From assembly GCA_003248075.1 (NCBI GenBank), contig QJYK01000019.1, forward strand, positions 1 through 46,553: a stretch of 46,553 nucleotides of DNA, given 5' to 3'. Shown in pieces: positions 1-46,553 of this stretch. The translations under genes were made by a program, and so were the position numbers. A model generated the notes under the pieces. The model was not told the DNA's origin. It made no database searches and saw only the letters and a program-made list of their open reading frames with translations. Source of the stretch: Gemmatimonadota bacterium. Lineage in GTDB: Bacteria > Gemmatimonadota > Gemmatimonadetes > Longimicrobiales > Gaopeijiaceae. Within the stretch, counting starts at the first letter, position 1. Each line of letters opens with the position of its first letter.

Positions 1-51
1 GGCGTCCGGTAGGCTTCTCCACTGCAACGATCATCCCGTGGAGAACCCATC

Positions 52-1044
52 ATGCGCATCCAATTGCTGAACGGCCCGAACGGCCGGACGATCCTGGCGC
101 CGGTCGATCCGCCGCCGACGCTCGACATCGACGACCTTTTCGAGCTCACACTCGAGGCCAGCCAGTCGACCTTCAAGCCCCTCACCAACGTCCAGATCCG
201 CTGGACCATCCGGCCCAAGGGCGCGTCGCTGTCCGACTACGTCTTCACTCTACGGGACACCTACGGCCCGATCGCCGAGGATATCGGAGCGAGCGGAGCG
301 GCGACCGTCTTCGCCTACCGCAACGCCCTAGTCCGCGTGCGGGCTCGCCGGCGCGGCTCCGCCGCCCTGTCCGACTTCGACCGCACGCTCACCCTCACGG
401 CCGACACGAGCGACTGCGTGGTCGTCGACAACCTCGGTCGGTTTGTCTTCGACGCCCAGTTCGAGAGCGGGGTCCGGGACCTGATCGATGAGATCGACCG
501 GATCAAGCTCCAGACGCGGACGACCGTCCGCCCCGGCGCGTTCCCGCCCGACATCCTGATCGTCGAGAAGGAGATCGTCTCGACCTGGAAGCCCGGCTCG
601 ATCGAGTACGACGTCCCCCTCGAGCTCCGTGTGCCGGGGCCCAACCCGGACTGGAACGTGCACCTGAAGATCACGTTCTCCATGACGCACGAGCCGGAGG
701 GATCGCAGCTCACGGTGACGGTCACCCCGTCGGACGACGTGTCGGTCGACACCGTGGGCGGCGTCATCAGCGCCGGGATCCCCTGGGCGATCGAGGCCGT
801 GGCGGAGCCGCTGCTCGACGAGCTCCTGAAATGCTACGCCGAGCGGTTCGAGCGCGCCATCGTGCGCCTGCTCATGGACTACATCGCGGCTCGGCTGGAC
901 GGCTTCCGGCTGCTCGGCGTGGGCGTGCGCGGAGGGAACGTGCCGGCGATCGTCTTCACGATCTGTCCGTTCCCGGTGGGTCCGCTGGACGCACCCCCGA
1001 TCGTCGGGCCGGGCGAGGTCGGCGGCCTGATCGCGAGGGGCTGA
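52..1044 (+). CDS. Hypothetical protein, 330 aa, family not recognised
   Basis: ATG start with a GGAG Shine-Dalgarno at 40-43, eight bases upstream. I do not recognise the family. There is no signal peptide and no clear membrane segment. The first two thirds (about residues 1-230) look rich in beta strands, with alternating Thr/Val and charged residues such as NVQIRWTIRP and QLTVTVTPSDD, suggesting one or two beta-sandwich modules. Residues about 245-285 are predicted helical (LLDELLKCYAERFERAIVRL). The end is Pro/Gly-rich (CPFPVGPLDAPPIVGPGEVGG). Codon use and GC match the neighbours, so it is very likely expressed. A strong hairpin follows the stop codon. Function is unknown; a structural or cargo-type protein is possible but unsupported. 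Confidence 0.8.
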   Translation: MRIQLLNGPNGRTILAPVDPPPTLDIDDLFELTLEASQSTFKPLTNVQIRWTIRPKGASLSDYVFTLRDTYGPIAEDIGASGAATVFAYRNALVRVRARRRGSAALSDFDRTLTLTADTSDCVVVDNLGRFVFDAQFESGVRDLIDEIDRIKLQTRTTVRPGAFPPDILIVEKEIVSTWKPGSIEYDVPLELRVPGPNPDWNVHLKITFSMTHEPEGSQLTVTVTPSDDVSVDTVGGVISAGIPWAIEAVAEPLLDELLKCYAERFERAIVRLLMDYIAARLDGFRLLGVGVRGGNVPAIVFTICPFPVGPLDAPPIVGPGEVGGLIARG

Positions 1045-1061
1045 CTCGGTGGCCGGAAACG

Positions 1062-1092
1062 GCGGGCGGGACGTTGGGATCGTCCCGCCCGC
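1062..1092 (+). terminator. Perfect 12-bp hairpin after the first gene
   Basis: Bases 1062-1073 and 1081-1092 are perfect reverse complements around a 7-base loop (ttgggat), starting 18 bases after the stop codon. The stem is almost pure G/C. No T-tract follows, so it is either a U-less terminator or a 3'-end stabilising hairpin. Confidence 0.6.
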
Positions 1093-1329
1093 ACCCGCTC
1101 GGTCACTCCGGCGACAGGACTCGCAGGCGGTCTCTGGCTGTATCAGCCAGCGTTTTACCCCTCCCCATGGCTATCCTCGCGACTTTGCTGTCGTCGGTGG
1201 TCGCGGCCGTTTCGTCTGCCTTCGCTTTGTCATCGTTCTCTTCGTCTACCTTCGATGGAGCGTCCAGAGCCCGGGCAGCACCAGGGGACACATTCGGGAC
1301 ACAGCACAACCGAGAAGCCTCGCAGCAAG
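1093..1329. other. Non-coding flank next to the tRNA 3' end, lower GC
   Basis: No convincing gene is seen between the hairpin and the tRNA 3' end. Bases about 1140-1260 are visibly richer in T (runs such as ttcgtctgccttcgctttg) than the rest of the window. Two exact copies of gggacaca lie at 1285-1292 and 1296-1303, 11 bases apart. A 68-codon minus-strand frame (1103-1309) is open but has no recognisable domain. A tRNA 3' flank is a common integration point, so this may be a scar, but no integrase or second att copy is present. Confidence 0.4.
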
Positions 1330-1403
1330 TGGGCCCGCCAGGGCTCGAACCTGGGACCTACCGATTATGAGTCGGCTGCTCTAACCGACTGAGCTACGGG
1401 CCC
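1330..1403 (-). tRNA. tRNA with CAU anticodon (elongator Met or Ile2)
   Basis: On the minus strand the 74 bases fold as a complete cloverleaf: acceptor GGGCCCG/CGGGCCC, D arm GCTC/GAGC, anticodon arm GCCGA-CTCATAA-TCGGT, T arm CCAGG-TTCGAGC-CCTGG, discriminator A. The anticodon is CAU. An initiator is excluded by the paired 1-72 position and by the absence of the three G:C pairs typical of its anticodon stem. Elongator Met and lysidine-modified Ile2 cannot be separated by eye. CCA is not encoded; the template continues with CTT. The first bases are shared with the long inverted repeat at 1396-1431. Confidence 0.95.
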
Positions 1404-1431
1404 GAGCGCCAAAGATAGCGCTCGGGCCCGT
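1396..1431 (-). repeat. 14-bp perfect inverted repeat overlapping the tRNA 5' end
   Basis: Bases 1396-1409 and 1418-1431 are perfect reverse complements with an 8-base loop. One arm contains nucleotides 1-8 of the tRNA (1396-1403). The other arm, in the precursor leader, carries CGGGCCC, the same seven bases as the 3' acceptor strand. The structure also lies between the ompA-like stop codon and the tRNA, so it could serve as a terminator; no T-tract follows it. Confidence 0.75.
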
Positions 1432-1477
1432 TCGCGGAACCTCACCCAGAGGGTCGCCGGAGCGACCCGGATGGACC

Positions 1478-2170
1478 TCAACCCTTCGTGCGCGTGCCCT
1501 CGGCGCCGGCGATGGTCGCGCCCGCCGGAATCTGGCCATTGTGGTCGATGACGAGCACGACGCGCCGGTTCTCACGACCCACCAGCTTACCACCCTGCGT
1601 GGTGACGAGGCGGCTGGTGTCCTCACCGTAGCTCACGGCCTTGACCCGATCCGCAGCGAGGCCGGTGTTGGACGTCAGGTAGGTCTTCACCGCATTGGCG
1701 CGACGCTGCCCGAGGACCTTGTTGTACTCGGCCGGGCCCGAGGGATCGGTGAACCCCTCGACCGTGATACGCGCCTCGGGATAGTACTCCTGCGCCACTT
1801 CGCTGAAGCGGGACAGGATCGCCTGGGCCTCGGCGTCGAGGTTGGCGTCGTCGAAACCGAAGTGGACGGGCGTATTGAAGCGCAGCGCGGTCTCCAGGCG
1901 CTCCACGGTCACCCCGAACTCGTTCTCGAGCTTCTGGATGTCCTGCTCCAGCTGGGCCATCCGCCCTTCCACGCCGTCGATTCGAGCACCCAGCCGGTTC
2001 GCGACGGCATCGTCGCCCTCGGTCATCTGCCGGGTCATGTCCTCACGAAGCGAGGCCATCCCCGACTCATACTCTTCACGCCCGACGTGGGCGCATGCGC
2101 TGGTGCCGACGACGATCCCCAGGGTTCCCAGGATCGCGAGCGACTTGAGCGCCTTGTCCGTCGCCTTCAT
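1478..2170 (-). CDS. OmpA/Pal-family peptidoglycan-binding lipoprotein
   Basis: Predicted envelope protein (230 aa) that tethers the outer membrane to peptidoglycan. The chosen ATG at 2170 has an AGGAG Shine-Dalgarno about nine bases upstream and begins a signal sequence ending near TSAC at residues 23-26, a weak lipobox. Residues about 33-90 form a charged heptad-like stretch, probably a coiled coil. The C-terminal OmpA domain (about 95-205) begins VHFGFDDANLD and contains GFTDPSGPAEYNKVLGQRRA, matching the GHTDxxGxxxYNxxLxxRRA binding motif with His replaced by Phe. It is likely anchored by acylation rather than by a barrel. A tol-pal cluster is not present here, so Pal itself is only one possibility. 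The longer open frame upstream is out of context and was rejected. Confidence 0.88.
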   Translation of the reverse strand: MKATDKALKSLAILGTLGIVVGTSACAHVGREEYESGMASLREDMTRQMTEGDDAVANRLGARIDGVEGRMAQLEQDIQKLENEFGVTVERLETALRFNTPVHFGFDDANLDAEAQAILSRFSEVAQEYYPEARITVEGFTDPSGPAEYNKVLGQRRANAVKTYLTSNTGLAADRVKAVSYGEDTSRLVTTQGGKLVGRENRRVVLVIDHNGQIPAGATIAGAEGTRTKG

Positions 2171-2200
2171 GGTGGGTTCTCTCCTGTCCGTTTTTCCGTG

Positions 2201-2288
2201 CCCGAGTGCAGGAGCGTGGAAATGCTCCCGTTCCGCTCGGGAAATCGTTGCACGATGGATGCCAGTCCATGTGCCACAATCGTTTTTG
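2201..2288 (-). promoter_or_regulatory. Two structured elements in the ompA-like upstream region
   Basis: Two consecutive inverted repeats lie 31-118 bases upstream of the ompA-like start. The first nests CCCGAG/CTCGGG (2201-2206, 2236-2241) around GGAGC/GCTCC (2211-2215, 2224-2228). The second is an imperfect stem at about 2242-2288 centred on ATGGA/TCCAT with GCAC/GTGC outside it. If transcribed they would form 5' leader stem-loops; if not, the second could be a protein-binding dyad. The transcription start is not identifiable. Confidence 0.35.
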
Positions 2289-2402
2289 GGCTCCCGGCCC
2301 GGGGCGCCGACCGCGGCTGTCTGGACCTCGGCCCCGTTGGCGCTACCTTCAGCGGCGGCCCGCGACCGAGCGGTGCTCGCCGCCGAGCTTCCGGAGTAAC
2401 GC

Positions 2403-3746
2403 ATGAAAGTGCTGGTGGTCGGTGCCGGCGAGGTCGGGTTCCATCTGGCACAGCGCCTATCAGAAGAGAACCAGGACGTGGTGCTCATCGAGGCCGACCC
2501 CGAGCGGGCGGACTTCGCGGGGCAGCAGCTGGACGTCCTGACCATCGTGGGGAACGGCGCCTCGCTGTCCGTGCTGGAAAGGGCCGGGGTGCGCGGCGCG
2601 CGCATGATCCTGGCGGTGACGAGCCGCGACGAGGTCAATCTCATCGCCTGCCTCGCCGCCAAGCGTCTCGGCGTCCGCTACACGGTCGCGCGCATCTCCA
2701 GCCCCGAGTATTACGAGCGGGGGAGCGTGCTGTCCCGGGAGCAGATGGGCATCGACCTCATGATCAACCCGGAGCGCGAGTGTGCGTGGGAAACGTATCA
2801 GCTCCTTCAGAGCGCGGCGGCGACGGACGTCGCCCAGTTCGCGGCGGGCAGGGTACAACTCATCGGTCTCCAGGTCCGGGACGGCGCGCCGGTCGCGAAC
2901 AAGACCCTGACCGAGCTGTCGGCCGACCTGCGCGGCTACCACTACGTAACCGCGGCGATCGTGCGTGACGGCGTCACGACGATTCCGAAGGGGGACGCGC
3001 GCATCCGGCCCGGAGATCAGATCTACCTCCTCGCGCCCACCCCGGAGGTTCAGGGGATCCCCCCCCTAGCCGGCTACGAGCGGTTCCGCCTGCGCAGGGT
3101 GATGATCGCGGGCGGCAGCGCGGAGGGGGAGTTCCTCGCCCAGACCCTCGAGGAGCACGGCGTCGAGACGACGATCCTGGACCGCGATCGCCGCCGCTGC
3201 CTCGAGCTCGCCGAGCGCCTTCCCCGCTCCCTAGTGCTCCACGCCGACGCCACCGACCTCGAACTGCTGGAGATGGAGGGTGTTTCCGGGATCGACGGCT
3301 TCGTGTCCGCGACCGGGCACGACGAGACCAACCTCCTGTCCAGCCTGTTGGCGAAGACCGTCGGGGCCAAGAAGGTGGTGAGCCTGGTGCACAAGTTCGA
3401 GTACCTGCGCCTGGTACCCAAGGTCGGGATCGACGCCAGCGTCTCACCGCGGATCGCGACGGTGAACGCGATCCTCCGGTACGTCCGGCGCGGGCGGGTG
3501 ATGACGGTCGCCAGCCTCTCCGGCATCGAGGCCGAGGCCATCGAGTTTCGGGTCGAGGAGGACTCGCCTGTCGCCGGACATCCCTTGAGGGAGCTGCACT
3601 TCCCCAGGGGAGGGCTGGTCGGCATGATCCTGCGCGGCGACGACATCATCATGCCTCGCGGTGACGACAGCATGCTGCCGGGCGACGACGTGATCGTCTT
3701 CGCACTCCCCGAGGCGATCTCCGAGGTCGAGAAGCTGTTCGACTGA
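2403..3746 (+). CDS. trkA: Trk potassium uptake regulatory subunit TrkA
   Basis: Cytoplasmic NAD-binding gating subunit of the Trk potassium transporter, 447 aa, close to the usual length of full TrkA proteins. It holds two RCK units. The first begins with a Rossmann motif GAGEVGFHLA at residues 7-16 followed by an acidic strand end (LIEADPER). The second starts near residue 230 with MIAGGSAEGEFLA and ends its sugar-binding strand with ILDRDRRR. Each is followed by a TrkA-C type domain; the last one contains HFPRGGLVGMILRGDD. ATG start with GGAG seven bases upstream. Its stop overlaps the trkH start by one base, so the two subunits are co-translated in fixed proportion. Confidence 0.96.
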   Translation: MKVLVVGAGEVGFHLAQRLSEENQDVVLIEADPERADFAGQQLDVLTIVGNGASLSVLERAGVRGARMILAVTSRDEVNLIACLAAKRLGVRYTVARISSPEYYERGSVLSREQMGIDLMINPERECAWETYQLLQSAAATDVAQFAAGRVQLIGLQVRDGAPVANKTLTELSADLRGYHYVTAAIVRDGVTTIPKGDARIRPGDQIYLLAPTPEVQGIPPLAGYERFRLRRVMIAGGSAEGEFLAQTLEEHGVETTILDRDRRRCLELAERLPRSLVLHADATDLELLEMEGVSGIDGFVSATGHDETNLLSSLLAKTVGAKKVVSLVHKFEYLRLVPKVGIDASVSPRIATVNAILRYVRRGRVMTVASLSGIEAEAIEFRVEEDSPVAGHPLRELHFPRGGLVGMILRGDDIIMPRGDDSMLPGDDVIVFALPEAISEVEKLFD

Positions 3747-5215
3747 TGTCGCTCCGTCGCGTCGCCGCCGTGGTCGGGCTCCTCCAGGTCTTCGTGGCCC
3801 TCTCCATGGCATGCGCCGGCCTCGTGGCCCTCTACTACGGGGACGGCGACGCCCGCGGGATCTTCCTGGCGGCCCTCGTCACCGCAGCGGCCGGCTCGGT
3901 CCTGTACCGTGTGGTGCGCATCAAGGGCGAGCTGACGGCGCGCGAGGGCTTCGCGATCGTGACGTTCGCCTGGCTCGCGACCGCGCACTTCGGGGCGCTC
4001 CCCTATCTGCTCACGGGGGTTCTCACCCATCCCGTGCAGGCGATCTTCGAGTCGATGTCCGGCTTCACGACGACGGGCGCCACCGTCTTCACCGGGATCG
4101 AATCCCTCCCGCACGGGATCCTGTTCTGGCGCTCGCTCACCCACTGGCTCGGGGGCATGGGCATCATCGTGCTCGTGATCGCGGTGCTGCCCTACCTGGG
4201 CGTGGGGGGCATGCAGCTCTTCCGCGCGGAGGTCCCGGGGCCCACTCCCGAGCGGCTGCAACCGCGGATCACGCAGACGGCCAAGCTCCTCTGGTTCGTC
4301 TACGTCGGGCTCACGGCCGCACAGACCGTGCTCTACGTCGCCGGCGGAATGGGCCTGTTCGACGCCGTCAACCACTCGTTCGCCACCCTGGCGACCGGGG
4401 GGTTCAGCACCCGCAACGCCTCACTGGCCGCATTCGACTCCCGGTACATCCACTACGTGACGATCGTCTTCATGTACCTGGCCGGGGTGAACTTCACGCT
4501 CCACTACCGGGCGGTCACCGGACGCGTCGACATCCTCCGCGATCAGGAGTGGCGCTTTTTCACCGCGCTCATCCTTGCGGCTTCAGTCCTGATCGCGACG
4601 GTGAACTTCGCCTCGGGGGCCTACGCCGCTGCGGGCACGGGCCCGGAGGCGGCCGTGCGCGACGCGCTCTTCCAGGCTGTTTCGATCACCACCACGACCG
4701 GCTTCGTCAGCGCGGACTACGAGCTCTGGGTCCCAGGCGCCCAGGCAATCCTACTCGCGCTGTTCTTCGTCGGTGGAATGGCAGGCTCCACAGGGGGTGG
4801 CATCAAGGCGCTCCGCGTCCTCCTTTTGCTCAAGGCGACCGCGATCGAGATTCGCAAGCATCTGCACCCCAAGGCGGTCCTGCTCACCCGGGTCGGCAGC
4901 ACGCCGGTCCGCGAGGACGTGCTCGCCAACGTGATCGGTTTCGTGGTCCTCTACCTGATCCTGTGCCTGGCGGGCGCGCTCGTGCTCGCCATCCTGGGCA
5001 TGGACCTGATGACCTCCATCGGGGCCAGCCTGGCCACCGTCGGCAACGTGGGGCCGGGCTTCGGCTCGGTCGGCGCAGTCGACAATTACGGGTGGATGTC
5101 GGGCCCGGCCCTCGCCGTCCTCACCTTCCTGATGTTGGTCGGGCGACTCGAGATCTACACGGTGCTGCTGCTCTTCCACCGCGAGACCTGGAAGCGCCGC
5201 CGCTCCTTCCACTGA
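3746..5215 (+). CDS. trkH: Trk potassium uptake membrane subunit TrkH
   Basis: Inner-membrane potassium-translocating subunit, 489 aa, normal for TrkH. Four pore-loop repeats are expected; the clearest carry SGFTTTGATVF (about residue 105), ATGGFSTRN (about 217) and TTTTGFVSADYE (about 315). The motifs HWLGGMGIIVL and GGMAGSTGGGIKALR are diagnostic of the family. Roughly ten hydrophobic segments are visible. The ATG overlaps the trkA stop (TGATG). TrkH needs the TrkA ring for NAD/ATP-dependent gating, so the pair makes a complete uptake system. No promoter is visible between the genes. Confidence 0.96.
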   Translation: MSLRRVAAVVGLLQVFVALSMACAGLVALYYGDGDARGIFLAALVTAAAGSVLYRVVRIKGELTAREGFAIVTFAWLATAHFGALPYLLTGVLTHPVQAIFESMSGFTTTGATVFTGIESLPHGILFWRSLTHWLGGMGIIVLVIAVLPYLGVGGMQLFRAEVPGPTPERLQPRITQTAKLLWFVYVGLTAAQTVLYVAGGMGLFDAVNHSFATLATGGFSTRNASLAAFDSRYIHYVTIVFMYLAGVNFTLHYRAVTGRVDILRDQEWRFFTALILAASVLIATVNFASGAYAAAGTGPEAAVRDALFQAVSITTTTGFVSADYELWVPGAQAILLALFFVGGMAGSTGGGIKALRVLLLLKATAIEIRKHLHPKAVLLTRVGSTPVREDVLANVIGFVVLYLILCLAGALVLAILGMDLMTSIGASLATVGNVGPGFGSVGAVDNYGWMSGPALAVLTFLMLVGRLEIYTVLLLFHRETWKRRRSFH

Positions 5216-5251
5216 GGCCCTGGCCGCGCGCGCAGACGCAATGCGACGGCC

Positions 5252-5890
5252 TCAGGTCGTCCCGAAGAGCCGATCCCCCGCGTCGCCGAGACCGGGCAGG
5301 ATGTAGCCGTTCGCGTTCAGCTCGCGGTCGAGGGCGGCGGCGTACACCGGTACGTCCGGATGCTCCCCGGCGAGTCGCCGAACGCCCTCGGGGGCCGCCA
5401 CGACACACATGAAGCTGATCCGCTCGGCCCCACGCGCCTTCAGCCCGGTCAGCGCGGCGCTCGCGGACCCGCCCGTCGCGAGCATCGGATCGACCACGAT
5501 GAACCGGTGGACCTCCGAGCGCGGCGGCACCTTGAAGTAGTACTCGACCGGCTGCAAGGACTCCTCGTCGCGGGCCAGGCCCACGTGGCCCACGCGGACT
5601 CCGGGGATCAGCCGAACGACGCCCTCGACCATTCCGAGGCCGGCACGCAGGATCGGAACCAGGACGATCCTCCCCTCCACCACGCGATGCCCGGTCGTCT
5701 CCTCCAGCGGCGTGCGCACCGTCACTGCCTCCTCGTCGAGGCCCCGGGTCACCTCGTAGGCCAGGAGCATGGCGATCTCGTCGACGAGCTCCTTGAACAG
5801 CTTCGTGGGCGAGCTCTCGTCGCGAAGGAGGCGCAGCTTGTGGCGGAGCAGCGGGTGGTCGACCACCGTAAGGTTCGCCAGGTCGGACAT
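5252..5890 (-). CDS. upp: Uracil phosphoribosyltransferase
   Basis: Pyrimidine salvage enzyme making UMP from uracil and PRPP, 212 aa, the normal size. The ATG at 5890 is preceded by a strong GAGGAGG Shine-Dalgarno. Diagnostic segments include LRDESSPTKLFKELVDEIAM near the N terminus, LVPILRAGLGMVEG in the middle, the PRPP-binding loop VVDPMLATGGSASAAL (about residues 128-143) and the C-terminal GDAGDRLFGTT uracil-binding end. It is the last gene of a minus-strand run beginning at the site-2 protease and lies 23 bases after the SDR-like gene. The stop faces trkH convergently. Confidence 0.96.
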   Translation of the reverse strand: MSDLANLTVVDHPLLRHKLRLLRDESSPTKLFKELVDEIAMLLAYEVTRGLDEEAVTVRTPLEETTGHRVVEGRIVLVPILRAGLGMVEGVVRLIPGVRVGHVGLARDEESLQPVEYYFKVPPRSEVHRFIVVDPMLATGGSASAALTGLKARGAERISFMCVVAAPEGVRRLAGEHPDVPVYAAALDRELNANGYILPGLGDAGDRLFGTT

Positions 5891-5913
5891 TGTCGCCTCC
5901 TCGTCGTGGTCGG

Positions 5914-7572
5914 CTAGCGCTTGATCCGTGCTCCGCCCTCCTCCACGCGGAAGATCCACGATGCGATGCGGCCGGGTCTCAGCGCCCCCGTCTCGTCACC
6001 GTACTCGTGGTCTCCGGTGGAGCCCGCACACACACCCGGACGCTCGGCGATCTCACGCGCCAGCGTCTTGCAGCGCACCCCCCACCGCGCCCAGTTCTGC
6101 TCCCGCAGATCGACCCACCCCCGCTCCACCAGTCGCTGGTCGCGCAGCGGGAGCTCCTCCTCGGGGCGGACCTTGACGTGCGGACCGCGCAGCACATGGG
6201 CGCCGTCGGGCAGCAGGATGGGCAACCCGACGGTGACGATGCGTTGCCGAAGGTCGGCGTCCCCTTCGATCAGGGCCAGGGCCTTGCTGGAGGCGTCCAG
6301 CGGGTCGAGCTCCGAGGCCGCCTGGAGCGTGCCGTAGAGCCTCGCCAGGATCTCCCCTTCGAAGAGCAGCTTGGTAAGGCGCGGAGGGCCCAGCATCTCG
6401 TAGGCGACGGAGCGAATCCCCGACTCGGCCTCCAGCGCCTCCATGCGGTCGATGGCCACCGAGCGCAGCGCCCCGGCGCGATACGTCGGGCCCATGGTAG
6501 CGGCGTCCAGGGCCGTCACCACGTCCTTGCCGGTGGGATGCGACAGGATCTCCCGCACCACGTTGTCCGCGATCTCCTCGGGGGTCACGAACTCCATCAG
6601 CCCCAGGGCGGTCAGCGTCTCGAACTCGCCGACGCTGAACAGCCCGTTCTCGCCCGCGTCCAGGTAGACGCCGTCGAGCGGGTCCTGCGTCTGGACCGAG
6701 GCCGAGGCCGCCCCGTCGCCGAATGCCTCGGCCAGGGGGATGGGCTTCACGGCGTCGGCCCGGAGGATCGGGCGGCCACCCCGGCGCACCGTGCCTCGGG
6801 CGATCGACTTCCACGAGATCGCGGCCGTGGGCTTGACCTCCTTTACGGCGGGAGCCCCGGGCGTCCTCGCCATGAGGTAGAGGAAGAGCGTCTGGGCGCC
6901 CGCGATGCCCGACTTGGCCAGGAGCACACGGGACGGTCGCTCCTCGGAGTGCGTGAAGGGGATGTTGAGGCCCATTCCGCCGGTCCCCGCGGTGCCGACC
7001 TTCACGAAGACCTCGGTTCCCGCGCGCTTCATCCCCTCGAGCGCGATCTGCGTGTGCCGGATCAGCTGCGGTAGATAGAGCGTGGCAAGGTGCCGTTCCA
7101 CGGAGTCGAGGTCGGCCCGGCCGGCGGCCGCGTCGGCCCTCAGCCTGGCTGCCGACGCGAAGGCATCCTGATAGGCGAGCGCTCCGGCCGTGTTGACGCA
7201 GTCGACCAGGATCTGGGGCTGCACCTCGGCCAGCAAGCGGCCGAGCGTGGAGCGCTGGATGACCTCCTCGGAGAGCTCCCCGTAGAGATCGTCCACCAGG
7301 AGGGACCGGGCCTCGGGATCCGCGAGCACGTCCGCCCGGGGACGGTCCTTGAGACGAGCGGGCACGAACAGATCGCCCCATGCGCCATCGAGCTCCACCG
7401 ATGCGGAAAGGGGGTCCCCCCGCAGCTCCTCGACCGCCGCCTCCGATTCTTCCCGGCGCAGCGACGCGATCACGACCCGCTTGGGCTTCTGCTCGAGACT
7501 CTTGCGCGCGACCGCCATGCCCACGAGGCCGGCCCCTCCGAGGATCAGGACCGTCTTATCCCTCAGATCCAT
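5914..7572 (-). CDS. Large SDR-like Rossmann protein lacking the catalytic Tyr
   Basis: Predicted soluble NAD(P)-binding protein of 552 aa. The N terminus holds a clear Rossmann glycine motif, GGAGLVGMAVA (about residues 12-22), and VDCVNTAGALAYQ resembles the NxAG region of extended SDRs. Around residue 220 the sequence RVLLAKSGIAGAQ matches the SDR YxxxK helix, but the Tyr position is Val, so ordinary SDR reduction chemistry is doubtful. The C-terminal half (about 300-552) has no family I recognise. The ATG at 7572 was chosen because GGTGGAG sits just upstream; a GTG at 7581 would add three residues. The 5' end overlaps rluB by 17 bases and upp follows after 23 bases. Annotating it simply as an epimerase would overstate what is visible. 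Confidence 0.82.
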   Translation of the reverse strand: MDLRDKTVLILGGAGLVGMAVARKSLEQKPKRVVIASLRREESEAAVEELRGDPLSASVELDGAWGDLFVPARLKDRPRADVLADPEARSLLVDDLYGELSEEVIQRSTLGRLLAEVQPQILVDCVNTAGALAYQDAFASAARLRADAAAGRADLDSVERHLATLYLPQLIRHTQIALEGMKRAGTEVFVKVGTAGTGGMGLNIPFTHSEERPSRVLLAKSGIAGAQTLFLYLMARTPGAPAVKEVKPTAAISWKSIARGTVRRGGRPILRADAVKPIPLAEAFGDGAASASVQTQDPLDGVYLDAGENGLFSVGEFETLTALGLMEFVTPEEIADNVVREILSHPTGKDVVTALDAATMGPTYRAGALRSVAIDRMEALEAESGIRSVAYEMLGPPRLTKLLFEGEILARLYGTLQAASELDPLDASSKALALIEGDADLRQRIVTVGLPILLPDGAHVLRGPHVKVRPEEELPLRDQRLVERGWVDLREQNWARWGVRCKTLAREIAERPGVCAGSTGDHEYGDETGALRPGRIASWIFRVEEGGARIKR

Positions 7573-8314
7573 CTTCTCCACCTTTGGCTTGTGTCGCCCG
7601 GGACGCGGCCCGCAGCGAGCTGATCTCTTCGTCGGTCAGGGCACGCCAGCCACCGCTGGGCAGATCGCCGAGCTCGATGGGGCCGAAGCGCACGCGCAGC
7701 AGCCGAATCACGGGATACCCGATCGCGCTCATCATCCGGCGAACCTCCCGCTTGCGCCCTTCCGTGAGGACCAGCGTGAAGGTCGCTTGATCAGGCCCGG
7801 TCGCTTCCACCCCGGCACGCATCGCCCTTGCCGGACCGTCCTCCAGAAGCACCCCTCGTCGGAGCCGCTCCGCGGCCTCGGCAGGCGGCACCCCTCGCAC
7901 GGTCGCCCTGTACTCGCGCTCGACGCCCCCGGAAGGGTGCATGAGCGCGTTGGCCAGCCCACCCTCGTTGCCCATCAGGAGCAGACCTTCCGTCGGCTTG
8001 TCCAGCCGTCCGACGTAGCGCAACTCGGCCATCTCCTCGGGCAGGATGTCGTACACCGTGGGGCCGCCGTGCGGGTCGCCTCGGGTTGTGAGGATGCCCG
8101 GGGGCTTGTGGAAGGCGATCCACCGCAAGTCCCGGGGCCGGACGATCTGGCCATCCACTTCGACCACGTCCTGCTCGCCGACCCTGCTGCCCAGCTCCAT
8201 CACGGTGCGACCATTCACCCGGACCCGCCCGGCCACGATCAGCCGCTCCGCCTCTCGCCGGGAGGCCCTCCCCGACATGGACAGGAAGCGCTGGAGTCGC
8301 GGCCTCTCGCTCAA
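7556..8314 (-). CDS. rluB: 23S rRNA pseudouridine synthase, RluB/RsuA family
   Basis: Isomerises a specific uridine in ribosomal RNA, probably 23S U2605 by family resemblance. The 252-residue protein has an N-terminal S4 RNA-binding domain (residues about 6-55, LQRFLSMSGRASRREAERLI), the FHKPPGILTT motif at 68-77 and the catalytic motif VGRLDKPTEGLLL with Asp105 as nucleophile. VEREYRATVRG and EGRKREVRRMM are typical of the RsuA/RluB/RluE/RluF branch. The start is TTG at 8314; later ATGs would remove part of the S4 domain. RluB versus RsuA or RluE is not fully settled. It lies nine bases after scpB, an arrangement common in many bacteria. Confidence 0.92.
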   Translation of the reverse strand: MSERPRLQRFLSMSGRASRREAERLIVAGRVRVNGRTVMELGSRVGEQDVVEVDGQIVRPRDLRWIAFHKPPGILTTRGDPHGGPTVYDILPEEMAELRYVGRLDKPTEGLLLMGNEGGLANALMHPSGGVEREYRATVRGVPPAEAAERLRRGVLLEDGPARAMRAGVEATGPDQATFTLVLTEGRKREVRRMMSAIGYPVIRLLRVRFGPIELGDLPSGGWRALTDEEISSLRAASRATQAKGGEDGSEG

Positions 8315-8323
8315 CGTGCTCGC

Positions 8324-9085
8324 CTAGTCCGGGTCCTGCTCTGCCCCACCTTCAAAGGGCTCGTCGGCGTCGAAGTCGTCGGTTCCGAGGGCTTCGTCCG
8401 TCGCCGCGGCGACGCCCACCGCCGAAGCTCGCTCCGACTCCGACTCTTCGCCGGTCCCTTCGCCGCCCGCTGTAGGGGTCTCCGCTCCCGCCTCCGCGGC
8501 GCCCTCGTCGGTGACCCCCTCCGTCTCCCCCGTGTCCTCCGGCTCCGGACCGAGCGGGATGCGCTCCCGCAGCACGACCGGCAGCTCCTCCGGTCGCGGA
8601 AGGTCCTCCATCGACTCGAATCCGAAGTGCTCGAGGAAGCGCCGCGTGGTGCCGTAGAGCACCGGGCGCCCCAGCCCCTCGGCCCGGCCCACCACGTCGA
8701 TGAGCTCACGATCCGAGAGGGTCTTGAGCACACCGGCACAGCCCACGCCCCGCACGTACTCGATCTCGATCCTCCCGATGGGCTGTCGGTAGGCGATGAT
8801 GGCCAGCGTCTCGAGGGCCGGACCCGAGAGCCGGGAAGGGCGCGGGACGTTGTCGAATCGCTCGAGGTACGGTGCGAACTCGGGGCGCGTGAGCACCTGA
8901 TAGCCCTCGGCGAGCATGACCACCTGGAAGGAGCGCTGAGCATCGTCGTACTCGGCCTGTAGAAAACGGATCGCCTCCTCGACCCGATCCTCGTCGAGGG
9001 CCTCGTCGGCCCGCGCGATCTCGTCCGCGGTCAACGGCGCGTCCGAGGCGAACAGCACGGCCTCGACGATCTGATAGGGATTCAC
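8324..9085 (-). CDS. scpB: Condensin subunit ScpB with long acidic tail
   Basis: Partner of the SMC-ScpA complex that compacts and segregates the chromosome. Residues about 1-180 carry the paired winged-helix fold; LETLAIIAYRQPIGRIEIEYVRGV is a hallmark segment, followed by LIDVVGRAEGLGRPVLYGTT. Residues about 190-253 are a low-complexity Glu/Asp/Ala/Gly tail that is probably disordered, making this protein (253 aa) longer than many ScpB proteins. The start is GTG at 9085, overlapping the scpA stop as GTGA, so translation is coupled. The SMC gene itself is not in the window. Confidence 0.93.
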   Translation of the reverse strand: MNPYQIVEAVLFASDAPLTADEIARADEALDEDRVEEAIRFLQAEYDDAQRSFQVVMLAEGYQVLTRPEFAPYLERFDNVPRPSRLSGPALETLAIIAYRQPIGRIEIEYVRGVGCAGVLKTLSDRELIDVVGRAEGLGRPVLYGTTRRFLEHFGFESMEDLPRPEELPVVLRERIPLGPEPEDTGETEGVTDEGAAEAGAETPTAGGEGTGEESESERASAVGVAAATDEALGTDDFDADEPFEGGAEQDPD

Positions 9086-9900
9086 TGGGCCCGCTCTCCT
9101 TCTTGTTCGGCGCCGACGGCCGCCGGCGGCTCGTCGCTCTCGGGGACTTCCTCGCTCTCGGGCTCCTCTTCACGCCGATAGATCCACAGCTCCGCGAAGG
9201 GCCGCGCCTGACGCAGGTAGAGGATCCGCCGCCGCGTGAGCTCCAGACCGGCGAGGAAGGTCATCACGCCGTGCATCTTCTCGCGGAAGCCCTGCAGGAG
9301 CCGGCTGAACTCCACACGGGTGCCCTCCCGCAGCCGATCGAGGATCAGGACGACCTTGTCCTCCATGGCGATCGTCCGGGGCGTGATTCGGTGCTCGCGC
9401 TCGCGCTCGACCGGCATCTCGACCAGCAGCGCCTTGGCCCAGACGTCGCTCCAGGTGGTCTCGAGCGGCGTCTCGGTAAGCGAGCGCCGGGGTCTCGGAG
9501 GGCAGTACCCCTTTCCGAAGCGCCGCGCACGATCGGCTTCCGCGGCATTCAGCCGCTGCGAGATCTCCCGGATCTGCTCGTACTCGAGCAGGCGCCTCAC
9601 CAGCTCCGCCCTCGGATCCTCGTCCTCCTCCTCTCCCGTGCGGGGGAGGAGCATCTGCGCCTTGATGCGGACCAGCGTGGCCGCCATCTCGAGGAACTCC
9701 CCGGCGCTGTCGAGGTCGTGGGCGCGGATCGTGCGAACCGCATGGAGGAACTGATCCGTGATCTTCGAGATGGGGATGTCGAAGACGTCGATGTCCTGGG
9801 TCCGAATGAGGTGCAGCAGCAGATCCAGGGGTCCCTGGAACCGCTCGACGTCCACGAGGAGGAAGCCCTCGCGACGGGCCAAACCCTCCTGCACGCTCAC
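9082..9900 (-). CDS. scpA: Segregation and condensation protein ScpA (kleisin)
   Basis: Kleisin subunit bridging SMC heads, 272 aa. The N-terminal SMC-binding helix is clear: VERFQGPLDLLLHLIRTQDIDVFDIPIS, followed by FLEMAATLVRIKAQMLLPR. The middle is charged and variable; the C-terminal winged helix (about 185-245) contains FSRLLQGFREKMHGVMTFLAGLEL and LYLRQARPFAELWI. A short acidic tail ends the protein. The GTG at 9900 was chosen because it overlaps the protease stop as GTGA and puts the conserved helix at the expected distance; a longer upstream frame runs through the protease gene and was rejected. Confidence 0.93.
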   Translation of the reverse strand: MSVQEGLARREGFLLVDVERFQGPLDLLLHLIRTQDIDVFDIPISKITDQFLHAVRTIRAHDLDSAGEFLEMAATLVRIKAQMLLPRTGEEEDEDPRAELVRRLLEYEQIREISQRLNAAEADRARRFGKGYCPPRPRRSLTETPLETTWSDVWAKALLVEMPVEREREHRITPRTIAMEDKVVLILDRLREGTRVEFSRLLQGFREKMHGVMTFLAGLELTRRRILYLRQARPFAELWIYRREEEPESEEVPESDEPPAAVGAEQEGERAQ

Positions 9901-10547
9901 ATCCACAGACGGATGAACCCGTCCGCGGCGCCCATCAGGTAGGTCACCGGTGCCAACAGGACCCGGAACAGGCCCGGGAAGAGGAACATGAGGCCCATGA
10001 GCACGAGGATCCCGTACCGACCGGCCTGCCGGTATTGTAGCGCCAGCGGGCGGGGAAGCGCGTGGAAAAGAACGTGGGACCCATCGAGGGGCGGAATCGG
10101 GATCAGGTTGAAGACCGCGAGGATCAGGTTGAGGAAGATGCCGTACTGGGCGGCTTGCAGCAGCAAATCGGTGACCACATTGGTCCCGACCAGAGCCTCG
10201 ATCTTGAGGAAGGCGACGGTGGCCAGCGTCGAAATCGCCGCCAGGATCAGGTTCGACACGATCCCGGCAAGAGAGACGCGAATGTCCCCTGCCACGTAGT
10301 TCCGGTACCGGGACGGGTTCACCGGCACGGGCTTGGCCCATCCGAACATGAAGCCCGAGCCGCTGAAGTGCAGCGCCAGAGGTACCAGGACCGAGCCGAT
10401 CGGATCCAGGTGCGACGCCGGATTGAGCGTGAGCCGGCCGAGACGTTCCGCGGTGTCGTCACCCTCGCGGCGCGCCTGCCACGCGTGGGCGACTTCGTGG
10501 ACGACGACCGAGAAGATCAGGACGGCGATGAGGAGGATGGCTTCCAT
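9897..10547 (-). CDS. Site-2 protease family (M50) membrane metalloprotease
   Basis: Predicted intramembrane zinc protease, 216 aa, of the short site-2 protease group without PDZ domain. The zinc motif HEVAH lies at residues 17-21 in the first hydrophobic segment. The second conserved site NLIPIPPLDGSHVL (about residues 143-156) supplies the Asp ligand. About five to six membrane segments are visible. Its substrate is unknown. It is the first gene of the run leading to scpA, scpB, rluB-like, SDR-like and upp, and shares a 4-base overlap with scpA. No Shine-Dalgarno is evident before the ATG. Confidence 0.9.
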   Translation of the reverse strand: MEAILLIAVLIFSVVVHEVAHAWQARREGDDTAERLGRLTLNPASHLDPIGSVLVPLALHFSGSGFMFGWAKPVPVNPSRYRNYVAGDIRVSLAGIVSNLILAAISTLATVAFLKIEALVGTNVVTDLLLQAAQYGIFLNLILAVFNLIPIPPLDGSHVLFHALPRPLALQYRQAGRYGILVLMGLMFLFPGLFRVLLAPVTYLMGAADGFIRLWM

Positions 10548-10693
10548 GGCGGCAAAAACCTACCTACCGTGGGTGGGGAGGGTCTAGTGCCCGGGCCGGG
10601 GATGCAGGCGCCCCGGTCGGTGCGCGGACCGGCCGGGCCGTGATGAAACCTAGCGGACGAGGGCCACGAACACCCCGCCCTGAATCGCGCCCA

Positions 10694-10722
10694 TTGCTCC
10701 CCTTGCCTGTCGTTTCTAGGTT
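10694..10722 (+). promoter_or_regulatory. Candidate rpsT promoter
   Basis: TTGCTC at 10694-10699 and TAGGTT at 10717-10722 are separated by 17 bases, a sigma-70 type arrangement upstream of rpsT. The leader would be about 40 bases. Supported by spacing only; other matches cannot be excluded. Confidence 0.4.
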
Positions 10723-10770
10723 ATTTGGCTCGGTAACGAGGAAAATGCAGCTACGCGGCCCCGAGGCAGC

Positions 10771-11028
10771 ATGCCGAACATCAAGAGCGCGAAGAAGCGA
10801 ATGGAGCTCAGCCGCTCCGCCCGACTCAAGAACCGGGCCGAGCGGTCCCGCATCCGCACGGCGATCAAGCGCGTGCGGCTGGCGGCAACCGCCGAGGAAG
10901 GAAAAGCCCGGCTGGTCGAGGCCCAGGCCATCCTGGACCGCGCAGCGACCCGCCGCCTCTACCATCCCAATACCGTTGCCCGCGTGAAGGGGCAGCTCCA
11001 GAAGCACGTCACGCGTTTGGGCGGCTGA
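10771..11028 (+). CDS. rpsT: 30S ribosomal protein S20
   Basis: Small-subunit ribosomal protein that binds 16S rRNA, 85 aa, normal length. The sequence starts MPNIKSAKKRMELSRSAR and has the usual Lys/Arg-rich helical composition, with IRTAIKRVR and the C-terminal YHPNTVARVKGQLQKHV characteristic of S20. A GAGG Shine-Dalgarno lies shortly before the ATG. The gene is monocistronic: it has its own candidate promoter, a strong terminator directly after it, and divergent and convergent neighbours. Confidence 0.97.
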   Translation: MPNIKSAKKRMELSRSARLKNRAERSRIRTAIKRVRLAATAEEGKARLVEAQAILDRAATRRLYHPNTVARVKGQLQKHVTRLGG

Positions 11029-11050
11029 CGCTCCGCGAGCGTCCGTGACC

Positions 11051-11090
11051 CGACCCGGGAGCCATGTCGGCGCCCGGGTCGTTTTGTTTT
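11051..11090 (+). terminator. Rho-independent terminator of rpsT
   Basis: A perfect 9-bp stem (11051-11059 with 11073-11081) is extended inside by GCC/GGC (61-63 with 69-71) after one mismatch, and is followed directly by ttttgtttt. This is the clearest intrinsic terminator in the window. It separates rpsT from the convergent pyrC. Confidence 0.9.
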
Positions 11091-11114
11091 CCGCCCACCC
11101 GACCGACCGGCACC

Positions 11115-12398
11115 TCAGCCCTCGAAGACCGTCCTCCCCCCGACGATCGTCCGGCGCACCTGTCCGCGGAGCTCCCAGCCGGCGAACGGCGAGTTCCGGC
11201 TCCGCGATCGGAAGGCCTTCGGGTCCACGACCCAGCGGGCGTCGGGATCGAACACGGTGATGTCGGCTACGCTACCCGGCGCCAGCGTGCCGCCGGGAAG
11301 GCGGAAGACCTTCGCGGGCTGACAGCTCATGCGTTCGACCATGGCGGTCAGATCCAGGATCCCCTCGTCCACCACGTGCGTGAGCACGAGGCCGAGCGCC
11401 GTCTCCAGCCCGACGATCCCGTTCGGCGCGTCCGTGAACGCGGCCTCCTTCTCGTCGTAGTGGTGCGGGGCATGGTCGGTCGCGATGGTATCGAGCGTAC
11501 CGTCACCGAGTCCCGAACGCACGGCGTCGACGTCGGCCCGCGTGCGTAGCGGCGGGTTCATCTTGGCCTCGGTGCGGTATCCCTCGACGGCCTCGTCCGT
11601 GAGGATCAGATGGTGGGGCGTCGCCTCCGCCGAGACCCGTACCCCCCGGGACTTCGCCTGACGGATCATCTCCACGCCGAACGCCGTGGACACGTGCTGG
11701 AGGTGGATGTGTCCCCCGGTGAGCTCCGCGAGCAGCAGGTCCCGCACGATGTGCGCGTCCTCCGCCGCGTTGGGCTTCCCGGGCAAACCCAGCCGCGTCG
11801 CGACCAGCCCGGCGTTCATGTGCCCCCGGGCGGACAGGGTGAGGTCCTCGGGATGATCGGCGACCGGGATCCCGAACGCCTGGGCGTACAGGAGCGCGAG
11901 CCGCATCAGCCCCGAGTCCATGACGGGACTCCCATCGTCCGTGATCGCCACCGCGCCGGCCTCCACCATTTCGCCGACGAGCGCCAGACGCTCCCCGGCG
12001 CGGCCGGCCGAGATGCAGCCCACCGGGTAGACGCGGGCCGCCCCCGCCCTTCGGCCCTCGGCCAGGACGAAGCCCACTGTGGCCGGATCGTCGATCGGGG
12101 GGTTCGTGTTTGGCATGGCCAGGACGGATGTGAACCCCCCGGCGACGGCGGCGCGGGCGCCGGAGGCGATCGTCTCCTTGTGCTCGTCGCCGGGCTCGCG
12201 CAGGTGGACGTGGGCGTCGATCAGGCCCGGCGTGACCACCAGCCCACCGCATTCGATCACCCTCGTGTCGGGTCCGGCCTCCAGCTCCGGTGCCAGCGCC
12301 GCGACCATCCCGTCCGCCAGCATCAGGTCGCGCACACCGTCGAGCTTCTGTGAAGGGTCGACCACCCTGCCCCCTCGCAGCAGCGTCCGCGCGCTCAT
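11115..12398 (-). CDS. pyrC: Dihydroorotase
   Basis: Third step of de novo pyrimidine synthesis: cyclises carbamoyl-aspartate to dihydroorotate. At 427 aa it matches the long class I dihydroorotases. The metal motif [10 protein letters not shown] (about residues 60-69) and the downstream [14 protein letters not shown] (about 302-315) are clear. The segment [14 protein letters not shown] is the type that in some class I enzymes replaces the carboxylated Lys with Asp, so metal content may follow that group. The ATG overlaps the pyrB stop by four bases (ATGA). It converges on rpsT. Confidence 0.95.
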
Positions 12399-13363
12399 GC
12401 TTCCCCTCCACCCTTGGCGGCCTCGGCCTTCTCGGGCTGTCCGCCGGACAGCAGATAAAGCACCGCCATGCGCACCGCGACCCCGTTGGTCACCTGATTC
12501 AGGATCACGGAGTGCGGTCCGTCCGCGACGTCCGAGTCGATCTCGACACCCCGGTTCATGGGGCCCGGGTGGAGGATGAGGAGATCCCGGGGCGCTTTCT
12601 CCAGACGTTCGCTCGAGATTCCCCAGATCCGGTTGTACTCACGAAGGGACGGGACGTAGCCGGCTTCCATGCGCTCGAGCTGGAGCCTGAGCACGTTCAG
12701 CACGTCGGCCCACTGGATCGCCTCTTCCACGCGGGGAAACACGCGCACACCCAGCTCGCCGAAGCTCCTCGGCAGCAGCGTGGGCGGACCACACACGGCT
12801 ACCTCCGCACCCAGCTTGAGCAGCCCGTAGATGTTGGAGCGGGCGACGCGCGAGTGCAGGATGTCTCCCACGATGCACACCTTCAGGCCCCCGATCCGAC
12901 CCATCCGGTCGCGGATGGTCAGCATGTCCAGGAGGCCCTGCGTCGGATGCTCGTGCGCGCCGTCTCCGGCGTTGACCACGTTGGACGGGATCCGATCGGC
13001 CAGGAACCCGGCTGCGCCCGACGAGCCGTGGCGAATCACGACCATGTCGATCCGCATCGCCTCCAGGTTCCGCGCGGTATCGACGAGGGTCTCGCCCTTG
13101 GCCACCGAGGAGCCGGTCGACGAGATGTTGACCGTATCGGCGGACAGACGCTTCTCTGCGAACTCGAAGGATACGCGCGTCCGCGTGGAGGCCTCGAAAA
13201 AGAGGTTCACGATGGTCTTGCCACGCAGCACGGGGACCTTCTTGATGCGCCGCTCCGAGATCTCCTTGAACGGTTCCGCGGTGTCGAGGATGGCGACGAT
13301 CTGCTCGCGGGACAGGGACTCGAGACCGACCAGGTCCTTGCCCAGGGCGCCGGTCTGGCTCAC
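12395..13363 (-). CDS. pyrB: Aspartate carbamoyltransferase catalytic subunit
   Basis: Second step of pyrimidine synthesis, joining carbamoyl phosphate and aspartate; 322 aa, normal length. The carbamoyl-phosphate motif [11 protein letters not shown], the [14 protein letters not shown] motif and the C-terminal [12 protein letters not shown] are all intact. GTG at 13363 was chosen because it overlaps the pyrR stop as GTGA and puts the first helix at the expected place; the frame extends 36 bases further into pyrR. No pyrI regulatory subunit is present, so the enzyme probably acts as a trimer or with dihydroorotase, as in other pyrB-pyrC pairs. Confidence 0.95.
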
Positions 13364-13920
13364 GCCCCTTCCGTCCCGGCGCGCACGAGATCGACACACA
13401 GGCGACCGTCCCTCTTGGGGACCAGCACTTCAACGATCTGGCTCTCGTCCAACAGCTCGACGTGTCGACCGACCACGTCGGGCTGGATCGGGAGCTCCCG
13501 GCCATCCCGGTCGACGAGCACGCACAACAGGATCCGCGAGGGTCGCCCCCAATCCATGAGCTCGTTCATCGCGGCGCGAGCCGTCCGTCCGGTGAACTGC
13601 ACGTCGTCGACGAGCACCACGGTCTGGCCGTCGACCCCGGTGGATGGAAGCTCCGAGCCCCCGATGATCGGGCGGGGCCCGATCTCCTCCAGGTCGTCGC
13701 GGTAGAGCGAGATATCGATGGAGCCCACCTCCACCCTCACGCCTTCGGCACGCTCGATCTCCTCCTGCAGGAGCTCGGCGATGTCGACCCCGCGCCGGTG
13801 GATGCCCATGAGCACCAGGTGGGACGTACCATGGTTGCGCTCCACGATCTCCCGGGCCATGCGAGAGAGGGCGCGGCGTACGGCCTTCTCGTCCATGACT
13901 GCGGTTCGATCGGCGGTCAT
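13360..13920 (-). CDS. pyrR: PyrR: pyrimidine regulatory protein / uracil phosphoribosyltransferase-like
   Basis: Phosphoribosyltransferase-fold protein of 186 aa. In Firmicutes PyrR binds pyr mRNA and attenuates transcription; in some other bacteria a similar protein precedes pyrB. The PRPP loop [17 protein letters not shown] (residues about 101-117) is intact, and [11 protein letters not shown] with the downstream [10 protein letters not shown] is characteristic. It is the first gene of the pyrR-pyrB-pyrC run with 4-base overlaps to the next gene. I saw no anti-terminator or PyrR-binding loop in the short leader, so regulatory function by attenuation is unproven here. An alternative ATG lies at codon 9. 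Confidence 0.92.
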
Positions 13921-13961
13921 CCGGGCGTGGTCGGGGACGGCTCCTGGGGGATCGCGGCCGG

Positions 13962-13990
13962 AACGTAGCGGCGCCCGATTGGGGCGTCAA
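13962..13990 (-). promoter_or_regulatory. Candidate promoter of the pyr operon
   Basis: On the minus strand TTGACG (13985-13990) and TACGTT (13962-13967) are spaced by 17 bases. The -35 matches five of six consensus bases; the -10 is weak. The predicted leader is about 35 bases, too short for a classical attenuator. Confidence 0.4.
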
Positions 13991-14048
13991 CGAACGGCGT
14001 GATGTCGCCTGGTTTCCCGCCCGCGAGCCCTCCAGGAGCCACTCCAAG

Positions 14049-15965
14049 ATGCGAAGACAGCGCCTCACGGCCCTTCTCACCTTCGCGTTGGCGTGGCCCG
14101 CGGCGAGCCTCGCCCAGGAGCTGGACGCGCCCACGGTGGTGCTGCACGGAGTCCCCTTCCGCGTTGCGGTCCAGGCGCGGCTCGACCCCCTCACCCTCGA
14201 GGTCCGCGACGCCCAGGGAGCGCTCCTCGGCGTCGCGACCGCTGGCCCCCTCGATACCGCCATCGTGAGCGACGCCGTGGTGACCTCCGGCGCGCAGCTC
14301 CCCCTTCAGGTGCGCTTCGGCGCTGAGGCGCACGTGGTGACACCCACGCTCGTCCCGGGATGGGTATCGCTGGTGCCCCCGCTCATCGCAATCGCGCTGG
14401 CCCTGATCTTCCGCGAGGTCGTCACGGCGCTGTTCGCCGGCGTGTGGTTCGGGGCCCTCATGGTCGCCGGGTGGAACCCCATCGCCGGAACCTGGCGCCT
14501 GATCGACCATTTCGTGGTGCCCGCCCTGGGCGACGTGGACGGCGGGCATGTGCAGATCGTTGTCTTCTCCCTGCTGCTCGGCGGCATGGTGGGGGTCATC
14601 GCCCGCAACGGCGGGACCATGGGGATCGTGGAAGCCGTCGCACCCCTCGCGAGGTCGGCCCGGAGAGGGAAGATCGCCGCCTGGGCCGCGGGCCTCGCGA
14701 TCTTCTTCGACGATTACGCGAACACGCTGATCGTGGGCAACACCATGCGCCCGATCACGGACCGCCTGAAGATCTCCCGTGAGAAGCTCGCCTACATCGT
14801 CGACTCGACCGCGGCGCCCGTGGCGGCTATCATCCCCATCTCGACGTGGGTCGGATACGAGATCAGCCTCATCGCCGACGGACTCAGGATCGCCGCGGAG
14901 CAGAACCCCCAGCACGCGGCCACGCTCGCCGGAGCGAGCCCGTTCGCGATCTTCATCGAGACCATCCCGTACCGCTTCTACCCGCTCCTCGCCCTCATCT
15001 TCGTCTTCCTGACGTCCGTCATGGACCGGGACCTGGGCCCGATGGCGCACGCCGAGAAGCGCGCGGCGGCCGGCGGTGGTCTCCACCGCCCGGGTGCGCA
15101 GCTCGCCACCGACACCTCGAGCACGCTGATGGAGCCGAAATCGGGGGTGCGCCACCGCTGGTGGAACGCGGCGATCCCCGTCCTCACGGTGGTGGTCGTC
15201 GTCCTGTGGGGTCTCTACGTCACGGGCCGTGCCGGGGCGGGGCCCGACGGCTCTCTCATGGACGTGTTCGGTGCCGCGGATCCCTTCTCGACGCTCCTGT
15301 GGGGCTCGCTGGCCGGTTGCCTGGTCGCGATCGCGCTCTCGGCGGGACAGCGCATGCTCTCGGTCGCCGAGGGGATCGACGCCACCGTAGCGGGGATGCG
15401 CGCCATGATGATCGCGATGATCATCCTGGTCCTCGCATGGTCGCTCGGCGCGGTCACCCAGGAGATCGGCACGGCGCAGTACCTGTCGCAGCTCCTCACC
15501 GGGCGCGTGGCGCTGCACCTCGTGCCGGTGATCGTCTTCATCACCGCGGCCGCCATGTCCTTCGCGACCGGCACTTCCTGGGGCACGATGGCGATCCTGC
15601 TCCCCCTCGTGATCCCCCTCACCGTGTCGATGGGCGGGGATTCGGGCTTCGACGGGGGTACCCACTACTCGATCCTGCTGGGCTCGATCTCCTCGGTGCT
15701 CGCCGGTGCGATCTTCGGCGACCACTGCTCGCCGATCTCCGACACCACGGTGCTCTCCTCCACCGCCTCGGCTTGCGACCACGTGGACCACGTGCGCACG
15801 CAGCTGCCGTACGCGTTTCTCGTCGCGGGCGTCGGGATGGTGCTGGGCGACATCGGCACGGCGTACGGGCTGCCCATCTGGGTGGCGCTCGTCGGGAGCG
15901 TGGGCGTTCTCTACCTGGCTCTGCGCGTCTTCGGATCCGACGTCCGCGAGTCGGCCGCGAGTTAG
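14049..15965 (+). CDS. NhaC-family Na+/H+ antiporter with exported N-terminal domain
   Basis: Predicted sodium/proton antiporter in the inner membrane. The family core contains the diagnostic AIFFDDYANTLIVGNTMRP and REKLAYIVDSTAAPVA segments and, near the C terminus, AGAIFGDHCSPISDTTVLS. About eleven to twelve hydrophobic segments are visible. Unlike the usual roughly 450-530 residue proteins, this 638-residue one starts with a signal-like sequence (residues 1-22, ending ASLAQ) and about 80 residues of beta-rich sequence before the first core helix at about residue 107. The ATG has AGGAG 11 bases upstream. The substrate could be another cation or an organic anion, since the family is broad. 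It is divergent from the pyr operon. Confidence 0.9.
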   Translation: MRRQRLTALLTFALAWPAASLAQELDAPTVVLHGVPFRVAVQARLDPLTLEVRDAQGALLGVATAGPLDTAIVSDAVVTSGAQLPLQVRFGAEAHVVTPTLVPGWVSLVPPLIAIALALIFREVVTALFAGVWFGALMVAGWNPIAGTWRLIDHFVVPALGDVDGGHVQIVVFSLLLGGMVGVIARNGGTMGIVEAVAPLARSARRGKIAAWAAGLAIFFDDYANTLIVGNTMRPITDRLKISREKLAYIVDSTAAPVAAIIPISTWVGYEISLIADGLRIAAEQNPQHAATLAGASPFAIFIETIPYRFYPLLALIFVFLTSVMDRDLGPMAHAEKRAAAGGGLHRPGAQLATDTSSTLMEPKSGVRHRWWNAAIPVLTVVVVVLWGLYVTGRAGAGPDGSLMDVFGAADPFSTLLWGSLAGCLVAIALSAGQRMLSVAEGIDATVAGMRAMMIAMIILVLAWSLGAVTQEIGTAQYLSQLLTGRVALHLVPVIVFITAAAMSFATGTSWGTMAILLPLVIPLTVSMGGDSGFDGGTHYSILLGSISSVLAGAIFGDHCSPISDTTVLSSTASACDHVDHVRTQLPYAFLVAGVGMVLGDIGTAYGLPIWVALVGSVGVLYLALRVFGSDVRESAAS

Positions 15966-15978
15966 ATCGCGGGCACCG

Positions 15979-17319
15979 TCAGCGACCGAACCCCAGCCGC
16001 CCCACTTCGCGGAGGAACGGAGCGCCGGCGACCGTGCCCCCGTTGTCACGGGCCCAGTCGTAGGAGAAGAGGACCACACCGGCCGTGCCTCCACGACGGG
16101 CCGCCTCGATTTGCGCCAGGGCCCCGTTCAGGTCCGTCACGAAGATGCCGACGCCGGCCCACACGCGCTCGCGGCTTCCCGTCACCGCCACAGCCTGGCG
16201 GACGTACCCCTGGAATGCCTCCAGGTCGTCGGTGTACGCCATGGGAACCGCCACGTCCAGGATTCCCTCGCGTAGCCAGCGCGGCCAGTCCTGGAACCTG
16301 TTCGACCGGGCGTCCTCGATGTTCGGGAAGACCGCCGCCGAGACGAGCAGGTCGGGTCGGCGGGCCTTCACCGCGTAGTAGATCGACTCGACCATCCCCG
16401 TGATCTGGGCCCGCCGGAACTCGTCCCAAGCGGTGGGAAGCGAATCGGTGAACGCGAACGGGATGCTGCGGTACACCGCGTCCAGCCGCGCCATCCGGGC
16501 CGAGTCGAGACGTGGAGCCACCCAGGCGCGGAATCGGTCGAGGGCCCCTCTCGAGTAATCGAAGACCAGGGACGGATAGCGCACGTAGTCGAAGTGGATG
16601 CCGTCCAGGTCGTAGCGCTCGGCGAGGTCCAGCCACACGTCCTGGACGCGGGCGCGCACCGCGGGGTGCGTCGGACTGGTGTAGATGCCCTCGACGGAGT
16701 CGGTGTTGTCGGCCGCGTACTGGCGGAGGGTGCGAACGAAACCCGGCTCCGCAGGATCGACCGCGAACAGCTCCTCGGCGAGGGGCCGCGGGACCGCCAG
16801 CCAATCCGGATGGGCGTTGACCACGTGGCGGGGATCGACGGGAAGCGTGTCGCCGCTCCAGATGAGGTTCGTGTTGACCCAGGCGTGCACGGCGAGCCCT
16901 CGCGCGTGCGCCTCCGCGATGGTCAGCGCGAGGGGGTCGAATCGCGGGTCGATCGCCCGGAGCTGCTCGGCGCGAGGCTCCCATCGAGAGGCGTAGAAGG
17001 CGTCGCCGCGCCCACGCACCTGCACGATCAACGTGTTGAACCCGCCTTCGGCGGCCGAGGCCACCATCGCCCGGATCTCCTGAGGGGTCTGCAGGGTGGT
17101 GCGGACGACCCACAGGCCCCGCACCTCCGCGAAGCGGCGGGGCGTCGAGAAGCCCGTCGCGGGCGGCGCCTTCACGACCGGGAGCGGCTCCTGGTCGCGG
17201 GTGGCGGGAACGGGGATGGGCTCGCGTGAGGGCGGTGGGTTCGGCATGGCCGGGGCGACACCCGCGCGCGCGCACGCACTCAGGGCCACGACGAGGATCA
17301 CGGGGACCGGTCCCTTCAT
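15979..17319 (-). CDS. Lipoprotein of the GHL10 (family 10-like) glycoside hydrolase group
   Basis: Predicted exported lipoprotein of 446 aa with a TIM-barrel hydrolase-like domain of the YngK/GHL10 type. The signal ends in the lipobox LSAC at residues 13-16. The domain begins EVRGLWVVRTTLQTPQEI and shows GGFNTLIVQVRGRGDAFY, LAVHAWVNTNLIWSG and, further on, RYDLDGIHFDYVRYPS, which are the family's conserved strands. The substrate is unknown; related proteins are often linked to cell-wall or surface glycan. The ATG at 17319 overlaps the tadA stop by four bases, and it converges with the antiporter gene 13 bases away. Confidence 0.88.
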   Translation of the reverse strand: MKGPVPVILVVALSACARAGVAPAMPNPPPSREPIPVPATRDQEPLPVVKAPPATGFSTPRRFAEVRGLWVVRTTLQTPQEIRAMVASAAEGGFNTLIVQVRGRGDAFYASRWEPRAEQLRAIDPRFDPLALTIAEAHARGLAVHAWVNTNLIWSGDTLPVDPRHVVNAHPDWLAVPRPLAEELFAVDPAEPGFVRTLRQYAADNTDSVEGIYTSPTHPAVRARVQDVWLDLAERYDLDGIHFDYVRYPSLVFDYSRGALDRFRAWVAPRLDSARMARLDAVYRSIPFAFTDSLPTAWDEFRRAQITGMVESIYYAVKARRPDLLVSAAVFPNIEDARSNRFQDWPRWLREGILDVAVPMAYTDDLEAFQGYVRQAVAVTGSRERVWAGVGIFVTDLNGALAQIEAARRGGTAGVVLFSYDWARDNGGTVAGAPFLREVGRLGFGR

Positions 17320-17846
17320 CTGCGCTCCCGGAAGAAAGCCTTGAGCAGGTCGGACGACGCGTCGGCGAGCACGCCGCCGGTGACACTGCAGCGGTGATTC
17401 AGGCGCGCGTCGTCGAGGAGGTTCCCGAGAGTACCCGCCATACCCGCCTTGGGGTCGCTCGCCGCGTAGACGACACGCGGGACCCTCGCCAGGATCAGCG
17501 CGCCTGCGCACATCGCACACGGCTCGAGCGTAACGTAAAGCGTGGTGTCGGTGAGCCGGAAGTCGCCCTGCAAGCCGGCCGCCCGACGCAGTACGGTGAC
17601 CTCCGCGTGTGCGGTCGGGTCGGCGTCGGACACGGTACGGTTGTGGGCCTCGGCTACCAGCACACCGTCACTCCGCGCCAGGACCGCCCCGACCGGTACC
17701 TCGCCGCGGAGTCCGCCCAGGCGCGCCATCTCGAGCGCGCGGGCCATCCACATGCGGTCCCGACCGGCGGGCGGGTCTACCGGAGGGTGTTGGGGCGAAG
17801 GGCTCGCCGCGGGCTCGGTCACGTCTCCACGCCGGGGCTTCCCCAC
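17316..17846 (-). CDS. tadA: tRNA adenosine(34) deaminase TadA
   Basis: Zinc deaminase converting wobble adenosine 34 of tRNA-Arg(ACG) to inosine. The catalytic motif TAHAEVTVLR (HAE) and the zinc cysteines in TLEPCAMCAGALI are intact, and ALEMARLGGLRGEVPVGAVL is the typical N-terminal helix and strand. The frame starts at a GTG (17846) and gives 176 aa with a Pro-rich front of about 30 residues; an ATG at 17753, just before the conserved helix, would give the usual 145-residue length and may be the true start. It follows lexA by 13 bases and overlaps the hydrolase start. Confidence 0.93.
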   Translation of the reverse strand: MGKPRRGDVTEPAASPSPQHPPVDPPAGRDRMWMARALEMARLGGLRGEVPVGAVLARSDGVLVAEAHNRTVSDADPTAHAEVTVLRRAAGLQGDFRLTDTTLYVTLEPCAMCAGALILARVPRVVYAASDPKAGMAGTLGNLLDDARLNHRCSVTGGVLADASSDLLKAFFRERR

Positions 17847-17859
17847 CGGCGGGCCTCGC

Positions 17860-18582
17860 CTAGTGCTGCGTGAGGTTCAGCGGCCCGGCGCTTCCGTCCA
17901 GGCGACGATAGAAGGCCGTGACGCGGCCCAGGATCTGGAGCCGCTCGGGATCCTCCACAGCGGTGATCTCACCGCCGGCACGCAGGGACTCGAGCCGCAC
18001 GCCCTTGCCGTTGGTGCTCATCCGGTGGAACAGCGACCCGGACCCGAGACGCGCCACCACGACGTCACCGTCCTCGAGCTCGTCGAACGCGGCGGGCTCG
18101 ATGAGGACGTAGTCGCCCTCCTGCACGCCCAGCACCGCCAGATCGCTACTGCCGGCGCGCACGAAGGCCACGCTCTTCTCGCCTGCGAGGCGCCGGTCGA
18201 GGGACAGATGGAAGGGCGCCCGATCCGGCCGGAAGCCGGCGCGGTCCTCCGGCATCTGGTCGAAGCACGGAACCGACACCGCCTGGAGGGACAGGTCCAC
18301 CCCCAGGATCTTCACGCCGCGCGAGCGGGACGGGTCACGCTCGAGGAAGCCCTTGTCGGCGAGCGCCTGAAGATGCTCCGAAACCGTCTTGGTGCTCTTG
18401 ATGCCGAAGCGCTCTCCGATTTCCCGGATCGAGGGCTGGTACGTATTGGCCCGCAGATACTGGACCATGAAGTCCAGGATCTTGCGCTCGATCTCGCTGA
18501 GCGGCTGGGGCCCGACCTCCGCGACGCGCCTCCCGGTCAGGGGCGTCACATCGCGGTGAGCGCTCGATTCGAACCGTGCCAA
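17860..18582 (-). CDS. lexA: LexA-like repressor with altered self-cleavage residues
   Basis: Winged-helix repressor of LexA type, 240 aa. The DNA-binding domain (about residues 28-92) is well preserved: IERKILDFMVQYLRAN, QPSIREIGERFGIKS, TVSEHLQALADKGFLERD. The S24 peptidase-like part (about 100-225) keeps GDYVLIE and DGDVVVARL. The catalytic Lys position holds His186 (LFHRM), the nucleophile region reads VRAGSSDLA rather than GxSM, and an Ala-Gly pair (115-116) is displaced relative to canonical LexA. RecA-stimulated self-cleavage may therefore be lost, so an SOS role cannot be assumed. The start is TTG with AAGG about eight bases upstream. A promoter and an AAACG/CGTTT palindrome precede it. 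Confidence 0.85.
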   Translation of the reverse strand: MARFESSAHRDVTPLTGRRVAEVGPQPLSEIERKILDFMVQYLRANTYQPSIREIGERFGIKSTKTVSEHLQALADKGFLERDPSRSRGVKILGVDLSLQAVSVPCFDQMPEDRAGFRPDRAPFHLSLDRRLAGEKSVAFVRAGSSDLAVLGVQEGDYVLIEPAAFDELEDGDVVVARLGSGSLFHRMSTNGKGVRLESLRAGGEITAVEDPERLQILGRVTAFYRRLDGSAGPLNLTQH

Positions 18583-18606
18583 CGTGCTGCCTTTGAGAAC
18601 GTGGAG

Positions 18607-18618
18607 AAACGCCCGTTT
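18607..18618. promoter_or_regulatory. Candidate LexA-like operator
   Basis: AAACGCCCGTTT is a perfect AAACG-N2-CGTTT inverted repeat 24 bases upstream of the lexA-like start, just downstream of the predicted transcription start. Position and symmetry suit autorepression. The sequence differs from the E. coli and Bacillus boxes, as expected between phyla. No second copy was noticed in the window. Confidence 0.45.
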
Positions 18619-18634
18619 ATTGCAGCGGACGGCT

Positions 18635-18664
18635 ATCCTAATCTGCGCCGCGAACGAGTGTCAA
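18635..18664 (-). promoter_or_regulatory. Promoter of the lexA-like gene
   Basis: On the minus strand a consensus TTGACA (18659-18664) and TAGGAT (18635-18640) are separated by 18 bases. Transcription should start near 18628. This is the best sigma-70-type match I found. It starts right after the gltX stop codon. Confidence 0.6.
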
Positions 18665-18673
18665 GAAAGAGTT

Positions 18674-20101
18674 TCATGCCGGCGTCCGCAGCCGCACCAG
18701 GGCGCGCCCAATGCGCTCGAGGGAGCGGGACCTGCCCAAGAGCACCAGGACCTCGAAGATCCCGGGGCTCGCGGCCTGCCCGGTAAGAGCGACGCGCAAC
18801 GGGTGGATCAGCTTCCCGGCACCCACGCCGGAGCGCTCGGCGAGCCCCCGTAGAGCCCCTTCCAACGCGTCCTCGGTCCACTCCGACTCCGCCAGTGCGG
18901 CGGACAAGCCCTCGAGCCGCCCGGCCGTCGTCTCGGGATCCCTCTCCCAGTGCTTCGCCATCGCCTCCGTCTCGTACGGGAAGTCGTCGATCAGGTAGGG
19001 AACCGCCTGCTCGGCGATCTCCCGCACCGTACGCGCACGAACCTTGAGCAAATCGATGAGCTTCCCGAGCCACGTCTCGTCCAGGGCGCTCGCGGCGTCG
19101 CCGATGTTCGCTCCGATCATGCGACGCACCTCCGGTGCGAGGCGCGCGGTCGGCGTGGCGGCGAGGTGGCGGCCGTTCAACCAGGACAACTTCTCCAGGT
19201 CGAAGATCGAGCTCTTCTTCAGGATACGGTCCGGGGTGAACGCTTCGACCAGCTCCTCCCGGGTCATGACCTCGCGCTCGTCACCGGGGTTCCAACCCAG
19301 CAGAGCCAGAAAGTTGACCATGGCTTCCGGCAGGATGCCCAACGCTTCGTAGTCGCCCACCGCTGTGGCCCCGTGTCGCTTCGACAGCCGCTTGCCATCC
19401 GCGCCGAGGATGAGTGGCACATGTCCGAAGACCGGCTCGGCATAGCCGAGCGCCCGGTACAGCAGCACCTGTTTCGGTGTGTTCGACAGGTGATCGTCCC
19501 CCCGCAGCACGTGCGTGATCGCCATGTCGTGATCGTCGGAGACCACGGCGAGGTTGTACACCGGCGTTCCGTCTCCCCTGAGGATGACCAGGTCGTCCAC
19601 ATCCTCGTTGCCGAAACGCATGTCCCCGTGCACCAGGTCCGTGAAGCGCGTCTCGCCGTCGGGCACGCGGAATCGGATCGCGAAGGGCTCGCCGGCGGTC
19701 ACGCGGGCTTCGGCCTCATCTGCGCCCATCGCTTCCGCCCTCTCCCTCGCCACCCTGCTCGGGTGCATGCCCCGCGCCTCGGCCTCCGCCCGTACCTCCG
19801 CCGGATCGGAGAAGTCACGGTAGGCGAGCCCTTCGGCGAGGAGCCGCCTCGCCTCGGCCGCATGGCGCTCTCTGCCCTCGCTCTGGAAGAACGGACCCTC
19901 GTCCCAGTCGATCCCGAGCCAGCGCATCCCATGCAAGATCGCCTCGGTGTGCTCGTCGCGGTTGCGCATCTGGTCCGTGTCCTCGACCCGAAGCACGAAG
20001 GTGCCACCTTCCCTGCGCGCGAGCAGCCAGTTGAAGAGCGCCGTGCGGGCGCCCCCGACGTGGAGGTAGCCGGTCGGCGAAGGTGCGAAGCGTACGCGCA
20101 A
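18674..20101 (-). CDS. gltX: Glutamyl-tRNA synthetase
   Basis: Charges tRNA-Glu; 475 aa, normal length. The class I signature PSPTGYLHVGGARTALFNW near the N terminus (HIGH-type) and KRLSKRHGATAVGDY (KMSKS-type, about residue 245) are present, as are GIDWDEGPFFQS and the helical anticodon-binding C-terminal region. The start is TTG at 20101, only two bases after the glnS stop; no ATG or GTG fits before the conserved first strand. Because a true GlnRS sits next to it, this enzyme is expected to be discriminating and not to mischarge tRNA-Gln. Confidence 0.95.
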   Translation of the reverse strand: MRVRFAPSPTGYLHVGGARTALFNWLLARREGGTFVLRVEDTDQMRNRDEHTEAILHGMRWLGIDWDEGPFFQSEGRERHAAEARRLLAEGLAYRDFSDPAEVRAEAEARGMHPSRVARERAEAMGADEAEARVTAGEPFAIRFRVPDGETRFTDLVHGDMRFGNEDVDDLVILRGDGTPVYNLAVVSDDHDMAITHVLRGDDHLSNTPKQVLLYRALGYAEPVFGHVPLILGADGKRLSKRHGATAVGDYEALGILPEAMVNFLALLGWNPGDEREVMTREELVEAFTPDRILKKSSIFDLEKLSWLNGRHLAATPTARLAPEVRRMIGANIGDAASALDETWLGKLIDLLKVRARTVREIAEQAVPYLIDDFPYETEAMAKHWERDPETTAGRLEGLSAALAESEWTEDALEGALRGLAERSGVGAGKLIHPLRVALTGQAASPGIFEVLVLLGRSRSLERIGRALVRLRTPA

Positions 20102-20103
20102 CG

Positions 20104-22461
<2,358 letters not shown>

Positions 22462-22599
22462 GACGGGCAAGGACGAGGTGGCGCGCGGGTGCGGCCCCGG
22501 CCGCCCCGAGCAGCAAAGGTAAGCCAAACCGCCCCGGGGCTCACGCCTCGGGAGGCCGTAGACCAGCGCCGATCGGGGACGACGGGCGTCCCGCCGGGC

Positions 22600-23079
22600 T
22601 CAGAGGATGATGCCCAGCCGGAAGACGAACTGGTGGTCGGGCTCCACCCATTCGTAACGGACCTCGCCGAACCCGCGCAGCACCAGGGTGCCCACGTCGA
22701 CGCCCAGGCCGGCCGCCCAGCCGCTGTTCCACTGCGCTTTCGCCGAGCCGGGATCGTGGCGGCGGTGCACCACACCGGCGAGGGCAAAGGGCCTCACCAC
22801 GGGAAACGGCATGCGCACCCGGACGTCGGCGGTCCAGCCGAGGAAGCCACACCCGTCCGCGATGCCGCAATCGGGCCGGAACCAATCCCCGCCCACCCGC
22901 GCCCCCAGGGGAAGCGCCGGGACCTCCACACCCACCGTGGCTCCCAGTCCCCAGGCCCCACCGAAGACGTCCGCCGCCCGCGTCGCGTGAACGCCTACGT
23001 CGAACTGGGCGGCCGCGGGCGTAGCGGAGATGAATGCGAACGGGATCAGGCAGAGCGGGAGCGCGAGTCGTCGGAGCAT
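22600..23079 (-). CDS. Small exported outer-membrane beta-barrel-like protein
   Basis: 159-residue protein with a signal peptide (residues 1-24, ending TPAAAQ). The mature part alternates polar and hydrophobic residues with many Gly and aromatic positions (GLGATVGVEVP, GWTADVRVRMPF, GWAAGLGVDVG) and ends in FVFRLGIIL, resembling the end strand of small outer-membrane barrels. About eight short strands would fit. One Cys pair (DCGIADGCG) could form a disulfide. No family was recognised. A candidate promoter lies immediately before the ATG, predicting a leaderless message. Confidence 0.8.
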   Translation of the reverse strand: MLRRLALPLCLIPFAFISATPAAAQFDVGVHATRAADVFGGAWGLGATVGVEVPALPLGARVGGDWFRPDCGIADGCGFLGWTADVRVRMPFPVVRPFALAGVVHRRHDPGSAKAQWNSGWAAGLGVDVGTLVLRGFGEVRYEWVEPDHQFVFRLGIIL

Positions 23080-23082
23080 GTC

Positions 23083-23111
23083 GTTCTACGTTCGAGGGAT
23101 CATCTCTTCAA
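23083..23111 (-). promoter_or_regulatory. Candidate leaderless promoter of the small outer-membrane gene
   Basis: On the minus strand TTGAAG (23106-23111) and TAGAAC (23083-23088) are 17 bases apart. Only three bases separate the -10 from the ATG, so the transcript would start at or beside the start codon. No Shine-Dalgarno is present, which is consistent. Confidence 0.4.
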
Positions 23112-23208
23112 GCTGGCCCCGGGCCGGCGGATGTGCCAGACCCGCGGGAAGAGCTTCCCGAGCTCCAGGAGTCCGTCCGAGTCAGGGCGCGAGCCGCGCG
23201 ACAGCCTC

Positions 23209-26200
23209 CTACCCGGGCGCCGGGGCCGCCTCGGGAGTCGCGGCCGGCACAGGCCCCCGGCCCCGAGCCCTCAGCTTCCAACCCTCGAGCACCCCGTAGG
23301 CGGCCGGCGTGATCGTCAACACGAACAGGGTCGAAGACAGCAGCCCGCCGATGAGCACCAGCGCCAACGCGTCCCAGATGTTGCTTCCGGCCCCGTCACC
23401 GAACAGCACGAGCGGCAGGAGTCCCAGAACGGTGGTGGCGGTGGTCATGAGGATCGGACGGACACGCTCCAGCGTCCCGACCAGGATGGCCTCCGGAAGG
23501 GGCAAGCCGGGCTGGCGGGCGCGCACGCCGTTCACGTGGTCGACCAGCAGGATCGCATTGTTCACCACGATCCCGAACATCATGATCACGCCGATGTACG
23601 CCTCTCGCGTGAACGAGGCCTCCGTGTAGAAGAAGATCAGGTACACGCCGATGAGTGCCATGGGCACCGTGAGGATGACGCACAGCGGCTGGAGCAGTGA
23701 CTCGAAGAGGGCGGCCGTGACCATGTACACGAGCAGCAGCGAAACCGCGATCACCATCCAGATCTGTCCGCGATCCTCCTGGTTGATCCAGTAATAGTTG
23801 TCCGACTTCTTCACCGTGTATCCCGGCGGGGCCTGCGTGGCCTCGATGACCCGGTCGTGGTACAGGTCGCCGAGCTTCTGTGGGCCGCGGAACTCGTAGC
23901 TGACCGTGCGCTCGTACTGCTGGTTCTCACGCCGGATGCGGGCCAGGATCTCCCGTGCCTCGACACGCACGACGTCACCCAGGCGAATGCGTCGACCGTC
24001 GGGGGTGTCGATGAGGGTCTCGGTCAACGCGAGGACGTCCATGTCCTCGTTGTCCTCCAGCTTGACCAGGTAGCGGACCTCTTCACCGCCGAGCTTGAGA
24101 CGGGCGAGCCCGGCGCTTCCGCCCACCGCTGCGACCAAGCGGTTCACCAGGGCTTCCACGCTCATGTCGTGACGTGCCAGGCGATCCCGGTCGATCGTGA
24201 CCACGTACTCCGACGCCCGGTCACGGTTGAAGCGCTGGCTCGACGAGTTCGTGTCCACCTCCTGGACCCGGCTCAGGCGGGTCAGGCGGCGCCCGATGTC
24301 CTCGGCGATGTCCCGCACGCGCTCGTAGTTGTAGCCCAGCACGGTGATGGCGTAGTTCGGCGGGCTGGACCCGCCCCCGTAGAACGAGGGCCCGTAGCCG
24401 TAGACGCGCACGTCGGCACCGGTGAAGGAATGGCTGTAGGCGAACATCTGCTCCTTGATCGCCACGGGGACCTGCGTGTTCTCCAGGGAATCGGGGAACG
24501 TGATCTCCATCTGGCCGCGGTTCTCCCACACCGTGGCCGTGTACTTCTCGACCTCGGGAATCTGAGCCAGCTTGTCCTCGAAGAACGCGACCAGCTGATC
24601 GGTGCGGTCCAGGTTCGATCCGCGGGGCAGGTTGATGAAGACGCTGATGTAGGTGCGGCTGCCGAATCCTCCGCCGAAGATCGTCCATGTCGTGACGTAG
24701 CGGTCGAACAGTTGGTACGAACCTGCGAAGACCCCGGCCGTGACCAGGGCCGAGAGCCACGGGTGACGGACGGTGAACCCGACGACGTCGCCGTAGAAGC
24801 GCACGTAGAACGGCCGGTGTCCCGGTCGCCCTCCGCCCGCCGGACCGACGGCGCGCCCCGGCCTCTCTCCCCCCCGCCGGAGAGAGAGGACCCGCGCGGC
24901 CAACGCGGGAATGAAGGTGAACGCCACGAACAGCGACGCGACCAGTGTCAACCCCACCACGATCGCGAGGGGAACGTAGAATACCCGCAGCTCGCCCTGG
25001 AGGTAGACGAAGGGCACGAAGACGATAAGCGTCGTGGCCGTCGATGCGAGGATCGGCAGCACGACCTCCCTGGCTCCCTCCTCGGCGGCGACGGCCGGCC
25101 TCTCGCCCCGCTGCCATCGGCGGTAGACGTTCTCGAGCACAACGATCGCGTTGTCGACGATCAGGCCGAAGCCCATCGCCAACCCCATCAAGGTCAGGAT
25201 GTTGAGCGTCAGGCCGCCGAAGTAGATGAGGTTGAGCGCGATGAGCACGCTGAAGCCGATCGTGGCGAAGATCAGCGCCGCCGAGCGGACCGAGCGCAGG
25301 AAGAGCAGGAGCACCACGAAGATCACGCCCGCGCTGAACAACGCGCGGGTGCGCAGGTCGCTCAGCTGCTCCCGGATCTCCTTGCTCTCGTCATCCTCCA
25401 GGATGAACTGGGCCCCATACGGGCTCACGCGCTCGAGCTCCTGGACCTTCTCCTTCACCTGGTCCGCAACGCGCACCGTGTTCGCACCCACTTCCTTGGT
25501 GACGGCGAAGGTCACAGCCGGTCGGCCGTTGATCCGGACGAAGGAGCGGGCCTCCTCGTACGTGTCGTGGACCGTGGCGACGTCGGAGACCCGGATGGGC
25601 GTTCCCGACGCGGCTCCGATCACGGCGCGCCGCACGTCCTCCGCACTGGCAGGACGATTCACGACCGTGATCGTGCGCTGCGTGTCTCCCTCACGTACGG
25701 CCCCGACCTCCTGGACCAGGTCGAGCTGCGCGATCCGCTGACGAACCGAGAACGGATCGAGCTCCAGGGCGGCGATCTTGTTCTCGTCGAGCAGGATTTC
25801 GAGCTGGCGCTCCCGCCCCCCGCCCACCCGCACCACGCCGACCCCGTCCACCTGGGCGAGCTCCGGCGCGACGACGTCGTCCACGTGCCGCCGGAGCGCC
25901 TCCAGGGTGTAGGGACCCGTGAACGTGTAGAACAGGAAGGGGCGGTTCTGCTCCTGGAACTCCTCGGGTACGTACGGCTCGACCAGGACTCGGTCGGTTC
26001 CGGGTGGCAGATCCTCCTCGAGCGCGGCGATCCGCTCGGACAGGTCCAGCCGCGCGAAGTCCATGTCGGTGTCGCGCGCGAACTCCACGTTGATCCGCGC
26101 CGTGCCGGTCCCGTTCTCCTCGAAGGACTCGGAGACGATCTTCTCGACGCCCTGGACCTGCTGGATCGCGGACTCCAGCGGCGAGGTCAGGAAGGCTTCG

Positions 26201-26370
26201 ACGGTCTCGGGAGACGCACCCCGCCACCGACCCGTGACCGTGAGCTGGGGCAACTGGGTGTCCGGCATGAGCTCGATCGGGATGTTCCTCCACGCGGCCA
26301 CCCCCAGGAGCGCTACCGCCGTGTAGGTCATCGCCACGGCCACGGGTCGACGGATGCTCGTCCGGATCAT
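23209..26370 (-). CDS. RND efflux permease (second of a pair)
   Basis: Inner-membrane proton-driven efflux permease, 1053 aa, with the usual two repeats of one plus five membrane helices and two large periplasmic loops. It begins MIRTSIRRPVAVAMTYTAVA, typical of HAE-type permeases, and has PDTQLPQLTV. In helix 4 the AcrB Asp407-Asp408 pair reads VDNAIVV, and the Lys940 position reads VVNNAILLV. ATG at 26370 has GGAGGCGG just upstream; a longer frame to 26460 exists. It follows the other permease after 52 bases. Substrate is unknown; a drug, lipid or metal role cannot be separated by sequence alone. Confidence 0.93.
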   Translation of the reverse strand: MIRTSIRRPVAVAMTYTAVALLGVAAWRNIPIELMPDTQLPQLTVTGRWRGASPETVEAFLTSPLESAIQQVQGVEKIVSESFEENGTGTARINVEFARDTDMDFARLDLSERIAALEEDLPPGTDRVLVEPYVPEEFQEQNRPFLFYTFTGPYTLEALRRHVDDVVAPELAQVDGVGVVRVGGGRERQLEILLDENKIAALELDPFSVRQRIAQLDLVQEVGAVREGDTQRTITVVNRPASAEDVRRAVIGAASGTPIRVSDVATVHDTYEEARSFVRINGRPAVTFAVTKEVGANTVRVADQVKEKVQELERVSPYGAQFILEDDESKEIREQLSDLRTRALFSAGVIFVVLLLFLRSVRSAALIFATIGFSVLIALNLIYFGGLTLNILTLMGLAMGFGLIVDNAIVVLENVYRRWQRGERPAVAAEEGAREVVLPILASTATTLIVFVPFVYLQGELRVFYVPLAIVVGLTLVASLFVAFTFIPALAARVLSLRRGGERPGRAVGPAGGGRPGHRPFYVRFYGDVVGFTVRHPWLSALVTAGVFAGSYQLFDRYVTTWTIFGGGFGSRTYISVFINLPRGSNLDRTDQLVAFFEDKLAQIPEVEKYTATVWENRGQMEITFPDSLENTQVPVAIKEQMFAYSHSFTGADVRVYGYGPSFYGGGSSPPNYAITVLGYNYERVRDIAEDIGRRLTRLSRVQEVDTNSSSQRFNRDRASEYVVTIDRDRLARHDMSVEALVNRLVAAVGGSAGLARLKLGGEEVRYLVKLEDNEDMDVLALTETLIDTPDGRRIRLGDVVRVEAREILARIRRENQQYERTVSYEFRGPQKLGDLYHDRVIEATQAPPGYTVKKSDNYYWINQEDRGQIWMVIAVSLLLVYMVTAALFESLLQPLCVILTVPMALIGVYLIFFYTEASFTREAYIGVIMMFGIVVNNAILLVDHVNGVRARQPGLPLPEAILVGTLERVRPILMTTATTVLGLLPLVLFGDGAGSNIWDALALVLIGGLLSSTLFVLTITPAAYGVLEGWKLRARGRGPVPAATPEAAPAPG

Positions 26371-26422
26371 GGTGTCCGCCTCCGGTCCGGTGGGTCTGGC
26401 TCTCCTCGGCGTGGCGCCATGG

Positions 26423-29400
26423 TCAGTCGCCCCCAGCGGCAACAGGCTCGCCCGCGGCAATGGACGCCCGGATGCGCCCGCGTGTGAGCTCCACCGCCTG
26501 GAACACGACAGGGACGACGATGAGCGTGAGCGCCGTGGCCACGCTCAGGCCGCCGATGACGGCGATCGCGAGCGGCGCCCTCAGGTCCGATCCCCGACCG
26601 ATCCCGAGCGCCATGGGAAGGAGGCCGAGCACCGTGGTGACCGTGGTCATGACGATGGGGCGCAACCGGACGCGCCCCGCCTCGAGAATCGCCTCCCGCA
26701 GCGGCATGCCCCTGGTCTGCGCCTGCACGATGAAGTCGACCTTCACGATCGCGTCGTTGACAACGATGCCCACCAGGATCACCACGCCGATCAAACTCAT
26801 GGTGTTCAGCCCCTCGCCCGCGAGGAGAAGCGCGATGACCGCTCCCACCAGCGCCAATGGGACCGACATGAGGATCGTGAAGGGGTGCACGAACGACTCG
26901 AACTGCGCCGCCAGGATCATATAGACCAGGATGAGCGCGAGGCCGAACGCGAACGCCAGGTCGCGGAAGGAGCGCCGCATCTCCTCGTTCTCTCCCCCTA
27001 CGTCCCAACGCACGTCGCGGGACTGCGTCAGCGGGCGCAAGGCATCCTGGACGGCGACGATCGCCTGGTCGAGGCCCCCCTGCACCACGTCCGCGTACAC
27101 CGGCACGACCCTGCCCTGATCCTCGCGATGAACCTCGGCCGGTCCGAGCGCCTCCGTGATGTGCACGAGCTCCCGGATGGGGACGCCCTCGACCCGCAGC
27201 CCCTCCAACGTGGCCATCGAGTAGCGTCGATCCGCCGGGTAGCGTACCACGACGTCGATCTTGCGGTCGAAATCGACGTACTCTGTGGCACGCGCTCCCC
27301 GCATCGCCTGGTCCACGGTCCGGGCGACGACGCCGGGATCGATGCCGTAGGCCGCGCAGGCGGCGCGGTCGATCTCGACCTGCACCTGCGGCTGCCCACG
27401 TTCCGAGCCGATGCGCACGTTACCCACCAACGACACACCTTCGAGCCGGCGCTCGATGTCATTCGCCACCTCGTAGGTTGCGTCCAGGTCCTCGCCGCGC
27501 ACACGCACGGCGATGTCCGCCTCTGCACCCCCGAGCATGGCCCCCAGCGCCGTCGCCTGTCCGGTCTCCACCGACAGGGCTCCGGGGGGAAACTGGCCGG
27601 CGAGCGCGCGCATACGCTCCGCGACGGCCTCCGACCGCTCGTGCTCCTTGACGCGAACCTGAAGCCGGGCGGTGTGCAGCCCCGTGGCTTGCTCCCCCTC
27701 GGCGTACGCTCGCGCGTCGCGCCCGATGTTCGTGAACACCGCGGCCACGCCGGGATCGGCCAGCGCCGCTGCTTCCAGGACGCCCGCTGCCGCCGCGGTC
27801 GCGGCCAGGGCGGTTCCTTCTTCGAGCTCGAGCCGGATCTCGAAGGCTCCCTGATCCACCGGTGGCAGGAGGTCCCTCTGCAGGCCAGCGGCAAGCACCA
27901 AAGACGCCACTAACGCCCCCGCGGATGCGGACATGATCCGCCAGGGGTGCTCCAGTGACCATTCCAGGGCACGGTGGTAGGCTCCTGCGAAGCGGTCGAA
28001 CGCGCGTTCGAACGCGCGCATGCCCGGTGCGGTCGCGCGCCCGAGCGCCCGCCCCACGCCGCGACCCCAGAACCCCACGAGCGCGCGTGCCAACGCCCAG
28101 GCACCGACCACGATCCGAACGGGCACCCGTATGAGGGCCGCAGCCGCCCATGCCAACGAGCCGAACCAGCCGGCACGTCTCTCCCGGACCGGCTCGGGCC
28201 CAGGTGCCTGCACCGGACCCTCGTCGATCGCGAAGCGCGCAGCCAGGGAGGGCAGCAGCGTGAGCGCGACCACGAGCGAAGCCAGCAAGGAGAAGGCCAC
28301 CGCCAGCGAAAGATCCTTGAACAGCTCGCCGGCCACGCCCTCGACGTAGATGATGGGTCCGAAGACGCTGATCGTGGTCAGCGTCGAGGCGGTGATCGCT
28401 CCCTGCACCTCCTCGGCACCCACGGCAGCGGCCGCCACCGGATCGGCCCCGAGCTCCTCGCGGTGCCGGAAGATGTTCTCGAGCACGACGATCGAGTTGT
28501 CGACCAGCATGCCCACCCCGAGGGCCAGCCCTCCGAGGCTCATGATGTTGAGGGAGACGTCGAAGGCCTCCATGAGCGCGAACGTCCCCACCACCGAGAT
28601 CGGGATGGCCAGCGCGATCGCGATCGGATAGCGCGGATCGCGAAGGAAGAGGAACAGCACCAGGAACGCGAGGATGCCTCCGAACACCAGCGCCTGGACC
28701 ACGTTCGAGATGGAATCGGCGATGAAGCCCGCCTGGCTGTAAGCCACATCGACGTGGATGGAGGGGTACTCGACCGCGAGCTGCTCGAGCACGCCCTGCA
28801 CCGAGCCCGCGACGGTGACCGTGTTCGCGCCCGACTCCTTGAAGACGAGGAGACCCACTGCCTCTGCGCCACCGTAGCGCGCGATCGCCTCCCGCTCGGC
28901 GAAGCCGTCCAGCACCCTCCCCACGTCCCGCAGCCGCACGAGCCGGATCCCCTGATCGGGGGCGGAGCCGCTTCCGGGGGCGCCTGCTCCCGAGCCCTGG
29001 CCGCCCTGGCCTCCACCGCCGCCAGGCTGCTGACGGGCCACGACCACGTCGGCGATCTCCTCGACCGTCTGGAACTCCCCCAGCGTGCGCAGTGGATAGC
29101 GGTACCGGCCCTGGAGGATGGTGCCCCCGGGCGCGCTCACGTTGGCCTCGGCGAGGGCGTTGGAGATCTGTTCGATGGTGAGCCCGTAGGCGAGCAGCTT
29201 CTGCGGATCGACCTCGACCTGGATCTCGCGATCGAGCCCCCCGGAAACGGCGGCCTGTGCCACGCCGTCGAGCTGTTCCAACCGACGACGGAAGACCGTC
29301 TCCGCGAGCTCCTTGGTCTGCCAGAGGTCCTCGCCCCCGGCAACACTGAGCACCATGACGGGATCGGACTCCGGATCCACCCGGAGGATGGCCGGCCTGG

Positions 29401-29770
29401 AAGCGCTCTCGGGGAACGCGTCCCGTGCGTTGTCCAGGCGCTCGCGCACGTTGAGCATGGCGAAGTCCATGTCCGTGCCCCACGCGAAGCGGAGCGTCAC
29501 CAGGCTGACGCCCTCCCGGGACACCGACGTCACGCGCTCCACACCGGGGACCGCCGCCGATTCGGCCTCGACGCGCTCGGTGATCAGGCGCTCGACCTCG
29601 GCGGGCGCCACGTCCGGATACGTGGTATACACGACGAGTCGCGGATAGCTCACGTCCGGCAACAGATCGATGGGGAGGCGGAGATAGGAGATCCCACCCA
29701 GGAGGGTCACCGCCAGGAAGAGCATCCAGACAGCGACCGGCCTGCGGGTCGAGGTACCGGGGATGGACAC
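26423..29770 (-). CDS. RND efflux permease (first of a pair) with Gly-rich loop
   Basis: Inner-membrane efflux permease, 1115 aa, slightly longer than AcrB. It begins TRRPVAVWMLFLAVTLLGG, then LLPDVSYPRLVV. The helix-4 segment is MLVDNSIVVLENI and the later one is IVVNDAIVKVDF, so it shares the Asp-Asn and missing-Lys pattern of its partner. Two insertions stand out: a Gly/Ser-rich stretch (about residues 250-275) in the first periplasmic loop and a roughly 90-residue amphipathic Arg/Ala-rich stretch (about 520-610) between the two halves. The start is GTG at 29770, two to three bases after the TolC-like stop. Pairing with the next permease recalls the MdtB-MdtC heteromer. Confidence 0.93.
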   Translation of the reverse strand: MSIPGTSTRRPVAVWMLFLAVTLLGGISYLRLPIDLLPDVSYPRLVVYTTYPDVAPAEVERLITERVEAESAAVPGVERVTSVSREGVSLVTLRFAWGTDMDFAMLNVRERLDNARDAFPESASRPAILRVDPESDPVMVLSVAGGEDLWQTKELAETVFRRRLEQLDGVAQAAVSGGLDREIQVEVDPQKLLAYGLTIEQISNALAEANVSAPGGTILQGRYRYPLRTLGEFQTVEEIADVVVARQQPGGGGGQGGQGSGAGAPGSGSAPDQGIRLVRLRDVGRVLDGFAEREAIARYGGAEAVGLLVFKESGANTVTVAGSVQGVLEQLAVEYPSIHVDVAYSQAGFIADSISNVVQALVFGGILAFLVLFLFLRDPRYPIAIALAIPISVVGTFALMEAFDVSLNIMSLGGLALGVGMLVDNSIVVLENIFRHREELGADPVAAAAVGAEEVQGAITASTLTTISVFGPIIYVEGVAGELFKDLSLAVAFSLLASLVVALTLLPSLAARFAIDEGPVQAPGPEPVRERRAGWFGSLAWAAAALIRVPVRIVVGAWALARALVGFWGRGVGRALGRATAPGMRAFERAFDRFAGAYHRALEWSLEHPWRIMSASAGALVASLVLAAGLQRDLLPPVDQGAFEIRLELEEGTALAATAAAAGVLEAAALADPGVAAVFTNIGRDARAYAEGEQATGLHTARLQVRVKEHERSEAVAERMRALAGQFPPGALSVETGQATALGAMLGGAEADIAVRVRGEDLDATYEVANDIERRLEGVSLVGNVRIGSERGQPQVQVEIDRAACAAYGIDPGVVARTVDQAMRGARATEYVDFDRKIDVVVRYPADRRYSMATLEGLRVEGVPIRELVHITEALGPAEVHREDQGRVVPVYADVVQGGLDQAIVAVQDALRPLTQSRDVRWDVGGENEEMRRSFRDLAFAFGLALILVYMILAAQFESFVHPFTILMSVPLALVGAVIALLLAGEGLNTMSLIGVVILVGIVVNDAIVKVDFIVQAQTRGMPLREAILEAGRVRLRPIVMTTVTTVLGLLPMALGIGRGSDLRAPLAIAVIGGLSVATALTLIVVPVVFQAVELTRGRIRASIAAGEPVAAGGD

Positions 29771-29773
29771 GGC

Positions 29774-31165
29774 TCAGGGCGCTCCGCCGGGGGCTGGCTG
29801 CCCGGGCGCCACCGGGGCACCCACCGCCGCCTCCAGCACCAGGAGCTCGTCCACGAAGAGGTGACGCGCCTTGATCACCTGGCGGCGGGTGTCGGCCTCC
29901 TGGTCGATGCTCTGACGCAGATCCTCGAAGGTGCGGGTGCCGAGTCGATACTCCTCGCGGGCCAGCCTGAGAGCCTCGCCGGCGATCTCGGCCGAGCGCT
30001 CCGCGAGCCGCAGGCTCTCGTGCTGGTTCGCCAGCTCCAGAAGCGCGGCGCGCACGGATTCCTCGACCCGGAGCGCGGTCTCTCGCTCAGCCTCGCGTTG
30101 GTTCTGCAGCTCGATCTTGGCTTGTCGGATCCCCTGGGTGTTCGAGAAATAGTCGTTGAACATCGGGAGCTGCACGCCGATGTAGAAGCGCTGGTCCAGA
30201 TCCTCGTCGAACGACAGGTCGAAGAGCGCGTCGCCCTGCGGCGTCTGAGCCCTTCGGCTGACGTTGAAGTTGAGGAAGAGGGCCGGCCACCATGCCCGCT
30301 TCGCTTCGCTCACGCCCACTCCCGCAGTTCGTACCGCCACGCGGGATTGGCGGAGCTCCGGATTCACATCCAGCGCGCGGGCCACCAGCGCCTCCGCGTC
30401 GAGGGTGCCCGGGTCGAAGATGGGAAGCGGCGTATCCGCGACCCGGAACGGGCCCAGCGCGTCGTCGCCGAGCTGGGTTCGCAGCGTCAGCCGGGCTTTC
30501 TCGAACGCGGCCCGCTGCTGGCGGAGGGCGAGCGCCTGCTGCTCCACGGCCAGGTCCGCGTTGAGCACGTCGACCCGGGTCCGCATCGCCAGCCCGAAGA
30601 GTCTACGGGCCGCCTCCCGATCGAGCTCCCGGCCGGCCAGCAACTCCTCTTCCGCCCGCAGGAGCTCCCGCTGCTCGAGTACGTCCATGAACGCCCGCCG
30701 CACGTCCACGCCCAGCGTCATGCGGGCACGGACCTCCGCCACGTCGCGGTCGAGGTTGGTGAGCGACTGACGGTCCAGCGCGTTGAAGATCGAGGCCCCC
30801 TGGATCCTCCACGTGAGATCGAGCGACTGGTTCGTCTGCGAGAAGTAGTTCCAGTCCGACGTCGGGTTTTCGATCGGGTTGCCGAAGTTGTCCGTCGCGA
30901 TGCGGGTCAGGTTTCCGGTGAACTGCGTCTGGAACAGGTTGAGCTGCGCCTGCGGCAGCACCTGGTCGAACCAGACGGTGCGCATCTCCGTGTCGTTCAG
31001 GAGCGCGCTGTTCACGGCCCGACGGTAGGCGGGGTTGCTCCCGATCCCCAGGCTGAGCGCCTGGTCGAGCGTCAGCGTCACGGTGTCCGGCGCCTGGGCC
31101 GATGACGGTCCCGGAAGCGCCAACGAGGATCCCAGGACCGCCCAGGCGTACGTTCTGGTCTTCAT
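29774..31165 (-). CDS. TolC-family outer-membrane efflux channel
   Basis: Outer-membrane channel component, 463 aa. The signal peptide spans about residues 1-24 (ending PSSAQ). The mature protein starts TVTLTLDQALSLGIGSNPAYRRA, the standard TolC-family opening, and repeats it in the second half (VARALDVNPELRQSR). Long helices with Gln/Glu/Arg-rich heptads (REAERETALRVEESVRAALL) form the coiled-coil barrel, and a beta strand pair near FYIGVQLPMFN fits the outer-membrane part. The ATG overlaps the adaptor stop by four bases. It serves the pumps encoded downstream. Confidence 0.93.
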   Translation of the reverse strand: MKTRTYAWAVLGSSLALPGPSSAQAPDTVTLTLDQALSLGIGSNPAYRRAVNSALLNDTEMRTVWFDQVLPQAQLNLFQTQFTGNLTRIATDNFGNPIENPTSDWNYFSQTNQSLDLTWRIQGASIFNALDRQSLTNLDRDVAEVRARMTLGVDVRRAFMDVLEQRELLRAEEELLAGRELDREAARRLFGLAMRTRVDVLNADLAVEQQALALRQQRAAFEKARLTLRTQLGDDALGPFRVADTPLPIFDPGTLDAEALVARALDVNPELRQSRVAVRTAGVGVSEAKRAWWPALFLNFNVSRRAQTPQGDALFDLSFDEDLDQRFYIGVQLPMFNDYFSNTQGIRQAKIELQNQREAERETALRVEESVRAALLELANQHESLRLAERSAEIAGEALRLAREEYRLGTRTFEDLRQSIDQEADTRRQVIKARHLFVDELLVLEAAVGAPVAPGQPAPGGAP

Positions 31166-32367
31166 CGTCCCGGCCTTCCCCCCTCCGCCGCCACGTTCTC
31201 CACCAACCGGACCGGCGTGTCGTGGGCGAGGTAGTGGTGTCCGTCCACGAGCACCGTCTCGCCGGGCTCCACCATCCCCTCGTCGCCCGGCAGGATCTCC
31301 ACGAAGTCCTCGTTCTCCCGACCCGTGGTCACGTAGCGCCACTTCGCGAGCCCGGCTTGGCCGTCGGGCTCGTACACGAAGAGCATCGTTCGCCGGCGGC
31401 CCTCTCCACGCTCCAGAATCGCCGCGCGCGGGACGAGCACCCGGTCCGGGAGCGCCTCCGCGTCCAGCGAGACCTCCGCGTACATGCCGGGCTTGATGCG
31501 ATGATCCGGGTTGGCGAGCAGCACGGTCACCCGTCCGGTCCTGCTCTCGGGATCCACCAGCGGGTTGATCGTCTGGACGCGGCCCACGAAGCGCTCGCCC
31601 GGATAGGCTGCGAAAGTGACCTCGGCCCGGCGTCCCTCGGAGAGGTATCCGAGCTCGGCCTCTAGGACCTGGACCTCGACCTTGATCGGGTCGAGGTCGA
31701 CCACGGTCAGGAGGCCGGTGCCGGTCGTCACATACTGTCCCTCCACCACCTCCACGTCCGCCACCCGTCCGGCGAAGGGGGCCTGGACGCGGGAGCGGGC
31801 CAGCCGCAGCTCCGCCTGTCGCACCGCCACCTCCTTCTGATCCAGCCCGCTTCGGGAGCGCGCGATGCGCTGCCGCTCCTCGCGCACCGCGGGGTCCTCG
31901 ATCTGATCGTCGAACAGGATCGTCTGGCGGTACTCGGCCTGGGCCGCGAGCAGATCGGCCCGCGCCTGCGCCACCTGCAAGGCGAACTCGGTAGTGTCGA
32001 TCTGCACCACCATGGCACCGCCACCCACCCGCTGGTTCTCCCGCACCGGCACTGCGATGACGACGCCTTCCACCTGCGCGTTCAAGGCGGCACGGCGGAA
32101 CGCCTCTGCCTGTCCCGACGCGGTCACGCGGATCCAGAGCGTGTCGCGGACGACCTGGGCGCCGGTGACGGGCTGCGGGACCGACGTGGAGAACTGTGCG
32201 GAGCCGGACGTCTCGGGGAGATCGGAGGCGACCTGGGTGGAGTCGGAGGCGGCGGCCTCGGCGGTCCCGCCCTGGAAGACCTCAAGCCGCCAGGCCACGC
32301 CCGCTCCCAGGACGCCGAGGATGAGGGCGAGGGTCACGAGGCTCAGGGTGCGTCTGGAGAATTCCAT
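31162..32367 (-). CDS. RND efflux periplasmic adaptor (membrane fusion protein)
   Basis: Periplasmic adaptor linking the permease to the TolC-like channel, 401 aa. An N-terminal membrane anchor (about residues 9-30) follows MEFSRR; there is no lipobox. Then come a lipoyl half (about 85-120, TASGQAEAFRRAALNAQVEG), a helical hairpin (about 135-190, LLAAQAEYRQTILFDDQIED), the returning lipoyl half (RVQAPFAGRVADVEVVEGQYV), a beta barrel and a membrane-proximal domain ending in GETVLVDGHHYLAHDTPVRL. ATG at 32367 was chosen; the frame extends 192 bases further without a better start. It is the first gene of the operon and is divergent from cytochrome c. Confidence 0.93.
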   Translation of the reverse strand: MEFSRRTLSLVTLALILGVLGAGVAWRLEVFQGGTAEAAASDSTQVASDLPETSGSAQFSTSVPQPVTGAQVVRDTLWIRVTASGQAEAFRRAALNAQVEGVVIAVPVRENQRVGGGAMVVQIDTTEFALQVAQARADLLAAQAEYRQTILFDDQIEDPAVREERQRIARSRSGLDQKEVAVRQAELRLARSRVQAPFAGRVADVEVVEGQYVTTGTGLLTVVDLDPIKVEVQVLEAELGYLSEGRRAEVTFAAYPGERFVGRVQTINPLVDPESRTGRVTVLLANPDHRIKPGMYAEVSLDAEALPDRVLVPRAAILERGEGRRRTMLFVYEPDGQAGLAKWRYVTTGRENEDFVEILPGDEGMVEPGETVLVDGHHYLAHDTPVRLVENVAAEGGRPGR

Positions 32368-32409
32368 GTCCGCCCACCGGCAGAAGCTACGGGATACGTC
32401 GCCATCGGC

Positions 32410-32451
32410 CCGACGTCGGCCTCCGCGCGAACCGACCCTTGGACGTCGGCC
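32410..32451. promoter_or_regulatory. Paired GACGTCGGCC sites in the efflux/cytochrome intergenic region
   Basis: Identical 10-mers GACGTCGGCC occur at 32412-32421 and 32442-32451, exactly 30 bases apart, about three helical turns. The first is embedded in the perfect 10-bp palindrome CCGACGTCGG (32410-32419). They lie about 45-85 bases upstream of the adaptor gene, where a repressor would act. No regulator gene is adjacent. The GC bias of the region raises the chance of coincidence. Confidence 0.35.
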
Positions 32452-32598
32452 GGCTCCTCCAGCGTTGCCGCCGACACCTGTAGAAGGTCCTTGGGAGACG
32501 CCACGAACGCCGGTCGGGGCCGCCCCCGCAAGCTGCGCCCCACTTCCCCCGAGCAGCAACCCGAACGACCCGGCGTCCGACTGGCTACCTTACGAGCC

Positions 32599-33075
32599 AT
32601 GGACCGGGAGCCTTCCACACCCCTCCGGCGCGCACCGACCCCGGTCGTCGCCCTGATCGTGGTCGTGGGCGTCGGTTTGGGCGTGTGGTGGATCGCCCGC
32701 CGCGCGGCGGACGCGAGGGTGGAGCGCGCGATCGTCGCCCTCGCCCCGGGTGGCCTCCCCGCCCCGGACGATCCCGTCCAGGTGGAGCTGGCCGACCTGG
32801 GCGCGCAACTGTTCCGCAGCCGGTGCAGCGCCTGTCACGCGGTGGTCGGAGAGACGCGCCTGGGCCCGAACCTGGCCGGAGTCACGCTGCGAAGGCGCCT
32901 TCCCTGGATCCGATCCATGCTCCTGCGCCCCGACTCGATGACGCGTGAGGACGCCGACGCCAAGATCCTCCTCCAGGCCTACGGTGTGCGGATGAAGGTC
33001 CCGGGCCGCTTCGGTCCGGCACAGGCGCGGGCCGTGATCGAGTTCCTGCGCCGGGTGGATTCGACCCCGCGGTGA
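32599..33075 (+). CDS. Membrane-anchored c-type cytochrome
   Basis: Predicted electron carrier of 158 aa on the periplasmic face. A single membrane anchor lies at about residues 15-33 (PVVALIVVVGVGLGVWWIA). The heme motif CSACH occupies residues 76-80, followed by GETRLGPNLAGV, the usual loop after the heme site. A distal Met is likely in YGVRMKVPGRF. The partner enzyme is not obvious; neither the efflux operon (divergent) nor ispG (convergent) uses it, though the PQQ enzyme near 44 kb could. The ATG at 32599 gives the anchor a normal position; the frame is open 108 bases further upstream. Confidence 0.9.
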   Translation: MDREPSTPLRRAPTPVVALIVVVGVGLGVWWIARRAADARVERAIVALAPGGLPAPDDPVQVELADLGAQLFRSRCSACHAVVGETRLGPNLAGVTLRRRLPWIRSMLLRPDSMTREDADAKILLQAYGVRMKVPGRFGPAQARAVIEFLRRVDSTPR

Positions 33076-33080
33076 TCGGC

Positions 33081-33104
33081 CGGCTGGGCGCTATTCGCCC
33101 GCCG
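33081..33104. terminator. Hairpin between convergent cytochrome c and ispG
   Basis: GGGCG (33086-33090) pairs with CGCCC (33096-33100) around ctatt, extended by CGG/CCG (33081-33083, 33102-33104) with a bulge. It spans the ispG stop codon at 33091-33093. No T-tract on either side, so it is only a possible bidirectional terminator. Confidence 0.3.
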
Positions 33105-34335
33105 CCATCTCCACGGGCACCGCGTCGCCGTATCGGGTCCGCACGTAGTCGAGCAGGATCTGCTTGAACTCGTCGACCAGTCCCTCGCCTTTGAGCGTGA
33201 GCGCGTGACGCCCGTCGATGTACACGGGCGCCTTGGGCTCCTCGAAGGTGCCCGGGAGGCTGATGCCGATGTTGGCGTACTTGGATTCCCCCGGACCGTT
33301 CACCACGCATCCCATCACGGCCACCTCCATCTCCTCTACACCGGGATAAGCGCGACGCCATGCGGGCATGCTGTCTCGGATGAACGAGGTGATCTCCTCC
33401 GCCATCTCCTGGAAGAAGGTGCTGGTCGTTCGCCCACAGCCGGGGCAGGACGTCACCTGCGGCTCGAAGTGCCGGATCCCGAGGCTCTGGAGCACCTGTT
33501 GGGCCACCCGGACCTCTTCGGCACGATCGCCTCCGGGACGCGGCGTGAGGGAGACCCGGATCGTGTCCCCAATGCCCTCGAGGAGCAGCGGCGCCAGACC
33601 CGCCGTGGTCGCCACGATGCCCTTCGCGCCGAGTCCGGCCTCGGTGAGGCCGAGGTGGAGCGGGTAGTCACACCGCTGGGCCAGAGCCCGGTACACCGCG
33701 ATCAGCTCGCGAACGGAGGACACCTTCGTCGAGATCACGATGCGGTCGTGGCCCAGGCCGGTCTCCTCGGCGAGATCCGCGGAGCGCACCGCGCTCTCCA
33801 CCATGGCCTCCAGGAGCACCTCTCCGGCGTCGCGCGGCTCCTCCAGGCGCGCGTTGGCGTCCATGAGCTCGGTGAGGAGCCGCTGGTCGAGCGAGCCCCA
33901 GTTCACGCCGATGCGCACGGGCTTGTCGTGGTCGATCGCCACCTGGACGATCTGCGTGAAGTTCGCGTCCCGGTGCTTCGTTCCCACGTTGCCCGGGTTG
34001 ATGCGGAGCTTCGCGAGCGCGTCCGCGCACGCCGGGTACTTCGTGAGCAGAAGGTGCCCGTTGTAGTGGAAGTCGCCCACGATCGGGGTGAGGTACCCCG
34101 CGTCGCGCAGCCTGCCCACGATCTCGGGCACCGCCCTGGCCGCTTCGTCGTTGTTCACGGTCACGCGCACGAGCTCGCTGCCCGCGTCCGCCAGAAGCCG
34201 GACCTGCTCCACCGTCGATCCGACGTCCGCCGTGTCCGTGTTGGTCATGGACTGGACGACCACGGGAGCCGAGCCGCCCACCGCGACCCCCCCGACGTCG
34301 ACCTGGACCGTCTTCCTGCGCTCCACCTGGATCAC
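33091..34335 (-). CDS. ispG: 4-hydroxy-3-methylbut-2-enyl diphosphate synthase (IspG/GcpE)
   Basis: Iron-sulfur enzyme of the MEP isoprenoid pathway that reduces methylerythritol cyclodiphosphate. The 414-aa protein has an N-terminal TIM-barrel part ([36 protein letters not shown]) and the C-terminal cluster ligands CPGCGR plus [11 protein letters not shown], with the conserved Glu. It is a single-module bacterial type without the large insertion of plant enzymes. The start is GTG at 34335, chosen because the conserved part begins directly after it; a longer frame to 34383 has no support. It stands alone, divergent from the glycosyltransferase. Confidence 0.95.
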
Positions 34336-34526
34336 CGAACGCTCCCCCGAAGAGGCACTTCCCGGGTGCCCGCTCCTGGGCACGCGAAGCGGAATCTACC
34401 CGCGGGAAACGGGGGGTCCAAGCCACGCCTGAGGGGCGTGTACGGTCGCGACATCCGGGAACCGTGACACGGCGCGGGGGTTGTGACGTCCCGATCGCCG
34501 TCCGCCCACGCCCTCCCGGCCCCTCC

Positions 34527-35663
34527 GTGACCCGACCGCTCCGCATCGCCGTGCACATCGGCGCCCTCGTCTACGGCGGTGGCGAGAAGTGGTCGGTGCT
34601 CCTCGTCCGGGGGCTCCAGGAGCGCGGACACCGGGTCCGCCTCTACTGCCAGAACGAGGCTATGGCGGAGAGGGCGCGATCCGAGGGGGTGGACGCGGCC
34701 GTCGGACCGCTCGGGGGGCACCTGATGTTCCCGCACGCGCTGCGCTTCGGCCTCCAGCTCCGCGATTTCGCGCCCGACGCCCTCCTTCTGGCCACCTTCA
34801 GGAAGGTCTGGCTGGGAACCATGGCCGCGCGCATCGCCGGTGTGCCGCGCGTCGTGTCACGCATCGGCCTGGACACCGATCTGCCCGCCAGGCACTGGAC
34901 CTATCGGATCGTGTACCGGCGCTGGGTGGACGCGGTGCTGGTCAACGCGGACGGGATCCGTCGCGAGATCGTGAGCGGCCTGACGGGCTACGACCCCGGG
35001 CGTGTGATCACCGTCTACGACGGCGTCCGGCTGCGCGAGACGGGCCCCCTGTCCATGGAGGACGCCCGTCGGGAGCTGGGTCTACCCGAGGGCGTGCCCT
35101 TGGTTGGCTCGGTCACGCGCTTGAGCGCGCAGAAGCGCATCGACCGAATGATCGAAGCCGTCGCCCTCGTCCCCGAGGCGCACCTCGCGCTGGCGGGCGA
35201 GGGAGAGCTCGAGGAGGAGCTCCGACGGCGCGCAGCCGAGCTCGGCGTGCAGGACCGGGTCCACTTCCTGGGCTACCGCGGGGACGTGGAGCGGGTGTTG
35301 GCGGCTCTGGACGTCTTCGCGGTGACCTCTGACCGGGAGGGGATGGCCAACGCCATGCTCGAGGCGATGGCCGCGGGTGTGCCGGTCGTCAGCACTCCCG
35401 TGTCCGGTGCCGCGGAGGCGCTCGCCCCGGATGGGTCCGGACGCGAAGCCGGCGTCATTGCGAGCGCCGAGGCTCCCGCGTTCGCCGCCGCGCTCCGCGG
35501 CCTCCTCGCCGATCGGGCTCACAGGGGCCATCTCGCGGACGAGGCGCGGCGCCGAGCCGCGGAGCGCTTCTCGTACTCCGCCATGGTGGACGCGTGGGAG
35601 GCGGTGCTCGGAGGCGCCGACCCGTGGCTCTGGCATCGAGGCGCGTCCGTACGGCACGGATGA
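34527..35663 (+). CDS. Glycosyltransferase family 4 protein
   Basis: Predicted GT-B fold, NDP-sugar dependent retaining transferase, 378 aa. The first domain begins RIAVHIGALVYGGGEKWSVLL with the acceptor-side glycine loop. The second holds LVGSVTRLSAQKRIDRMIEA, LALAGEGELEEELR, HFLGYRGDVERVL and the donor-binding E-x7-E region in DREGMANAMLEAMAAGVPVV. The product is unknown, probably a cell-surface glycan or glycolipid, as no polymer gene cluster surrounds it. GTG at 34527 was chosen because it sits right before the first strand; a GTG at 34464 would add a Pro-rich 21 residues and has a slightly better upstream GGGA. Confidence 0.88.
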   Translation: MTRPLRIAVHIGALVYGGGEKWSVLLVRGLQERGHRVRLYCQNEAMAERARSEGVDAAVGPLGGHLMFPHALRFGLQLRDFAPDALLLATFRKVWLGTMAARIAGVPRVVSRIGLDTDLPARHWTYRIVYRRWVDAVLVNADGIRREIVSGLTGYDPGRVITVYDGVRLRETGPLSMEDARRELGLPEGVPLVGSVTRLSAQKRIDRMIEAVALVPEAHLALAGEGELEEELRRRAAELGVQDRVHFLGYRGDVERVLAALDVFAVTSDREGMANAMLEAMAAGVPVVSTPVSGAAEALAPDGSGREAGVIASAEAPAFAAALRGLLADRAHRGHLADEARRRAAERFSYSAMVDAWEAVLGGADPWLWHRGASVRHG

Positions 35664-35729
35664 GGCCTTGCACCTGGCCGACGGTTCGGAACAGGTTGGC
35701 CTGACGAAGGGCCAGTACGGAGGGGCGGC

Positions 35730-36506
35730 ATGTCGAAGTTCTGCGGGGTCGGACCGATGGTGGCGGCGACTCTGGTCGCCACGCTCGCGCCCAGCGCGCG
35801 CGCCCAGGCCGTTCGTGGCACGGTATACGACGCCGCCAACGGAAGACCGGTGCAGATGGCGGGCGTGTACCTCCTGGACTCGGAGAGGCGGCCGGTCACG
35901 CTGGCGATCGCCGACTCGCTCGGACGCTACTGGCTCGAGGTCCCGGACTCGGCGGAGTACTATCTGTTCGCTCAGAGGCTCGGCTACTTCGAAGTCGAGT
36001 CTCCCCTGGTCATCATCTCGACGGCGAGGGACTACGACCTCGACCTGGAGCTTCGCCCCGAGCCGATCGCGCTCGACCCGCTCGAGGTCACCGTGCGCAA
36101 CGAGGACTTCATCGATTGGTGGCGACTCGAGTACGGCGGAAACCCTGCGGACACGCCGGGCTTCAGGCTCATCCAGGGCGCGCGGCTCCAGGAGGCACGG
36201 CTGCGTGCGGCGGACAACACCGAGGTCCTGCGCTTCCTCTACGTCCCGATCACCCACGGCCGCCAGGTGTGCATCGGCGTCACGCCTCGAGCGGTTCGCG
36301 GCGGCTGGCATCGCGCCGCCCCGAATCCGGCCGAGGAGCAGAAGGCCCGACCGGAGTCGTGCGGCCGGCTCTATGTGGACGGCCGCTGGATGCCCAACGA
36401 GCACATCGAGAGCATCGACATGTCGACCATCGCCGTGATCGCCACGGTTCCGGGGGTCGTGCACATGTACACCCGAGGCTTCGACTGGACGTTCCGGGGG
36501 CGTTGA
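35730..36506 (+). CDS. Exported protein with carboxypeptidase-regulatory-like domain
   Basis: 258-aa protein with a signal peptide (about residues 1-26, ending SARAQ). Residues about 28-110 resemble a CarboxypepD-regulatory-like beta-sandwich: VRGTVYDAANGRPVQMAGVYLLDSE, then DSLGRYWLEVPDS and PIALDPLEVTV, the phrase that precedes TonB plug domains in larger receptors. Here the rest (about 115-258) is not a barrel and has no known domain; it ends with IAVIATVPGVVHMYTRGF. It contains two Cys (VCIGV, ESCGR). A surface-attached or periplasmic binding role is plausible but not shown. It follows the glycosyltransferase by 66 bases. Confidence 0.8.
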   Translation: MSKFCGVGPMVAATLVATLAPSARAQAVRGTVYDAANGRPVQMAGVYLLDSERRPVTLAIADSLGRYWLEVPDSAEYYLFAQRLGYFEVESPLVIISTARDYDLDLELRPEPIALDPLEVTVRNEDFIDWWRLEYGGNPADTPGFRLIQGARLQEARLRAADNTEVLRFLYVPITHGRQVCIGVTPRAVRGGWHRAAPNPAEEQKARPESCGRLYVDGRWMPNEHIESIDMSTIAVIATVPGVVHMYTRGFDWTFRGR

Positions 36507-36587
36507 GGGGCCAGGAACGATGCACGGGAGCCACGCCTTGTCTCTCCCACGGGCGACTTTTTCGGTCCTGAGGGCCGATAGCCTGGA

Positions 36588-37853
36588 TCAGCGCGCCACC
36601 CGGGCGTTGGTGAGCTGAGCCAACCCGGCCAGCGTGGTCTGGGCCGCATTCAGCCCGAGCCGGAAGTCGTCGTCGGTGAACGTGGTCCACACGTCGAGGG
36701 GCGTATGCCAGGTCGGGTTCCAGCCGCCGCCGGTCTGGGCCCCGCGCTCGTTCTCGCGCAGGCTGATCGAGGCCACGATGTCCTGGAAGCGGCCGGAATC
36801 GGTGTTGGTCATGTGCGGTCCCACGGATGCCGGGTAATCCGTGGTGTACGCGTCGGCCGCCGCCTTGAAGAAGAACGCGAGCTTCATCGACTCCTCGGCC
36901 ATCTCGGAGCTCGACTGGAACTCGATGTTGACGTCGGCTTCGGGACGCTGGTCGCGGCTCACCGTTCCGTCCGCTCCGGGCGCTCCGTGGTCCCACAGCA
37001 TCATGTCGTGCTGGATCATGCCCAGCCACCGCGGCTCCGGATACCGCCCCGACCCGGCCGGGCTCTCCTGCCCCTGGAGAGCCCGACGCTGCTCGACGTA
37101 CGCCGCCGCTCCGTTGGTCCCGGTCTCCTCGTTGTTCCAGAGGGCGAAACGGATCGAGATGTCGGTCTGGACGTCGGGAGCATTGAAGATGCGAGCCAGC
37201 TCCATGACGAGCGCCGTGCCCGAGCCGTCGTCGTTGACCGCCTCGTTCACGCCGTGACCGTCCATGTGTGCGCCGACGATGTACATCTGGTCCGGATGCA
37301 CGGTCCCGACCTTGGTGCAGTACACCTCCTGCCGTTCGCCGTCGACGGGCTCCTCCCGGTTCAGCTCGCGAATCCGTTCGTCGGGCTGCGCCATCAGGTC
37401 CCGATTGACCCCGGTGCGCGCACGGTACCCGTAGATCGTCGACCCACCCGGCCCGTTGCCGTTCCGTCCCACGAGTCCACCCGTGGGCGTCGTGAGGTCC
37501 GGCGGCTCCTGGGCCGCCGCCGGTCGCCCGCCCCTGGCGCCCGCCCTTCCCTGCCCCTGGTTCGGCGGGGGCGGGGGCGGATAGGTGTACGTGATCCGCT
37601 CCGTGTTCGTGCACCCCACGGCCTGGAGCTGCGACTCGATCCAGTCGACCGCATCGCGGTTGCGCTGGGTGCCCTGGCGCCGGTCCCCGAACTGCGTCAG
37701 CCCCTTGAGGGTGGCCTTGTAGTTGTCGAGGGTCAGCCGATCGACCAGGGCCTGAACGGGATCGCCCTGCCCCGCCTGCGCCGCCCCTTGTTCGTAAGCC
37801 CCGGCCATGAGCAGCGTCGATACCGCGGAGAGAAGAAGGACTCTTGAGCGCAT
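36588..37853 (-). CDS. Exported M28-family zinc aminopeptidase
   Basis: Predicted secreted di-zinc peptidase, 421 aa. A signal sequence covers about residues 1-26. The M28 metal ligands are all visible: His196 and Asp198 region (VGAHMDGHG), Asp208 (VNDDGSGTALVMELARI), the catalytic NNEETG with Glu242, Asp283 (MIQHDMM) and His383 (TWHTPLDVWT). Between the first helices and the catalytic core lies a Pro-rich run (residues 92-97) followed by a Gly/Arg-rich stretch up to about 136 that most relatives lack. The ATG at 37853 has a GAGGT Shine-Dalgarno; a longer frame is without support. It is divergent from the kinase. Confidence 0.92.
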   Translation of the reverse strand: MRSRVLLLSAVSTLLMAGAYEQGAAQAGQGDPVQALVDRLTLDNYKATLKGLTQFGDRRQGTQRNRDAVDWIESQLQAVGCTNTERITYTYPPPPPPNQGQGRAGARGGRPAAAQEPPDLTTPTGGLVGRNGNGPGGSTIYGYRARTGVNRDLMAQPDERIRELNREEPVDGERQEVYCTKVGTVHPDQMYIVGAHMDGHGVNEAVNDDGSGTALVMELARIFNAPDVQTDISIRFALWNNEETGTNGAAAYVEQRRALQGQESPAGSGRYPEPRWLGMIQHDMMLWDHGAPGADGTVSRDQRPEADVNIEFQSSSEMAEESMKLAFFFKAAADAYTTDYPASVGPHMTNTDSGRFQDIVASISLRENERGAQTGGGWNPTWHTPLDVWTTFTDDDFRLGLNAAQTTLAGLAQLTNARVAR

Positions 37854-38032
37854 GGGTGCGACCTCGGCCCGTGGACGTGGAACAAGGACGGGGACCATAC
37901 GGCGCAAACGGCGTCGTGACAACGCGTGAGCCCGGCCCGGATCCGGCTGCAGCGGGTCGCGTCGTGCTCCTCATCGCTGTCGACGCCCGGCACTCGTTGC
38001 GCGCGGCACGCGGCGCCGCGAACGTGATCGCC

Positions 38033-40705
38033 ATGAGTGACATCCCCCCTCGTCTCTCCCAAGCCCTCACCGACCGGTACCGCCTAGAGCGCCGGCTCGG
38101 GGAGGGCGGCATGGCGGTCGTCTACCTGGCGCGGGACCTGAAGCACAACCGCGACGTCGCCATGAAGGTGCTCCGTCCCGAGCTGGCCGCGCTGATCGGA
38201 GCCGAGCGATTCCTCGCCGAGATCGAGACCACCGCCCAGCTACAGCACCCCCACATCCTGCCGCTCTACGACTCGGGCGACGCGGCCGGGTACCTCTACT
38301 ATGTGATGCCGTACGTGGAGGGCGAGACGCTCGCCGAACGGCTGGCCCGGGAGCGCGAGCTTCCCGTGGACGAGGCCGTTCGGATCGCGGCCGAGGTAGC
38401 GGATGCACTCGACTACGCGCACCGCCACGGGATCGTCCACCGGGACGTCAAGCCCGCCAACATCCTGCTGCACGAGGGGCGGGTTCAGGTGGCCGACTTC
38501 GGCATCGCGCTCGCCGTCCGTGAGGCCGGGGGGAGCCGCCTGACCGAGACGGGCCTGAGCCTGGGCACGCCGCACTACATGAGCCCGGAGCAGGCCACGG
38601 CCGACCAGTCCGTGGATGCCCGCTCGGACGTCTACAGCCTGGGCGCCCTGGTCTACGAGATGCTCGCGGGCCGACCGCCGCACCACGGCTCGAGCCTCCA
38701 GGCCGTGATCGCCTCGTTGCTGACGAAGCCGCCGCCGGCCGTGGACGAGGACCGGAAGAGCATCCCGCCCGCGCTGGCGGCCGTGGTGCATCGGGCGATC
38801 GAGCGCCTGCCTGCCGACCGATTCCAGAGCGCGGCCGAGCTGGCGGAAGCCCTGCGCCACCCGCCCCCTCTGTCCCGGCCGGGGGCCGACGCCGAGGGCG
38901 CCGGCTCGAGGGTCAGCCGTTCTACGGAGCGGGTCGTCTGGGCCGGGCTCGCGGCGGTCCTCGTGGCGGTCACGGCGGTCGTCGCCCGAGACAAGGCCCC
39001 GGCGGAGTCGGTACGGGGGCCTGGGTTCCGCTTCCAGGTTCCGGTGCCGTACGTGAGTTTCCCCCAGGCGGGCACCCGTGTCGCACTCTCGCGGGACGGG
39101 CGCACGCTGGCCTACGTGGCACCCGGCGGGCCTCGGGGCTTCAACACGCTCTATACGCGCGACCTGTCGACGTTGGAGTCGGTCTACGTCTCGGACGCGA
39201 CGGAGGGTGCGAGCAACCCGGAGTTCTCCCTCGACGGTCGGGCGGTCTTCTTCCGCAGTGGGGACGTCTGGGCCGCCGTGGACCGAGGGCGGGGCGTCGT
39301 GAGTGCGTCGTGGTCGCCCGACGATACGTTCGGCAGTGGCCACTGGGCGGATGACGGGCGCATCTACGTCGCCCGAGTGGGGGGCATCTATCGGCTCCCG
39401 GAGGGGGGCGGACCACCCGAGCGCGTCGCCGAAACCCAGCAGGAGGGTCTCGGATACGAGCTGATCCCCACCTCACCGATCCGGCTCCCGGAGGGGCGGG
39501 GCTATCTGTACGGCGCCCTCAACCTGGGCCCCGGCTTGTCGGACGTGTGGGTCTACGACGCCGAGTCGAAGGAGAACCGTCTCATCCTGAGCGGTGCCGG
39601 TCACCCCTATTACCTCCTCATGGGTGCGATCGTCTATCAGACACCCGAGGGACGGCTGGACGGCGTGGCCTTCGACCTGGGGAAGCTGGAGATCGTGGGC
39701 GAGCCAAGGCCCCTCGTGACCGACATCGTGTGGCCCACGGAAGAGGGGGGACGAGCCTACGGCGTCTCCGACAACGGTGTCCTGGCCTACGACCAGGTCA
39801 ACCCGGAGGGGATCGAGTTGGCATGGGTGGACCGGCAGGGTCAGGATACGGCCATCGCTCTGGGGCTGCCCAGGGATATCCGCGATGTAGCGATCTCTCC
39901 GGAGGGCTCCCGCATCGCGTTCGGGGCCGTCGTCGACGGAGACGAAGACATCTACCTCTTCGATCTCGAGCAGGGAACCCAGACCCGGATCACCACGGGT
40001 GGTGGCACGAACGAACGTCCGACCTGGCTCCCGGACGGCGATCGGGTCGCGTTTGTCTCCGATCGCGCCGGCGGGGTGCGGGCCATCTACACGCGTCCCG
40101 TCGACGCCAGCGCGCCCGCGGAGCTGCTGGTGATGCGCGAACGGCTCGTCCAGCAGGTCACCTGGAGGGACGACGGTACCTACGTCTTCCGGGAAGGGTA
40201 CACCGACACCCTGACCCAGCGGGATCTCCTCTATCGAAGCCCGGGTGACACCACCAGCCGCCCCTTCGTCGTGTCCGACTTCGACGAGCTGGCTCCAGAG
40301 TTCTCCCCCGACGGCAATTGGGTCGCTTATCTCTCCACCGAGGGCGGCCGGGACGAGATCTACGTGCGGCCCTTCCCGGGTCCGGGCGGGCGCGTGGCCA
40401 TCTCGGCGGACGGGGGCACGGAGGCGTCGTGGGCGCCCGACGGCAACACGATCTACTACCGGAGCGCCAGGGACTCGCTGGTGGCAGCCCGATTGAGCTT
40501 CGAGGGCGGAGGGGTCCGCGTGCGCGGCCGGACCAACCTCTTCTCCACCGCCCACTACCTGCGGGACCGCAACGACCGGGCCTACGACGTCCACCCGAGC
40601 GGCGAGCGCTTCCTGTTCATCCGGCAGCCCGCGATGACCCACCTGGTGATCGTGACCGACTGGTTCAGCGAGGTTCGCCGGATCCTCGGGCTCGACGGGA
40701 GGTAG
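38033..40705 (+). CDS. Membrane Ser/Thr protein kinase with TolB-like beta-propeller
   Basis: Eukaryotic-type (Hanks) kinase fused to an extracytoplasmic sensor, 890 aa. The kinase (about 15-280) has the glycine loop GEGGMAVVYLA, Lys45 (AMKVL), HRDVKPANIL (136-145), DFG (155-157) and GTPHYMSPEQ, so it should be active. One membrane helix follows (about 301-318). From about residue 330 to 890 repeated units of the PD40/TolB type are seen, e.g. AISPEGSRIAFGAVVDGDEDIYLFD, PTWLPDGDRVAFVSD, FSPDGNWVAYLST, forming a propeller. ATG at 38033 was chosen by position; GTG at 38024 is also possible. Such fusions are common in Gemmatimonadota and a few relatives. Confidence 0.93.
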   Translation: MSDIPPRLSQALTDRYRLERRLGEGGMAVVYLARDLKHNRDVAMKVLRPELAALIGAERFLAEIETTAQLQHPHILPLYDSGDAAGYLYYVMPYVEGETLAERLARERELPVDEAVRIAAEVADALDYAHRHGIVHRDVKPANILLHEGRVQVADFGIALAVREAGGSRLTETGLSLGTPHYMSPEQATADQSVDARSDVYSLGALVYEMLAGRPPHHGSSLQAVIASLLTKPPPAVDEDRKSIPPALAAVVHRAIERLPADRFQSAAELAEALRHPPPLSRPGADAEGAGSRVSRSTERVVWAGLAAVLVAVTAVVARDKAPAESVRGPGFRFQVPVPYVSFPQAGTRVALSRDGRTLAYVAPGGPRGFNTLYTRDLSTLESVYVSDATEGASNPEFSLDGRAVFFRSGDVWAAVDRGRGVVSASWSPDDTFGSGHWADDGRIYVARVGGIYRLPEGGGPPERVAETQQEGLGYELIPTSPIRLPEGRGYLYGALNLGPGLSDVWVYDAESKENRLILSGAGHPYYLLMGAIVYQTPEGRLDGVAFDLGKLEIVGEPRPLVTDIVWPTEEGGRAYGVSDNGVLAYDQVNPEGIELAWVDRQGQDTAIALGLPRDIRDVAISPEGSRIAFGAVVDGDEDIYLFDLEQGTQTRITTGGGTNERPTWLPDGDRVAFVSDRAGGVRAIYTRPVDASAPAELLVMRERLVQQVTWRDDGTYVFREGYTDTLTQRDLLYRSPGDTTSRPFVVSDFDELAPEFSPDGNWVAYLSTEGGRDEIYVRPFPGPGGRVAISADGGTEASWAPDGNTIYYRSARDSLVAARLSFEGGGVRVRGRTNLFSTAHYLRDRNDRAYDVHPSGERFLFIRQPAMTHLVIVTDWFSEVRRILGLDGR

Positions 40706-40732
40706 GGTCGGCACCCACCGGACCACGCGCAC

Positions 40733-41575
40733 TCAGCGGAACGAGACGCGGATCTCCACCGGGCCGTCTTCCCGCAGGCCGTCGTAGCGGGCCGAGAGCT
40801 CCTGACCCGCGTGCGGGGGCATGAGCGGCGTGACGCTGCCCAGCGACAGGAGCATGCCATGCTCCAGCGGCTTACCCGCGTCCTGCAGCGCATCCCTGAG
40901 CCAGCGCACCACGTTCACGGGGTGGCCGAGCAGCGCATCGCTGCGGCCCTCGGCGAGTACCTGCCCGTCCCCGTCCAGCAGCTCGAGGTGGATCCCGCCG
41001 AGCCACACGTAGGCGTCCTGGTCCGGGAGCGGGATGGGCTCGCCCACGATGCCCAGCCGCCCGCCCGCATTGACCGCCGCCAGCGCGGGCCCGTCGAGCG
41101 CGACGTCCGGCGCGTACATCAGGTCCGGCAGCTCCAGGAAGGGTACGACGGCATCCAGCGCCGCCATGAGCTCCTCGTCGGTCTCGGCCATGTTGATCGC
41201 GTCGCTGCCTACGCGCACGAGTAGGTCGCCCTCGAAGAACGGACGCGACCCGAAGCCGGCCGGAAGGACGCTGCCCGAGGGGAGCAACATCTCCTTCAGG
41301 AGGACGCCGTACAACGGATGGGACACGCCGAACCGTTGCTGCGTCTCCGGGCTGGTCAGCCCGGCCTTGTAGCCGGCGACGCGTCCCAGGGTCTGCGACA
41401 GCTCATGCACGTACGCGTCCTGGATGCGGTAGGCCGCGTCCAGCGTGAGGCCCTCCCTTACCATGCCGATGGGCTCGCGCGCGAGGAAGGCCTCGGTCAG
41501 GCGGTCGACCGGATCGGCCTCCCCGGCGCAGCCGAGGCATGCCAACAGGAACAACGCCGAGCGGGAGCCTGTCAT
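40733..41575 (-). CDS. Predicted lipoprotein related to 2-keto-4-pentenoate hydratase (MhpD)
   Basis: 280-aa protein of the fumarylacetoacetase/MhpD-hydratase fold. The domain opens EGLTLDAAYRIQDAYVHELSQTLGRVAGYKAGLTS, as in MhpD and related decarboxylases, and has the metal-site segments PFFEGDLLVRV and VPFLELPD. Odd for the family, residues 1-16 form a signal with a lipobox (LLAC at 10-13 or a second Cys at 16), so the protein is probably exported and acylated. Reaction and substrate are unknown. The stop converges on the kinase. A start further downstream that drops the signal is not favoured because the hydrophobic stretch is otherwise unexplained. Confidence 0.82.
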   Translation of the reverse strand: MTGSRSALFLLACLGCAGEADPVDRLTEAFLAREPIGMVREGLTLDAAYRIQDAYVHELSQTLGRVAGYKAGLTSPETQQRFGVSHPLYGVLLKEMLLPSGSVLPAGFGSRPFFEGDLLVRVGSDAINMAETDEELMAALDAVVPFLELPDLMYAPDVALDGPALAAVNAGGRLGIVGEPIPLPDQDAYVWLGGIHLELLDGDGQVLAEGRSDALLGHPVNVVRWLRDALQDAGKPLEHGMLLSLGSVTPLMPPHAGQELSARYDGLREDGPVEIRVSFR

Positions 41576-41739
41576 GGCCTTGCTCGCGGGAGGAGGGATC
41601 GGCCTCGGATGGCCGGAGTCTACCCATGCGAATCGTCGTTAGCCAGCGCGACGAACCCCCTGCAGAGGGCGTCGCGTGTCGTTACGCGCCGCGGAGGGCG
41701 CGGGGAATCCGAGGAGGTCGGTCGCAAGTTGCGGCGACT

Positions 41740-42234
41740 CTATCGGACCAGAACGCGAAAGGTCGCGCCCTTCAATAGCCCGACGAAGGCACCCATGAAC
41801 GCACCGCTCGCGGTGCTCAGGAGGACCCCGGCCACGGGCTCGTCCGACCAGTCGCCATAGTCGTAGGGTTGCGATCCGCCGGACGCGAGAACGCCTGAAG
41901 CCAGCAAGGCGCCGATCCCTGCACCCGCGAGCATCCCGCACAGGATGCCGTCCCCGAGGCCTCGCAGCTTCGACTGCGCGGTAACCACGCGAAGCTCACT
42001 TATCGGCAAAGAGATCCTACCCGATTCGACCCCGCCCGATACCGAGTCTGGCGTGAACCGCACGTCTCTCCAGCGAAATACGTCACCGCTCGAGGTATAC
42101 ACGTCGGCTTCTCTCCCCTTCAAGACGCGCATGGCACCGGCCGCGGCGTCCGCGTCGAAGCCTGGGCCGAGGGACCGCGTGTGGGTGCAGCCGATCGCGA
42201 GCACCCCGAGTAGGCTCATCACGAACCGTTTCAT
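41740..42234 (-). CDS. Small lipoprotein, CTHT family, glycine-rich C-terminus
   Basis: 164-aa predicted lipoprotein: signal residues 1-15 with lipobox LAIGC (Cys16), followed by THT. Mature residues carry DVFRWRDVRFTPDSVSGG, LRGLGDGILCGMLAGAGIGALL and a Gly/Ala-rich segment at about 95-150 that may be membrane-associated. It is paralogous to the upstream neighbour at 42286-42777: both share CTHT after the lipobox, W-x-D-V/I-R-x-x-PDSV, and RGL-x-DG-x-x-x-G. A GGGAG lies about 11 bases before the ATG. Function unknown. Confidence 0.75.
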   Translation of the reverse strand: MKRFVMSLLGVLAIGCTHTRSLGPGFDADAAAGAMRVLKGREADVYTSSGDVFRWRDVRFTPDSVSGGVESGRISLPISELRVVTAQSKLRGLGDGILCGMLAGAGIGALLASGVLASGGSQPYDYGDWSDEPVAGVLLSTASGAFMGAFVGLLKGATFRVLVR

Positions 42235-42285
42235 CGCTTTTCATCTCCCGGGGAGGCGACTCCGTTCAGGGAGGCGAGCGGGCCG

Positions 42286-42777
42286 TCACCTGAGGCGAAT
42301 CTCGATCCGACTGCCGCGCACCAGTCCTCCCACGCCGCCCAAGACGGCCCCGAACACGGCACCCCCACCGACCCCGTCGGTCCGGGACCCGGTAGGGGAG
42401 CGTACGAAGCCCAGCGCTCCCCCGGCCACCGCCCCGATCATGACTCCGTCGAGAAGACCGCGGGCATGGGATCGCGTTTCGACGCGAGCGACGCTCGGAG
42501 TCGGCAGGGCCTGTGCGGAGCCAAGGGCCATCGCGCTGCCGCTCCATACGGAGTCGGGGGATAGACGGATATCGGACCAGAACAGCACCCGGCCGTCGCG
42601 GAGGATCAGTTGTCCACTGAGACCACGCGCCCTGGCGCTGACTGCGCGGAATGCGCCGGGGGGAGCCGTTCGATCGAGGACCGTCGTATGGGTGCACGCG
42701 ATGGAAGCCGTGGTGGCAACCACGGCGATGGCGCCCCAGGCGCTTCCGCGTTTCCCAACGCCCGTCTCTGACAGCAT
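42286..42777 (-). CDS. Small lipoprotein, CTHT family, upstream copy
   Basis: 163-aa predicted lipoprotein, paralogue of the protein just downstream. The signal (MLSETGVGKRGSAW then AIAVVATTASIAC) ends in lipobox ASIAC near residue 28, followed by THT. It repeats FWSDIRLSPDSVWSG, ARGLLDGVMIGAVAGGALG and a Gly/Val-rich C terminus with GGAVFGAVLGGVGGLV that resembles a glycine zipper. ATG at 42777 gives a normal signal; a GTG at 42825 adds 16 residues and weakens it. The two are probably an in-place duplication that has diverged strongly. Function unknown. Confidence 0.72.
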   Translation of the reverse strand: MLSETGVGKRGSAWGAIAVVATTASIACTHTTVLDRTAPPGAFRAVSARARGLSGQLILRDGRVLFWSDIRLSPDSVWSGSAMALGSAQALPTPSVARVETRSHARGLLDGVMIGAVAGGALGFVRSPTGSRTDGVGGGAVFGAVLGGVGGLVRGSRIEIRLR

Positions 42778-42933
42778 GGCGCCAATCCCGGGAGCATCAG
42801 ATGTGCCAGGCGCACCATCGGCCACCGGCGGCGGTCATGGCCGCACGCGGGAGTCCCCGGATCCCGCCAGAGTGAGACGCTCTGACTCGGATGGAGTCAA
42901 CTTGACCTCGACGCCAACCGGTAGACCCTGGCG

Positions 42934-44973
42934 CTATCGGTCCCTCGGAAGGCTGAACACCACCACCGTCCCCGACCCCGGGTTGTCACCCCACCAGTAC
43001 CCCGACGGGCGACCGGAGGCAACGGCGACGTACTGCCGGCCATCCACCGCATAGCTGACGACCCCTCCCCCGATGGCGCCCCCGGTGTTGAAGCGGTACA
43101 GGACCTCTCCCGAGTCGGCGTCGAGCGCGATGAAGTCACCGGTGAGCTCGCCGGCGAACACCAATCCTCCGCCCGTGGTGGTGACCGCTCCCACCATCGC
43201 GTCCGGGGAGTGGTACTTCCATCGGATACGACCCGTGGCCGCGTCGACGGAGGTCAACCACCCGGTGCGCTCCCCCGCGGGCTCCACCTCGCCACCCAGG
43301 TACTCCGAGCCCTCGACGTAGCGCACCTCCGAGGCTTCGAAGTCCCTGAAGGTGTAGCACCAGTCCACCGCGGGGGTGACGAGACTCCGGGTGCCGGGGT
43401 GGAGCGCGGGGCCGTTCCACTCGACACCCCCCAGGATCCCGGGGCAGGCCCGCGTGCCCTCCGTGGTGACGGGAGCGTCCACGTTCTCCCGCGTCGTGAC
43501 CGGTGCCTCGAAGACCCGCGCCTTCCGGTCCCGGTCCAGGACCCGGAGCATGCCGTCCTTGCCCGCGGTCGCGACCAGGTTGCGCATCACCCCATCCACC
43601 GACTCCGAGTAGATGGGGCTGACCTGGGTCACGTCCCAGTCGTGCTCGTCCTCGGGCACCAGCTGGTCGTACCAGCGGAGCTCGCCCGTGCGCACGTCGA
43701 GGGCCACGATTGAGTTGGTGTAGAGGTTCGGTCCGGGCCGCAGCTCGATCGGGAGGTCGGGTGCGGGGTTGGTCACGGCCACGTAGAGCTCGCCGCGGTC
43801 GGGATCCAGGCTGAGGGGCGTCCAGATCGCTCCGCCCCCGATCGGGATCCCGGCGGGGTTCCCCCAGCTCGGCCCGCCCGAGCGGCTCGCACCGGGCACG
43901 GTCTCGAACCGCCAGATCGCCGTCCCGTCGGTGAGTCGGAAGGCCCCGACCCAACCGGAAATGGCGTTCTCGCTTCCCGCGGGTCCCACGAGGATCATGC
44001 CATCGTAGACGAGCGGCGCCATCGTAAACGTTTCGCCGCGCCAGGGATCCGCCACCTGCCGGGCCCACAGCAGCCGGCCGTCTTCGGCGTCGAGGGCGAC
44101 GAGATAGCCATCCGGCGTCGCCCGCACCACGTACCCGTCCTGGAGGGCTACGCCGCGGTTGTTCGGCCACACCTCCCGGTCCCGGGGCTGCCACTGGTGA
44201 CGCCAGATCTGGCGGCAGGTCGCCGCGTCGATGGCCGCCGTGGTGCGCACACCGGTGAGATACATCACGCCGTCGTGGACGACGGGGCCGGTCTGGAAGT
44301 TCCTCGGCTCGCCGAGCTGGTACAGACACGCGGGAACCAGGGTGTGGACGTTGTCCACGTTGATCTGACGCAGGGGCGAGTACCGCGTCCCGGAATAGTC
44401 GCGCGTGTGGTAGAGCCAGTCGGCCGAGTCCGTGGACGCGGCCAGGAGATCCGCGACGCCGGGCCCGCGGCCGAGGGGCGCCGCCCGTTCTCCCCGGACG
44501 AACTCGACGGCCGCCACCGCCGCCTCGTCTCCCGGTGTGACAAGGCTGAGCGCGGCCAGGCGCCGGACGTCGGAGTCCAGGGGGGCGTCACCCGCCGCGA
44601 CCCCGTTCCGGGACATGATGTAGGCGAGGATGGAGAGCTGTTCCGCCTCGCTCAGGGTTCCGACGTTGCGGGGAGGCATGGTGCTGACCATCACGTACAA
44701 CAGGTCCGAGAGGTTGACGTTCTCCCGGGACCAGGTCCGCCGGAACGTGGGACCCGTGAGCGGGGGGGCAGAGCCCTGGCTCAGGTCCTCCCCGTGGCAG
44801 CGGGCGCAGCTCTCGGCGTAGAGGGTCCGGCCCGCATCGGCCTGCGCGGCCGTATACGTCGCCGGACCCTCCTGGGCGGACAGGGAACACGGGGCCACCC
44901 AGGCCCCGCCGAGGGCCAGCGCGCCCAGCGCTCCAACGACGACGTTCAGGGTGGCGGTTCGATGGACCCTCAT
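42934..44973 (-). CDS. PQQ-type quinoprotein dehydrogenase with N-terminal cytochrome c
   Basis: Exported quinohemoprotein, 679 aa, presumably oxidising an alcohol or sugar in the periplasm and passing electrons to a c-type heme. After a signal peptide (about residues 1-33) a single cytochrome c domain has CARCH at 56-60 and a likely distal Met99 (MPPRNVG). From about residue 185 eight beta-propeller tryptophan-docking repeats follow, e.g. GYLVALDAEDGRLLWARQ, GELRWYDQLVPEDEHDWDVTQ and GDFIALDADSGEVLYRF. The heme domain precedes the propeller; in classical type II enzymes it follows. The ATG has GGAGG upstream. PQQ synthesis genes are not in the window. The actual substrate cannot be named. 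Confidence 0.9.
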   Translation of the reverse strand: MRVHRTATLNVVVGALGALALGGAWVAPCSLSAQEGPATYTAAQADAGRTLYAESCARCHGEDLSQGSAPPLTGPTFRRTWSRENVNLSDLLYVMVSTMPPRNVGTLSEAEQLSILAYIMSRNGVAAGDAPLDSDVRRLAALSLVTPGDEAAVAAVEFVRGERAAPLGRGPGVADLLAASTDSADWLYHTRDYSGTRYSPLRQINVDNVHTLVPACLYQLGEPRNFQTGPVVHDGVMYLTGVRTTAAIDAATCRQIWRHQWQPRDREVWPNNRGVALQDGYVVRATPDGYLVALDAEDGRLLWARQVADPWRGETFTMAPLVYDGMILVGPAGSENAISGWVGAFRLTDGTAIWRFETVPGASRSGGPSWGNPAGIPIGGGAIWTPLSLDPDRGELYVAVTNPAPDLPIELRPGPNLYTNSIVALDVRTGELRWYDQLVPEDEHDWDVTQVSPIYSESVDGVMRNLVATAGKDGMLRVLDRDRKARVFEAPVTTRENVDAPVTTEGTRACPGILGGVEWNGPALHPGTRSLVTPAVDWCYTFRDFEASEVRYVEGSEYLGGEVEPAGERTGWLTSVDAATGRIRWKYHSPDAMVGAVTTTGGGLVFAGELTGDFIALDADSGEVLYRFNTGGAIGGGVVSYAVDGRQYVAVASGRPSGYWWGDNPGSGTVVVFSLPRDR

Positions 44974-45007
44974 CGCACATCCTCCGCTTGCTGTCGTGAT
45001 GGCCGGC

Positions 45008-45511
45008 TCAGCGCTCGTGCAGCGCCGGCGCGATGGGCTGGCTCAGGAGCGCGCGATCCAGATCCCGAAAGCCGGCGCGGAAATAAAGGGCCCGTGCGGG
45101 GTGGCCCTCCTGTCCAGTCTCCACGCAGAGATTTCGGATCCCGAGCGTCGCGCACTCGGCCTTCACCGTCTCGAGCAACGCTGCACCGACCCCGCGCCCA
45201 CGCTCGTCGGGCCGCACGAAGAGGTCGTCCACGAAAGCGCGGAGGCCGCCGAACTCCATGCTGTAGCCGAACGTGAGGACGACAAAGCCGAAGGGCCGCT
45301 CCTCTCGCGCGGCCAGCCATACCGCCCCGAGGCTCGGCTGCTCCATGAGCGCCCGGAAGGCTTGCGCCGCGGGCGCCGGATGCAGCTCGAAGCCGGCTTC
45401 GGCGTAGAACTCCTTCATGAGGCCGACGAGGGCGTCGACGTCGGACAGGTGCGCTCGTCGGACCAAGGGAGACGGGTCCCGGGTGTGGGGGCTGCCGCAT
45501 GAGTCCGGCAT
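45008..45511 (-). CDS. GNAT-family N-acetyltransferase
   Basis: Predicted acetyl-CoA dependent acetyltransferase, 167 aa. The GNAT core is visible: VRRAHLSDVDALVGLMKEFY, FVVLTFGYSMEFGGLRAFVDDLFVRPDERGRGVGAALLETVKAE (with the R/Q-x-x-G-x-G/A pyrophosphate loop as RGRGVG) and the final ARALYFRAGFRDLD helix and strand. The acceptor is unknown; the ELHPAP region may be specific to this subgroup. The ATG is at 45511, divergent from the glutamate-synthase-like gene, and the stop is 34 bases before the PQQ enzyme, so they may share a transcript. Confidence 0.88.
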   Translation of the reverse strand: MPDSCGSPHTRDPSPLVRRAHLSDVDALVGLMKEFYAEAGFELHPAPAAQAFRALMEQPSLGAVWLAAREERPFGFVVLTFGYSMEFGGLRAFVDDLFVRPDERGRGVGAALLETVKAECATLGIRNLCVETGQEGHPARALYFRAGFRDLDRALLSQPIAPALHER

Positions 45512-45593
45512 CTTCTCGAGCGGCTAGAATGCTCCCCGGGTGGCTCCCGGTGCAAGCCGGCAGCGCTCGAGAGGGCCGCACCGCGAGCCGCGA

Positions 45594-45618
45594 GCCTCCT
45601 TTGGCTGCGGAAGGAGGC
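45594..45618 (+). promoter_or_regulatory. 8-bp leader hairpin of the glutamate-synthase-like gene
   Basis: GCCTCCTT (45594-45601) and AAGGAGGC (45611-45618) pair perfectly around a 9-base loop. It lies about 50 bases before the GTG start, in the predicted leader. Its right arm contains a ribosome-binding-like AAGGAGG that is not positioned to serve the GTG. It may affect translation or be incidental. Confidence 0.35.
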
Positions 45619-45665
45619 GGGCCCTACGTTGGTGGCCGACGCCTCCCGTCCCTGCGGAGCCCTCC

Positions 45666-46553
45666 GTGCCAACGTTCTGGATCGTCCTGCTCGTCTTCGT
45701 GGCGCTGGTCGTGATCTACGACCTCACCCAGACCCGCCACGCCATTCTCCGCAACTTCCCCATCATCGGGCACTTCCGGTACATCCTGGAGTCGGTGGGT
45801 CCCGAGCTCCGCCAATACATCGTCACAGGCAACGACGAGGAACGCCCCTTCTCCCGAGATCAGCGTCGATGGATCTACGCGTCGGCGAAGAAGCAGAACT
45901 CCTACTCGGGCTTCGGCTCCGACAACGAGATGGAGCTGTCGTCCAACTACCTCATCATCAAGCACGAGACCTTGGGGCTCCAGGACCCCCCCGCGCACGG
46001 CGAAGACTACGCCCTGCCGTGCGCCAAGGTGCTGGGCGGCGCACGGAAGCGCCGCCTCGCCTTCCGGCCCTCGTCGGTGGTGAACGTGAGCGCCATGAGC
46101 TTCGGCTCCCTCTCGCCGCGGGCGGTGGAGGCCATGAACCGCGGCGTCGCGCTCGCCGGGTGCCTGCAGAACACCGGCGAGGGCGGGATCTCGCCCTACC
46201 ACCTGAACGGTGGCGACCTCGTCTGGCAGATCGGGACCGGCTACTTCGGCGCGCGAGACCACGACGGTCGCTTCGACCGGCAGAAGTTCCTGGACAAGGT
46301 GGCCGCCCACCCGGTGCGCGCCGTGGAGATCAAGCTCTCCCAGGGAGCCAAGCCGGGTCTCGGCGGCGTCCTGCCGGCGGCCAAGGTCACCGCGGAGATC
46401 GCGCGGATCCGCCACGTGCCCGTGGGCCGGCGCGTCATCAGCCCGTCCACCCATTCCGCCTTCGGAAGCGTGGACGAGCTCCTGGACTTCGTGGAGGACC
46501 TCGCCGACGCCTCGGGCGTCCCCGTCGGGATCAAGTCGGCGGTGGGCCGGATC
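45666..46553 (+). CDS. Membrane-anchored FMN-binding glutamate synthase-like protein (partial)
   Basis: Open-ended frame of 296 codons running off the window. GTG at 45666 has GGAG about six bases upstream. The first 20 residues (FWIVLLVFVALVVIYDLTQ) make a membrane anchor. The rest matches the FMN-binding glutamate synthase domain: ALPCAKVLGGARKRRL, VVNVSAMSFGSLSPRAVEAMN, LQNTGEGGISPYH, GTGYFGARDHDG and VEIKLSQGAKPGLGGVLPAAK. The amidotransferase domain of GltB is absent, as in stand-alone GltB2-like proteins. The physiological reaction of these membrane-tethered forms is poorly known, so calling it a glutamate synthase would be an overstatement. C-terminal ending not seen. Confidence 0.9.
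   Translation, partial: MPTFWIVLLVFVALVVIYDLTQTRHAILRNFPIIGHFRYILESVGPELRQYIVTGNDEERPFSRDQRRWIYASAKKQNSYSGFGSDNEMELSSNYLIIKHETLGLQDPPAHGEDYALPCAKVLGGARKRRLAFRPSSVVNVSAMSFGSLSPRAVEAMNRGVALAGCLQNTGEGGISPYHLNGGDLVWQIGTGYFGARDHDGRFDRQKFLDKVAAHPVRAVEIKLSQGAKPGLGGVLPAAKVTAEIARIRHVPVGRRVISPSTHSAFGSVDELLDFVEDLADASGVPVGIKSAVGRI

Follow-up and report, generated by a model that had tools for sequence, protein, structure and literature searches.

A putative SDR-type enzyme family without the catalytic tyrosine, encoded beside rluB in Gemmatimonadota and Calditrichota

The SDR-like protein encoded on the minus strand at 5914..7572 of the window (the whole 46,553-nucleotide stretch of Gemmatimonadota DNA analyzed here) is most likely an NAD(P)(H)-dependent, SDR-type enzyme that lacks the catalytic tyrosine and is putatively active through rebuilt acid-base chemistry. 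We give roughly even chances to the fuller reading, an active, single-copy metabolic enzyme in which an extended-SDR (Rossmann) domain is fused with a C-terminal domain peculiar to the family. That the gene lies next to one for uracil salvage is nothing more than chance gene order. An earlier note on this DNA had described an SDR-like protein without its tyrosine, had found half of its residues unfamiliar and had suggested a role in pyrimidine metabolism; the fold, the tyrosine loss and the lack of known relatives of the C-terminal part are supported, and the pyrimidine role is not.

The gene and its family

The reading frame runs from an ATG at 7572 to a stop ending at 5914 (552 codons plus the stop), and the plus strand over 5914-7572 is interrupted by a stop. 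The earlier note had placed the gene correctly and left its strand unstated. An in-frame GTG at 7581 is a possible alternative start; homologues align from the position of the ATG, which is preceded by the purine-rich sequence GGTGGAG. The adjoining gene (7556..8314, minus strand) encodes an rluB-type 23S rRNA pseudouridine synthase, with Pfam PseudoU_synth_2 and S4 matches and RluB as its best NCBIfam match, under the cut-off. Its stop at 7556-7558 gives an overlap of 17 bases with the SDR-like gene. Upstream of rluB lies what we take to be an scpB homologue (8324..9085, minus strand), in an order that recurs in homologous loci. On the other side is upp, encoding uracil phosphoribosyltransferase (5252..5890, minus strand; TIGR01091, 261 bits versus a cut-off of 208). 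Its likely ATG at 5890, picked by the start of the domain and the SD-like sequence GAGGAGG before it, leaves a gap of 23 bases after the SDR-like gene. Both distances had been given correctly before. A simple scan of 4900-10700 detected no sigma-70-like promoter (0, versus 0.3 in shuffles) and a single terminator-like site, which is inside scpB; therefore, nothing in the scan contradicts the presumed co-transcription of the SDR-like gene with its neighbors. Two plus-strand genes at 2403-5215 of the window, which read to us like trkA and trkH, converge on the upp end of the operon and are found at the same place in loci L172 and L213.

The gene is present as a single copy in the genome. A scan of genome contigs confirmed 378 relatives, of which 80 were kept. 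Homologues at E <= 1e-60 were found in 96 of 395 Gemmatimonadota genomes, a few of them cut by contig ends; full-length scores above 600 bits were obtained in 58 of 296 genomes from the phylum to which G395, an Ignavibacteria genome, belongs; and matches at E <= 1e-20 occurred in 15 of 40 genomes from the phylum that includes G396, a Calditrichia genome, one of these being split in two pieces and another being without the C-terminal part. Among the three phyla searched, the family therefore occurs in Gemmatimonadota, in Calditrichota and on the Ignavibacteria-Rhodothermia side of Bacteroidota. The scores in the G395-phylum search, all either more than 620 bits or no more than 94, also mark the family as discrete. 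A plasmid search with the protein gave no match, and a search of PHROGs gave one, at E 0.034. The window protein reached no Pfam gathering score, its matches at E <= 1 being confined to residues 7-55, and its best NCBIfam match, at 29.9 bits, was far under the cut-off of 250; none of the curated family models extended past about the first 60 residues.

For the analysis of conservation, 144 distinct near-full-length proteins from 170 loci were aligned after removal of proteins shorter than 535 residues, duplicates and one protein with an internal stop. A set of 155 distinct sequences was formed from these and 12 Calditrichota proteins, minus duplicates. The SDR-like gene is under purifying selection: by a simple Nei-Gojobori calculation, its dN/dS was about 0.18 against L002, L003 and L004 and about 0.04 for L007 versus L008, and it was better conserved than the neighboring rluB in 58 of 61 loci. 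At the level of sequence, the abundance of full-length homologues, together with the ratio of about 0.18, confirms that conservation of the open reading frame exceeds chance.

Predicted fold and the missing tyrosine

An AlphaFold2 model built from 60 sequences (pLDDT 83.6, pTM 0.79) predicted a Rossmann fold of the SDR type over residues 1-365 (6478..7572, minus strand). In VIA comparisons, 999 of 1000 chains matched this domain at a Z of at least 8. The top structural matches were the fungal SDRs MalC and PhqE (6nkh and 6nkm; Z 18.3 and 17.4), the former superposing over 228 residues with an rmsd of 3.0 Å. These proteins have a nonstandard active site and, unlike the SDR-like protein, one domain only; since their scores are hardly above those of ordinary SDRs, many of which fall within about 1.6 Z units of the top, no special kinship is indicated. 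The model thus bears out the SDR-type fold, for which the earlier note had named structure prediction as a check. The alternative raised there, a saccharopine dehydrogenase, was rejected as a family assignment because Sacchrp_dh_NADP scored 14.9 bits versus a Pfam cut-off of 25.1, over residues 8-55 alone. The second-domain fold of that enzyme was absent from the PDB matches listed for the SDR-like model, an absence that excludes nothing.

The landmarks read earlier in the window protein are all present, namely, the Rossmann glycine motif GGxGLVG (residues 12-18), AKSGIAGAQ (219-227) and Val216-x-x-x-Lys220. Glycines 12, 13, 15 and 18 of the cofactor motif GxxGxxG are kept in 144 of 144 proteins. 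In profile alignments, the match to CapD-like, GalE-like, classical and saccharopine-type proteins was significant no farther than the first 55 residues or so, which leaves Val216 unplaced; this residue was equated with the SDR tyrosine because of the secondary structure of the model, in which a strand at 188-192 is followed by a helix at 215-235 that bears Lys220. By this placing, the loss of the catalytic tyrosine is confirmed and is family-wide: tyrosine occurs at position 216 in none of the 155 distinct homologues (V, 91; M, 39; T, 12; Q, 5; P, 5; S, 2; L, 1), and Lys220, corresponding to the lysine of YxxxK, occurs in all of them. Thr194, taken from secondary structure to be the Ser/Thr after strand 5, is likewise present in 155 of 155. 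It is followed by A/S/T-Gly and then by a glycine-rich loop (193-201) that leads into THSE (207-210), the whole reading GTxGxGGMGxNIPxTHSE. Besides Thr194 and Lys220, the residues invariant in the 155 sequences are D124, Y134, H173, K191, G193, T207, H208, E210, P213, S214, E245, K247, E308, N309, E327, E333, Y364, K401, W486 and D488. Loops 133-135 and 197-212 were modeled with low confidence and yet contain invariant residues, as would be expected of an active site that is ordered by its substrate.

The remaining residues, 366-552 (5917..6477, minus strand), form a mostly helical C-terminal domain that was modeled well alone (pLDDT 87.1, pTM 0.85). No known fold was found for this model: the best Foldseek match had an E value of 2.4, the VIA Z was at most 2.4 among the 110 chains compared, and the domain profile matched no PDB sequence. 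The domain probably represents a type that solved structures do not yet include, so far as these weak searches reach.

Gene order across the family

The conserved neighbors of the SDR-like gene are scpA-scpB-rluB, in both Gemmatimonadota and Calditrichota; a neighboring upp is limited to some close relatives. Of the 67 distinct Gemmatimonadota loci that extend 450 bases or more upstream of the gene, 62 have rluB as the immediate upstream neighbor (the exceptions being L029, L056, L061, L064 and L169), as do all 12 Calditrichota loci; among 79 distinct other loci, rluB was upstream only at L070, which is also from Calditrichia. In a midpoint-rooted tree, 64 Gemmatimonadota sequences formed one clade, and the Calditrichota sequences sat among those from the Bacteroidota side. 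Because of this placement the rluB link may be ancestral, the rooting of the tree being uncertain. L082 and L101, from metagenome-assembled genomes titled Gemmatimonadetes, have homologues that cluster with Calditrichota in this tree, which points to possible mislabeling or a divergent lineage.

The earlier note had tied the protein to both rluB and upp as a nucleotide-sensing partner of uracil salvage, an idea suggested by the overlap and the short gap in the window and one with which the recurrence of rluB agrees. The order rluB-gene-upp is conserved only in its rluB part, however. Of 61 distinct Gemmatimonadota loci that reach 1.4 kb or more downstream, 13 have a upp gene no more than 2.5 kb away; among 68 distinct loci of this phylum, upp adjoins the SDR-like gene directly (<300 bases) in 8, and among 79 distinct loci from elsewhere in none; on the Bacteroidota side there is no rluB link either. 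Moreover, scpA-scpB-rluB was intact in 10 of 10 opened Gemmatimonadota genomes without the SDR-like gene, where rluB was followed directly by upp in five, by moxR in four and by neither within the stretch taken in one; among such genomes of the same family, upp followed rluB directly in 5 of 6. Four further genomes (G288, G141, G176 and G365; loci L213, L214, L215 and L216) carry decaying remnants of the gene, 1 to 3 short homologous pieces, in the gap after rluB, where the following gene is upp, pcm, moxR and moxR, respectively. From these remnants and the gene-less genomes it follows that the gene is old at this site and was lost repeatedly with rluB and upp left undisturbed. Since upp still follows rluB when the SDR-like gene is absent, upp is a flank and not a partner, and the gene-order argument for a pyrimidine role is removed. 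The uracil-salvage idea is therefore rejected, is already largely refuted as regards upp and is, overall, very improbable. Operon position next to upp is misleading by itself; the SDR-like gene is a removable insert in a stable row of genes.

On the Bacteroidota side, the contexts consist of varied housekeeping genes, and 50 of 76 non-Gemmatimonadota loci have no same-strand gene within 150 bases upstream. Neighbors on the Ignavibacteria side, several of which bear names that we presume from their sequences, include ftsA-ftsZ, a rarA-like ATPase gene, purA, a phosphofructokinase-like gene, a nuo-like subunit gene and an aldehyde dehydrogenase gene. Two of the contexts could suggest an enzyme of coenzyme A (CoA)-thioester or aldehyde metabolism. 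In all six divergent Rhodothermia-like loci (L131 to L136), the SDR-like gene follows a same-strand gene for an alpha-beta-fused E1 dehydrogenase of about 700 residues, with no more than 150 bases between them in 5 of 6, and paa epoxidase genes are beside the SDR-like gene in 5 of 6; in addition, an orthologous aldehyde dehydrogenase gene is upstream in 10 Ignavibacteria-side loci. None of these neighbors recurs in Gemmatimonadota or Calditrichota loci, however, and the many loci without a close upstream gene also tell against this role, which we consider doubtful. The aldehyde dehydrogenase link was read as local gene order; the aldehyde dehydrogenases at L137 and L138 are a different enzyme. 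The E1 dehydrogenase gene of L131 to L136 is mostly accompanied by an enoyl-CoA hydratase gene and paa genes. The phenylacetate link was tested by a search for PaaA (TIGR02156) in the same 395 genomes of Gemmatimonadota: 117 have true PaaA and 96 have the SDR-like gene, but none has both. Family f4 includes genomes of either kind and yet none with both. The link was rejected, and no function was read from the lack of overlap because lineage explains much of it. A divergent PaaA-like protein, which at about 135 bits falls short of the family cut-off, is common, occurring at G000:C13:2343-3212 and in many other Gemmatimonadota.

Possible catalysis without the tyrosine

Classical and extended SDRs share with this family the predicted fold over residues 1-365, the cofactor glycines and the lysine of YxxxK; the family differs from them by the absence of the tyrosine, by the glycine-rich THSE loop at residues 195-214 and by its own C-terminal domain. 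Eugenol synthase is a plant enzyme and is shorter, and the searches made revealed no sequence similarity to it. It is nevertheless a precedent for SDR-type enzymes without the tyrosine: eugenol synthase and other PIP-family reductases have lost the tyrosine and kept the lysine, as this family has, and replacement of Lys132 of eugenol synthase by Ala or Gln inactivates it (PMC1991597).

The best sequence similarity is to UDP-GlcNAc 4,6-dehydratases of the FlaA1/CapD/PglF type (Polysacc_synt_2), which share the GxxGxxG Rossmann start, and the protein might accordingly be a nucleotide-sugar dehydratase or isomerase that works without the tyrosine. The best sequence matches among solved structures were such a dehydratase (3pvz) and a CapD-type protein (6bwc); the latter, Pen, is a UDP-sugar dehydratase and was also ranked first by Foldseek. 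Polysacc_synt_2 was matched weakly by 21 of 60 family members, and Met in MxxxK is also seen in CapD-like proteins of the same phylum, which by profile score are some of the nearest SDRs outside the family; Met is the residue found at position 216 in 39 of 155 homologues here. WbpM and PglF also have Met in place of the tyrosine and are still active, the chemistry of PglF being done by Thr395-Asp396 and Lys397, and [ST]DK or [ST]DE is the acid-base motif of UDP-GlcNAc dehydratases (PMC8987622). In the present family, however, the loop GTxGxGGMGxNIPxTHSE stands in place of that motif, the similarity stops after about 55 residues, near the Rossmann N terminus, an extra C-terminal domain of 187 residues follows, and no sugar-nucleotide cluster recurs among the neighbor clusters. 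The family resembles PglF in its tyrosine loss but is without Thr-Asp-Lys and cannot be filed there; membership was rejected on this ground and because the Polysacc_synt_2 cut-off was not reached, the model being absent from the matches of the window protein at E <= 1. We therefore regard a nucleotide-sugar enzyme as unlikely. Equally improbable, in our judgment, is a dead protein. NmrA-like SDRs are catalytically dead NAD(P)-binding sensors or regulators, and loss of the tyrosine in 155 of 155 homologues and a C-terminal domain without known enzyme relatives would suit such a protein. Nevertheless, neither Lys220 nor Thr194 varies, many polar positions in the putative active-site loop are invariant as well, and no constant regulatory partner gene is found among the neighbors. 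The invariant polar residues in both halves of the protein favor catalysis over pure NAD(P) sensing, as judged by conservation, and these polar surfaces could instead have a binding or regulatory role.

In the preferred reading, that of an active tyrosine-less SDR-type enzyme, NAD(P)(H) would be bound via GGxGLVG. Strand 2 does not end in an acidic residue, which makes NADP(H) the probable cofactor; Lys220 would hold the nicotinamide ribose. The acid-base work of the tyrosine may be taken over by invariant residues in or near the mobile loop, the candidates Thr194, His208, Glu210 and Tyr134 having been picked by conservation only. Invariant charged residues from the two domains would hold a polar or anionic substrate, to be oxidized, reduced or isomerized as part of a housekeeping pathway that has nothing to do with uracil salvage. 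Since it was lost repeatedly, the gene is dispensable in some lineages. More tentatively, the protein may represent a new family of tyrosine-less extended SDRs in which the glycine-rich THSE loop provides new acid-base chemistry and an undescribed C-terminal domain is fused, catalyzing an unrecorded reaction of core metabolism in Gemmatimonadota, Calditrichota, Ignavibacteria and Rhodothermia. Together, the conservation across several phyla, the putatively rebuilt SDR active site and the undescribed second domain point to an unassigned metabolic step.
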